From Patiria pectinifera (Eukaryota > Echinodermata > Asteroidea > Valvatida > Asterinidae): a stretch of DNA of 64,000 bases. Shown here in pieces: positions 1-64,000 of this stretch (within the stretch, counting starts at the first letter, position 1; each line of letters begins with the position of its first letter). The notes below the pieces were generated by a model. That model saw only the letters and a list, made by a program, of their open reading frames with translations, did no database searches and was not told the DNA's origin. The stretch is taken from positions 6,590,643 to 6,654,642 of the forward strand of contig CM057140.1 in the NCBI GenBank assembly GCA_029964075.1, written 5' to 3'. Both the position numbers and the translations under genes were made by a program.

Positions 1-4
1 GTGT

Positions 5-563
5 AAGTACCGATATGCTCAAGAAAATTACCCTTGAAAAAATTGTTTAATTTTTGGGTTAAAATATCAGGTTTTTGGTAAAAAAACATTAATTTAATGT
101 ATTGCAGAGGTTTTATCATCAAATCATTCACCATTATGTATTACAATTACAATGTCATTATAGTCAAGTAAGAAAACAAACACTTTCTGACTTTTGGGTG
201 GAAAAGGGAGCTTTATCTTTATTGTTTACTCATTTGCATAATTGTCTTAAAATCATTCTTTTTAGTCAAAATATAAAGACTTAGAGAATGCACATGGGGC
301 GGTCGGAAGAAAAAGAAGAAGATATTTTGCAAGTCTCAGTTGTATTTCCTATAGTGTCAGTACCGTTATGCTCAGGCAAACTACCCTAGAAAAAAAATAT
401 AATTTTTGGGTTAAAATACAAGGTTTTTGGTAAAAAAACATTAATTCCATGTTTTGCAGAGGTTTTATCATCAAATCATTCCCCATTAGATATCACTATT
501 ACAATGTCATTATAGTCAAGTAAAACACAAAACCACTGTCTGACTTTTGGATGGAAAATGGAG
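5..563. repeat. Two direct copies of a ~205-bp sequence
   Basis: Positions 5-211 and 359-563 are near-identical direct repeats, offset by about 354 bp and differing by scattered substitutions and small indels. Both run from a shared AGTACCG..ATGCTCA start through a GTTTTTGGTAAAAAAACATT block to a GACTTTTGG end. No coding potential is seen. They lie just downstream of the minus-strand DUF7869 gene and could be part of a larger dispersed repeat that continues left of the window. Bases 564-791 hold nothing recognisable. Confidence 0.8.
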
Positions 564-791
564 TTTTTGGTATAAAATTCACTGTTTTTGCTTATAAAAC
601 TCCTGGGGGATTTTGGGGATCTTCTTTTATATTGTGCGACTTTGCTTTTCAATCTATTTTTTGAAGATGTGGGTGGTTCTGAAAAGAACCGGTTGTTTTT
701 GTAAGACAGTCAACACTGTCTGTCTTCATGATGGACTGCTGTTGCTGTGTAGGAGGGGAGACTGGGTGGAGAGGAGACTGGAAGATGATGA

Positions 792-1029
792 CTATGGCCT
801 CGGAACTGTTGGCAAGGGACAGACAACATCCTTGGTGGCGTGGCTGCAGAATTCACGGATCTTGTCATAGAGGTACCACTGGCGTCTTGCATCAAGCCCA
901 GGAGGAGTCTGGGGCTCAGGGAGGTCAGCAGTAGGGCGTCTGGCATGGGTCTTTAGGAGTTGGAAGCTTGTCTCTTCATCCTCTAGGTACTTTCTTGCAA
1001 AAACGACGCCAGGTTCATCAGATGTAAAA
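792..1029 (-). pseudogene. DUF7869 gene exon 5 (C-terminus)
   Basis: Acceptor TTTAAAG before 1029, stop TAG at 794-792. It encodes R-F-T-S-D-E-P-G-V-V-F-A-R-K-Y-L and then ARRQWYLYDKIREFC, the characteristic end of the family. The exon is hidden from a simple ORF search because its start is set by the splice site. Confidence 0.85.
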
Positions 1030-1150
1030 CTTTAAATAAAACATAAATAGGGGAACAGAAAGGTTAGAAATAATGCAGTTAATTATTTTAGGCTTTTTTT
1101 ACTGCGGAAACAGTCGAATAAAGAAAAACCAGAAAAATAAATAAAATTAC

Positions 1151-2060
1151 CGAAAATGCTGAAAACTCTTGACCCCTTGAAGTGGCTTGAAGAATGGGGA
1201 CAAGAATGCCTGCCAATCAAACTGTGGAACGAAGATGTTACCAGCTTCATCACCTACAAGCTGGGGGATGTTGATTCCTGTTTGTGTACTTCCAGTGACT
1301 ACCCGAACAACATCATCAAGGCAGGAGACAGATGTTCGCCGGTAGCGCTGCTTGAAGAGGCCGAAGCACCAATCAGGGGCAAACTTTGTGTGTCCAACCA
1401 CCATGAAATGCATCTCAATAGATCGATGGAGACCACTCATGCAACGCCAAAGCATGTACCAAAGGACATACCGATTCTTGTTTTGGCCGCTGCAGTTGTC
1501 ACAGTGAAGATGGGCTTTAGTCTCCCCTAAGCCATAGGTCCTGAAGAAATTGTCTAAGTAGCTGATCACGGCATTGCTTCCTTTGGAGATGAGTACGGAT
1601 TCGTCAACTATTTAGTTCACCTGTTTGGTGACGCCCTCACAATGGACACCAAAAATGCCCAACTTTCTTGGTGTCAAAAAATACACTGGGCCAGGCTGGA
1701 CAGGGTCTGATGGAAAGTGTACTTGTTGGGCATAGTCAAATGAATAGTGCATGTCTATGGCGTTGGTGCAAGGAGTGTTGGGCCCAAGTTGAGTAACCCC
1801 AATCTGCTCTGCAGCCACCCTTGCATCCTGAACAAGGTCCCTGTAGAAGGTTCTCTCATGACCAACCTTCTCCAGATGAGCTTGCTGTATTCTGCAGCGC
1901 TCCTGCTTCTCTGCATCTGGAAGATTTGCTGACCTGAATAGGAGGTTGTTGTTTTGTTGGCACTGCCAACACACGTCAGTCATAGGTTTGCAGCAAACGA
2001 TGAAAGGACACACCCTATTCCACAGCTTTCTGAATGTTGAAAGTGCAACCACTCTGTCAC
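1151..2060 (-). pseudogene. DUF7869 gene exon 4, containing the in-frame TAA
   Basis: The 910-nt main exon: acceptor TTTTCACAG before 2060, donor CG|GTAATT after 1151. It starts in G-D-R-V-V-A-L-S-T-F-R-K-L-W, passes the C-W-Q-C motif and FDYAQQVHF, and after the TAA at 1614-1612 continues in the same frame through VDESVLISKGSNAVISYL, HCDNCSGQNKNR, FGLFKQRYRR and KPLQGVKSFQHFR. The conserved sequence on both sides of the stop shows that the frame is not shifted. Confidence 0.88.
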
Positions 2061-2372
2061 CTGTGAAAACATAGCATTTAGATAAAGTGTGTACATTTAA
2101 CAATGTGTATTACATGTACAAGTACATGTACATTCTTGCTTGTTATTATTACATACATGAGATGGCAGGTAACAAAACCACACCGCTTTAAGTGTATCCC
2201 TTGGAAAATGTCAGTTTGGTACATAATGTTCTTATTCAAAATTACCGCCGTTTCTGAAAAGAATGTTACAAGCTTTGGTTTTTATCAGCCCATCATTGAG
2301 GTATCGACAAAACTTAGCAATCAACAGCCATATCCGTAGCAGCTAATTCGGACATGGTCTAGTTTTATTTAC

Positions 2373-2650
2373 CTGACTCCTGCATTGCAATCTTGTACTT
2401 TCTCCACACATTCGCCTTTGTTTCACTAGAGGGGAGAACCCTGATGTCATCTCGCTTGAATCCTGGAATCCGACCGGGAAGAAGAATGGCATGCGTCTCA
2501 GAGTAGTTCCAGATGAAGTTACGCACACTGGAGTTGTCTTCATACCTCAGATGATTTTGGAAGGTTCGCCCGGTATTTTTGTGGATCCTTGGCTTACATC
2601 CATTCTCACGGTAGTGCTTCTGGAGAGCTTTAAGCATGTTGACACTTATA
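2373..2650 (-). pseudogene. DUF7869 gene exon 3
   Basis: Acceptor TATGTAG before 2650, donor CAG|GTAAAT after 2373; 278 nt. It encodes the segment with HYRENGCKPRIHKNTGRT and LPGRIPGFKRDDIRVLPS, matching the family's linker between the Cys-rich part and the C-terminal domain. Confidence 0.85.
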
Positions 2651-2956
2651 CTACATAAAACAAAAACAAAGACATAAACCAAAAGAATTATAACAAAATG
2701 TACATCATGGGTTGGTTTGGATCACATCCACATGTATCAATATTGAATTTAATACAAGTCGTACTGACAGATGTGAACATTTCAAAATATTAAGTTTATT
2801 TTCCTAAACAATGATGACAAGATTTTTACTAATGAAACAATAAACTCTGCTTAAAAAAACAAAAAAAATCCACAAAATCTGAAGTTTCAGTCTGTGAAAT
2901 TTTTGTTGGAATCTTAATAAATTTTCTTTGGATATAAGTTTTTTACTTAACCTTAC

Positions 2957-3122
2957 TTATGTAAAAAGACGAATGTATCTCGACAGACTGGCTGGCCTTG
3001 AAACATGAATGACGACCTCTGGCGTACACGGTGATTGTGCTCATTCCTTCGTGTCGCTACGGTATGTTCGCTGTTAGAAGTAAAACAGCGGATCTGGCCC
3101 AACAGCAGCATGTCTTTCATCT
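2957..3122 (-). pseudogene. DUF7869 gene exon 2
   Basis: Acceptor CGATAG before 3122, donor AA|GTAAGG after 2957; 166 nt, phase 1 in and phase 2 out. It encodes the E-M-K-D-M-L-L-L-G-Q-I helix that follows the conserved ELSR, and ends at FQGQPVCRDTFVFLH, the conserved Cys/Phe/His block of the family. Confidence 0.85.
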
Positions 3123-3301
3123 CTATCGTCAGAAAATACAATAAAAACAGAAAGCGAAGTTATTTTCACAGTTTGTGACTTTAAACACTCCTTGCTGTCA
3201 CCGATTTAGCATACGAACAATCACTAGCTTTTGAAACGTGTGTGTTTAAAAAAAAAATGGCCCTTGATAAACTACAAGCACTTGCGTGTGTAAAAAAAAC
3301 T

Positions 3302-3959
3302 ACAGTCGTTTTCCTAGTTCCGGATAGCAAACATCATTCAGGCTGCTTTCGGCTCAACTACTCCACGAAATTCAAGTGACATTGATTAAAAAGTTTACCT
3401 TAAGTGATGGAGAGACCACGAAATAATTTTGAAAATTTAAGCCTTTTCATTTTGATCTTACGACGTCAAAAGTGCCGATGTCACTTTTCTTAGTTCCGAT
3501 CAAAACTGCTTCATGCAAAAAAAAACTGCTTCATGCAAAAAAAAAAATCACGCGAAGCATACGGTCATTCGTTGGTGAATTTTCAATTAGAGACGCTACA
3601 ACTTATTTTGATTGAACAAACATTCAACAGAAGAGTTTATACGATTGTAGTGAATGAAAAAAATATTCGAAACCACACTGTACGAGAGCTATACTGAGTA
3701 GAAAATTTATCATCGATTCGCAGCTTCCGTGATTTTCTTTAAACCGTCCAAGAGTGTGGGAGTGCGAGTCGGAAATCTGGCCAAAATTCCTCTTCTAAAG
3801 ATTTTATCGAAAAGATCTTTGGGTATCGAGAAGCTTCCATTTTCCTTTTCAACATCCACTCCGTCAGAATTTTTTTATTGGAGACTAATCAAAAAGAGGT
3901 AGGTTTTTATTTGAAGTGATCCGGAATAAGGAAAAATCCGGAACTAGGAAAACGACTGT
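3302..3959. mobile_element. 658-bp inverted-repeat element in intron 1 of the DUF7869 gene
   Basis: Perfect 24-bp terminal inverted repeats: the left end (3302-3325) starts ACAGTCGTTTTCCTAG and the right end (3936-3959) is its exact complement. Inside are a tandem CTGCTTCATGCAAAA repeat (about 3507-3541) and further TCCGGAAT-like words near the right end. No open frame encodes a transposase, so it is a non-autonomous DNA element. No clear target duplication can be read. Confidence 0.8.
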
Positions 3960-4083
3960 CATGACTGTATAAAAAATGCTTGAGGCTTCTGATTTTGTTT
4001 ATCAACTTAAAAGCCCCCTCAATCTTTGTAAATAATTTTCAAGCTTTAATGGGGCCTACATGTACAAAAATCTAAAGATTTAC

Positions 4084-4510
4084 CTCTAGACAATTCAGCT
4101 ATTTCGTACTGAGAATTGACGAAGTCATCCACGGAGTATCGTCGGGAACACGGTCCATCGTTGAAAAGCTTGCATCTGCACTGGAAGTTGCTTGCCTTCT
4201 CGCGTTGTTCATCAACCTCAAGAGCTCCGTTCGCTTCGATGTCATCAACAGGCAAGACGTTTACATTAACCAGGGGGCCTTCTTCTTCTTCATCGATGTC
4301 CTGGTCGAAGTCATCGCCGCCATCCGAGTCCGACGACAATGGCGATGTGGAATCGGAATCAGAGTCATCAGACTCCAAGTCGTCATCGTCGAGCCGGGAG
4401 TTGACGAAATAATCTTCAACAAAGCCAACCATGCCTCTCTCTTCTCCGTCAAGATTCGCATTGCGAAGATCATTCAATGCCTCAGCAAGACACTGATCTC
4501 TTGAACACAT
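4084..4510 (-). pseudogene. DUF7869 gene exon 1 (acidic region and Cys-rich start)
   Basis: Coding starts at ATG 4510-4508 (A at -3) and runs to a donor G|GTAAAT at 4083, phase 1. It contains the acidic tract and the first zinc-like cysteine cluster. An in-frame ATG further up at 4594 exists, but minus-strand acceptor-like sequences (TTCCTTGCAG and TTTATTTAG) lie between it and 4510, so a spliced 5' UTR exon upstream is likely and 4510 is preferred. Confidence 0.8.
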
Positions 4511-4890
4511 TTTAAAGCTAAATAAATCACTAGAAAATAATAAAACCTGCAAGGAAAAGCTACAATTCAGGAGAATATTCGCACTCGAAAACAATACAGA
4601 TCAATCGTGTTGAACGTTTTGACATGTACATGTACTGCAATGCATCTACACGTACGTACGTAAACATGGCCTTTGTACACATGAACACGCTGATCTGGAG
4701 TCACAGCGCATGCGTGGAAAGGCTCCTTGCGCGTCTTGGCCAATCAATGAGCTCTGTTTGGAGCACGTGACAGGATTGTTTTGAAGAGCATAGCAACAAG
4801 GTGATGTCAGTTTATAAAAAAAAACCACCAGTACTCATTTGCATTTACTCTTTGACCTGTGTTATGTCCAAATATGGAAAGCAGACGTCC
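4511..4890. other. 5' flank of the DUF7869 gene, no gene
   Basis: Upstream region of the minus-strand gene. It contains TACATGTACATGTA and CGTACGTACGTA microsatellite-like words and a T/A-rich stretch at about 4813-4825. A promoter must lie here or further right, but no TATA box or initiator can be assigned with confidence. Confidence 0.5.
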
Positions 4891-5769
4891 CAGATACGTT
4901 ACACCAGATACGTTACTGATTATGAATTCATCATGCAGATGTTATGCTGACGTCAACAAACATGGGCTACGTCATTGATTCCCACACTGTCTACACGTTT
5001 TAAAGTTTCTGAACACATTTAATTGTGATTCATAGAGCGCATGCTTGCCGAGAAGGATTGTAATGTTGAGCTGAATTTCTGTCGAATATTCTTACAGTTT
5101 AGAGTAGCATCATACAATGTGTTTTTAATGGTAAAATATGTAACTTGTAGAATCTGTAGATAAAGATTTTAGGAAGTGAGGGGTACCGTTGTAATTGCAC
5201 AAAAACTTGATAACATGAAACCATCGTTGTTGGTTTACATAGAATATCTTAGTTTACTATGGTAACGTATCTGATCAGCCTAGTAACGTATCTGATCAGC
5301 TCGGTAACGTATCTGTTCAAATATCAATCTTTAATTTGCGAGCGTAGCTATTATGATACAATTAAATGTATTGTTCAGACATTATCTCTAAGCAACAGGG
5401 ACACTTAAATGATGGTTTCGAGGGTTCGGGTGGTAGTGTAGGTGGGTTGGTTGGGGTGAACTTAGGGGTGGGAGGTGGGGCAGCTCAACACACTTGGGAA
5501 AAGGAAATTCTGACCTCCATCCTGTGTGCCTGAATTCAATTTTAAATCATTTGGTCATAGTTGATCAGGATTGTTTGCCAGGGGATGCACTAGTTGCATT
5601 TTAGTAAAGTCATTAATCGTGATTTGCATGCGCAAAACATATCACGCGAACAAAACGTCACATGATTAATCCGTATAATTTATCTTCCCCTGCTCTGACC
5701 CCCCAAAAATGAAATAAAAAAAAAAAAAAAAAAAATATAACCTTAATAAGAGAACAAGATGATATTCTA
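4891..5769. repeat. Direct repeat block A, copy 1
   Basis: Almost identical, in the same orientation, to 14765-16229 apart from insertions in the second copy. It opens with two CAGATACGTTAC words (4891-4902, 4905-4916) and carries three in the opposite orientation, GTAACGTATCTG, at 5262-5273, 5283-5294 and 5304-5315. It also has a G-rich AGGTGGGGCAGCTCAACAC segment and ends near GATGATATTCT. This copy lacks the 509-bp insertion of the second copy and so serves as its empty site (target TTTAAAG near 5003). Confidence 0.85.
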
Positions 5770-5773
5770 AACG

Positions 5774-5910
5774 CAGGCGCGGATCCAAACCCACGGTCTC
5801 GATCCCCCCGTCATGCTCTGACCCCCTCCCAAAAAAATCGCAACATTGGGACACAAAAAAAATATCTGAAAGGCCGACCCCCCCCTGCAAAAATTCCTGG
5901 ATCCGCCCTG
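5774..5910. mobile_element. 137-bp MITE with CAGG...GGATCC ends
   Basis: Bounded by CAGGCGCGGATCC (5774-5786) and GGATCCGCCCTG (5899-5910), which are imperfect inverted repeats. It sits at the edge of block A; in the second copy the equivalent position falls in the N gap. Its ends resemble those of the repeat at 21000-21299, suggesting one family. Confidence 0.55.
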
Positions 5911-7276
5911 CATTACGGTCCTTGAATTATATACTTCAGTAATTCTTTGTTTTTTTAACGATTAATGATGTTCTTTTGTTGACAAACAGAATCAACGAAA
6001 CTTTTTATTTCAGTCTGCCTGTCACAATGTGTACCAATGAAATTCACATGTACTTAAAATATCTACAGAATCTTATTTAAAGACATGAATTTATTGAAGT
6101 GGACTTGCGGTAACGTATCTGGTAGATCGTTACACGACGTTTAGAAGACTTAACTTCAAGTAGTTTTTTCCCCCAAAAATAAAAACATTTGTTGAAAATC
6201 GCCTATGTTTTATTCCATGTGTTCATAAAATGCACATTATAACGTAAAGTGACAAAATTGGGTTCATTTCTGCTGTGTGAAACAATGCAAACTCGACTCT
6301 TATTGATTGTTTTTTTAATTGTCGGGTTCTGACTTTGTTCGTTTACAGGGTGTACACATTTTTATATTTTGACAACAACTTTGGTGTATGAAGCGCGTGG
6401 CGTTTTCAATAACATCATCATAATATGATTGATTACAGCAGCTGCTATAAAGTTTTGTGTAAGCGCTGCTAATTACTGCGTCATCCCGTACATGGTGTTT
6501 TAATTATAAATCTGATTTGCCAGATGTTACCAAAGCAGCTTGGCATTGTGGATCTCACTATCCCAATCTCATGGGAAATATTTGTATAATTACCTGTTCA
6601 TCGAAATGATAATGACTAATTATTAGTTGATGAAAAACAAATGCGAAATTGCAACATGCTAAGTGATAGATGTAGCAACTGAAATTATGTGCATAGCAAA
6701 TCGAGACAGACAATGTATGTGCCTTGTTTTCACAATCTAAAAAAACACGATGTTTTCCAATTTACATGTCAAATACTGTCACTCAAATCCCTCTATTTTT
6801 AGTCTGTCTTTCACAATGTGTAGCTCCAAAATTCATATTGACTTAAGCCTCCCCATTTTTTGTTTCAAAGACAATTTTTCTATTAATAAAATAGTGGTAA
6901 CGTATCTGTTAGGTTGTTAAAACACATTTTAGAAGGTTACATTTCAAGTATTTATATAAAAAAATATGGTTTAGTTAAAAATCTGTACTGTTTTGTTCCA
7001 TGTCCTGGAGCTATTAAACTTTACGATTTTGAGCAGATTTCATATATTCATTGTAGTTGATATTTTGTAAAGTCCTAGTTCCAACTTGAACACTTTAACA
7101 AAGAATGAGCCAGCAATACCTTTGGGCTTGGGCTTTATAAATGATTTTTCATCAATAAAAACTGTCTTCGTGTGTGTCTAGTATGTGTGGTTATTTTATG
7201 CACAAGCCTCGCCATTCAAACCGAACTGGTAAAAAATCTCTACGTAATAATTCTGATACGAAATGGAAGTCACAGA
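5911..7276. other. Non-coding stretch with two GTAACGTATCTG words
   Basis: No gene is recognised. Two exact GTAACGTATCTG words occur at 6110-6121 and 6897-6908, each within similar local sequence (ATAAA or AAGTGG upstream, GTTA and TTTAGAAG downstream). These two stretches look like degenerate duplicates of each other, with TCTGTCTTTCACAATGTG-like and TTCATG-like words repeated between them. Confidence 0.5.
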
Positions 7277-8322
7277 CCATACATTATTATTTTAAAAGTC
7301 TTTGGAGAAAGGAAATTACTATAATAGAGATACTGTAAGTAAAACACATCCAAAGATGGATTTCTATAAAATAAGCGACTTTTTCAAGGGAAAAAAATGT
7401 TCCAGAAAACTGAACCTGTCTTACCCCTCGATAAATTTTCCAAGAAATGAGATTCTTTATTGGAAAAAAAATCAGTGTAGCAGTGTTACATGTGGCCCTT
7501 TTTGTCTTAATCAACATTCCATTCATTGCTTAATAATCGTCTTCACGATGGTAAAGACTGAGGATTCGGTAGTCATTAGCAAACATGATGACTGCGGTTT
7601 GAAGGTTAGAAGTTTGCCAACTTGGTTTTAGATAACTCCAAACTTGGTGTGACAAAAGGCTAGGAATATATCAACAGATGATAATACTTTGAACTGCATT
7701 TCATCGTTTTATTAATTAACATGTCAGAAGTTTCTGAAAATAAATGATACATCTTTCCATTTGTTTACCACGTACCTTGCTATACAAAAGTTCAGTCGTC
7801 AGGTTTCACTGAATCGTGGAGGTAGATGAAGCTAGCTGAATCCAGTTTGATTTCGTGCCGTGCACACGAGGTTAAGGGAAATCAGCATTGGCGAAACTCT
7901 ACGCATGCGTGTATGAATTTTCATTGATGAATTCTTTGTGAACTGGGGTATTGCGCATGCGTGGGCCGCCGGGCGGTGGCGCACCGTCACATATTGCTTG
8001 ACTATTCTGCCAAACCCAGGCCGGTGTTGCATAATGATGTATACTGGCTATACCAACGAAATGAAACCTTATTAATTGAAGGACATCGGCGTAGGAACCC
8101 GGTACAGTACACACAAACAATCTGCAAGCCGGACCATGTCACAGATGTTTTCTATTTGTATCTACCCTGATCCAGATTCAAGATCTAGCACATCACTTCT
8201 TCGAAAACATATTTGCCAGAAATACAAGTTCAAAGACCAGTTCAGAGCTGGGGCCCCTTCATTTCTACTAAACCCCAAATCGTGATTTGGCCGGCGCATA
8301 GGAAATGTTTGGCCTATTCACT
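7277..8322. repeat. Direct repeat block B, copy 1
   Basis: About 1.04 kb that recurs in the same orientation at 12843-13875 with scattered substitutions and small indels. Shared landmarks include TTTTAAAAGTCTTTGGAG at the left, ATCCAAAGATGGATTTC, a GC-rich ATTGCGCATGCGTGGGCCG segment and ATCGTGATTTGGCCGGC near the right end. Short open frames here appear in both copies and look incidental. Confidence 0.85.
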
Positions 8323-9606
8323 GGTCGGCCCCACAACCCGACCACTCTCTGTTATTGTTCTGATAAATCTTTCTTTTTTTGTGGACAATACTTCTCCGCG
8401 GGTTTTCTCCTAAACGGTTCATGATATGAACTGTAACTTTCAACATATATCGACCCTCATCTTTAGTGGTGCGTATTACTCTGACGTTATGATGACGTCA
8501 TTTTTCATCTATAACTCTTGAACAAAACGATCAATTGTTTTCCAACCTTGTAATCAGACAGACCATTAATTGATGAACATTTTTTGTTTTGTACGTTAAC
8601 TCGCTTGACCTTTACTTCTGAGTCTACCGGAAGGTCAATGTTAGATCTATTCAAAACGAAGACTTTAGCCTGAAATCAAATAAAGCAACAATTCCTCCAA
8701 ACTGTTTACGGTATGATCATAAAACATTGTGTGAACTTGTACCATGTAACGAAGATGCTATTAATTTTGTTACGTCATCATGACGTCATCAGGCATCAAA
8801 TTACAAGCAAGGGCAAATTTTGACAAAATAGTTTGCGCTATATCTGTTAAACTTTCGTGTTCGTTTTTTTTGTGAGGTTGTAGACTATGCCGTGAGATAC
8901 ATTTCTTGTTCCCGGACACAAAACCGCATGACCTTCACTTCCGGTGTTACCGGAAGTGCAATATAAAAACCGAATATAACTCAAAAGCAGAAGCATTTTA
9001 CAACACACATACAAATAAGGAAAGCGGCACATAAAATAGTGTTTGCTTTCTTTAATTTGAAAACCATCTGTTTAAATTTTACCAAATCGCCCCTTGATAT
9101 TCTTTGATTAACCACATACAACTTGGAGGTTTCAAATTCATGACGTCATCAGACCGGAAGTTACTTCTATATGAATTTGAAACGACCATATTTTAAATTT
9201 AATTCTATCAATTGATCCATGCCGATCTTAGCTCAAATAAGATATCCCGTTACAATGTTTACCTTTGCTTCCAAATACCGTGTCGTCATGAAACCGAAAG
9301 TTGGGTGTTATGAATACATACGTTATTTTATTTCACAATGAACATCACTTCCTGTTTTTGAATAATGACGTCACCAACCAAGAAATAACTTGCATATGTA
9401 CAAATAATGTTTACTGAAATTGATCACACCGTTAAAGATGTATTTTTTTTACCAAAATAATTGATTGTACTGGAAATGATTTAATTTCGAAATCCCTTGT
9501 TCTTACATAAAAATATTCATAAGTTAAAGGAAACATGCAGTGGAAATCCAGCTTATCTTGTTTTCATGCACATTACTATGTGTCGCAACAATACATACAA
9601 GATCCT
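8323..9606. other. Non-coding stretch with repeated TGACGTCA palindromes
   Basis: No gene is seen. TGACGTCA or near matches occur around 8494, 8779, 9142 and 9365. Two ACTTC...TACCGGAAG hairpin-like segments (about 8619-8633 and 8937-8957) each follow a TTGACC or ATGACC word, so the stretch seems to be a very degenerate tandem of a ~300-bp unit. Confidence 0.4.
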
Positions 9607-10130
9607 AAAGGGAAGATACAACATTTGCAAACATCAAAAAAGGAAATGATCGAATTATCGCGAAATACCTAACTGGATTGTTAGGAAATGACAGTCTAAT
9701 TCATCTTGTAAAATCGTGGCTCCTGGTGTGCTGACATTTTCAAGAAAACTTGTATTTTTCCAACGCTGGTCGGCCGACAAGCGTTGGAGAAAACTAGCTT
9801 TTTTTCCAAAAACTGCTCCTATTTTTTTCAAATTTATTTTTTTTGCATTTTCTTTTCGGTTGATTACACACCCGGTAAGGGGTACAAGCCTGCTAGACTG
9901 ATTCTCTAACCTTACAATTTACCCAGTCTATATCTTGCTCTGTTTTATCTTCACTGGGGTCAGGAAACCAGACTACAAGAACATGATTGGTTTTTGGGGG
10001 GGTTTTCCAGCATCTACAAGCCCAAAACGTGAAACAAGTCAGTTTAACAATATTTGCTATAACACACTAATCCTCCAAATCAATTTATTTCTGAAAATTG
10101 CAGCAAAATCAAATGTTGTACATTCCCTTT
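9607..10130. mobile_element. TTAA-type MITE, copy 1
   Basis: Starts AAAGGGAAGATACAACATTT and ends GTTGTACATTCCCTTT, with TTAA at the right and a decayed CTAA at the left. It is the most diverged of three copies in this window (others at 17640-18066 and 50285-50809). The ~525-bp length, inverted AGGGAATRTACA ends and TTAA targets suit a piggyBac- or Kolobok-type non-autonomous element. It encodes nothing. Confidence 0.75.
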
Positions 10131-11276
10131 AAATACTTGTTTTCATTGGAAGTGACATGAAAGTGGTAGTTTTTCAATCATTAGTAAATCCTTCCACCAA
10201 TACATAAGGGGGCGCTATTTTGCTATTTGTCACACAAGGTACTCCTTGCCAAAGGTGCGTTATGAACAGTACAAAAAAATTGTCCTTCAAAATTACCCAC
10301 AAAAAAGTTTTGAAGAAATAGTTGCCACTACGATTGTCCAAATAAGCTGTTTTACATGATAAACAATAAAAAGTGGAATTTACTCCAAGAAAATGAACAA
10401 AACGTTGATATATATTTGTATACACAAAACTATGGAGACACTACGGTTCTGCCTTGAATGACATCACGCTTTGGCTCATTAATATGGACATTTTCATTAA
10501 GCATAAAAACTTAAATGTTGACATTTCTCTCCTTTACTGCTACAAAGGCGGTGGAAACTTAATAGTTACATGGCAAGAAAGCTGTTTTAAATGTATTTAA
10601 GTCATATAAAGCTTATTAATGTTCCCGTTAACTGGACATTGTTTCATAAAATAGTTGTCTACCCGACCACTCTGCGTTTGTAACAACAAACGCGAACCTC
10701 TAGTTAAACTTGCAACAAACTTTAACTTGATTGTTATTAATCAGAGAAGGCAGAAATTAGTCCATGCTCCCAGAAGAAGCATTAGGCTATGCCCATACGG
10801 GTGATTATGGAAAATAACATGGTCAGTAAAAACCGATTGGAGTTTTTTTTTTTTTATAGAAGTCGGCCTAGTGGCCCAAGTGCCATTTTGTTACATATTT
10901 TCAGAAGCATTCAAAGTAACAGAACATAAGTGGGAGAAAAACAGCTTCCTTCATATTATTAACTGCACCAACAATTTGAGCTTAAATATTTGTTAAACTG
11001 CGGAAAAGAAATGTTCAATGTATGAATGTTCAATTAACCAACCATGAGATAATAAACTGATATAATGTATGGGTTGTAGTTTTTCGTTGACTGAATTGAG
11101 TGGCGGTTACTTATCAAAAATGAGTACAAAAATTGTTTTGAGTACACGTATTTCTGAATATTCAAAACACTCTTTAAAAAGGATGACCAATCACCAAACA
11201 ACTGGATATTTGTCCAGATTGTATTTTTACATAAACCCTGTGAAGTGTTGCATATTTCCAGAGTGATTCAGTCATC
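10131..11276. other. AT-rich stretch, nothing recognised
   Basis: No convincing coding frame, RNA gene or structured repeat was found. There is a poly-T run near 10845. Confidence 0.5.
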
Positions 11277-12842
11277 GGATTTCTGTTGACAAGTAAATTA
11301 GAGCTTACTTTGATCATAGCTCAATGTTTTGATTCACCTTTTCACTATAAGGGAAGAAGAAATTCTGTTGACAATTTAAAGCTTATTTTAATCGGCGCTC
11401 TTCAAAAACGGTGGATTTAAAATGTTGACCATTTCGAGCTTAATTTCTTTGATTCACCTTCTCAACAAAGGGACGGATTTCAATTTAACATTGAGAGCTT
11501 ACTTTGATTCGCCCTCTCAATATTAGGGTCGATTTCTGTTGCCAATTTAGAGCACTCTTTGATTCACCCTCTGAATAATAAGGTGCGGATTTCTGTGGAC
11601 ATCCTAGAGGTTAAATTCACCGTCCCAGTTAAGGTGGCGGATTTCTGATGACAATTTAACTGAGGAGTATACTTTGATTCGCCCTCCAAAAATTGGGGGC
11701 GGATTTTTAAAGTTAGGGGGCCTATATTGATTCACCCTCCCAATAAGGGAACATATTTAATTCATGTGATATTTTGATTCGCGCTCCGAATATGGGATTC
11801 TGTAGACAATTAAGAACTTAATTCGATTCGCCTTCTTAATAAGGGGGGGGGGGGGATTTCTGATGATAATTTAAAGCTCGACTTTGATTCGCCCTTCCAA
11901 TAAAGGTGCGAATTTCTGTTGACAATATGAAGCTCATTTTGACTCGCCCTCCCAATAATTAGGGACGAGTTTCTGAGTGTTGACAATTTAAAGCTCACTT
12001 TGACTCGCCCCCCCCCCCCAATAAGGGGGCGAGTTTCTGTTGACAATTTAAAGCTCACTTTGACTCGCCCTCCCAATAAGGGGGCAATTTTCTATTAATA
12101 ATTTAAAGCTCACCTTGACACACCCTCCCAATAAGGGGGCGAATTTCTGTTGACAAATTAAAGCTGTCTTTGATTCGCCATCCCAATAAGGGGGCTAGTT
12201 TCTGTTGACAATAAAGCTTGCTAGCTTGTTGACAATTAAAAGCACACTTCGACTCGCCCTCCTAATAAGGGGGCGAGTTTCTGTTGACAATTTAAAGCTC
12301 TCTTTGATTCGCCCTCCCAATAAAGGGGGCAAGGTTCTGTTGACAATTTAAAGCTCTCTTTGATTCGCCCTCCCAATATAAGGGGCGAGTTTCTGTTGAC
12401 AATAAAGCTTGCTAGCTTGTTGACAATTAAAAGCACACTTCGACTCGCCCTCCTAATAAGGGGGCGAGTTTCTGTTGACAATTTAAAGCTCACTTTGATT
12501 CGCCCTCCCAATAAAGGGGGCAAGGTTCTGTTGACAATTTAAAGCTCTCTTTGATTCTTTCTCCCAATAAGGGGCGAGTTTCTGTTGACAGTAAAGTTCA
12601 CTATAGCTTGTTGACAATTTAAAGCACACTTCGACTCGCGACTCGACCTCCTTATGGGAGGCGAGTTTCCGTTGACAATTTAAAGCTCACATTGATTCGC
12701 CCTCCCAATAAAGGGGGCGAGTTTCTAGTGACAATTTGAAGCTCTCTTTGACTTGCCCTCCCAGTAAGAGGGCGAATTTTTGTTGACAATTTAAAGCTCA
12801 ATTTGACTCGCCCTTCCAATAAGGGGGCAAGTTTCTGTTGAT
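11277..12842. repeat. ~57-bp satellite array with higher-order structure
   Basis: About 27 recognisable units built on TTTCTGTTGACAATTTAAAG, CTCACTTTGATTCGCCCTCC and CAATAAGGGGGCGAG. The left units (to about 11800) are diverged; the right ones are uniform, suggesting homogenisation from the right. Within 12205-12640 a compound AATAAAGCTTGCTAGCTTG variant returns with a ~190-bp period (12205, 12396, 12585). Each unit has GGGCGA and TCGCCC facing each other, so it can fold. Open frames across it are by-products of the repeat. The right end abuts block B copy 2 directly. Confidence 0.9.
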
Positions 12843-13875
12843 CATACATAATTATTTTAAAAGTCTTTGGAGAAAGAACAATTCTATAATAGACATACTG
12901 TATGTAAAACACATCCAAAGATGGATTTCTTTAAAATAAACGACTTTTTTGGGGAAATCAATTGTTCCAGAAAACTGAACCAGTCTTGCCCCTCGATAAA
13001 TTTTCCAAGGAATGAGATTCTTTATGGGAAAAAAATCAGTGTAGCAGTTTAACATGTGGCCCTTTTTGTCTTAATCAACATTTCATTCATTACTTAATAA
13101 TCGTCTTCACGATGGTAAAGACTGAGGATTTGGTAGTCATTGGCAAACATGATGACTGCAGTTTGAAGTTTAAAAGTTTGCCAACTTAGTGTGAGGTAAC
13201 TCCAAACTTGGTGTGACAAAAGGCTAGGAATTTGTCAACAGATTATAATACTTTGAACTGCATTTCATCGTTTTATTAATTAACATATCAGACGTTTCTG
13301 TAATGATACATCTTCCCATTTGTTTACCCAAAAGGTCAGTCGTCAGGTTTCATTGAATCGTGAAGGTAGATGAAGCTAGCTGAATCCAGTTTGATTTCGT
13401 GCCGTGCACACGAGGTCAAGGGAAATCAGCATGAGCGAAACTCTACGCACGCATGTATGAATTTTCATTCATAAATTCTTTGTGAACTGGTGTATTGCGC
13501 ATGCGTGGGCCGCGGGGCGGTGGCGCACCGTCACATATTGCTTGACTATTCTGCCAAACCCAGGTCGGTGTTGCATATTGATTTAATTATACTGGCTATA
13601 CCAACGAAACGGAACATATCAATTGAAAGAACATCGGCGTAGGAACCCGGTACAGTACACACAAACAATCTGCAAGCCGGACCATGTCACAGATGTTTTC
13701 TATTTGTATCTACCCTTATCCCTATTCAAGATCTAGCACATCACTTCTTCGAAAACATATTTGCCAGAAATACAAGTTCAAAGACCGGTTCAGAGCTGGG
13801 GCCCCTTCATTTCTACTAAACCCTCAAATCGTGATTTGGCCGGCATAGGCCATTTTGGGCCTATTCAATTACTGG
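12843..13875. repeat. Direct repeat block B, copy 2
   Basis: The same sequence and orientation as 7277-8322, starting at the satellite boundary with CATACATAATTATTTTAAAA and ending in CCGGCATAGGCC. Differences are scattered, so the duplication is not recent, and this copy appears more diverged from its partner than the A copies are from each other. Confidence 0.85.
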
Positions 13876-14764
13876 TGTACACCACCCGTATATGCCTATA
13901 ATGTAGTTTTAAGTATGGCCGAGCTCTCAAAATGGCGGCTACACGGCAAATCCTGGCGGGTACCATTGTCTTACCGTATGAAAGTTGTTGTTTGACACGT
14001 ATCAATGATTTTCTATACAGGCTCTTAACATAAGAAAAGAGTCATAGTTGTCCCACCAGGCCTTGACTCAAAGCATAGCAGGGCCATTCTCCGCTAAAGT
14101 GTTTAAATGTGCCATTTTTGTGTCGCTTGTGTTTCTAAGAAGTATAACAGTTCTAAGAAGGTAACAAAAACAAGAAAATCTTAGAAATTGTGACGGTAAA
14201 GTGGTACTTGTTGCGGTTTTCTCATGTCGCCATCCAAGATGCCTTTTTTTAAAAGTCTCCCATTCGTCTTCCATGTATGCATATCAATGATTACCCTTTT
14301 ATATTATTAGTCATGATAGTATGCCCTAAATATACAATGGCAAATCGAAAAAGATTGGCTCACTAATTTTACTTGAGCGCCTTCAGAGCGCATGTCGCCA
14401 ATTTCATAACCAGATACGTTACTGTTTTTTTCGAAACGATAAACAGACTTAAAATTTCAGGAATATGCACCTTCAAGCTGCTCACAGACTAGACCAAACT
14501 TGGTATTATATTGTACATTTGGCATGAATCTAATAAGTTTTGAATTTGAATTTTTTTTTAGAACTGTCAACGAAAAAAATTCATGTGTTACGTATGTGTA
14601 GCGCCAGATACTATGTTTGCCTTTCCTTTCGGCACACGTGAAGGAAGCTGACCTCAAACACCACACCAATCAACAGTGTGTTGGGTGATGACTGATCAAG
14701 TGGCGGAAGAAGTAGTTAAGGTCACACAGTTTGTCAAGGGAAGCCTATTTTAACATGAGCGGGC
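13876..14764. other. Spacer between B copy 2 and A copy 2
   Basis: No gene is recognised. It contains one isolated CAGATACGTTAC word (14411-14422), in the same orientation as the cluster starting at 14765. Confidence 0.5.
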
Positions 14765-16229
14765 CAGATACGTTACACCAGATACGTTACACCAGATACG
14801 TTACTGATTATGAATTCATCATGCAAATGTTATGCTGACGTCAACAAACATGGGCTATGTCATTGATTCCCACACTGTCTACACGTTTTAAAGCTATAGT
14901 CCATCATTTGTAATTAGTGCATTTTGTTCGTTTGAAGCAACAAAAGTGTTCAAAATCTAATGAAGGATACTGAGCAACTAACCTGATGAAGTTTCAGCTA
15001 AGCTTCAGCTGTATATTCCGAGAAAAACAGCATTCTAAGATCTCAATTTCAAATCAAAAGTTACTGAATCATGTTTTGAATTGTTTTGAATTGCAGCTAT
15101 ACGCGGCGTCGCGCACTGATCCAACGAATTATAACAACCGCGCGCGTGTGTGCGTCGTTCCAATACTTGTGCGCGCTGCGCTGAATAACAAAACGAACTA
15201 CTAATTTAAATTTTCCTACGGTGCTTCTTAAGAATCACCGTTGGAAATGCCTTCTTTCGTTGATTACTTCAAAATGACAGCTTCCCAGAAAGAATAATTT
15301 CACAGGGAGTTTAGTTCCCTTACTATCTTTCAACCAAGTTTGTTTTTCAACAGTAATTACGCCAGTTACTTTTCGAATGGCTGCAAATGATGGACTATAG
15401 CTTTAAAGTTTCTGAACACATTTAATTGTGATTCATAGAGCGCATGCTTGCCGAAAAGGATTGTAATGTTGAGCTGAGTTTCTGTCGAATATTCTAAGTT
15501 TAGAGTAGCATCATACAATGTTTTTTTAATGGTAAAATATGTAACTTGTAGAATCTGTAGATAAAGATTTTAGGAAGTGAGGGGTTGTAATTGCACAACA
15601 ACTTGATAACATGACACCATCGTTGTTGGTTTACATAGAATATCTTAGTTTATTATGGTAACGTATCTGATCAGCCTGGTAACGTATCTGATCAGCTCGG
15701 TAACGTATCTGTTCAAATATCAATCTTTAATGTGCGAGCGTAGCTAAGATGATCTGATCAGCTCGGTAACGTACCTGTTCAAATATCAATCTTTAATTTG
15801 CGAGCGTAGCTATTATGATACAATTAAATGTATTGGTCAGACATTATCTCTAAGCAACAGGGACACTTAAATGATGGTTTCGAGGGTTCGGGTGGTAGTG
15901 TAGGTGGGTTGGTTGGGGTGAACTTAGGGGTGGGAGGTGGGGCAGCTCAACACTCTTGGGAAAAGGAAATTCTGACCTCCATCCTGTGTGCCTGAATTCA
16001 ATTTTAAATCATTTGGTCATAGCTGATCAGGATTGTTTGCCAGGGGGTGCACTAGTTGCATTTTAGTAAAGTCATTAACCGTGATATGCATGCGCAAAAC
16101 ATATCACGTGAACAAAACGTCACATGATTATTCCGTATAATTTATATTCCCCTGCTCTGACCCCCCAAAATGAAATAAAATAAAATAGAAAAAAAATATA
16201 ACCTTAATATTAGCACAAGATGATATTCT
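14765..16229. repeat. Direct repeat block A, copy 2 (runs into the gap)
   Basis: Homologous to 4891-5769. It opens with three CAGATACGTTAC words (14765-14776, 14779-14790, 14793-14804) and later has GTAACGTATCTG at 15658-15669, 15679-15690 and 15700-15711. Two differences from copy 1 are large: the 509-bp insertion at 14893-15401, and a local ~80-bp tandem duplication around 15715-15830 that repeats the CAATCTTTAAT..GCGAGCGTAGCTA segment. The copy is cut off by the N run. Confidence 0.85.
14893..15401. mobile_element. 509-bp MITE with GCTATAGTCC ends
   Basis: Perfect inverted ends GCTATAGTCCATCATTTG and CAAATGATGGACTATAGC, flanked on both sides by TTTAAA (14887-14892 and 15402-15407). The same locus in block A copy 1 reads straight through as TTTTAAAGTTTC, so both boundaries and the target duplication are proved by a filled/empty comparison. 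It contains only a short 72-codon frame without recognisable similarity. Confidence 0.92.
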
Positions 16230-16729
16230 NNNNNNNNNNNNNNNNNNNNNNNNNNNNNNNNNNNNNNNNNNNNNNNNNNNNNNNNNNNNNNNNNNNNNNN
16301 NNNNNNNNNNNNNNNNNNNNNNNNNNNNNNNNNNNNNNNNNNNNNNNNNNNNNNNNNNNNNNNNNNNNNNNNNNNNNNNNNNNNNNNNNNNNNNNNNNNN
16401 NNNNNNNNNNNNNNNNNNNNNNNNNNNNNNNNNNNNNNNNNNNNNNNNNNNNNNNNNNNNNNNNNNNNNNNNNNNNNNNNNNNNNNNNNNNNNNNNNNNN
16501 NNNNNNNNNNNNNNNNNNNNNNNNNNNNNNNNNNNNNNNNNNNNNNNNNNNNNNNNNNNNNNNNNNNNNNNNNNNNNNNNNNNNNNNNNNNNNNNNNNNN
16601 NNNNNNNNNNNNNNNNNNNNNNNNNNNNNNNNNNNNNNNNNNNNNNNNNNNNNNNNNNNNNNNNNNNNNNNNNNNNNNNNNNNNNNNNNNNNNNNNNNNN
16701 NNNNNNNNNNNNNNNNNNNNNNNNNNNNN
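16230..16729. other. Assembly gap (500 N)
   Basis: A run of exactly 500 unknown bases, the usual size of an arbitrary scaffold gap. The gap lies at the right edge of block A copy 2, probably because the duplicated sequence could not be assembled through. Confidence 1.
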
Positions 16730-17639
16730 GAATACTTTTTTTTTGGCTATTAAGCTACAAGTGTATACATGTACATGTATGTAGTTCTGGGTCCCAACTA
16801 CAGTTTTTGATACAATATGAAGTGAAATTAATACAAAAGCCAGCCAATTAAGTGGACATTTTGATGACTCCGTCTTATCTACAAAGTCAGTCCCAATTTC
16901 TGGATAAAAATGTTAAAAAAAAGCTGCTATAAAATGTCTTATTTTCCCAGGGAATTTACAGGGTATCCAGAAACTTGTGTTGCTTGCAGAAGTACTAATA
17001 TTTTGCCAACTACCGTTTATACTTGTTATTTTTCTTCACATCTTGATTGTGTCTGTATGAGATCCTGCTGAGACACTTTTGCAGGCTGAAAGCTCACTGT
17101 TCAATGAAAAATTCTAAATACACTGTACATGTATTTCTAATTTATGTTTCCATTATGCGATGATTTGAAATTGAAATGAAGGACGGCAGTTGAGTGGCAT
17201 AATTGTGGGAGGCAGTGCAGTACCTCCGCATCCTCAGGCATTTAATGATTGCTTAGAATACATGAATCATAATCTGTTATAATTTGTGTTATTCTTGCAT
17301 TTTTGTAGCTTTCATTAAAGCACATGTGAGTAACCTGAGCAGATGAAATAAATGAATATGCCAAGTCTTGAACTGTTTGCCACCTTCCCTCCAGCTAATT
17401 GGATTTCCGATATCTGAGCTAGCTAATTGACAGTCCTCAGGCTAAGTATCTCGGGACTTGAACAACAGATATGCCTGGCAATATTCACAATGCATTTTCC
17501 TGTGCTCTAAACAAAATTGCACTATCAAATTTAGGATAGTTAAAATGAGTTTTAAAGTAAAAAAAAAAATGACTGCTTAGAGTATTCAACAAGAGAAATA
17601 CAGTTTACTCATTAATTATCTGACTTCTTGCCTAATTAA
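16730..17639. other. Non-coding stretch, nothing recognised
   Basis: AT-rich with TACATGTACATGTATG near 16766; no gene or structured repeat was found. Confidence 0.5.
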
Positions 17640-18066
17640 AGGGAATATACAACATTTGCAAACATCGAAAAACAAAACAACCAAATGTTTACCAAATACC
17701 TTACTAGGATGTTGGTAAATGACAGTCTAAAGCATCCTATAAAATTATAGCACCTAGTGTGAAGTCATTTTCAAGAAAAGTGGTATTTTTGTATAAACTT
17801 CCAACGGTGGTCGGTCCCCCCCGTTTGGAAAAAACTACCTTTTTCTTTTTCAACTACTTCTTTTTTTTTTTTTTTTGCTATTGTTATATTGTTTGTTTGG
17901 TCACATGTTCATGAACGGGGGCAGGCCAGCTAGAGCATCTCTACCTTACTACCTTACAATTATCTGGCATCTATAACTTGATCCATTTCATCTTTAGTGG
18001 AGTCAGGGAACCAGACTACTGAGTTTTTTTTTTTTGGTTTTTCCAGCATTATGATGTACATTCCCT
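17640..18066. mobile_element. TTAA-type MITE, copy 2
   Basis: Starts GGGAATATACAACATTTGC after TTAA (17636-17639) and ends GATGTACATTCCCT before TTAA (18067-18070). It is about 100 bp shorter than copy 3, with an internal loss in the right half. Confidence 0.85.
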
Positions 18067-18089
18067 TTAATGACAACTGTAAGGGTTTA

Positions 18090-18376
18090 TACAATTTTTT
18101 TTTTGGGGGGGGGGCCAAAAAATATTTTGGTTCCCAAAAAGTGGGTCCAAAAACTTACGGCGAGGGTTTGGGGCCTGCTTAAGGACCCCAAATTTTTTTG
18201 GATTCTAGATGCTCTGTGGTGCCATCTGAGGCACTATTACCAATTTTTTTCTGGAAAAGATGTTGGTGCATGTGCGCAATGCCTGCCTTTAGTGCAATGT
18301 CACTTTAAAACAAAAATGGGTTCATTTGGGGGGGGGGGGGGCATGGCCCCCATTGCCCTCTGGATCTGCCCTTGTA
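18090..18376 (-). repeat. GGATCCGCC-type dispersed repeat, truncated copy
   Basis: The reverse complement of this segment matches 21000-21299: shared words include CAAGGGCAGATCCAG, GGGGGCCATGCCCCC, TCTAGATGCTCTGTGGTG (this strand) and CCTTAAGCAGGCCCC (complement). The end that should carry CAGGGGCGGATCC is missing, and the copy stops about 20 bp from the TTAA MITE. Confidence 0.75.
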
Positions 18377-19104
18377 CAATGTATGTGCACGCAAAGACAT
18401 AATTGTAATTTCCATCCTTGCACAATTCATGTTTTCTTCTTTTTCATTTGTGTTTGAGTGTTAATGGATTATCAAACAATCTGCACACCTGTTGTTCATG
18501 TAAAATGGATAACAATTGAATGGACCCAGTGGAAAAATGAGGGGAAGGGGTTTGGTGGCGATGCTCTAACCTTGCATACTCTCTGTGGACCTGTGAATAA
18601 AAGAGGTCCACATGGTGTAGGCAGTGTGAAGGTTGTGTGGACTTGCTCACGTCCACACAAGGTTTCCTGTTCTCTGGAAACAGCTTTAGAGGCATTTTTG
18701 GGTTAGGGATATCTGTCGCAAACTTAATGAAGAGGAACATTCGAGGAAATCATGATAAAATATTTGGGTTGAAAGAGTGTTCACATTGCAAGTAAATGAT
18801 TTTTTTCTCAGGGTTTTTCTTTTAAGTTCACAAATGCATAGGCATGTCCACAGTGTAGGTATGCAACGTAACCATGCGCGTGTGAGTGCGTAAACACCGG
18901 CAATTCCAGACCTACCTGTAGGACAAAAGGGTTAGGGCACAAACAATACGTCCATGATTGACCGATAGTCCAGGATTGAAAATAGTTTACAAAACCAATG
19001 AGTACAAACAAAGGAATGAGGATTAAGGACAATAGGGGGTCCAAGACTGCCGGTGTTTACAAAGATGGGTGTGAGTTTGTTTCTGCATTCAATAATAATA
19101 ATTT
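18377..19104. other. Non-coding stretch, nothing recognised
   Basis: No gene was identified. A GTCCACA-rich patch at about 18590-18660 contains short inverted words but no clear element. Confidence 0.45.
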
Positions 19105-19415
19105 GGGAGGCTAATCATCCTTACTCGCAGCTGGTATGCTGAATTGAGAAGGACGCGGCTACAACGTGGTCAGGCCGCTGGCACCTAAAGGCGCCTATGG
19201 CTGCCAGCCACATCGACCCATATATGACCACGGAGCACAGCCTGAGATCGAAAGTGCTTGATTTTTCCGGAGGGAATAAAACCGGAGGGCCCGGAAAAAA
19301 ACCTCGTGGCACAGGAGAGAACCAATGCACAACTCTACTCACATGCGATCCGCGGCCGGGATTCAAACCGTGGTCACCTTGGTGAGAGGCGAGCGCTCAA
19401 CCAGTAAGAGGACAA
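19105..19415 (-). repeat. tRNA-derived SINE, minus strand
   Basis: The complement of 19340-19412 reads as a tRNA-like head: A-box-like ACTGGTTGAGCGCTCG, then B-box GGTTTGAATCC. Beyond it is the body common to many animal SINEs (on this strand AACCGGAGGGCCCGG, AAACCTCGTGGCACAGG, GAGAACCAATGCACAACTC). No intact cloverleaf or processed 3' end is present, so it is a SINE copy rather than a tRNA gene. Confidence 0.7.
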
Positions 19416-20999
19416 TAGGGTCCCCAATTCCGGAAGGTCCCAATTTCCGATCATACACAAAACACATGGGAGGTCTTTCTAAAAAGTTAGAGTACAAACA
19501 AAAGAGGGACAATAGGGGGATCCCCGATTGCAGGCAAATACACACTTGTGTGAACGTATAAACACTGCCTCATGGGGTACCGGAACAATGGGAGGTACCC
19601 CACAAGGAATGCCCACCGACTTGCGGGGTACCGTTTTGGTACCCCCCAAGTTTTTCAAGAAATAGATATACATGGATTTTACTCAAAAACTAGGAATTTC
19701 CAAGGTGGGTTGATCCATTGCAAATGGAAGAGTTTTAGAAAAGGAATATTAAGTCCGAATTTCAGCTCAGGAAATTAATTCTGGTTCAAATAAGACCATT
19801 TTGAAATTAGTGTGCGACATTACAAAATTTTAGTACACGAGAACAAAGGAAGTACCCCACTTCTATGCCTGTGTAAGGGTGCATGTGTGTATGTGGGGGA
19901 GTATGTTACGAACATACACATATATATATGCACCTTTAGCTTTTGCACAACAGGTAATAATAAATGAACCAAACTCTTCAACCCAACGTGTACAACTTAT
20001 CCCAGGAACGAATACGGTAAGCATGTACATGTATCTGAACCAAATCATAGTGTCATTAAAAAGCTTAACCCACAAATGCTGACATTTACAGGTACATGTA
20101 TATATACCGGTAACATAAAACTCAAGCAGTAACAGTAACAACATTGCATCCAACTAAAAATAGTCACAAGATCCACTTCACACTGCCTGAACATAAACAT
20201 GTTAATGTGCTGGTAGTAATAATGTCACACGTGCCAATCACCAAATGCCCTTTAAAACAATGAATAAACTTGCCATGCTTTACTTAACCTGAGGCAACCC
20301 AAATAATACAATTCAAACTTTCATCTGTTAATGTGTTCATTGGGTTGCCATCAGAAAACTGTATGAAAATATGTCACAACCAGTACCATGTGAAAATAAC
20401 ATTATGAAACCAATTGGCGACCAGATGTATAGAAAGGACCAAAACCGGAAGCATTTCTAAAGTTTGCAACACTTCCCCCCCCCCCTCTGACACTTCATGA
20501 TTTTGTTTGATGGTACCAGCAAATAATTGCCTAAAACTCTAGAACACGTAATAATTTAAATCTGCATGTGTCAATCATAGTCATACACATGTACAGGTAT
20601 GTACTGGAAAATGTTTCTTTTTGTTGTATGCAAATGCATGCACGTATCCATTTGTTACACCATGGTAATTGGACTGTGAAATTTCATTGGTTGAGAGCTA
20701 TTCATGTGATAGGTCACATGTATTTTACACGTAGATACTGCACCCTGTGAGGCGGACGTACCCCTTGATCCATTGAATAAAATCCTTCTTGAACTGATCT
20801 TGCTCAAGAGATATCGTACAGTATACAAAATGAATGTAGGCCAAGTTAACATGTACGTACCCTAGGGTTGGGTGCCAACACCGATGTGCACATGTTACGT
20901 CGTTCCAAAATATCTTACTATACAAGATATTACAGACTATGCAAATGTTTGTTTAAAATACCATGGTATTCATGTAACAAACAAATTGTCTTTTGTGAT
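19416..20999. other. Non-coding stretch, nothing recognised
   Basis: Contains GGTACCG-rich inverted words near 19575-19650, dispersed ACATGTA words and a C-run near 20480. No gene or RNA was identified. Confidence 0.45.
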
Positions 21000-21299
21000 C
21001 AAGGGCAGATCCAGGGGGAGGGGGCCAAAGGGGGCCATGCCCCCCCCCCCAAAAAAACCGAATCAATTTTGTTTTTTTCAGTGACTTCGCAATAAAGGCA
21101 GGCAATGAGTAAAACCACCATCTTTTCCTCAAAAAACATTGGTTAAAGTGGTCAGAAATTGCCTCATATCGCACCACAGAGCATCTAGAATCCAAACATT
21201 TTTCAGGGCCCTTAAGCAGGCCCCGAACCCCACGCCGTAATTTTTTGGACACACTTTTTGGCCCCCCCCCTCCCAAATTGTGTTCTGGATCCGCCCCTG
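21000..21299 (+). repeat. GGATCCGCC-type dispersed repeat, full copy
   Basis: Starts CAAGGGCAGATCCAGGG and ends CTGGATCCGCCCCTG; the ends are imperfect inverted repeats, as in a MITE. It is inverted relative to 18090-18376. The interior has C/G homopolymer runs but no coding potential. Confidence 0.75.
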
Positions 21300-23333
21300 T
21301 TTGTCATGTTTGTGCTAAGGTCCATGGGTTTGGTACACCCCTGGCACGAAATGCTAGTTGCAGGCACCATTGACCTCATCACTGCAGACAGCATTTGCAT
21401 CATGATTCATGTACTGCTGGTAATGATCACATGCATGAATGGGCAATGTTAACATGAGAATGTAAGCTATGGTACATGACAGGGATTAAACAGCTTGCAC
21501 CATTTTAATGTTAAATGAGCATTTTATGAATACAGCTTTCATGCAATGTTTGACACACATCAAAATTTAATAAGTTCACTTTGGGTTTATCAATCAGTGT
21601 GCATGCAAAATACACTACATTCATGTTCTGAAGCACTGGTACAAATCTGAAAACTTTGGACAAGTTTCTCAAGATTTGTATGTGTGATCTAAGCATGTAA
21701 TGTATGTATTTTCATTATCTATACATTAGCGGTTTTTTGATTGCATGATAACGTTCAAATGGCAAGCACAGCACTGCTGCCATGGTCTTGCATACATTTA
21801 CCACAGCTTTGTTTATCCCTTTGTAGAATTATCAATTTGCTTTTAGACAAAACAGTTTGTTTCAAATGTCTTTTTCACCATTCTGGAGTAATTTCAGAGA
21901 TTTTTTTCATTATTGAGTTTAACGGTTTTAGGAGTACCATTATCGTGAACATGTTCGTACAACTACATGTAGCTGCATCATAAAAGCTTAAATGTCATGC
22001 AAAATAGACTGAAGAATTTTACGTGTGCAAAAACCCATCACCCATGGAATGGTCTGAAAGAGAAAAACAGAAAAGAAACAAGAATTAGCAACCGGGGTAT
22101 AAAGCCAGGGGATTGACAGTGTAAGCGATTGGCCCAACAAAGAATGAACCAGCAGCCACAGTCACTCTAAAACCTGTAGTAATCTTGGGCCCCTAGTTTC
22201 ACTGCTGGCTGGGGGCTTTTGAAATAACAAGGTAATTATAACAAGGTGATATTTGTGTGTAGGCACCAACTCCCCTCAGGTAGCACAAGTGACCTTTCAA
22301 ATGATCAATGTACTCCTTGGGTACCGATACATGATCAATTTTACCACAAAATTAACAAAAGTCTTAGCATACAGCATAAAGCTCCAATTTATATTGAAGA
22401 CCAATGCACAGGAACTACATGTACATGTACTGGTATGCGCTTATTTATTTATAATTCTTTTGGGAAAAACTTTGTTTCCAGGAGCTAGCTAGTCAGCACT
22501 TGTAAAGTTGTTTAGTTTTTATTTCCTAATTCCCAAGTATTTGCAAGACCTCTAATAAAAATGCCTGGTGTGTAAAGCATTACCAATGAACCTTTTGAAA
22601 TACAAAATTTGTGCTATAGGCCCTATGAACTTACGAAGTACTGTGTAGTGTTTTGTAATAACATTGTCCAAGTTATGAATAAAGCTCAGCTTTTATAAGA
22701 TGCAGAGGCATTGCAGGTCCAAAAACTCCAATGGTTTTCAAATTGTGTTTAATGGTGATATTCTTTGAACGGATTGAGCAATTTCAGTAATTTTTTTCAT
22801 CTAAAAGTAGCTTTTGAAATTGGCTTTCCAGTCATTATTGGTTTTGGTGCTACCGGTACATATTCTTTTAAATATAAAATATATATTACGTATATGGGGT
22901 TGGACTCCGCTTTTTTTTACTCACCCTGTAAATGCACATCATAATTTTTTCATGGTCTGGTCGGATAGTCCAGTTTCATGAGTTTTCACTCATATCATAT
23001 GTGCCCTGTTAAGTGCTAATTACACTATAAAACCCGTCCATATTGGAAGGGCTGTACATCACTTGGCAAGTAGATTCAACTGCCATTTTCAATTGTTATA
23101 CATATACCTACCGGTATTTTAAATCAGATAATTACATTATTTTCTCATCACCTTCAATACTTTAAATTCTTTGGTCTAAATTGATCACAGAGTTTTTTTT
23201 GGTAGCTTCCGTGATAGGTAACGTGTGAAATTCGGAAGATATCATGCAAACTGATGAATATTTGATGTGAAGTGTTACTCCAGGGTGAGGATACATGACC
23301 GTGATGCATAATTGATCTTAGCGGCTGGCAGCT
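21300..23333. other. Non-coding stretch, nothing recognised
   Basis: AT-rich sequence with scattered ATGTACATGT words and a TACGTATA-rich patch near 22870-22900. No gene is supported. Confidence 0.45.
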
Positions 23334-23867
23334 GTGACTTTGGTGTTTCTTGGCCTAATAACGGCAGGAAAAATGGACCGCTGGATCATCACAGCTCTGA
23401 CAGATGACAGCTTGATGTGTGGGGTCTGGGCTTTCCTGTATGCATGGCATGGAATTGCGATTGCTTTCCACATTATGCATCATTGGCAATGCATTGAAGT
23501 CAACTGGACAATATTCACAGATACACATGAGATAGCCTCATGCAGGAATACCATCAAAGCAAAGTATACCGAGTCGCATTACATCCTAGCCACTAGTCCA
23601 AGGCTATGGGTTGGGCAAGAAGTACACTTCAAACAATTCCACTTGAGGGGGCTGCACTGTGGCCACAACCCAGTTGATTTTTTTGGTCTGTTAGTTTGTT
23701 TGTTTTTATGTGACAATCTCCACAGAAAGACAATAGGCATCAAATTTAAAAACAACTACCGTATAGACACATTATACAATGTATATATCGGAGGCGTTGT
23801 CGCGGATAACACACACAAAAAACCTACAATATTAAAGCGTATTCCATTGTGGTCCTGGACAAGTTGA
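23334..23867 (+). CDS. 177-codon orphan open frame, doubtful
   Basis: An uninterrupted frame of 177 codons, long for this AT-rich intergenic DNA. The predicted product has a Trp/His-rich middle (residues about 35-55, with W-H-G-I-A-I-A-F-H) and a hydrophobic stretch near FFGLLVCLFLCDNL, but no family that I recognise. There are no flanking exons with matching splice sites, and the Kozak context is unremarkable. Chance is the leading explanation; it is listed because nothing else in 21.3-24.1 kb is open over this length. Confidence 0.15.
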   Translation: MTLVFLGLITAGKMDRWIITALTDDSLMCGVWAFLYAWHGIAIAFHIMHHWQCIEVNWTIFTDTHEIASCRNTIKAKYTESHYILATSPRLWVGQEVHFKQFHLRGLHCGHNPVDFFGLLVCLFLCDNLHRKTIGIKFKNNYRIDTLYNVYIGGVVADNTHKKPTILKRIPLWSWTS

Positions 23868-24139
23868 TTGTTTTACACGCATACGCAGGGATAAGAACCT
23901 TGGATTCTGGTAAATCAAACGGTTGACGAGTCTGTATAACGATCGCTGGTGTTCTAATATTAATATTACACAGCAGCAATACTCTCTTACAGTTGTTCTT
24001 CATCCTTGTTTTATCTGCTGCGAGAGGTCCCTCAGTTATTGGTCACAGTTGAAGCCGACGTAAAAGTGGCTGCATGCTCACAAAATTCATGATGTCATCC
24101 TAGATATGGAAACCTCCTCTTGGATACTGTAAAGCTGAG

Positions 24140-26320
24140 ACTTAAACCAATGTGAGTTAACGCATCCACTTCCACATTGCCACCCGTAATGTAGACAAGC
24201 CTACAAGTGGAGACAGGATCCTTGATAAATGCTATGGAAACGTGCAAGGAGCATATAAAACTATCATCATGGCTGGGTTGGGATCGTCGGACCATAATAC
24301 TGTTCAACTTCAACCCAAGTTATGTCCACCGATTGACACAAACTAAACCCCTTGTAAAGACTGTCAGGGTGTGGTCAGTGGACAACATTGCAACCTGGAG
24401 GGCATGCTTCAAGTGTACGGATTGGGAGGTCTTTACAACATCTGCCACACTGGATGAGGCTACAGATGAGATCTCCATATATCAATTTCTGTCAAGCCGT
24501 GATCAACCCAGAGGTGTATCGGGTTAATCCTAACAACAAACCGTTGCCTGGGAGTGATCTCAGGATCATACTCCGTTAAAAACAAGCTGCTTTGATTAAC
24601 AGTGACATATATTGTAAAAGAAAAGGGATCAGCGAAAGATGAAGAAGCTGACTGTGCAATGCAAGAAAGACTATGCGGATAGGATTGAACAGAAATATTT
24701 AAATCAGGCAGTGTTAAACAAGTATGAGACGGTATGAACAAAAAATGTCTGGATATGACAAAAATTCTGTCCAGGTCATTAATTTGAAGGATGTCCCAAC
24801 TCTTGCGAATGAATTGAACAATTTGTTTTCATTCGTTTTGATGAGCATGACTTTATATCAGCCAGGAATAATTTATCAGGAAATGAAAGGAATTCAATAA
24901 AGGAGGGCAGCATTGAGCTACCGGTACCGGTAGGTCTCTCTGAAGTTGAAACATCCCTCAATAATGTTGAATGTGGTAAGGCAGCTGGGCCTCGTGGAAT
25001 TTGTGGTGAATACTCAAAACTTGTTACAAGGAACTAACCTTAGTTTTTCATTCATTGTTTTAATGGTCATTGGATTTTTAGGTATAGTCCCAAAGCTGTG
25101 GAAATCCTGTGCCATTCCGATACCCAAAATATCCAAACCAGTTGTCATGAATGATTACAGACCCTTAGCACTTACTGCTATTCCCATGAAATGTTTTGAG
25201 AAGATCAAGTGTATGCTTCTGTCACAAACCAAGGTGAATATTGATCCGTATCAGTTTGCTTGTATAGAGAAAAACGAGGGGTAGAGGAGGCTGGCATTAC
25301 CTTACTGCACACAATTTATGTTCACCTTGAGAATGCATCTGATGTTAGAGTTCTTTTTTTTGTTATTTCTCATCAGCATTTACTACTTCACAGGCTCATG
25401 TGTTGATGGAGAAATTGCAGAGTTTGGTAGTAAACCCTATCCTTAATTTATGGATTATGGATTTTACTGAATGACAGCAAAGAGTTACAGTAGAGAGTTC
25501 AATACAATAATATTTTATCTGAAGTTAACGCGTGCAATACTGGCACCTTGCATGGATGTGACCAGCTAGATTGTTTATTTTATATTTGAATAATTGAAAT
25601 ACACAGATCCATCTTCCTGTTTTACTGTAGAATATGCAGAATATACTTGTTGGATTAACTTCAAACAATGATGTTAGTGGTTACTGGGACAATGTGAATA
25701 CTTTTGTTATGGTGCGACGATAACTATGGGTACATGTATTTCACCCTCAAACTGTTAAATGTACAAAGAAAATCATATTTGATTTTAGGAAAAAGGGGAC
25801 CATTAATCACAAGTTTCTAAATATCTGAAGAAGGTTAATGTTGATTTTGTTTCCGAGTACAGATATCTGGGCGTCAACCTTGATGATAAACTGAACGAAA
25901 GTGTAATGTATTACTGGGAAAGTCAGTGCGAAGTGCAACCAACGCTTGTATTTTCGTTACATGTACATGACATCATTCAATGTTCATACTGATGTACAAC
26001 TGATTTTTAATAAACCAGAATAATAATAATAATAAAAATCTGTTCATCATTCTGTAGTGTGGCGTGGTATAGTAGGCCTTCTTCTGGAAACATCAGAAAA
26101 CTGAATCGTATTATCAAACCAACAAGTCGGGTGGTTGGTGCTGATGTTAAGCAATTCTAAAGATTCCTTTTACAATAGTGCTTCGGAGAATAAATTCCCG
26201 ACTAGTGTATCTGACAAAGATCACATATCCAGTATAGAATAGTCTTATCTTTACTTTCACTTACAGAATGCAGGGCAAAACCCTTCTATTGATTTGTCCA
26301 TAGCAAAGCACAGGAGACAC
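24140..26320 (+). mobile_element. Decayed LINE (endonuclease tail, reverse transcriptase)
   Basis: Translated similarity moves between frames, so the element is dead. The order is that of a non-LTR ORF2. NVDKPTSGDRILDKCYG and GLGSSDHNTVQLQPKL (about 24180-24320) form the apurinic-type endonuclease end with its S-D-H motif. The linker has FKCTDWEVF and NPNNKP (24410-24545). The RT start is SLSEVETSLNNVECGKAAGP (about 24930-24990), followed by VPKLWKSCAIPIPK and MNDYRPLALTAIPMKCFEKI (25086-25205). A late thumb-like EYRYLGVNLDDKLN is at about 25857-25895. The motifs fit a CR1/Rex1-like element of the Jockey group; the exact clade is uncertain. Neither a 5' start nor a 3' tail could be defined. 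Confidence 0.85.
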
Positions 26321-26843
26321 AAGGTCACCGTTTATTGACTGATATAGAGACTTGCTTGTTTTTACTTTGTAGTCTGTTTTAAAACAAAATAACTGATGCA
26401 CTGTAGAACATACTGTAATGCAAGAACTCTCCCTGAATAATCCAGTGTGTCGTTGCTGTGAATATTTTAACTGTCGTACTTTAACGCTCCATCAGAGAAG
26501 TCGATGTCCAGGCAAAAACAGAGATAAAATTTCAAAATGCTCTGAAAACCCTGTGCCCCAAAACATTCAGACTTCACCCTTAAACGTATATTATACGTAA
26601 CCTAAAATTTCCCAAAAAATCTGCATGCCTCGTGATCTGAATACTCTTTTCTGCCCTATTTAAACCTTCTGAAACTTTTATTACATAACCTTTGCACCAT
26701 CTATGTGTTGCTCAAATTCCTCAGACAATGATTTCCGACAATACTTCGAAACGTGAGAATAAGACACCCCGAGATGAACACAAATCTGGTTAGGGATTCC
26801 TTTCTCCCATCAGCCATCCAACAGTATGACAATTCTTCTTTAT

Positions 26844-27101
26844 CTATTCATAAGATAATAATTTTGCGTCGGGATGTTGTAAATCAAATTTGGTTTTGCC
26901 CTTCACCAACGTATAACCTCCCGAGTGAAAGTTGAAATCACTCGGGTGGGACTTGAACCCATGACCTCCAGCTTTCTAGTGCAGACCTCTAACCACTTGA
27001 CCACCGAGCTTATACGTCGGTGAAGGGCAAAACCTAATTTGAATTTACATACATGTTCATGTACATCACCTCGACGCAAAATTCAATCTTATGAATAGTG
27101 T
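26844..27101. mobile_element. Inverted-repeat element with a tRNA-Ser-like core
   Basis: Arms of ~70 bp: the left arm begins CTATTCATAAGAT and includes TTTTGCGTCGGG and GGTTTTGCCCTTCACC; the right arm (about 27010-27101) is its imperfect complement. Between them, on the minus strand (27008-26938), is a tRNA-like sequence starting GCTCGGTGGTCAAGTGG with an ACTAGAAA loop as in tRNA-Ser(AGA) and a GGGTTCAAGTCCC B-box, but without the long serine variable arm. It may be a SINE captured between inverted repeats or a true composite. Confidence 0.75.
26938..27008 (-). tRNA. tRNA-Ser-like sequence (degenerate, probably not a functional tRNA)
   Basis: A-box TGGTCAAGTGGTTAGAGG and B-box GGTTCAAGTCC are spaced as in a tRNA. 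The acceptor ends GCTCGG and CCGAG partly pair, and the anticodon-loop position reads CTAGAAA. The anticodon stem (CTGC/GCTGG) is imperfect and the class II variable arm is absent. A role as a pol III promoter of a repeat is more likely than tRNA function. Confidence 0.4.
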
Positions 27102-28524
27102 GGTACCCGGTGCTATGTACATCAGATTCGAACCAGCCAACTGATCCCGTAACATCCACCCATCTACTTTGCAACATCAACCCACTCCAAGGAAGTGACA
27201 CAAGGGGTGTATGGTTCAAATAAAAACAAAACGTTTCAATACTTGTGTGCTTCGTGTTGGTGTCCTTTTCTGCTTTAGTTTTTGGTAAATTTTTATTATT
27301 TTGGCTTTTTTACTGGGTTTCCCCCCCTTGTATTCCAAGAGCATGTAGACATGATAGAGTATAATCTTGAACTGCCTTTACCTTGTTTGTGAACTATCAA
27401 ACTATGAAAGAAATGTCCATGTACATATCTGTGGTGCACGTAATTCCCATCTATGATCCATTACCTGTGATTATGCATACTTTATGGTCAAGCAATCAAT
27501 CCACAATTCTGATTTCCTTATTGCAATTGTACGCCTTCATGCATCGCTTCACACATTTAGAAAAACTCCCATATAATTTTTTGAGGAACTAGTACTTCGC
27601 ATACATGTACCGGTATATGTGATATTTCGTTATCCTTGGTCCATATGAACGTGTGCCAGAGAAGAACTTCCATCTGACATGAGTCAAACAATGCACAATT
27701 TACCCCATTTTGACAATTTTTGGTATTTAAAATCAACCTCAGTGCTTGCATGAATAACCAGATGCTTACATATTGGAAACATCAATCATTTAATTATTCT
27801 GTGGCTGGCTGAACCTCAAAGCAAAACCTAATCATGTATTCAAAGTGAGAGGCCGCAATTACAACATGTACGAGCAAATATGCATAACAAATGTATGTAA
27901 TAAACTGCTTCATAAATCAAAAGAGAAAAATTGCAAAAACTTTACTTGAACATGTGTTGAAAACAAAAATAAATATATTATTTCAGATTACTTGCTTCAG
28001 AAACTCATGACTCTATAATCATTAAACATTTTGTTGTCATGTATCTATGGCACCTTTTGGAAAAATGAACCTGTTATTTGACCATATCAGGACTCAAAAA
28101 TCTAGTGGAACAGTTAGTAGAGATCAGGTAACACTGCAATAGGGTTGGGAAATCCTAATACTCACCTCCTCTTTCTTGAAGGGAGGGGGGGGGGGAGAGG
28201 GAGGGGTACAGACGTGCACAAAAAGAAAACCAAAACCAAAATAAAAAACTCCCAGAGACAAAAGGCTAAAATGGAAATGTTAATAATCATTCAGACCACG
28301 CCTCATACTTAAAGCAAGATGTTCTTAACATAGGGATAGGTACGGTACTGTAGTAAACATGATTAATGACCCACTGATTGGATCTGGCGATGTAGGGGAT
28401 GCTGCAAACATTGCCTGTCTCAAACTCACATTTGCCTTGATTAGGTTTAAATGAATCAAAATGATGACAGGACAGAGATTGCATGTGGGTGGATGATCTC
28501 TTCAGAGCAGTTTTATTGGTTGCT
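27102..28524. other. Non-coding stretch, nothing recognised
   Basis: No gene is seen. A G-rich run at about 28180-28205 (GGAGGGGGGGGGGGAGAGGG) is the only notable composition. Confidence 0.45.
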
Positions 28525-28867
28525 TTAACCCTAACCACCCCAACTCCATCAAAATCCATCCCCCCATGTTGGTGGATTTTGGGGGACTTGGTCCAGAAGA
28601 CCTGGCGTGACTAAATATCAATGGGGTTTGATGGACTTGGGCCTAATGGCCTGAAGCAGTGCTAGAGGTATCCGATTGACTTTGCCTAGCTTCCCGTACT
28701 GCTACTGGGATAAAAGCCATGTGTAGCAAGTCCATGAATGTCAACCAGTGCGTCAGTGGTGGATTCCATTATGTCATGTACAGTTTTGTTTTAGACGCAT
28801 AGTGATTGATGGATTTTGATGGAATTGGTCCAGGTCCTAGTAAAAGATGCTAGGGAGTTAGGGTTAA
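28525..28867. mobile_element. Inverted-repeat element with TTAACCCTAAC ends, copy 1
   Basis: Ends TTAACCCTAACCACCCC and GGGAGTTAGGGTTAA; inside, CCATCAAAATCCATC faces GATGGATTTTGATGG. Repeats of GGATTTTGG.GGACTTGG-like words fill the interior. A related, more diverged copy lies at 29724-29947. The end resembles a telomere word only by coincidence. Confidence 0.7.
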
Positions 28868-29723
28868 GGATGATCAGGCATTAGGATGATTAAAGAATTA
28901 AAAGACTCTTTATTTCAGTATATTTGTGTAAATTCTGACAGGCTGGACATAGGCTATTGCATCCGACTTGTTCTTGAGTTCCAGTCTGAGGCACAGCTCA
29001 TCAGACATGTGCGACTCCTTCATCTCTAAATCATATGTGGGCAGGTTGACTCTCTGAAACTGTACGGAGACATGCTCTACTGCCTTTGGTCTTTAACTCC
29101 CTGACAAACTGCATATCTTCCAGTTTTCAAATTTTCTGACAGAAATGCCCCTGATAAAGGTAAAACTGCTTAAATATTCCACTTGAAGTGCAAAGTGTCA
29201 GCCCTGTCTCAACTAGGATTACAAACTAATGAGTGCACACTGAGTCACTGTTGAGTGCAAATTAAAAATCCATGCTAATTCAACTTGAGTTCAAGTCCAC
29301 GTTTCTAAAAGTGGGAGTCAATTTTGACAAAAATGACACTTGTGAATCATACATCATACATGACAATCCAGTAGAGTAAACCTGCTCCACTATGGCTAAG
29401 AACATCTTGCAAGTTAATGGCCTCATACCAAAAGAGAAGAGAAAACCCGAGGGACAGAAATAGTAAATTGGCCAGGCAGTTAGTTATTGGGGAAATAAAA
29501 CCACATGCATAATTCATGACAAACCAGATGTAATCAAACATGCTTACTCGCTGTGAATATTGCCAGGTGGAATAAATGAATGAAAATGGGAAGAAAATGA
29601 ACAAAATACAATGTTACATGAAAGTATGTACATATTAAAGTGAATCAACTGATATGAAATGCATACATTTTTTTAAATGAAGTGAAATGCGAATTGATAT
29701 TCTTTCCTTGACACCATTTACCA
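28868..29723. other. Spacer, nothing recognised
   Basis: AT-rich intergenic DNA between two related inverted-repeat elements. Confidence 0.4.
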
Positions 29724-29947
29724 TTAAGCCTAACCTTCCCGGCTCCAACAAAGTCCATCCCCCATTTGGGGGATTTTGGTTGGCAGGCCATTGAGTACCA
29801 AGTCCATCAAAATCAGTAGTATTTGTAGTGGTGGGTTTGTGGTGGATTTCAGTGGATTTGGTCCTGAAGCATTATGTCAAGCAAAGTCATTGGTGGGTTT
29901 TGGCAGACCGGGTACTGTTCTTAGTAAAACTCAGTAGGGAGTATTAA
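29724..29947. mobile_element. Inverted-repeat element with TTAAGCCTAAC ends, copy 2
   Basis: Starts TTAAGCCTAACCTTCCCGG, has AAGTCCATC and GTGGATTTCAGTGGATTTGG words, and ends CAGTAGGGAGTATTAA. Relative to 28525-28867 it is shorter and diverged. Confidence 0.55.
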
Positions 29948-31011
29948 GAGAGAGATCTACAGTTGTAGTATTTGGGCCTGAAATCACCACAAACTCTAAA
30001 TGCCTTGTACAGAGTACATGTACATGTACTATAAACTACTAAGCACCGTTGATATATTGATATATATACTCGATTATTTGATATTATTTATATATCAATA
30101 TTGCCGAGAGCAATTTTTTAATTATTCGTATCAAAATATCTAAAGTTTCCATAATTGAGGAATGATATTGAAAAGATCGAAAATGCGTTTGTGCTTTTAC
30201 TTTGTGTTTATCATTTGCTGTATAATGAGATAAAACTCGGAGGCAACTTGTGCTTGTTACTCAAAATAAAAACATCTCGAAATGCCAAGCGGCATCGCTT
30301 TGTGCTCTGCGTTTGCTGGAATTCGCGGTCTCCCCCAATGTAAAACCTCAAAAGAAAGTGCCCATTCTGGACAAACTGTCAGTGCTGAGATTTGTTTTAA
30401 GAAGTTTGAGCAATTGATATTGATTGAATTTTTTTTTTTTGGTTAAATCAAAGTGTCATCTTTATGGTCTTCAACTTTTAGCTGTTTTGTTGGCAAAACT
30501 GATATTTTGGCAGCAATGTGGATGTTGCCTTCAGATTTATAGAAAAGTGAAAATGCACTGTACTGACAAATGTTGACAACACAACCCCTCACCCAAATGT
30601 TGCTGTCAATTGCCTTTGAATGAGACACTCATTACTCAACACACACACATGCAGATTGACTGACCTTCATCTTCCCCCTAATTTGTCTATGATATGACTG
30701 GCAATATATGCAGTGGCTGCCACCTTGATCATTTTTCCCTATTAGAGCTATTTCCACCTGTTGCACACAGACACCCCAGACAGTGTCAATATATCGCTGG
30801 ATAACTAACAGAATATCACCATGGAAACATATGGTGGTTGTACACATGTAGCATTCTGAGTCTGCATAATATGACGTGTGCTTACAAAGTCTAATCTGTT
30901 CACTCAACCAATTAGCTTGGAAGGAAAATATAATGACACAGAACAGGACTATAGTCAACTTTAGGTAGAGTTATCATTTACATGCATCAACAAATACTTC
31001 CCTACGCTGAA
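29948..31011. other. Non-coding stretch with a TATATATC-rich patch
   Basis: A 30050-30125 segment is rich in ATATATC/GATATAT words and can fold. Elsewhere there is nothing recognisable; short minus-strand open frames around 30.6-31.0 kb show no family features. Confidence 0.4.
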
Positions 31012-31196
31012 TGCATACATGTGCTCTGTCCATTTTGGGGGTCGTCTTATTGAATGACTACTGCTGACTGCTGTAGTCAATGCGTGTGTGGTACAGGACC
31101 ACGCATTTAATTTGTGTGTACGTACATGTATGGTATGCAGGGTGGCCTCCACTATCAATACCCAAAAAGTGATGATAAAATTCAAGGATAAAGTTT
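31012..31196 (+). repeat. Dispersed ~180-bp repeat, inverted relative to 51657-51825
   Basis: Shares long stretches with the complement of 51657-51825: TGTCCATTTTGGGGGTCGTC, TTATTGAATGACTACTGCTG, CCTCCACTATCAATACCCAA and GTGATGAT.AAATTC. It is non-coding and its family is unknown. The copy at 51.7 kb lies inside a pogo-like MITE. Confidence 0.8.
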
Positions 31197-31556
31197 GTAA
31201 TACCTTGTTTACATGGTCTGAAATTTTTGTTTGTTTCCATTGGTAAACAACAGAGTTATTCAGGATGAAAAGTAGGACATTTATTTTTGACACGCAGTAC
31301 ATGTGTACAATACAATGTATTTATGGACATTTTCTTGTGCAAAATTGGACCAGTTCTGCGAATAAGTTGTACATACTGTACAATGTACAGTATCCCATGT
31401 ATCTTTTTAATTTTCATGCATAAAGACAGTATAGATCACTGTCAGTTAACATCTAAAGACCCAAAGTACTTGGTCTACTCATTAAAATCATCCATCATCT
31501 ACGGACAACTGAACAGTTAATTTGAACACACAACACTCAACACATTCAACATTTAT

Positions 31557-33292
31557 TAGGCCGAACAAAAAAAATGGTGTGTTTACGGTAACGGCCTGAA
31601 AAAAATCCAGGTAGGTAGGTAGGGAAATAATTTTATTTTGTAATTTTTTTTTTCATTTCAGTTCTGCATGCCCATACGTGTTCTTTCGCAAAAAAAATTG
31701 TATAAAACCACTATTCAAGCATTGAAGATATTCAATCGATACACTTCAATCCAAATAATTTGTATTTTTTCAAACGTGGGGAAGATTTGCTGTGATTCAA
31801 CAACCCGAAAATGTTTGAACTTTAGAAGCTCTCTGGTGCATTTTTAGAGCAAATCTGGGGGTCTTTATCGTAAGATTTGTCCTTGAAATTCAGAGGAGAT
31901 CTTGTAGGTCACTAATATTTTTGTAATTAAAGAAAAAAATCCAAATTGTTAACTTAAAAAAAAAATAACATTGCACAACCTGTGTTTCATTGCTTCCTAA
32001 CTAGAAAAGTATGAATTACATTTACATGTAAGTTTCAAACTAAGAAATTAAGGTGGAGAAAAAAACAACCTTTGCTTCCGATTACATGCCTTTCAAAATA
32101 GCGTCAGTAGGTCGGAAAATTATTTCGCCAATTTTCTTGGGGGCTGATTAATGGAGCATCATTCGTACTAAAGAGCAAGGAATCATGTTTATTTTGTGCT
32201 TGGATTATTTTCATTTGTGCCACGAAAGTTATCAAGATTGGCTATCAAAAGTGATTAAAACTTGCCTCACCTAATTAAAAATATATTTGAGGTCGGTGAT
32301 TCCACTTCATGCTTAACATACATCACGGCCGCTGGCACCGCCAACATTCCGCCTGGCTGGCCGAACATCGCGCCGAACTCACGGCCCACGTGGCTGAAAA
32401 TCTTGCACTACTGCAGAAACACGCTACGATGTTTCGCCACAAGTTCGAGCTTTGCAATCTTGTCATTTTAATGGAAAACACATACACTGTACACAGAAAG
32501 TAAAGATCACGTTCTGTGAATTAATTCGCAGAAATTCTCTTTCTCCAGCGATGTTTGTTGGTAATATTTTTACGATCCAACTTCGGCCCACTACATCATC
32601 ATGCTGTATATGATACGAATACCGTATATGATACGGCATGGGGGACAGAGAGGCAGTAGTCACTGGTTCCGGTCCTTCATCATAGCATTGATTCTGTTAG
32701 CTGGCGAAGGGAGCCAGTGTACCATGCTGTACGTATGTTATACGTTAGCTGGGTGCTGCTGGTGGTCAACATAACACGTCATCGTGTGCATTTTGATCAC
32801 ACATGCATCGGAAAAACAGGATTTTGGTCAAGATTTTGCATGTCAAGATGAAATAATGGCGTATGTAACGATCAAATTGTGCATTTTAATGGCGTGTATG
32901 ATAATTATATTGTGCGTATCAGGGGCAAAAAAATGTGATTTTTTTTTTTTTGTCGGCGTATTAGGGCCGCTGCAATTCGGGCGTATCGGCCGCACGCACG
33001 TACGCACGCGTGCGTTGTAAAAAATAATCGTGAGTAGTTTGAGAATCAGTTTTTGAGATGACGCGATTTTTTGACGTTTACAGGTATTATTGTGTTTGTC
33101 AATCATGGTCAGATTCAAGTGTGGAAAATGTTTTTTGTTGTGGCAAATAATTAAAAGTACTTGAAATGTTTAAAATTTGTCAATTATCAACCTTCAAAAT
33201 GGCAATAAAAAGTTTGAGGTCGGCAATTTGGCCAAAAAAAATCCAGGTCGGTCGGGTTACCGTAAACACACCATTTTTTTTGTTTGACCTTA
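31557..33292. mobile_element. 1.7-kb element with AGGCCRAACAAAA ends
   Basis: Inverted ends of ~35 bp: left AGGCCGAACAAAAAAAATGG then TGTGTTTACGGTAAC; right GTTACCGTAAACACACC then ATTTTTTTTGTTTGACCT. Inside the ends, AAAAAATCCAGGT faces its like in direct sense (31610 and 33238). No transposase is recognisable. It contains an unusual GC-rich patch (32326-32450), a CGCACGCACGTACGCACGCG patch near 32991 and TACCGTATATGATACGG words. Confidence 0.8.
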
Positions 33293-34144
33293 ACACTACA
33301 TGTAAGCTAAATGAGGCGTAAGACAGCCGATAGCGTAAAAGACGACATAGGCCTTCATTTTTCCTTGGTAATTTTACACAAATCGCAGTCTGATTTCAAT
33401 CAAATTCACTGTATGTTCCGATGAAAACCAACCTCTCTCAAATGAGATACTGTGCAAGTAGATACATAATTGGTTAGTTTAATGTACTTTGCAATACATG
33501 CTTTGCTTTTAGACATCAAATACGAACAAGTTGTTGGGATGTTCCACCCTCAAACATGCCCAACCAATTGAACACCAAACCAAACATCTGTAAGTATAGC
33601 ATGGAATGAGAGCTCTGTCAGACCATAGAGCTTCATGTGGGTCTGTGGTCCAACAGACTAAGGCTCCCACAGTCCCAGGGCTGTAATGCTTCTGCTTGGA
33701 ACAGCTGACACTAATGGCTGTTTACACATGATGGCTTTTCTTCTTGCCAGCTCCCCATGCTTAAGATCGCTTTCCACTGTCTGACAGTGGTCCAGAGATA
33801 ACTCAATTTAGATGCCATTCACACTGACTGTGAAGGTCAATGATGTACACGCTAAAGTCAGATCTGACTTTTAGACAAGCACCTTCCTCTACATAATGTA
33901 CATTATTGTCTAATGTACCGTACTGTGCATGAAGCTGAATCAGCTGTAAGTTCAAAACTTAAGTAAACTAGAAAACTTAAAATGCTGTCGTGCTGATCAT
34001 TTTCCCCGGACTATAACTCAATGAAAATAAAAAGTCTTTCCACTTTTTAATTTTTTTTACCCAAAGTTTAAGAAAAGTATGTAGTAATAGGGGAAAAATT
34101 TATTTGATGAGAAATAACTTTGATTGACAGGGTGTAGAACTCAC
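33293..34144. other. Downstream (intronic) flank of the Rab-binding exon
   Basis: If the minus-strand exon at 34145-34326 is real, this is the start of its downstream intron. No further exon (for example a zinc finger or C2 domain) could be recognised here or further left. Confidence 0.4.
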
Positions 34145-34326
34145 TTGACTCGTTCTTGGTCATGTTGTCTCAGCTGCTCATCACGGTCCAGCACTGAGAA
34201 AATGATGTTGCGCTCTTCCTCTGACAGATGCTGCAGGTCAATCAACGATGGGGACAGGCGCTGTGACACCATCTGCCCAAGGCCACCTGACGACTCTTGG
34301 TGTGAGACTTTCTCACTGGAAGACAT
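34145..34326 (-). CDS. Exon of a Rab-binding-domain protein (RIM/rabphilin/synaptotagmin-like type), partial gene
   Basis: Minus-strand frame from ATG 34326-34324 to a strong donor AA|GTGAGT at 34144 (phase 2), 60 codons plus 2 nt. After a polar lead (MSSSEKVSHQESSGG...) it gives L-Q-H-L-S-E-E-E-R-N-I-I-F-S-V-L-D-R-D-E-Q-L-R. This is the signature of the first helix of Rab-binding domains: RIM has an LTEEERNII block, and synaptotagmin-like proteins have an E-E-E...VLxRDxxLxxxEEERV block. Such proteins tether secretory vesicles by binding Rab3 or Rab27. The ATG follows a pyrimidine-rich tract ending TTCCAG, so it could instead be an internal exon starting a few bases in. The remaining exons should lie at lower coordinates or in large introns; none was identified. 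Confidence 0.6.
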
Positions 34327-35205
34327 GAGTGAAGAGAGGGGAGGGGGAGGTGGGTGAGGGCAGGATAGGCTACTTCAGCTGATGATAACAACTGTGTTAT
34401 CAGTCATCAATACATTGTACAATATAGGTAGGTTGGCTATGTGGGTTAACAGCATGGGTGCGGTGTTGACATCACAGATCTGTAGAAGGAGACACAAAGG
34501 GGAAAAATGGATCATGTCAATAAGAGTTTAAATTATCAATGTACACACATTATGTGCATGTGCTGGTTCATGCAGTGTAGTTATAAATGCCAAACATGCT
34601 TCATAAACAACAGAAAACGATGAGACTGTGACGGGAAAGCCGGCACATCTTGGAGGGTGGCCAAGATGTTAGGTCAGACACTCTATGTCAGTTCATCTTT
34701 ATGTCAGTCCACACTCCCATGATGGGCCAGGAATTACTTGCAACCCCTCAAACCACCATGGTACCTTGACTGTACTGCCAGACTATTGTCAATGACTTTA
34801 ACTGTGCATGTACCTTGCCAAATCGTTCCCTTTTAATTTATAACACCTCATCCACAGACTCTATATCTTGATAGGCCAACAGCGAGTCACATGGTATTCG
34901 CTTTTTTTGCTGTCTTGCCGTGCACGGCCAAAAGTATACCTGTAGCAAGAAGCAACCAAAGTCCTATACCCATAGCAACCAAAGTACATACGCATAAGAA
35001 CTGTTATTATGCATGCAAATGCATACATACAGGTGTGCGCGTTGCGCGTATTGTTCCAAAGTGCGCGCTAGCGCTAGTGAGCTGGGTTCAAACATTTCGT
35101 GAAGGGGTAGTTTGGAAAGAGCAAGTAAACTAATTTTGTATTCAAATTGAAGTACATCTCAATTGTATTAAGCTTAAAATCAAGCAGAATCTGCAAGAGG
35201 TGTTA
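34327..35205. other. Non-coding flank, nothing recognised
   Basis: Upstream of the Rab-binding exon on the minus strand. It begins with a C/T-rich tract (G/A on this strand, 34330-34360); no promoter element could be assigned. Confidence 0.4.
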
Positions 35206-35373
35206 TAAAACAAATACTGACTGCTTTATCTCATGGTGTAGTAACCTAGCCTCTCTTGGTGATCCATGGAGCATTCTACTTTCCCTCGGCTTCGCCTGGG
35301 GACAAATAGAATGCTTCATGGATCACCTCGGGAGGCTGGTTTTACTGCAACACTAGAAGCAGTCAATATTTGT
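35206..35373. mobile_element. 168-bp hairpin element
   Basis: Left arm words GACTGCTT, TAGCCTC, GGTGATCCATG and GCATTCTA face right arm words GAATGC, CATGGATCACCTCGGGAGGC and AAGCAGTC. The whole segment folds on itself with a short CCTCGGCTTCGCCTGGGG centre. It is a non-coding MITE-like foldback. Confidence 0.7.
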
Positions 35374-36586
35374 ATTAAAGACACTGTATCCATCTGTGTA
35401 CACATGTGGATGTCCACAGTATAAATTCTAGTATGATCTATTGACCTATGTGTAAACTGTCTAACCATAGTGTCTAATAATTACTTGGCTACCGTACCGA
35501 AAGGCTATCCTCGGCTACCCGAGGGTGAAGCCCGAGGGCCATTCTGTTCTAGTACAGCCGATAGGTGATGGGATTGTGCCTTTGATGATACAAGCATGGC
35601 ATTTGGCACACAGTCAGAGTATGTCATGAGAAAGATTTGGCTATACATGTAGGGTCTGCTAAGAGGTTCTGCTTATAAAGAGTAAATTCCCAGGTCCCAA
35701 ATCTCAGGTTCTCTTTGTGTTTCTTTGTTTCGCTGTCCTTTTATAACAACATTCCTTTAATAAAGAGGTAATTTGGCTAGTCCCATCCACCTTGTTATAA
35801 TACATGTATAACGAGAGTCGACCGTACAATGAAGTCACACATTGCCACTGTCATTGGTGTGTGTAGTGTGTACACTCTGCCTTCCTTCCCCTACAAATGA
35901 ATTTACACTTGTATGTTATACAGATACTGGATTACGAAAACTATTCAATGCTATTGATCGTGATCTTGCAGTATTGAGGAGTTTTAACACAACCACTAGA
36001 AAGTTTGGCAAGGTTTGGAAAGTTTTCTACCTGAACCATACCCAGGCACCATGCATTCGTTGTGATAGCATGCTTTAAGACGTGGCATTCAGTGGCAGCG
36101 ATAGCCATTGTCATGTTTATTTTTGATGCATGCAGAATGTGTTTCAGTTTCAAGACAGTGAGGAATATCACTGTGATGATGCCGTGGGTGATGCATAGGG
36201 CCTACACCTTAAGTGAAATGAGAGAAATTTGCGTACATGTACATGACCAGCCGAATGTGTCTGGCCGCTTATTGCCCTGGAATTACAATGTAAATGAGAT
36301 CGAGTTTCAACACAATATGAGGTGATTGCACATACCAGAACAAGAAAGTAAGATTCAGAAGAACTCTTTTCTGAATCTGATCGGTAGAAATAATGGCAAT
36401 CATTATCCGGTACTTACAACTGTTTTACTTTTGCCAAAACTGCAACATCGAACATTGAGGCATATAAAAAAGTATGATTTTTAGATATAAAATACAATAT
36501 AAACTCCACACTTTCATTTTTTTTTTTTTTTCATGACAATTGTTCTGAATGAAAGCTTTGTGAATCATCACTGTAAAATACATCTA
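35374..36586. other. Non-coding stretch, nothing recognised
   Basis: Contains a GGCTACCCGAGGGTGAAGCC-type short palindrome near 35510-35535. A 78-codon frame at 35842-36078 shows no family features. Confidence 0.4.
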
Positions 36587-36961
36587 AGGCCAAAAAAAAA
36601 AGTCTCCGGTTTCTGGTATGGAGCTTGCCCAAAAAGTGGTGCGGCGACGCAGCTTTTTTTTTTTTTACCTGTCTTTTTTGCTTCAAATGTCGGCTGATGA
36701 CTGCAAATGGTGCCCGACTAAACTTAGTGCAAATATATGGGAGTCCGGAGAGGCCACATAAAGCTTATTGTCGATCATAACCCCATCTAAAAACATGTTA
36801 ACATTGTGCAGCGGCACCGCAGGATTCCAGTCAAACCAGTGAGTTTGGCGGTTTAGAGACATCATCTTTTATTGAAAAAAAACCTTTTTCATTTTGCCGA
36901 CGCGCATGGCTACGGCGACGCGCGCGCATATCAGAAACCAGAGACTTTTTTTTTTTGGCCT
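36587..36961. mobile_element. 375-bp MITE with AGGCCAAAA ends
   Basis: Inverted ends of ~33 bp: left AGGCCAAAAAAAAAAGTCTC then CGGTTTCTGGTATG; right CATATCAGAAACCAGAGAC then a T-run and GGCCT. The GC-rich interior repeats GGCGACGCG words. Its terminal AGGCCAAA recurs at the ends of the elements at 31557 and 41663. Confidence 0.8.
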
Positions 36962-39097
36962 AAGCTGAACGTTGTTTTATTCGTTTGTAGACCAAAGTTC
37001 AATTAATGCTTCTGTCTGATTTAAGACACCAAATTTTTTTAAAAGTTTTTATATTCCAATTACAGACTTGCGGATAACACCTTGAAGAAGGTCACGTTGG
37101 CAGTCGGACTATTTTGTCATCAATTGGCAATGCAAAGCAACACAAGACCCATTAACTACATGTACACTGTACATTGTACCTATCATTGAACAGTTGATGA
37201 AGGACGAGTTAAACTACTCAAATTGCAAGGTCCAAAGTCAAAAAGCAAAATGGCGACAAGTTTCCAGGAGCTACATTGTACAAACTTGTGATTTCTCTGC
37301 AACTTTTCTCGGTCACCATGAACAGGGCCTGCAAATTTCTTCAAGATGCTCAGTTCTTCTCAATCCAGAATAAACTGGACGGACTTATGAAGGATCGTGC
37401 TAGTAACTGAAACACCAGAAAAATCAAGCCAGATGTAGTTGCCCTCCATTTTCCCGCTCCATTATTTAGCATGAATGGAGTGATGGAGGTGGAACCTTCC
37501 CGTCTCCAACACTACATTCATGCAAACCAATGGAGAGCTGGGACAACAGGGTGACAATGACAACACGAGTGGAGTTTAATGTAAAAAACCTACATATAGG
37601 TGAATAGTATGCTAATTCTGGCTTACATGTAGAAGTTTCGATAAGTTACGGTACACTTGCTGGCCAACTGCTCAGTGTGATTTTTTGTACATCGCTGTCG
37701 GTTTAGTCTAAGCTTTCAAGGACACTTTTTCTTTCATAATCTCCTAACAATTTACTACTTTCAGCATGATTCTATGTAGTTAGACACACCATTCTGCAAA
37801 CCTGAAGTGACTTACAGCAATGTACAAACATAAAAATATACATAAATGTAGTGAACATGATTTGTACAACAATACCGGTAGTTTGATCTAAAACCACATG
37901 GGTTGTGACAAAAAATAATTAAGAAAGTTGATTTACAATCAACCAAACTAGTGACGAGAAAAAATATGGTGTGTAAGTCTACATTTAGATGTGTAACCTA
38001 GCATTTTAACCATGCAAACGTGCACACTAAACATGCAATGTTTTACCGCAAGTACAGCTGCAGCACACAGTGTAATAAGACACACATTTATGCATTCCAC
38101 AAAAACGTCCCTCACTAAGTTAACATACTGTACTTGAACATGCCATTATAGCATGTATAGCTCATGTTTAGCTGAACTCATGACAATCAAATAGCAAGCA
38201 AACCTGTAACTTAGTGTAAGCTCCCTCTTCTCTTCCTCGCCAAGAAACCTGTGCAGTCAAACTTCTTGAGATACTGCAACTTTCTTTGAAATGACTGACT
38301 CATAATGTGTACGTGAGTGTCTTTGCAGTCCCTTTTAAACCACACTAAAGCCACTCCCACTACACCACTATTATTATCATCTACCGGTACATGTACGTGT
38401 AAATTACTGCTAACTAGCATACCAGCATATCTCAGTGTGTTTTACGCTTGGATGACAATGACCATGCTGGTTACTAACAGTAGATCTAGGCTCGCACACA
38501 TGCCATAGATGACATGAAGCTAAGTAAATATTGAAAGTGGGTGTGTATCAATGGAGTGGGCTGTAACAAACTGTGCACAAGAACTCAATGCATGTAATAC
38601 TAGTGGAGCGAGGTGCAAATGTATCGTTTGAATCCTGATAGATTTATTGACTCTTATTTAAATGCCCTCCTTTGACACCCCCTGTCCTCCCTAAGCGCTG
38701 CCATGCATACATGTAAAGTTCTGTAATCCTTAACTATGTTGTAGCCAGTCGTGTTCAGCTTGCCATGAATGGAAATGACATGAAACTTTATAAGCAATGA
38801 TACATTACCAAAATTGTATCAGTAATTTTGGGATCCTCAGACTGGCTTTGAGCCAAGTGATCAGTAAGCATGGTCAGTACATCCATAGAACCCTTGTACA
38901 TGTAAGTACATGAAGTACAGCTACACACATAGACATGGTTATCTCATGGAGGTACCGTAGCCAGCGATTTCCTTGCTTCAAATTTCCTTGCACCAAATAT
39001 TCAGCAGTCATAAGTCACGTCAGAAATCGACACTTTGTACACAATACATGTACACAATTCTTAGAATAAAATGAAGCAAACAGAAATAGTTTGTATG
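36962..39097. other. Non-coding stretch, nothing recognised
   Basis: AT-rich intergenic DNA with many ACATGTAC words; no gene, RNA or structured element was identified. Confidence 0.4.
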
Positions 39098-41075
39098 GGG
39101 CAATTCCACGGTAACGGAAGGACGTTTTCACTCATTAAACAAAATTTCAAATGTGTATATCACAGACACTGTTCATAGTTACAGCAAACAAATGTCACAA
39201 TTGTATTGCTATAATGCTACTTTCACTTTCCACACTTTTGGGGGGCATGAATGCCTCCTGTTTATGAATTATGAATATTAATGAGGTCGGTAACGGAAGG
39301 ACGGTAAAACGGACAAGGGTTTTCCAACTTGCTCGCGTTTTGCGTAAACTCTGTGAATTTTATGGGGCAATTATATTTTAAAGGTAGGAAATGGAATCCC
39401 TGAAGCTTTATCTATACTATACCGCCTTTCATTTGACTTTAAGTGTTTCGGTAATATAATTACAACGTTTTAAGCAGATTATAATTTGGTAACGGAAGGA
39501 CGGTAACGGAAGGACAAAAGGTTTACTCAATTATAGCATGAACAAAATGTGAATTTACACTAATTATACAAGTGAAACAAATTGCTGAAATGTGTAACTG
39601 AATGTAAAATCAACAATATGCAGACCTGGCATAAATAATTATACCCAAGAAACTATTGAGATAAAGATAGAAGCCTGCTAATTAATGATAACAAAAGAAA
39701 AACGAAAACAACCCAAAACACATAATTCACAAACACAGGACTACTACAGAAATAGACTTCAAACCCATCACCTCAATCCTTAAAAGTTTGAATAACTAGT
39801 ATTTGAACTCTTGAGTATATTGGTTACATGTTCACCAACAACTTTTAATAATAATACCGGTAGGTTCAAAGGTTTACCTAAAAGGGTGGGGGGGGGGGGC
39901 GACCAGCCTACATGTACATTTAAGGTCAAAACATCCACCGGTAGAACTGATGGCTTCAGTCAGGTGTTGTTTTTAATTGAACTCTTAAATCAATGTTTGA
40001 AATCAAATTACAATGATTTAGAGTAGTAACAATTAATTTATAAACATCCAAACTGAAATTGTTAACTTGGGCATAATTTGTCAAAGATTGCACCTCACAT
40101 GTCTTACACATGTAAATTGAATGAAAGTGCCCCAAAGTACCGGTACTTTCTACCATCTCATTTTTGACTTAATTTGCTTCTGGAATGGCTTCACAGAATT
40201 CATATCTTTCTCTATTGTCCATGAATGCTGATGGCAGCAACTTAATGATTTGATTTTCTGCAACAACTCCATACATGTACAAGTACTGGTACATCGGCAT
40301 ATATGTACATGTACATTGTACATGTTGTACATGCCTGTGCCATCCTTTGTAATAAACACCTTGCCCTGCTTATCCCGCTTTTGTGAAGGTGGGTCACATG
40401 AATGTCCTTTCAATGCTCATTATACATGCATGTATTTGCAGTGATTTTCATTTTTCAAACATGAGCGCAAATGTCGTAACATTTGATAAAAATACGATTT
40501 GTCCTTCCGTTACCGTCCTTCCGTACCCAATAAATTAGTAACGGAAGGATTAATTGTAATTAAAAAAAAAAAAAAACGAAGTACAGCAGTGTCAGTTATA
40601 ATGTCATATTGAAGGCCTACCTAAACTTGCTTTGCATAATAACTTTCAATGCATTCATACTGCAAGTTTTAAAAATAAATTAAAAATATGTATTTTTTCG
40701 GTAACGGAAGGACATTTTCGAAGGCTGAAATATTAGAAGTCACTGAAGCGAAACAAATTACGCAAAATGTTAAAAACAAGTTTTAGTCGGTTTTTCAAGA
40801 CCAATACTTTCTCATGACAGAAACTGATGGCATTAGTACATATTTTTGTGTGTATATTGGTAGAATACTTTCATATCACTATTAATCACATTTTTAGGAT
40901 TAAAACAGGATTATTACATAATCCTATTTTTTTGGTACCGAAATGTATAAAAAATAAAATTCCGACTTCAAATCTTGAAAATATAGACTTTTAGCTTTCA
41001 TTTGATGCCAAATTTGTTCAAGTCACATGTATTTGAATTTTTTGGTGTCATGTCCACTTTGGTGTGGAATTGCCC
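39098..41075. mobile_element. 1.98-kb DNA element with GTAACGGAAGGAC motif array
   Basis: Ends GGGCAATTCCAC and GTGGAATTGCCC are perfect inverted repeats, flanked by TATG on both sides (39094-39097 and 41076-41079), a 4-bp target duplication. Inside, GTAACGGAAGGAC occurs exactly at 39111, 39290, 39489, 39503 and 40701 and in reverse at 40501-40513, with near matches at 40515 and 40538. No transposase frame is visible, so it looks non-autonomous, with subterminal motifs probably bound by a transposase supplied from elsewhere. Confidence 0.85.
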
Positions 41076-41662
41076 TATGGCCAAATTAACCTGATTCATC
41101 ACATTTATAATCACTTTAGCTCCCAAAATAGTGAATGTCAAACTGTACTTTACCTTTGCACAAAACACTATACATAGTGTACATGTACCGGTATGACGGT
41201 CAATAATCTCACAATACCATACAAATTATTAAGACTTCACGAATCAGTTTTTTTCAGGAACTTTTCCATTCTCAGCATGACTGATTGAGCATAAGTGTAA
41301 AGTGTAAAGATATTTTCTAAAACCAAATTTAGGGCATTATTTAAACAGATCAAGACAATCTAAAAGCACAAATTATGTACAAATGTATATAGCTTTAAAT
41401 ATGCACATTTCAATACTTTGTTTGAACATCAACAACTTGCAACAATAACTAAAACTTGGAACTTGGTCACAGAAGTCAGTATAAGACTACAATTCAAAAT
41501 TGCTGGAAAAATCAGCTTTTTATTCACATCAGCGAAAGTATCCGTACCATCAGCATTCAATAAAAGATTTGTGAGTCATTTTCCAAGGGTACAGACCACC
41601 AATTCACTATTGTTGCCACAAGGTCTACTATTCAAAATCTTAAATACAATGCCACTTCTGTA

Positions 41663-42330
41663 AGGCCAAACTAAAAAAAAACACTTTTGGTTTGGGTCAC
41701 CCGACCGACCCAATTTTTGAATTTTGTGTCTGTCTGGTAGGCCTATTATCCGCAAGAAAACAGCGTGGCCTACTGTCAGTTTGTTTTTACACTAAACACT
41801 TTTAGGTTGATGAAAGCAAGTCTTTGTTGACATCGCGTATTTAGGAAAATCTTGTTATGTGATATATCATTCTACAAAGACTGCAATTTGCTCTAGACGT
41901 TGAATGTGAACATTTTCCAAAAACAGAAAGGAAATTTATTCCAGTGCAATCTCAAAATAACATTCAGGGAAATCTTTGTGAAAAACCATGGGGAAGTTGA
42001 CGCCAATTTTTCAACTGATATCGCCGTTAGAGGCCAAACTGACACACCAGCGAGAAGCATAGAGAACGTCAACACGACAGTGGTAGACCCATGCTCCTTG
42101 CTCTAAGGTTGAACTTACAAACTTCTTACGATAAAACTACATGTATAACAAGTCTCAAAAATCATCCCAAAACACTCAGATTGGGTACAATTTAAACCTG
42201 GGAAAAAAAGTGTATCGGTCCTTACATTTTGGCTCCAGAAAAATAACAAAATAAAATAAAATGTCATGCCGACCGACCCATTTTTTTCAAACCATGTGAC
42301 CTGAAACAAAGATATTGTTTTGTTTGGCCT
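41663..42330. mobile_element. 668-bp element with AGGCCAAAC ends
   Basis: Ends AGGCCAAACTAAAAAAAAAC and GATATTGTTTTGTTTGGCCT; just inside, GGTTTGGGTCACCCGACCGA (left) faces GCCGACCGACCC..CATGTGACC (right). The CCGACCGACC word also occurs inside the right end of the 31557-33292 element, linking the two. It is non-coding. Confidence 0.75.
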
Positions 42331-43880
42331 AAAAAATTCTGAGGAATTCCTTTATTGAACTTTTCAATATTTTCTCATTGATGGCTGAACACATGCACAC
42401 GTATACAACCAGTAACGGTAAAAAAATGATGGCTACATGTACACGTATCAGCTGTCAACTGAATGGTTAATTGGAAGGAATGTTGCAACCGGACGCCACT
42501 TTTTCTTCATACATCATCTCATTAAAGGTCAGTCATTGCAAAAATGTTGAAAAGACATGAATCTGAGACCAATTTTGTTATGTTCAGGCATACAACTGGG
42601 AATTCAGAAAAACAAGGAAACTCCAAACCACACAAGACTTTGTGCAGTGTTTTTCAATTTGTAATGGTTTATGAGAAGTAAGAAACAAGGAAATCTGCGG
42701 ATCCGAGGAAAAGTTGCATGCCAGTATGTTAGGAAAATACTTAAAAAATTGTCTTGACTAACCATGACTCTGTACGCAAATTTGAAGGTCTATCTTTTTG
42801 CAATTGTCAGGGAAAAGAAATGTTGGAAATCGCTTAAACATTACCCACGATCCAGTTCGGCAAAATATCCCTGCGTTTTGTACTGACCTGTGAAATGATG
42901 TGCGTAAAGGCCAAGATCTTGTTTCCTGTGGGATGTAGGCAACATTTAAAATCATTTTTCGTCACTGTTATTCCATTTCTTGTACAGACATATTCTCAAG
43001 TACATGTATAATGTAACGATTTGGGCACTTAAATTAACTCAAATTGCCGTATTCGCCAAAAGATTGATATACTTGAGACAGTTGTGATTGTCCCCACCAT
43101 TTAGTGTGTACCTGAAAACCCTTTTCCCTGTTCCCCAGTAACACGACCCTTCCTTCCATAGAGTGCAGTCCTCAAAAGATGAGTATAGTCGCACTGTGGT
43201 GTGTGTGTGTGAATGCGTGCAGGTGCAGTATGTACAGATGTACAGAGTAAAAAAAGTCCCTTAGATAAGACCATGCTCTGCCACCCCACAAGATCCCATG
43301 TAGCAGACCAGTGAAGAGAGCTGCACATTATTTGTGAGCTTCCTCTCTTTCCCCTGTGATGTTTATGGGTGTGTCCTGCGCTGTGGGCATTTGATTTGCT
43401 AAAGTTTATGATTTTCTTCCAGAAGTGTAGATGGTCCACTTAATTTACACTGTGTTGGTTTTTAGGTCAACTTTAGTCTTTACTAAGTATTACTAGTGTT
43501 GATTTTTGTGGTTTTGGTTTGGTTAAAAATTATTTGGTCATTTTGGTTTTCTTTTGAAGTTTTTGTAAATAAATTCATTTTGCTCTTTTCTTGGTTTGAA
43601 ATCGTGTTACATGTCTCTAATACTAGTTCAATTTCCTCGCGACCTTTCTTTTCAAAGATCCTGTGTTAAGTTTAGTTTGATCGGTAAAATCCCATAGTCT
43701 TTTTTAGTGGAGTTTCCCCAAAGTGTGTCATTTTTTTCAGGTTACACTTGCACATTATGTGCAGTTTACATGATGAAGGCTTGCTGAGCTTGCAATGAAT
43801 GATGAAATTGTACATGTAACGTAGCTGGAGTTATACCTCTGCCCTAAATTTCATTGTTGGGTTGTCATATAAGACAACCC
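42331..43880. other. Non-coding stretch, nothing recognised
   Basis: No gene is seen. A GTGTGTGTGTGTG run lies near 43199. A GTTAGGAAAATACTTA..TTGTCTTGACT segment (42728) resembles 48356-48385, hinting at an old shared repeat. Confidence 0.4.
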
Positions 43881-44520
43881 AACGATAAAATATAGGGCTG
43901 ATGAAACTCACAGCTTGTGGGCGTGATCTGGAACTGTCGAAAGTGATCCGCAACTGCTGAAATCAGTACAAAACATGGCTTTATTTCCCTTTAAAAAAGT
44001 TGAGTCTGCATACGTGCACATACCTATTTGGTTTTACCTTGAAGAGGACGGGAAAAACCCTTAACATGAGCGGGCGTAAAGCGGTTTGTATAAACGAAGT
44101 GGCTATCGTTACGGCAGTCGTTGTTTAGCGCCCTCTACGAAACTTTTTTGATACGCACGCAGGTATATAAATGTTTCCACGCTCTGTAGCGAGCAGTGTG
44201 GTAGCTCAAGCGGTAGAGGGTAGGATTTTGCACCGCGAGGTTGCGGGTTCGAATCTCAGTTTTGCACTCGAATTTTTTTCTTTTTCTAACCTGAGGCTTT
44301 GGAGGATTTTTTTAAAAAGGGAAATAAAGTCCGAATTTCATAAAGTTTAAATTCACTTTTTTCCTTCTAATTTTATATTTTCTTGTCATGTTTTAATAAA
44401 AGTTGCAGTCTACCGTAACGATAGAAAATGGGAAATGCGTTACGGCTGCCTAACAATAGCCACTGCGTTGTATAAAAGGCAATCTGGAACTGTCGCAACG
44501 TAGTACATTCTTTCCGATTG
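43881..44520. mobile_element. Inverted-repeat composite around a tRNA-like SINE
   Basis: Left GTATAAACGAAGTGGCTATC and GTTACGGCAG (44091-44120) face right GTTACGGCTG and AATAGCCACTGCGTTGTATA (44439-44474). CTGGAACTGTCG occurs in both flanks (43930 and 44486). Between the arms lies a plus-strand tRNA-like sequence (44192-44275) with its SINE body. This is the second inverted-repeat unit with a tRNA-like core in the window. Confidence 0.5.
44192..44330 (+). repeat. tRNA-headed SINE copy
   Basis: A-box GTAGCTCAAGCGGTAGAGG and B-box GGGTTCGAATCTC, followed by a body ending in GAGGCTTTGGAGGATTTTTT and TAAAAAGGGAA. The acceptor ends do not pair, which argues against a true tRNA gene. The 3' module also follows the tRNA-like head at 63660-63870. 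Confidence 0.6.
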
Positions 44521-45497
44521 GTTCTTTATTCCCGTTCATAAAAATACATCCGACATTGACAGAAAATCTGACACCTAGGCTACTTCAATCATAGAGAACT
44601 GTTCCTTGCTCTATGCTTCAATGAAAAGTATTTGTCACATTAAAATTGTAAGAAAATTTACATTCCCATCCCCTCCCCTAGTCCGAAAATTTGGGACTCT
44701 CAATACTGTGTATGAGAGTCCCAAAACCTAAGGTATCCATATTGTGCAAAAGTTTGTGCTGCATAATAAAACCAGTGTGAATTAAATGTGCAAGCTTCTT
44801 ACTCACGGTCCCAGTCTGCCCCTCCCCGGCCCCCAAAACAAACAACCAAACAGCCAACACCCAAACAAACAAACAGACATAAACAGAATCACCCACTCAC
44901 AGAAAATCGATCGATTGAGAAGCCTGAAATCATCAAGCCAACGAAATTCGACAAGCTGAGCGCGCATTTGCCATAAACATGACAAAACTGTGCTAGCCCA
45001 GGTTGGATCAGTTTGACGAAGTCTTCATTGCATTACGACTGAACGTAGGAAGGAGTCCACCTGGGCCTGGGCTAGACAAAGTGCGTACCCGGGTACGGTA
45101 TGAACTAGCTAACCTTCCACATGTTCCAAGCTCTTGTAAACATTAACTATTAAAATTCGCATTTAATTCTCAAAGTAAACGACAACATGAATCATGATAT
45201 AACATGTATTACCTGTACAGCTGTACATTTTACGACCAGTTCAGCACATCGAACAGGCCCAACTCGACGCAATGTAAACTGCACAAGTTGTCAACAAACT
45301 TTCGTGTGCAGCTAGCTAGCTAGCTAGCATACATACTACATGTATAGTATAGTACAACCAGCACGCATATCGCGCCCGACCTCCGAGGGCGCTATACTGC
45401 ATGCAGTGTGTAGACATTTCATTTTGTACTTTGCGTGAGTGAGGGCGCACTATCTGCTACGTAGGAAAGAGAAGAGAGTAAACACCTGAAAAATCCC
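44521..45497. other. 5' flank of the JmjC oxygenase gene
   Basis: Non-coding. It contains a small GTCCCAAA hairpin (44690-44726), a (GCTA)n microsatellite at 45309-45330, and the CGAGGGCGCTATACTGCATG region just upstream of the first coding exon. The in-frame TAG at 45462-45464 bounds the N-terminus. A promoter is expected here, but no element can be named with confidence. Confidence 0.5.
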
Positions 45498-45612
45498 ATG
45501 ACTGAGAGAACACAAATCCCAGGCATTATGGAGGGAAAACAGCGAGTTGTTGAAATTGCAAGAGTTTCTGCGCTGACAGCTGCGGAATTCAATGTGGAGT
45601 ACTTCAAGAAAG
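45498..45612 (+). CDS. JmjC gene exon 1
   Basis: First coding exon: in-frame TAG at 45462-45464, then ATG at 45498 (weak context) and ATG at 45528 (A at -3, G at +4). It ends AAGAAAG|GTGTAT, phase 1, where the split codon G|AT restores Asp39. The protein segment with RVVEIARVSALTAAEFNVEY is the helix that precedes the P-V-I-I-T-D strand of cupin_8 proteins, which identifies this exon although it lies 3.6 kb upstream of the next. Confidence 0.85.
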
Positions 45613-48600
45613 GTGTATGATCAGTACTACAGTAGTCAGTAGGCCAAGTTGCATGACTTCTAAAAACTTTGGGAAACATACATGTATTGTAACATGACCA
45701 TGATGACATACCCAAATTTTAACCCAATGATATGAATGAGAGTATTGAGACTGGTCTGAAATTTTTTTAAAGTGTTTTCTCAGTAAAAATTTCAATATTT
45801 TCCCCTGCTAAAAATGGACTTTTTACTCAATTTTAGGGCGATCGTGTAGTGTCATGAGTGTAGGACCTAGCCCCACTAGTGTGGCCGTCGGTATGCTGCG
45901 CTGAACCTCTAGCCACACAACGTGGTCCGCACACTACTGAGGACGTTTTCATAAATTTTGCAGGGAATTTCTTACATATGGTTGTATTCTACGATGTCCC
46001 ATCTATCACTTCTGGGATGCTTGTATGTAATGATGTTCAATTTTCTGAGATATTCTTGAATCTTTCTGGAGCCCATATGCACTCGTGAAACGTCTGGTGA
46101 TGGCAGCCATTTTGAATGTGACAAGAGATGACCTCAAGCTGTGACGTCGTGTTTATGCAAATTGCTTGTCGAGCGAGGGCGCGAGTTGCAAATGCGACGG
46201 CTGTTTCCTGTGCCATGGATCCTGAATAGAGATCAGTGCACGTGGCCCCCAGACGATAAATGCATGGTACAGGAAACTCGCGCCCTCTCTCGACAAGTAA
46301 TTTGCATAAACGCGACGTCACAGCTTGAGGTCATCTCTTGTCACATTCAAAATGGCTGCCATCACCAGACGTTTCACGAGTGCATATGGGCTCCAGAAAG
46401 ATTCAAGAATATCTCGGAAAATTGAACATCATTACATCCAAGCATCCCAGAAGTGATAGATGGGACATCGTAGAATACAACCATATGTAAGAAATTCCCT
46501 GCAAAATTTATGAAAACGTCCTCAGTAGTAGTGCGCGGACCACGGTGTGTGGCTAGAGGTTCAGCGCAGCATACCGACGGCCACACTAGTGGGGCTATGT
46601 AGGACCCGGTTCCTAGTATAACTTAAGGGAACAAAATCCACTTTAAAATTATTAGATCGACCAAACTAGTTAGCGACATTCTCAAAATAGTCTGAGTAAC
46701 TAGTAGGACTCTACGTATCGCTTTTTAACATTTGGACATGGTCGGGCGATAGTAGAGTCAAAGATCGATGGCCTTATTGCGGTTACTATTACTTTTTTGA
46801 CCATTTTTACTCGTACCCCCAATCAAAATCGTCAGATTTCACCCCAAAACGGTCTTCAAACTGCCTTATGCGTACTCCTAGAACTATGAGGCTCGCCTCA
46901 TAGATCTAGAAGCCCGCAAAATTGCCTGCAGCACAAAACACTAATAAAGTACAAAAACATCCATCAAAATGGAGACATTTCCCACAGAACCGCTGCACAG
47001 TTTGCCCCCAAACTCCGTACTACACCTCATGACATAATTACAAAATATGCGCAGAACAAACATCGCTGGATTTTGTCGTTTTTTGGCTAAAATGATGAAA
47101 AATATGCCCTTTCCGCGCTGAGCCAACCTGACACTTGAAACGTGCACGCATATGATCGAGCGATGATTTTCGGTTCGCTCGGAGCGCGCCGCGGGGGGGG
47201 GTACGGTACAGCGAAATGATAGTATGCGCATGCGTACAAGTGCATGTACCGTACCACCCCCCCGCGGTGCGCTCCGAGCGAACCGAAAATCATCGCTCGA
47301 TAATAATTATGCGTGCACGTTTCAAGTGTCAGGTTGGCTCAGTGCGGAAAGGGCATATTTTTCATTATTTTAGCCAAAAAAACGACAAAAACCAGCGATG
47401 TTTGTTCTGCGCATATTTTGTGAGTATGTCATGAGGTGTAGTACGGAGTTTGGGGGCAAACTGTGCAGCGGTTCTGTGTGAAATGTCTCCATTTTGATGG
47501 ACGTTTTTGTACTTTATTAGTGTTTTGTGCTGCAGGCAATTTTGCGGGCTTCATAGTTCTAGGAGTACCTTATGCGTCCTTGTAGGCTTCAGTAGGAAGT
47601 GAAAATACAAATGGTGGTGGTTAGGTTTACATACCTTTGGGAAGAAAAGAGCAATTTTGGCAATTCGGGAAACATCCTTGTCACAAAAACTGTCACAAAT
47701 GCCTTGTTTGAGGCTGCCATTTTGAGTTCCAGAAAAGCATCAGACAGACCAATCACAGGGCACTTAAATTAAATGGTCACCTGGATTGGTGACCAATCAA
47801 AGTGCCCCACGAGTGTGATTGGTCAGGTGACAAATCAAAGTGATCTGTGATTGGTCTGTCTGATGCTTGCCAGGAAACAGTCTAGCCAGCCTTGCACCAG
47901 TCTACTTTTCCTGAATTCAAAATGGCAGCCTCAAACAAGGCATGTGTGACAAAGATATTTCCCGAATTGAAGGTGAAATTTCTCTTTCTTCCCAATATGT
48001 ATGCCTAACCACCACCATTTGTATTTTCACGTCCCACTGAAGCCTACAGGGGCACGTAAGGCAGTTTGAAGACCATTTTGGGGGTGAAATCTGACGAGTT
48101 TGATTGGGGGTACAAGTGAAAATGGTAAAAAAAATTTATTAGTAACCGCAATCGAGCCATCGATCTCGGATTCTACTATCGCCCGACCATGTCCAAATGT
48201 TAAAAAAGCGATCCATAGAGTCCTAGTAACTCGGACTACTCAATAGGTATGTCAAATAATTGTCATGCTTCATAGATAGAGGGCAAGGTTTTGATTTTTT
48301 GAGGGAAATTTTTGGGGTAAAATGATGATGGGACTGAGAAGCATTTCCAATTTTGTTAGGAAATACTTAGAAAATTTTCTTGACTCTCCATCATGTCCAT
48401 AGACTTTGTTCACAACCGCTGAAGTGGTGTCAGGTCGCAACATTTTGCCCGGAAAAAGTTGTGATGGCCAGATGTGGGAGTCTTTCCAAGTTGCATAAGG
48501 CTGCTTAGCATGTTTAGCGGAAGTTAGCCTTTAGGCTTAGCTCTAGCCTCTACTGTACTGAGTGGAGCGCTGGAACTACACCCCCTCCATACAAGCGCTC

Positions 48601-51600
48601 CATCGAATAGGCACACTTTGATGACTGGTACATGGTACGCATTTTGTGCATACCCTCGCGAGGACAAAAGGCCCTCTCCCCCCTCTCAACCCCCCCCCCC
48701 CCAAAAAAAAACGATAAAAAGAATACAAATGAGACAGACACTTACTCTGGAATCTGCACATTCATAAAATTCCATTAGACCTCTTAAATTGTTTCCAAAA
48801 AGCGGTAATTTAAAAAACAAAAACAAAAAATAGTCTGATATTGATAAATCTACCACAATTAAATGTCTCCCAAGTTGTTCCATCCGTTGAGGGCGTGAGT
48901 GGTGTCAGCGTTGTCGAACGCAGAAAAACAAGTCTCGCTATATCAAGGACTGTTTCGTGTAGTGATATGTGCCCCGTGCCGTATGACAGTTGGGCTTTTG
49001 GCGCAGGGCTCAAAAATTGAAAACCCCTTTATCAATCCAGTTTTGGATTGGTAAAGGGCAAAAATTTGGAATATTTAAAGTCATTGAGGTTATACGGTCG
49101 AAAGAATGGAAGACATGACACTGCATTCTTAAAACCCAGAGGACATGTATCATTACGTTAGCGTACATTTATGTTTTTTTTCAACAGATGTTCCAGTCAT
49201 TATAACTGATGTGGCTAGTAAGTGGCCAGCTGCTGGATGGACCCTTGAGTCCCTCAAGGAAAGAGCTGGTCATAATAAAGCATTCATCAGACAAAATACA
49301 AGCAAGCAAGACTACAAGGTACAAACATGGATATAGGGGTGCTGTGGTCCAATGGTTACGCTGTTCAAATCGTGTGCCATGGTACATGGGTTCGAATCCT
49401 GACCATGGGAACATGGTGCTTGTGCTCTTGAGCAAGGCACTTTACCATTATTGCTTCGTCCTTCGGATGGGACGTAAAGCCGTAGGTACTGTGTGTTGTG
49501 TAATGCACGTTAAAGAACCCAGTAACACTCATCACTAAGAGAAGGCGTTTGCCTTGGTGTTTCTGGTAGTGGTTGCAATATGCGCCGCAGCACCTTGTAA
49601 ACCCTTATAAGGTGCTACATAATGGGGCTCATATTTCTCATAAACTTTATTTACCTTTCTTTAGTAATAGACATATCTCCAACGCCTTGAGTACATGTAC
49701 CTAATAGTTGGTAGATACGTGCGCTATATAAGACTCCGATATTTTTATTATTATATTTGATAAACCTTTCTGACATGTAGATCAACACTGGGTATGGATG
49801 ACAAACCATGCAATTTATGCATAAGTAGAATTTTTAAGTTTTGAATTAACCAGTCAAATGGCTTCTTTCATTTCTTTTTTGTAATCATTTAATATGTGGG
49901 TGGCACTAGCTTATTGAAACCAAGGACTCCTCAAAAGCACCCTAGGCACTGTAGTTTGCAACCCTGAAGAAACCTGTAGAGAGAAGACAATGAGAAGTAA
50001 TTTCAGCTTTAGAAAACCCCAGAAGAATATTCTGGGAAAAACCCACGAAATCAGGCAGGGACTGAAAACCCAATCCACATGTTGGCCCAGGCAGGATTCG
50101 AACCTGGGTCACAGCGGTAGAAGGCGAGGAAAGTACCGCTACGCCAACCTGACTCCCCCCCCCCTACAAAAAATGGAACAAATGAACTTGGGATTTCTTT
50201 CAGGGGAGCAGTCATAGAGTAGACAGAGAAGAATGAATGCAATTAGTTGTGAGAGTGTGTTAATCAAATTTGATTGGCTTTTAAAGGGAATATACAACAT
50301 TTGCAAACATCGAAAAATAAAACTACCAAGTTTTTACGAAATACCTTACTAGGATGTTGGTAAATGACAGTCTCAAGCATCTTGTAAAATTATGGCACCT
50401 GGTGTGAAGTCATTTTCAAGAAAATGGTATTTTTGTATACATTTCCAACGGTGGTCGGCCGACCAGCGTTGGAAAAACCTAACTATTTTTCAACTACTGC
50501 TCCAAGTTAACCATTTTTTCAGTCCAAATTTTGTTTGCTATTGGTTACATGTTTCATGAACGGGTGCAGGCCAGCTAGACTGGTTCCCGTGTCTTACAAT
50601 TTTCCATCATCTATAAATTGATCCATTTTATCTTTTGTGGAGTCAGGGAACCAGACTACTTAAACATGTTTGTTTTTCTTGGTTTTTCCAACCTTTTCGA
50701 ACACAAAACTTCAAAAATGTCAGGGTAACAATATTTGATCTATATATACTAACCCCTCAAAAAGTTCATTTCTGAAAAATACATCAAAAACCAATGATGT
50801 ACATTCCCTTTAATGATGACGTTGCAGAACTCCTGCTTCATTTTACTGTTTCTTGGCTTTGAATAAGTTGGCAGAATTCCTATTTTATTTCAATGTGTAG
50901 TTTCTCAAAACTTGTGCTTTAGAATTACATCAAACTTAACACAAATAGAGAGATTTTTTTAACTTTTAGCTTCTGTAACATTGGTGTTGCTAGCATGCTT
51001 GTAGATACTTGTATATTTGTTTATAAATGGGATATTCTGGGTAATAAACTGCAGTATATTCTGCACATGTTTTGTTTGATCATGAATCAGGTGGGTAAAG
51101 CATACACCATCCGTGAGAGCACACTCAGAGAGTACATCAATGATTTGGACGAAGACAACAGCCGTTCCAGGAATTCTTATCTTGCTGTGCAGAACATCAA
51201 GAGCACATTTCCTGAATTAGAGGTATTACGATCAATTACAAACTCAAGAATGCAAGTTTCCTCTTCTGTCTTCTGATGGGCTCAATTGGCTCTGAGTTCT
51301 GACTGTGTCGTATGCCTGTACCTGTATATGTCATAGACGCAAGAACCATGAATGTTTTGAGAGATTATTTTGTCACTGCCTGCAGTTAAAACAATGTTTG
51401 CAATGTTTAGCCAGTTTTCAAATGACCAGAGCAAACTCTTAAAAGACTGGAACCATCCAGTATTAAACTACAGTTAACTCCAGCTAAGTCGGCACTATCG
51501 AGATTGAAGAATTTGTGACCACTTACGCGAATGCCGATCTGCTGTAAGTCGTCATTTTGCTGACTTACATGAATGGCCTTTTGCACACATGATTCATTGC

Positions 51601-54600
51601 ACTAATTGGCTTCGATTTACCCTGGATTATCTCTTTATTGCTTGAGTTGAATCCAGCAAACTTATCCTCGAATTGTATCATCACATTTGGGTATTGATAG
51701 TGGAGACCATGATACATATAATGTACGTGCACAGTAGTCTGGTATATACCACGCACGCATTGACTGCAGCAGTAGTCATTCAATAAGACGACCCCCCAAA
51801 GTGGACAGAGTGCATGCGTACAGCCTAGAGGGGGTACTGGTATTGATATGCTCACGATACATATGCGATGTATGCAGTAAGACACCCTATTTTGACATTG
51901 ATAGATGCAGCGATCACGGGCCGTGTGAAACCACTTTTCAACTCGACACTTTGCCAACCGCAGTACAGGAAGTCGATGCCAATGTGTGATTTGTTGAATG
52001 CTGACTTATACACAAAGGATTTAGTAATGCTTCGTATGGAAAGGGGACCGAGAGTAACACGACGACTTGAGCGAAATGGCGACTAATAAAATCCGATTTA
52101 GAAATAGAAAATTCAATGGAAATGCATTACGGACAATCAGGACTTTAGTCAGACGGCCGACTTGAGTGATTTGACGAGTTGTACGATGTCGGTTTAGCCG
52201 GAGTTTACTGTATAACTTTGTGTTCTATTTATTTCTCGGTCATTAAATGCTGTTGGAGTTTCTATCAACGGTAGATTTTTGAGATCCTTTTCCATTGTTT
52301 GCCTTATATCTAAGCATGCACCCTTTAACTAAAACACGATGTAAACAGTTGAAAAGACCGGTGTGTTTGCTGCCACCAATGTCTTAAAAGTCTCCTATTA
52401 GTAAAGTTTATGAAATACTTTTGTTTTCCTCAGGCTGATGTTCCAATGCCAGACTACGTTGGTAAGATCCACATGGGACCCTACCTGTGGATAGCTGTCA
52501 AGGGCCATTATGGTAAAGACAACATATGCAGGCTTCATAAACCTTAGTCCTAACCCTGCTGCAATGAAGTTGCTAGCCTTTTGCCCAGGCCATCGTGGCT
52601 TAGAGCGGCGGAGTTGCGAAGACCCGAAGTGACTGGAGCGAAGATTAAGTCAGCACGCACGAGTGGCAAGCCATGGGGCTTTTTACAACTTGATTTTGTT
52701 GAATTATTCATAGTTTCTATGCAAATAAGAAGCGTGCTGAAGGTTAACCAATCACAATTTTTCATTTGTAAAATGGATTAAAACGAAGGACATTACTTCT
52801 AATAGTAGATGTGAGGTGCTGGCACTTTCATTTCATAGTGAAAAAAACCCCAGGAAATTGTCACCAGGGGATGGCCCCAAGCTGCCCCCTGCCCAACCAC
52901 CTAGAAGCGAACCTCAAATCAACAACCAACACAGATTGTGTCCTATTGGTTATGGTTGGATTAATTAGGATTATGGGTTCATTCAGTTCGTTTGGAGGAA
53001 ACAGTTGTGCATGGTGATGAAAAATCACAAATGTTCCACAAACAGCAGATACAGGATGACCCTCCTGCCCCCCAAGTCAACCCTGAAACGTTTGGCTTTT
53101 TTGAAAAATGTGATACGTGAATTGTTACGTTTTGGGTATCAGATTAAAGCTGAGAGTTTTTTATTTCAGATACTGAAAAAAATAATGAAAACGGCACACT
53201 GGGTTGCTGAGAAAATGCCAATTTTGTAAAAAAAGGTAATTGTTTTCATCCGTTCCAAAAGTGCTTCAAACAGTGAAACATGTTACTGTAAGTCCACTGT
53301 GCAATTGTCTCTCATTTGTGTAGTTTCTTTCATATTTTGACATATATATGATGCTGAAAAGGTTTAAAAATAGTACTAAAAAGGATGAGATACCTGTTCA
53401 GGTGGAAGATAAAAGGTATTTCCATCAAATTAATTTGTACTCTTGTCATATTATGTGCCGTGTTGTTTGGCAAATAGGTACAGTGAAAATACCTTAACTG
53501 TGGTAATGCCATTGGAATCTTTCCATATTTGGCATTTTCTCAGCAACCCAATGTGCTGTTTTTATGATTTTTTCCAGTATTGAAAAAAAGCACCTTTAGC
53601 TTTAATCTGATATCCAAAACATAAAAATTCACCCATCAAGTTTTTGAAAAAAGCCAAATCTTCAAGGTTGCATTTTAGGGGGTCACCCTGTACATATATT
53701 CACAAATTATAACTGTTTACACAAAAACAAATACTTATTTTACAATACTTGCACATGTATACATTTTTTGATGAAAAGACTAATATCTAAAATGTTCAAT
53801 TTCTGTTGATTGTTTGCAGAGTACTGCCACTTTGATCCTGACGATGGGCTATTAGTTGTCTTGAGTGGGAGGAAAAAGGTCCAATTATATGGCTGTAATC
53901 CCATGCCCCTCTACCCAAACCCACTGGGGTCAAAAGGTCGTACCATTCAGGCCCAAGTCAACTGTGAGGATCCTGATCTGGAGAGGCATCCATTGTTTGC
54001 ATTAGCTACATGTTATCAAGGGGAACTTGGTCCTGGAGAAATGTGAGTCAATCTAGTCTTCCCAAAGAGTGATCACATAATGGAGCTAAGTTACACATCA
54101 TTTACATTGTAACCAAATAGCCTGAAATTTATGAATGTTATTAAACTGCGTTATTTACCATCATGACAATGTGGAAATCACAGATATTTTCTTTGACTGT
54201 AACTCAGTGGTGAGATTCAGGGTAAGGTGATTGTAGTGTGATGTGTCTTACTCAGGAATGAGCCTTGTGAGTAGCCAATTCCAGGTGGAATCCTTGAACT
54301 GAAAACTCAACAATTGGCCTGTTGATAAAGACACTGTGATGGTGTCGCAAGCTCTTGATACGAGCTCTGTAACCAAAGTCTTAAAAAGGTATCTTTTATT
54401 TGATTGATATAATAATGGGACAGAAAATGAACTTTGATGCTCAACATATGGCCAGTTCTTGTAAAGGTTAAGCATTCTAGACCTCAAGATCCCACATACT
54501 TTGAGGACACATGAACATTGCCCACATCCTCTATGCAGGCTAGTAAAGTTCGTGATATGGATAGCTCAGGGGATAAATGAAGAATATGAGTTGCAATGAA

Positions 54601-55394
54601 TCGCTTTCTTTGTTTGGATTGCAGGCTGTACATCCCATCTTTCTGGTGGCATCAAGTGACATCTGTAGAAATGTCCATCTCTGTCAATTTCTTCTTTGGT
54701 GATGCTGGAGATAACAACTTCATCACTAAAGCCATGGTAAGGATCTTGTGATCAGACGATGTGGAAAACCTTATGGGTTCAAATACCTCTAGAGTATATT
54801 CTGTTCTGATTTCTCCAAAAGGAAGTTCAGTTACGATGTCAGACAGGGAAAGCTAAATTGGGGGGGAGGGGGTTAAAAACCACTCTGTGTGTGCACTTTG
54901 TGCATTTTGTGATGTTCTTTCAAAGACAGTTGGTTACAATTTTCATAGGAAACAGTACTGTAGTTTTGGTTCAAATAATAGTAAATATTTTGTGATTTTT
55001 TTTCTAACATACTTTTTTATATCTAGAAAGTACTGATTGATTACTTTGGTGATTGTTCTTTCATAAATAATGTAATATTGAGATAAATCTTAGGTATTCT
55101 CTTTTATAATTTTAGGGACTGAACAAGTGGGATGCATTTTCCCATTGGCTGCTTAACATAGTTGAGCAGAACCGTAACTACGATGCCCTTCAGCGAGTCT
55201 TGGCCCACCTGCCTAACTCCTTAGCTACGTTCCTCTTCAAGGAATGGAAGGAGAGAGTGTCTCGTGAGCAAGTCAAGACCTTAGTTGATCTTGTTATGGA
55301 CTATCTTGGAGTAGATGAGCTACCTAAAGATGAGGAGAGGACAAGCAAGAATCCACCTCCTCTCAAGATCAGGGGATTATTGTGGAGGAAGTAG
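45498..55394 (+). CDS. JmjC (cupin_8) Fe(II)/2-oxoglutarate oxygenase, seven coding exons, 356 aa
   Basis: Exons 45498-45612, 49188-49318, 51091-51222, 52434-52512, 53820-54042, 54625-54736 and 55116-55394; all introns are GT-AG, phases match, total 1071 nt. The N-terminus (RVSALTAAEFNVEYFKK, D, VPVIITDVASKWPAAGW) is the cupin_8 start. The JmjC core has iron ligands His156 and Asp158 (C-H-F-D) and His236 (IPSFWWH), exactly 80 residues after the first, the spacing in FIH. Lys171 (S-G-R-K-K) aligns with the 2OG-binding lysine. LYPNPL, QVNCEDPDLERHPLF and a GPGEMLYIPSFWWH strand resemble both FIH and KDM8/JMJD5, while YLAVQNIKSTFPELE with MPDYV is closest to KDM8; a helical C-terminus (265-340) could dimerise as in FIH or TYW5. 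Probably a protein hydroxylase; the substrate is unknown. There is no signal peptide, so it is cytosolic or nuclear. The second ATG (Met11, 45528) has the better Kozak context. Confidence 0.93.
45868..46597. mobile_element. 730-bp foldback element with 9-bp target duplication (MULE-like)
   Basis: Arms of over 300 bp start TAGCCCCACTAGTGTGGCCG and end in the exact complement, with a ~90-bp partly paired centre around 46190-46280. TGTAGGACC is repeated perfectly on both sides (45859-45867 and 46598-46606). A 9-bp duplication with long inverted repeats is characteristic of Mutator-like elements. Open frames on the two strands are mirror images of each other, as a palindrome requires. It lies in intron 1 of the JmjC gene. 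Confidence 0.92.
46688..48245. mobile_element. Long palindromic element split by a second foldback
   Basis: Left arm 46688-46872 plus 47577 to about 47780, right arm about 47785-48245; the centre is GGTCACCTGGATTGGTGACC (47775-47794). The arms start TAGTCTGAGTAACTAG and include TTTTTAACATTTGGACATGG. The left arm is interrupted by the foldback at 46873-47567; the right arm is not. Without the insert the element is about 860 bp. A clean target duplication cannot be read. Related ends recur at 58619-58766 and 60162-60190. Confidence 0.88.
46873..47567. mobile_element. 695-bp foldback element nested in the palindrome, 9-bp target duplication
   Basis: Ends TACTCCTAGAACTATGA and TCATAGTTCTAGGAGTA, arms ~340 bp meeting near 47217 in a GGTACGGTACAG...GTACCGTACC centre. 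CCTTATGCG flanks it on both sides (46864-46872 and 47568-47576). The opposite arm of the host palindrome (about 48054-48066, complement CTTACGTGCC) shows the uninterrupted site. Termini differ from the 45868 element, so this is a second MULE-like foldback family. It is in intron 1 of the JmjC gene. Confidence 0.92.
48246..49187. other. Right part of JmjC intron 1
   Basis: No separate gene is seen. It holds a C-run and A-run near 48690-48715 and ends in the pyrimidine tract of the exon 2 acceptor. Confidence 0.45.
49188..49318 (+). CDS. JmjC gene exon 2
   Basis: Acceptor TTTTTTTCAACAG, donor AAG|GTACAA; 131 nt, phase 1 in, phase 0 out. It encodes VPVIITDVASKWPAAGWTLE and a short helix-strand to DYK. 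A SINE begins about 15 bp beyond the donor. Confidence 0.92.
49334..49762 (+). repeat. SINE with tRNA head and Deu-type body, in JmjC intron 2
   Basis: Head: GGGGTGCTGTGGTCCAATGG and B-box GGTTCGAATCC. Body: CTTGAGCAAGGCACTTTACC, CGTCCTTCGGATGGGACG, TAAAGCCGTAGGT and TGCACGTTAAAGAACCC, a core known from deuterostome SINEs. Tail: GCGCTATATAAGACTCCGAT then ATTTTTATTATTATA, as in SINEs mobilised by L2/CR1-type LINEs. It begins ~15 bp downstream of the exon 2 donor in the sense orientation. Confidence 0.85.
49930..50165 (-). repeat. tRNA-derived SINE, minus strand, in JmjC intron 2
   Basis: The complement of 50075-50155 has A-box GGTTGGCGTAGCGGTA and B-box CAGGTTCGAATCCTGCC; the rest (CTGGGAAAAACCCACGAAAT and GGCAGGGACTGAAAACCC on this strand) resembles the body of the SINE at 19105-19415. 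Same class, diverged copies. Confidence 0.65.
50285..50809. mobile_element. TTAA-type MITE, copy 3
   Basis: Best-preserved copy: AGGGAATATACAACATTTGC at the left and GATGTACATTCCCT at the right, with TTAA on both sides (50281-50284 and 50810-50813). It lies in JmjC intron 2. Confidence 0.88.
51091..51222 (+). CDS. JmjC gene exon 3
   Basis: Acceptor TGAATCAG, donor GAG|GTATTA; 132 nt, phase 0 at both ends. It encodes V-G-K-A-Y-T-I-R, an acidic loop (DLDEDNSRSR) and the YLAVQNIKSTFPELE segment found in KDM8- and TYW5-like enzymes. The acceptor has a poor pyrimidine tract. Confidence 0.9.
51481..52210. mobile_element. 730-bp pogo/Tigger-like MITE in JmjC intron 3
   Basis: Ends CAGTTAACTCCAGCTAAGTC and GGTTTAGCCGGAGTTTACTG are ~25-bp imperfect inverted repeats between TA dinucleotides (51479-51480 and 52211-52212), with the CAGT...ACTG termini of pogo-group Tc1/mariner elements. 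It contains the ~170-bp repeat shared with 31012-31196. Confidence 0.8.
51657..51825 (-). repeat. Dispersed ~170-bp repeat, complement of 31012-31196
   Basis: Matches the complement of the segment at 31 kb over its whole length. Because its neighbourhood differs there, it is either an insertion inside the pogo-like MITE or a fragment that moved with it. Confidence 0.8.
52434..52512 (+). CDS. JmjC gene exon 4, with an internal alternative donor
   Basis: Acceptor TTTTCCTCAG, donor TATG|GTAAAG; 79 nt. It encodes ADVPMPDYVGKIHMGPYLWI then AVKGHY. A second consensus donor, TTG|GTAAGA at 52462, lies inside in the same phase (1), so its use would drop 17 codons without shifting the frame. Confidence 0.92.
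53052..53690. mobile_element. 639-bp foldback MITE in JmjC intron 4
   Basis: Arms of ~170 bp: the left begins CAGGATGACCC and includes TTTGGCTTTTTTGAAAAA and GGGTTGCTGAGAAAATGCC; the right is the imperfect complement ending GGGTCACCCTG. TA lies on both sides (53050-53051 and 53691-53692). CAGGGTGACCCC-type ends are widespread in animal MITEs. Confidence 0.85.
53820..54042 (+). CDS. JmjC gene exon 5 (iron-binding HxD)
   Basis: Acceptor TTGTTTGCAG, donor GAAAT|GTGAGT; 223 nt. It carries His156 (53828-53830) and Asp158 (53834-53836), Lys171, and LYPNPL through ATCYQGELGPGE. Confidence 0.95.
54625..54736 (+). CDS. JmjC gene exon 6 (distal iron histidine)
   Basis: Acceptor TTTGGATTGCAG, donor ATG|GTAAGG; 112 nt. 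The first base completes Met227, followed by LYIPSFWWHQVTSVEMSISV with the distal ligand His236, then the NFFFGDAGDNN strand and loop. Confidence 0.95.
54737..55115. other. JmjC intron 6
   Basis: A 379-bp intron without a recognisable repeat; a G-run (GGGGGGGAGGGGG) lies at about 54860. Confidence 0.7.
55116..55394 (+). CDS. JmjC gene exon 7 (helical C-terminus)
   Basis: Acceptor ATAATTTTAG, stop TAG at 55392-55394; 279 nt. It encodes amphipathic helices (W-D-A-F-S-H-W-L-L-N-I-V-E; WKERVSREQVKTLVDLVMDY) and a basic tail ending LLWRK. Confidence 0.95.
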   Translation, partial: GLNKWDAFSHWLLNIVEQNRNYDALQRVLAHLPNSLATFLFKEWKERVSREQVKTLVDLVMDYLGVDELPKDEERTSKNPPPLKIRGLLWRK

Positions 55395-55836
55395 TTGCCA
55401 TGGTGATTGACAACCTAAGCAAACAAATAAATTGAACTTCTTAATTCAGGCAAAGTAAGGAATGTTGTAAAACATGGAATGCTTTTAAACCTTGATTGCT
55501 CAAAAGAAAGCAATTGTTGCAATGTACATTTCAATTGTATGCGATCTATGTAAAACAGTGCCATTTATCATGTAAATATTTTAAAGGCTAAATTGCAATG
55601 TACGTTTCAATTGTATGGGATCTATGTAATACAATGCATTTATCATGTTAATATTTTAAAGGCTAGATTGTAAGAACAAGAACATTTTAAAGCGTATTCT
55701 TATGTATAACATGTTCAAATATGTCATGCTAAAGAGACTGTACCAGGCCATGACAGTTTGGAGATAACCTGCTTTTTTGTTAAAAAATTGGAAAAAAGTA
55801 ACAACCTTCAAGTATGAGGTAGTTGTAATACATGTA
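55395..55836. other. 3' flank or 3' UTR of the JmjC gene
   Basis: Two near-identical ~65-bp direct repeats (about 55519-55585 and 55592-55660), each with TGTAC.TTTCAATTGTATG then GATCTATGTAA and TTTATCATGT.AATATTTTAA. Nothing else is seen. Confidence 0.6.
55426..55431 (+). terminator. Possible poly(A) signal of the JmjC gene
   Basis: AATAAA 32 bp after the stop codon. This would give a very short 3' UTR; another AATAAA at 56895-56900 would give about 1.5 kb. The sequence does not decide between them. Confidence 0.4.
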
Positions 55837-56026
55837 CAGTCGAATCTCGTTAGTACAAACTCTGTTAATACAAAATTCTGGTTATAATAACAAACATAAA
55901 GCCTTGGTCCTGACTGTGCATTTATGTGCACAATGAATAGGACTGATGTTCCTCTTAACACAAGTGAATGATATAACAAACAATTTGGCTAGGCCCGAAC
56001 GAGTTTGTTTTTACGAGACTCGACTG
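55837..56026. mobile_element. 190-bp pogo/Tigger-like MITE
   Basis: Ends CAGTCGAATCTCGTTAGTAC and TTTTACGAGACTCGACTG, with TA on both sides (55835-55836 and 56027-56028). It is a second pogo-type family, distinct from 51481-52210. Confidence 0.85.
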
Positions 56027-58190
56027 TATTTGCTAATTTTTTCTAATAAGGACATTTTAAAATCACATTTCCTGAAATGACTGAGAACATTTATCAGCAT
56101 AATAAATATGCTTTATTCACCAGTTGTAAGTGAGTTACTCAAAACTGAGCCACCACCTTAGTCGGCACTCGCCAAGTCTCAAGTCAGATCACAAGCCCTT
56201 CAAGTGACGGTGCACAAAGAAAGGCCTTTGCCAGGGTTCACCCTCTGTAACTTTGACCAAGCCTGTGATGGTTGACCTGTGATTAATTTCATTGGCCACA
56301 CATTTTGTGAGATTTGAATGTTTTACAGTACATGTACATACGAGCACATTTGTTTTTGAACAGCATGCATGCTCGATGGGAAGAACCACACAGCATTTTT
56401 GGTGCCTTTTTTGTGGATTTCTCAAGAAAAGAAACAAAATACCGTACATGTAATGAGAAAATTGTGCAATGTGCTGTTGTAGATATGTAATATTAATTTC
56501 AAAATATGAAATGTTTGAATGTGAAGTCCGTTTCAGTTTCAGGTACTAATAATTATTTTAAAGGTTAATATTGAAGAGAAAACTCATAAGCTGCATGTAA
56601 ACAAGTCATGCCCATGTACACTATCACGATAAAAATGAATCTTAAAAAACAATTTGTAAATGACCAAATCACCTGGAGCTCTTCCAAATTTGTAAAAGTA
56701 TGCTGAGAAAGTAATCGTACTGTATATAGCTCGATCAATTGTGCAAATCATCAATTTTTTACTCCTCCATATGTGCAAATTTAGGGTTTTTAGAGAAAGT
56801 GTTATTAGTAATAGGGACATGAGAATGCCGAAGAGGCAGTCAGTTTAATTTGTTACGCATATGAAAGAAGAATTTTATCTGAAATATAGATCTCAATAAA
56901 ACATCAAAAATGTTTTTTGTATAAATCTTTTCAGTGTACTTTCCGGTGGCTATTTAAATGTTCATAATGATTTTGAGTGTGATATGAAACAGCCGTTCAA
57001 CTACTATTCTGAATTCTGATGCAATCCTTCATGCAGTGCGTGTACGCGTACGTACATATTCGCGATGTATCAGGGTGACCGTTTTAGCCGAATTTCGGCT
57101 ATATTTAACAGAATTTTTCGAGAAAAATGAGTTTTACAAAATTTAGCAGAATGAATTCTGTAAAATTGGTGATTTGACAGAAAAATGTAGCTCATTAGTT
57201 TGGAAAGAGCCAATTTTTTTTTTTAGGGGGGGAGGGGGCTAGCAGGGAGGATGCAGAATTTTTCTGACGGGCGCGCTGAAATGTAGACCAGTTATTTTCT
57301 GCGGACACTTAGGCCCTCAAAAAATCAATGGGGGGAAGGGGGGGGGGGGGGGCTCGTGGCATATTTTTAATGGGGAGCGCTGATAAAATCCCACAATCAG
57401 GCACACTATTGCACAAATGCACCCTTCTCACGACTACTTATTTAGGGGGAGACCGTTCGCACGTCCGCCACATTCTTAAATTTTGCTAGTGCATTTCTTT
57501 TTTATGGAATTTTGTTTGGGGGGCTAGACAAAATTTTTGGCCCCCCCCCCCCCCCCGTAGAACCGCCACTGAAAAGTTTCAATTTGAGGTTCCCTGACAT
57601 GTATACACAGTAAAGTAGACCATGCAAGCCAGACTATAGTTCAACGTGATGCAATTTTGTTTAAATTTGTTATGTAATTTATTTGGTTTTAAAGAAAATT
57701 TTATGATTTTTGTTTTGTTTAAGGAAATTTTATAACATCTGCATCTACCTCCATTCCTCCATGGTATAATAAGTTAGCTGGGGCATGGAGGAATGGAGTT
57801 ACCCAGCCCTAAATTTTATCTAATAATAAGTGATATCGAAGATTTTTGTTAAATCTAGCAGATTTAGAAATGCATCTAGCAGAATTTTGCCATTACCTTA
57901 CGGTCACTGTGGATATGTTGTGTACGACTAGTGACTACGTGTGGCCGTGCTTCCGTAGTCGTCTACACGTGGATTTGTTGCTAACCCACAGGCCACATTG
58001 CAGATACCCGGAATTTCAACTTTGGTAGTAAATCCTATGCATGCTATGTAAGTAAATTCATTTGGGTTTGATGCGATTTGAATTAGACATTGCTACTGTT
58101 CCGTGATTTACTGGAATTATCAGGGGAAAAAAGAAATTTGCAGAGATGAATGATTTGGCCGGTATTACAGCGTTACCCCGGCCTTAATTC
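56027..58190. other. Intergenic stretch with G-rich repeat debris
   Basis: No gene is seen. From 57225 to 57565 there are long G or C runs and an ending GAACCGCCACTG typical of common low-complexity-bearing MITEs, but no clean left boundary. A GGTATAATAAG-centred hairpin (CCTCCATGG / CCATGGAGG-like) is near 57750-57800. Confidence 0.4.
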
Positions 58191-58599
58191 GGTAATCCTT
58201 ACTTTTAGGACCCCTTTCCTATATAAGGTTAAAAGACTCACCAAAACAGCTGACTAAATGACACTCAAAAGTGACATTCTGATATTTATTGACACATTTG
58301 AACATTTGGCAATACACCTCTTGAATATCAGCAGGTTTGATTTTGTAGAAAGAGGGCAGGGGACGACGATGACAAACAGAAAATAAATTTTAAAAGCAAG
58401 ATGGCGAACTGCAAAAAAAGGTAGGAAAGTCACATTTTCTTTGAAAGTGCTTTCAAAATTATAACTAACATGAGTTTGTCTGAAGAAAAAAAAACTTCTT
58501 TAGCCTGCATAAGTCACCTTGGTACTGGACAGTCATCTGCAAAATCAGTTTTGAACAGAACTCGTACAAAATAGAGGTGTCCTAAAAGTAAGGATTACC
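58191..58599. mobile_element. 409-bp MITE with perfect 21-bp ends and 8-bp target duplication (hAT-like)
   Basis: Starts GGTAATCCTTACTTTTAGGA and ends with the exact complement; CTTAATTC is repeated perfectly at 58183-58190 and 58600-58607. An 8-bp duplication suits hAT elements. It is non-coding. Confidence 0.92.
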
Positions 58600-58618
58600 C
58601 TTAATTCCTTCCTCCATG

Positions 58619-58766
58619 GTCCGAGTAACTTGGACCCAACTTATCGCCTTTTTTTAACATTTGGACATGGTCTGGCGATATCGCCAGACCATGGAGGAAT
58701 GGCCAGACCATGTCCAAATGTTAAAAAAGGCGATAAGTTGAGTCCAAGTTACTCGGACTAACCCCA
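58619..58766. mobile_element. Near-perfect 148-bp palindrome, short relative of 46688-48245
   Basis: Left GGTCCGAGTAACTTGGAC and TTTTTAACATTTGGACATGG face their complements on the right around an ATATCGCCAGACCATGGAGG centre. The arm sequence matches the outer ends of the long palindrome in JmjC intron 1. Confidence 0.85.
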
Positions 58767-59084
58767 GCCCAACTATAGTCGTGGGAAAGATTTCCATATA
58801 CGAAGTTCACTCAACACTCTGTGTACAAACCCTATGAGAGTGGACTGAAAAATTAGTTTAAGTGTTTTCTAAGAAAATGCTTGTATTTTCTCACTGCTCA
58901 AATTGACTTTGATGACATGAAATTGCTATCTGGGGGCTTGTTAGTCAATACAGAGAAAAATTAGTGAACTTCGCATATGGTAATCTTGCCGCTTGCTATG
59001 TTACCTCTGAACAATTTCAGTTTCATAAAATTTAATCCGAAATTCAAAAACGGTGGTGTCCGGAAATTGGGCACAAATTGGCGG
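58767..59084. other. Spacer, nothing recognised
   Basis: AT-rich sequence without features. Confidence 0.4.
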
Positions 59085-59510
59085 AGTAGTCGCGGAGTCG
59101 CAGAGACGCGCGCCGTCGATAGAGGGCGCAATTCTCGGGGTATTTTTTTGAGAACGAAGCATCCATATCCATTTTTAATTTCCTCGCAAAGGAAGGGAGG
59201 AGGGCGACGAGGCACTGGAGTCGCGGAGGCGCAGAGTCGCAGAGACGCGCACCACCGATAGAGGGCGCAATTCTCGACGGTATTTTTTTGAGAACGAAGC
59301 ATCCATATCCATTTTTAATTTCCTCGCAAAGGAAGGGAGGAGGGCGACGAGGCACTGGAGTCGCGGAGTCGCGGAGACGCGGAGTCGCAGAGACGCGCGC
59401 CGATAGAGGGCGCAATTCTCGGAGGTAGGTCGACTGCGGCTCCACGCCTCCACGCAGCCGTACGGAGGCGCGGATGTAGAGTGTAGTGGCCCTGCATTCT
59501 ATAGTTGTAC
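59085..59510. repeat. GC-rich tandem repeat, ~140-bp unit
   Basis: GATAGAGGGCGCA returns at 59118, 59257 and 59402, each after GTCGCAGAGACGCGC-like words; two units share TTTTTTTGAGAACGAAGCAT and a TTTCCTCGCAAAGGAAGGGA hairpin. The last unit changes into GTAGGTCGACTGCGGCTCC. Overlapping open frames on both strands are by-products. Confidence 0.85.
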
Positions 59511-59760
59511 CTTAATATCTTTACTTACATACCCAGCCAAATGTTTGTCAGAAAATAATTTTCTTATTTTTCAGGGCATTTTCAAAGGGTTCACTTTGCA
59601 CTTGAAAATAAAATCGGAAAATCACGCCAAAATAGCTTTTCCTTCTAACTTTGTTTGTCTGTTTGTTACGGGTAAATAAACTCGCGATTTATGAACAGGA
59701 CCGTTTAGAACTTGATGAAATTTCACTTTCTGTGAAATTTCAGTTTAAAACTTTGCTCTA

Positions 59761-59950
59761 GGTAGGCGCTACCGGCGAAAAATCTCCGTGGAGACACGGA
59801 GCCTTGGAGTCGCGCGCCGGTAGAGGGCGCAGTTCTCGGAGGTACACATGTACCGTAGGTCGACTGCGGCTCCATGGCTCCACACAGCCGTATGGAGGTG
59901 CGGATATAGATTGGAGTGGCCCTGTATTCTGTAGTTGTGCCTTACTGTGT
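59761..59950. repeat. Detached copy of the GC-rich repeat's right end
   Basis: GGAGTCGCGCGCCGGTAGAG, GTAGGTCGACTGCGGCTCC and AGTGGCCCTGTATTCTGTAG repeat 59380-59510 in direct orientation. Confidence 0.75.
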
Positions 59951-60221
59951 AACCTAGTTCATTACTTTTGTCGTTTCACCCCAATCGTATTTGCCCCAAT
60001 CATAGTCCAATAAATGAAGCCAATTTACTTGACTTTCCGTAATTAAAGGCCACACTTGGAACATGTACCGGGTGTTACTATATGGAAAATACCGGAAAAC
60101 ACACTAAATACCGGAAAACACAATAAATGCTGGAAAACACCTACAAACAAAGAAGTCCGAAAAACTTGGGCCCAAGTTACTCAGACTACAAAGTACTGGA
60201 AAACACGCTGATCAACAGCGA

Positions 60222-62003
60222 CGCATTCAACAGCGACGCATTTTTTTGGGGGGCGTTACTTTTTTGTTGGTAGCGCATGCTTTTTGGGGGGGGGGGGAGG
60301 AGGGGAGGCGGCGCATTTGCTTTTTGGGTGGTGCATTTTTTTTGGCGTCCCATTTTTCTTTTTGCGGCGACTTTTTTTTAGGGGGGGGTGCTTGTTTTTT
60401 TCCCTATTGTGGGACATTACACATCGAGATTTCGGCGATGTCGCACATTTTAGTCCGTGGACAAGAGGTCGAAAATGCTTTAGTCTTTGATTTAGGCGAT
60501 CTGGTCTGCCGAATTGTATAAAATTTTCCAGACATTAGATTATGATGTACCATATCAACAAAACTTTGTTCCACGATCCATAGTTTGTTTGGGAATGAGA
60601 AAATCTGGGATACAAATGCCGAAAATTCTGCATGTGAAAAAACATTACAAATTAGCGCCCTCTATTGACACAGTCAGAAACCTTGTTCACACACAATGAG
60701 TGCTTGCCAGATAATACTTCTTTTGAGTTTCACAGTACATGCATATTCTAGATTTTGGATATTGTTTCTCATCAGGATGCTAAACCCTTTTCATGACAGT
60801 TTGTCCAACTTGACATGATTAAGTTTTAAGATCGAATGTTATGTATTAGCTATGTTGTGCCCATTCTTGAAAATCATGCATTCTCGAAAATGGGCAGGCA
60901 CATTCTCGAAAATGTGCAACTGGATCCTTGCTCAATCTTGGCAAAAAATAACTCTTCCAGATTGAGCGCACATTCTCGAGAATACGCGACAAGATAACGG
61001 TCTTGTCGATGCCGAGCACCGGCTGCGCTTGGCAAGTCTAGCTGCATCCTCGTTCACTGATTCTTAATAATTATACTGTTGCAACGCAAGGCGCTGAAAA
61101 GTAGAGTGGATATGAAAAGTATACGCGTATCGCGGGAGGGGACCGGTACGGGGGGAAAATAAGAATAAATAAGAAAGAATTCAGATTTTTGGGATAATAA
61201 AAGAGGGGGGGGGGGGAGACGTAAGAATGAAGATTGTAAAGAATGAGAATGAATACTGCGACATCCCATAGTGCTAATGCTATTTCCCATTTAAATTGCC
61301 ACCAATTTATTGTTCACACCTCACCATAACGTCGCAGAGCTGGATTCTATCTAGTCAAAAGAGCAATTTTGGCAGCTTCTGGACATCGTTTTTGTTCGTG
61401 GCACGCACATGATACATACAGGGACTTGTACTTGTCTAGCCTAAACAAAGCACTTCCCAGACTAGTTCCCAGTCCTCCGTTATTACAAAACTTCCCATAA
61501 GTAGGCAGGAAAAAGCAATAATAACAGGTTTAATTTGATTCAAATTATCGTAGTTATACGAGTACAGAAGCATGGAACATTTTCTTTCCTCTTTATATGA
61601 ATTGTTTCCCTTTTAACCGCAATACAATTCATTTAACATAATTATGTCGTGCAATGTTTGTTAAGATTGGGCAAAATTCATAAATTGTGCACGTGGTATT
61701 CCCACCCAATCTTAAGAATGAGCGCTCATTTTCAAGAATGAGCGCTCATTTTCAAGAATGGGCGCTCATTCTTAAGAATACGCGCTCATTTTCGAGAATG
61801 CGTGATTTTCAAGAATGGGCACAATAGCTACATAAAGATTGACTGATATAGTTAAACCGTGGGGGGGGGGGGGAGAGATGTCGAAAAGAAAAAAAATGCA
61901 CTTCCAAAAAAAAAGTGCGACGCCCAAAATTAAAAATGCGACGCCCAAAAAGGTGCGACGCCAAAAAATAAAAATGCAACGCCCCCCCCCCAAATGCGAT
62001 GCC
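60222..62003. mobile_element. Inverted GCGACGCATTTTT arrays enclosing another element
   Basis: On the left (60222-60400), GCGACGCATTTTTTTGGGGG-type units repeat every ~25-30 bp; on the right (61865-62003) the complement, TGCGACGCCCAAAA-type units, does the same. Together they look like the ends of one element about 0.8 kb long before the 984-bp element at 60847-61830 inserted. Homopolymer runs make exact borders uncertain. Confidence 0.5.
60847..61830. mobile_element. 984-bp inverted-repeat element with iterated ATTCTCGAAAATG words
   Basis: Left TAGCTATGTTGTGCCCATTC then TTGAAAATCATGCATTCTCG faces right CGAGAATGCGTGATTTTCAA then GAATGGGCACAATAGCTA. Subterminal palindromic units follow: CATTCTCGAAAATG on the left and GAGCGCTCATTTTCAAGAAT four times on the right (about 61720-61795). 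No coding frame is seen. Confidence 0.85.
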
Positions 62004-63166
62004 GTTGGCACATAATGGAACACCATACTTATCCCCATAGACTTTAACGCACGGGCAAGGACAATTTTGAACAGCCAATGAACGGTCGAGGTCAAGCCAG
62101 AATATGTTGTTCTCCCTCAGTTAGGGGTGTAAGTGTAGCCTTCTGGTATGTAGTTTAAGGTACACAAAGTCGTGTTTTACTACCTAAAATGAATATGACT
62201 TAGCACTGTACTCGCAAATTTAATGCCCGAGAACACAAAGTTTTTGTTGTTACACGTTCTCTCCAATTATGTGTGCCCCTAAAGCTCCAGGGCTAGGGTG
62301 TGCCTGTCCTCAGGGTTGCTCTATGGTTAATACTGGTACAGTTCACACCTGAAAACAGGAAAAACACACGACGGGAAAAGCCCCACACAGTACAACCCCA
62401 CCCCCCCCCCCAAAAAAAAATTACACCGAAAATAACAGAACAAGATATTCCTCCATGAACACTATCCAGCATGCCCGAAATACACACTTAACAGATACAG
62501 ATGGAAAGAATCAAATAGGACCTTTTTGTTTGCTCCAGGCTCGTATTTATTTTTTGTTTGAAAATGGCGGTGCACGTTACTAAAAATATCCAAATATATG
62601 TCATGCTATCTGATAAATTGTATATAAAAACATAGTTTTAAGCAATAAAAAAAGAAAATGTAGAATGTAAAAACTGCTTATTATTACCGTTGAGTTATTT
62701 AATATTAACATTGTGAAATGTTTCAATGGAGGATTTTAGAGATTTGTGTTACAATATCCTGTTTGGATGAAATCAATGTGCATGGATTACATTGCATGAC
62801 CTTTGATGACAATAATATTGCGTTTTGAGAATGAAATTAAATTGCACTCCCATAATGTTCCTTCTGCATGATATTGGTGGATTCAAACTTTTTGTGAGGA
62901 TATTTCGTGACCAGGTTGGGAGGGGGGCAAAATTGCAAAATCATTGAGGTATTCAAAGCGAAATCGGGAAAGCTGATATAGAAGCGAAATTGGGACATTA
63001 AAAATTCTTTTACAATGCGGACAAACAAAACCACGGCTACTCATAGGAAAACGAGATGGGAAAACCATAGACATTTAAAAAAAAAAAATCTAACTGCTCA
63101 AGTTTATTGAAACATATGCTCTACCCATGTTGCTCAATATTGTGAGATTCTTGCACTTTCTTGCAG
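62004..63166. other. Non-coding stretch, nothing recognised
   Basis: Includes a C-run and A-run near 62400-62420. No gene was identified. Confidence 0.4.
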
Positions 63167-63581
63167 ATTTGGAGATGCTGGATACTCAGGAGAGCACAAT
63201 AATACAAATGTATTTGTTCTATCTGATAACGGCGTATGCCATGTCTTTGGCCTTAGGAGGGACAAATGAAAGGGGCATGTTGGGGTTTTTCGTGCATGTA
63301 ATCGTCATGAATACCCGAACAAGTCAGTTTTCAAGCATCTGCTTGGACAGTTGGAAGGTAAACCAGAAATTCAGAATGAAGTCATCGATGGATGGAACAG
63401 TTACACTGGCGCAAAAATAATTGACGTTGTCAACATTTGCCAACTACCCAAACAACTTCAAAAATTAAGTGTTTTCCTATTGTTCAGCACTGGACGCAAG
63501 TGTCCTGCGTCTATTTTGCATGCTCACAGCAGACACTATTTGTCACCGGACATTTTTTGGCATGACACCGGCTTAATTTAA
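63167..63581 (+). pseudogene. Possible coding exon of unknown family, one in-frame TGA
   Basis: After an acceptor-like TTTCTTGCAG a frame reads FGDAGYSGEHNNTNVFVLSD and NGVCHVFGLRRDK, then TGA at 63267-63269, then KGHVGVFRACNRHEYPNKSV, FKHLLGQLEGKPEIQNEVID, GWNSYTGAKIIDVVNICQLP and so on to TAA at 63579-63581. The composition on both sides of the TGA looks protein-like and more biased than nearby frames, suggesting a recently broken exon, or a chance frame. I do not recognise the family. A donor-like GAAG|GTAAAC lies at 63358. Confidence 0.3.
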
Positions 63582-63659
63582 GTAAACGCTATTTTGCTGG
63601 GTAGGTTGTACAAGGCTTTCTACATGGTAAACGCATTTTACCACCATCAGATGTGCAAG

Positions 63660-63870
63660 ACCTGTGGCCTAATGGATGGGTGGGGGAACAAGGTTCAACA
63701 TGTTTGATTCCCAGCCATATAGTGACATTTTCAATTCTTTTTTTTTTCCTCCCCAAAAATAAAGAATATTCTTCTTTTATTATTTAAAATTGACTCCAAC
63801 ATTTAATTTCAGAGTGTTTTCATTTTGTGATTCATGGCTCTGGAGGATTTTTTTTAAAGGGAATACATTG
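63660..63870 (+). repeat. tRNA-headed SINE copy, same 3' module as 44192-44330
   Basis: A-box-like TGTGGCCTAATGGATGG and B-box-like GTTTGATTCCC, a T-rich body, then GGCTCTGGAGGATTTTTTTT and AAAGGGAATAC. The shared 3' module identifies it with the copy at 44.2-44.3 kb. The last 130 bases of the window hold nothing recognisable. Confidence 0.5.
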
Positions 63871-64000
63871 TACATGTACATGTATAGTCCAAAATTGTAA
63901 AATGGTTTGATTCTCATCTCCTGAATACGAAGTCACAACGACAATGTTAGTGCGGACCAGACATAAACAACATCCATAAAGTTATCTAATTAGCCCACTA

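Follow-up and report, generated by a model that had tools for sequence, protein, structure and literature searches.

The window analysed here, a stretch of 64,000 nucleotides of the Patiria pectinifera genome, carries three foldback elements, FB1, FB2 and FB3, which we interpret as related non-autonomous cut-and-paste DNA transposons that are moved in trans and most likely belong to the MULE superfamily (probability about 0.65). The elements are almost all arm and without cargo, and the transposase that mobilises them would cut the two strands of its target 9 bp apart, at times 10 bp; we infer it to be most likely Mutator-like. They are of an ordinary kind, non-autonomous foldback transposons, and no published description of the three families was found in the literature searched, which covered few subscription papers.

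The elements of the window and their families

FB1 and FB2 had been described in the earlier note as near-complete palindromes with perfect 9-bp flanking repeats, and the coordinates proved exact and the flanks identical on checking. FB1 (45868-46597) has inverted arm pieces of 255 nt at 98% and 74 nt at 96% identity, with TGTAGGACC on either side, and FB2 (46873-47567) has pieces of 176 nt at 97%, 74 nt at 97% and 49 nt at 96%, with CCTTATGCG on either side, so that each is enclosed in a perfect 9-bp duplication. A third palindrome, FB3, spans 46688-48238 with outer arms 87% alike, and FB2 lies in its left arm. The same note had claimed that the right arm of this larger palindrome preserves the site without the insert, which is what we see: CCTTACGTG stands there in place of CCTTATGCG with 7 of 9 bases kept, and the sequence around it runs on uninterrupted. 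One molecule holds the older host palindrome FB3, the insert FB2 and the empty site, and the order of nesting is FB3 first and FB2 into FB3 later. The features are as follows (window positions; no strand is assigned unless given).

45528-45612, plus strand: host JmjC/Cupin_8 gene, probable first coding exon with its end placed approximately (sequence reading and weak match across the join)
45859-45867: left 9-bp target duplication of FB1, TGTAGGACC (sequence)
45868-46597: FB1, foldback element of 730 bp with ends TAGCCCCACTAGTGTGGCCG (inverted repeats and genome copies)
46598-46606: right 9-bp target duplication of FB1 (sequence)
46688-46872: outer part of the left arm of FB3, the older foldback, interrupted by FB2 (arm 46688-46868 matches 48238-48057 at 87%)
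46864-46872: left 9-bp target duplication of FB2, CCTTATGCG, inside FB3 (sequence)
46873-47567: FB2, foldback element of 695 bp with ends TACTCCTAGAACTATGAGGC (inverted repeats and genome copies)
47568-47576: right 9-bp target duplication of FB2 (sequence)
47577-48238: remainder of FB3, with inner left arm, centre and right arm (family search and arm match)
48053-48061, minus strand: site in the right arm of FB3 that corresponds to the FB2 target and has no insert, CCTTACGTG (sequence)
49190-49333, plus strand: probable second exon of the host gene, both limits approximate (open stretch, without a Pfam match alone)
53810-54043, plus strand: exon with Cupin_8/JmjC domain (PF13621, E 4.2e-8; JMJD5 chains)
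58617-58760: degenerate small FB3-type palindrome of 144 bp, without clear target duplication (sequence)

Inverted repeats make up nearly the whole of FB1, FB2 and FB3, as in foldback elements generally, and the elements are short, noncoding, multi-copy and flanked by target duplications, as MITEs are. The tandem subrepeats of FB-type elements were not found in the arms: no tandem array appeared at score 30 between 45800 and 48300, and a single 20-nt direct pair occurs in 45500-48600. There is no open reading frame of at least 150 aa in 45-48.3 kb. The family end of FB3, TAGTCCGAGTAACTAGGACTC, is present with differences as its reverse complement at 48238, and no clear target duplication was found around this copy. 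Two small palindromes of the window, of FB3 or FB5 type, are degenerate, and neither has a clear duplication. A further observation concerns the arms of FB1 and FB3, in which CAAAATGGC is followed by TGCC or AGCC (window 46348-46360 and 47918-47930, and also in the opposite arms); we take this motif to resemble a YY1 site, and it might serve the arms as a promoter element.

The claim that the elements lie in one intron received support short of proof. An intronic position is likely given the downstream Cupin_8/JmjC exon and a weak match over the exon join, obtained when the stretches at about 45528-45612 and about 49190-49333 were joined (GH14974p, E 0.008). Elsewhere in the window, two open stretches lie on the minus strand at 1150-2109, one of which matches DUF7869 (PF25273, E 4.8e-16) and is perhaps transposon-derived, and positions 16230-16729 are 500 N in a row, an assembly gap or a withheld stretch.

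Searching the terminal sequences against the source genome (one assembly, 613.5 Mb in 1020 contigs), as had been suggested, returned many copies, with 9-bp duplications in most of those checked. The complete counts of the outer 20-21 bases at no more than one mismatch were 828 ends for FB1 (412+416), 1237 for FB2 (639+598) and 449 for FB3 (220+229), with 0 for the reversed-pattern control, while searches with the element bodies give lower bounds (40 scored of 600, 859 and 943 candidates for FB1, FB2 and FB3, respectively). FB1 and FB2 each recur genome-wide between other flanks and with their own duplications, which places the observation beyond chance and bears out their earlier assignment to two different families, and the larger palindrome FB3 is a third transposon family.

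Counting repeats of 8-10 bp and allowing one mismatch, target duplications flank 14 of 18 FB1 copies and 17 of 20 FB2 copies, in samples taken mostly in body-score order before the flanks were seen; old or divergent copies are under-represented. The FB2 sample comprises 19 copies in rank order (one with a wider stretch) and L064, picked after five were skipped; the FB1 count omits L035, which holds two elements, and L038, with a broken left end, and window copies are excluded. Two of the FB2 copies scored as misses come close: L058 has a perfect 9-bp duplication once its left end is set at 86, and in L060 the duplication is two bases off, by eye. The FB1 copies L037 and L043 have outer flanks in common and are hence not independent; in both, the right end is present twice, with another copy of 37 bp outside the first, and the match to the left flank is found beyond this second copy. 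For FB3, 20 places were fetched, and seven copies picked for both arms or a clear end were checked together with the window copy. Five of these eight have 9-bp duplications, perfect in L065, L082 and L083 and matching at 8 of 9 bases in L068 and L079; L066 has a 9-bp match eight bases away from its end, and none was found for the one-ended L067 or the window copy. FB1 and FB2 fall within the 8-11 bp range of MULEs and outside the 7-8 bp of the P superfamily (Galileo), since 9 bp prevails.

The ends of FB1 (TAGCCCCACTA), FB2 (TACTCCTAGAA) and FB3 (TAGTCCGAGTA) all fit TASYCCBASWA by inspection, a pattern derived from these same three ends, so that the fit is no test. A short imperfect palindrome occupies the first 20 bases of FB1 (bases 3-18, self-pairing at 7 of 8 positions, reached by 0.012 of shuffles) and FB3 (bases 2-20, 8 of 9, 0.003). 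From the common pattern and these palindromes we judge that FB1, FB2 and FB3 probably form one related group. The end palindrome of FB2 (6/8, shuffle share 0.065) does not stand out, nor does that of FB6 (0.18). FB5, with end TAGTCCGAAAATTTGGGACTC, and FB6, with end TAGCCCCAAATGTGGCC, are further families with a similar terminal pattern (window 44679; L113, L114 and L059), and bases 2-20 of FB5 self-pair at 8 of 9 positions (0.002 of shuffles).

Arm matching within copies

The two arms of a copy, each about 300 bp long in keeping with the long terminal inverted repeats of MULEs, are 94.3-99.7% alike within FB1 and FB2 copies (18 and 20, respectively). Median identity within FB2 copies is 97.6%, against 92.3% between copies; the corresponding values are 97.8% against 97.3% for FB1 (18 copies) and 89.2% against 86.9% for FB3 (6 copies). 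Arms that are closer within than between copies are not explained by mere drift since the palindrome first formed. Arms were labelled left and right by genome strand and not by element orientation, which makes same-arm and cross-arm values inseparable and leaves the following concordance test unaffected.

The distribution of variants in FB2 carries most of the argument. States present in at least three copies occur on both arms in 186 of 208 cells over 35 columns, when shuffled partners gave a mean of 0.19 and a maximum of 0.40, whereas private states are confined to a single arm in 82 of 83 cases. The copies that have shared states in common fall into several groups with overlap, which seems to call for more than a single arm-matching event. 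Of the 22 cases with states found in exactly two copies, only 4 have the state on both arms; the one-arm cases may be recurrent mutations and do not help the case for arm matching. Concordance is weaker in FB1 (13 of 32 cells in 7 columns, shuffled maximum 0.30; private states on both arms in 5 of 67), and in FB3 it lies within the shuffles (16 of 44, shuffles up to 0.43). An arm has its own partner as its nearest arm in 8 of 40 cases in FB2, 4 of 36 in FB1 and 3 of 12 in FB3. We infer, chiefly from FB2, that the two arms are made to match as long as a lineage keeps moving, and that each collects its own mutations once a copy is resident. Matching in the moving lineage could proceed by template switching, or else one arm could be converted from the other across the hairpin, when an excision is repaired or the element re-inserts; in the resident element the arms would then drift apart.

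Small palindromes and insertions at resident ends

Facing pairs of ends less than 4 kb apart were collected from the first 100 exact ends listed for each family (contigs C1-C5 for FB1, C1-C3 for FB2 and C1-C11 for FB3), and among these listed ends they fall into two main size classes. Pairs of 400-850 bp number 19 for FB1, 20 for FB2 and 3 for FB3, and pairs of at most 150 bp account for 9 of 31, 9 of 30 and 8 of 12, respectively, spanning 44-131 bp; one pair measures 151-399 bp and four exceed 850 bp. Six small copies chosen for their size, four of FB1 and two of FB2 (L105-L108, L115 and L116), all have a 9-bp duplication, which is perfect in four of them and has a single mismatch in the other two. 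Three of them are perfect palindromes without a loop (L106, 106 bp; L108, 86 bp; L116, 48 bp), L115 measures 44 bp with a 4-base centre, and L105 and L107 are less regular. A small FB1-like copy met by chance (L092, 79 bp as bounded) is degenerate, its flanks share ATTTAGGTGT at a shifted position, and it was counted neither way.

The FB2 copies, sampled before their flanks were seen, revealed a second peculiarity: 3 of 20 lie inside the last 12-25 bases of an FB1 or FB3 end. Judged by the offset from the flanks, the duplication falls on bases 17-25 of FB1 in L051 and on bases 12-20 of FB3 in L063 and L064, the guests of the latter two being 97% alike and perhaps not fully independent, although their host ends differ in sequence. 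By hand arithmetic, the counted FB1 and FB3 ends at 30 bases each make up about 38 kb, or 0.006% of the genome, so that 3 of 20 is far above an even spread. L058 was left out of this count since its apparent other end is its own. Similar arrangements include an FB1 end 16 bases within an FB2 end (L093), an FB2 duplication adjoining an FB5 end (L059), two FB2 guests 83% alike with the identical duplication GCCGTCGGT at bases 17-25 of FB1 (L111 and L112) and guests from other families at offset 24 (L113 and L114); L110-L114 come from a biased pattern search that was not used for frequency, and in L110 and L114 only one side of the guest is seen. None of the 18 FB1 copies lies inside another family's end in this way, and the FB2 copy of the window, deep in an FB3 arm, runs counter to end targeting. 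On contigs C1 and C2, taking exact ends, 6 of 33 FB1 lie within 1 kb of FB2 (mean 0.107 and maximum 2 in 2000 random placements); the associations of FB1 with FB3 (1 of 33, random mean 0.032) and of FB3 with FB2 (1 of 23, mean 0.056) are weak.

Taken together, the nested and the small copies suggest, tentatively and at somewhat less than even odds, that the insertion machinery reads the ends of resident siblings and inserts at a fixed distance inside them across families (bases 16-25 of FB1, 12-20 of FB3), and that hairpins are shaved to as little as 44 bp, some without a loop and with duplications intact, an end of about 20 bases being all that the transposase needs. Steering of some insertions to resident ends might be effected by transposase bound there. 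Nesting at the same offset could also reflect a single amplified composite of host and guest, a possibility we consider unlikely. It has a parallel in rice, where 107 MULEs are described that carry one MITE at the same position, complete or in part (PMC3903597), and the 97% identity of the L110 and L111 guests over 297 bases, like that of the L063 and L064 guests, would agree with it. However, the L111 and L112 guests are only 83% alike, the host in L051 is merely about 75 bp long, and the guests at offset 24 in L113 and L114 belong to other families, all of which speaks for repeated insertion. As for the palindromes of 44-131 bp, they would be separate amplifying MITE families on a reading that is somewhat less improbable, though still doubtful: six of the eight small FB3 pairs among the listed ends bunch at 114-122 bp, and a 9-bp duplication, with no more than one mismatch, flanks each of the six small FB1 and FB2 copies. 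A miniature master should nevertheless yield repeated sizes, and the sizes are distinct in 9 of 9 small pairs for FB1, 8 of 9 for FB2 and 8 of 8 for FB3 among the listed ends. Because the sizes are nearly all different, we think that small copies arise one by one as remnants of long copies, each through loss of the distal part of its hairpin, until they are too short to fold out.

Superfamily and source of the transposase

The earlier suggestion of a Mutator-like origin stands as far as the lengths of duplications and arms are concerned, on which grounds MULE is the likeliest superfamily, as yet unproven; membership itself was not established, and FB ends are not the termini of the MULE matches read. 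The MULE transposase domain has 30 matches in the genome, and none of the 16 that were read, eight of them in loci of only 3.3 kb and one near a contig end (L091), has the ends of FB1, FB2 or FB3 as its termini. Around the same 16 matches, 20-bp inverted ends accompanied by 8-10-bp duplications turned up in one locus only, L089, where the hits are rich in A/T and look like chance. FB2 copies stand beside a MULE in L085, which also has a 65-base FB3 match, and in L086; they were rejected as MULE termini, being separate palindromes, truncated or rearranged, with their own duplication by eye. No copy with a transposase between FB ends was found. Among the first 100 listed ends, the longest facing FB1 pair below 4 kb, at 2759 bp, was considered as an autonomous copy and turned out to be an FB1 that owes most of its length to another foldback inside it, with arms of about 684 bp; further long pairs measure 1344 and 1920 bp. 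A foldback with arms of about 684 bp (86% alike) occupies L109:827-2540, inside an FB1 copy with a 9-bp duplication by eye. MULE matches cluster at G000:C697, with three in a 45-kb contig, and at G000:C19:6.73-6.75 Mb, with four within 14 kb. One MULE-domain locus, L086:3041-6906 (C3:9.27 Mb), has inverted ends of 16-bp tandem repeats (CTCGTACCTTGGACAA) that are unrelated to the FB ends and reminiscent of Muta1 or Rehavkus.

Two alternatives bear on the overall interpretation. Long palindromes are known assembly hazards and only one assembly was examined here, so the palindromes might have formed in place, by inverted duplication or assembly fold-over, with flanking repeats that are accidental. 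We give this next to no credence: the same sequences occur at many places with different flanks and their own duplications, and the arms differ by 0.3-5.7% within the FB1 and FB2 copies compared, when an exact fold-over would give no difference. The other alternative keeps the elements as described and has them moved by another superfamily with duplications of about 9 bp, of Merlin/IS1595 type or undescribed, which is rather improbable in our estimation. Merlin elements make 8-9-bp duplications, and their type of transposase domain (PF12762) has 16 matches in the genome; the 16 MULE matches read of 30, none of which has FB ends as its own termini, also leave room for such a source. Against it, foldback-like elements that have MULE transposases, among them Tm1 (PMC3169594) and Muta1 (PMC5225508), are on record with long inverted arms and 9-bp duplications. 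MULEs have duplications of 8-11 bp and often, not always, long inverted repeats (PMC6446971). A Mutator-like transposase acting in trans thus remains our preferred reading.

FB/NOF is a Drosophila foldback with long inverted repeats, and the sea-urchin TU elements, likened to the FB families by description alone, are foldback elements of an echinoderm with a duplication of 8 bp. TU is cited in the work on Tetris (PMC4079207). Tetris of Drosophila likewise has long inverted repeats without coding cargo, 8-10-bp duplications and no autonomous copy found, but its TIR-220 repeats form arrays (PMC4079207), whereas the FB arms are without tandem units. Tm1, a Mutator/Foldback family of root-knot nematodes, resembles the FB families in its mostly 9-bp duplications, foldback-like repeats and MITE-like members, and the two repeats of one element average 93% identity; unlike them, it has a variable number of motifs of about 14 bp in its repeats and a known copy with MULE transposase (PMC3169594), whereas the FB region of the window has no tandem units and no transposase copy was found. 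Galileo, of the P superfamily, has a foldback-like shape, sequence exchange among copies and chimeric copies (PMC3573991, PMC4168063), but duplications of 7-8 bp (PMC4168063). MuTAnT of Medicago is a foldback MITE that belongs to a MULE and targets TA microsatellites (PMC4486113), whereas some FB insertions lie inside sibling ends. Muta1 of Aedes has 8-9-bp duplications, a short palindromic terminal motif and many non-autonomous derivatives, as the FB families do, but also subterminal tandem repeats and a known active transposase; its 12-bp tandem units are comparable to the 16-bp repeats of L086 (PMC5225508).

How foldbacks keep two matching arms is an old question, and the variant pattern of FB2 appears to date the matching to the moving lineage and not to resident copies. 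The copies of 44 and 48 bp, if they were moved as such, raise the question of how little end sequence suffices for mobility, and the recurring nesting near element ends offers a testable case of transposons targeting their own relatives. What lifts FB1, FB2 and FB3 above a catalogue entry is when their arms are matched, how small their palindromes can be and how they nest at ends.
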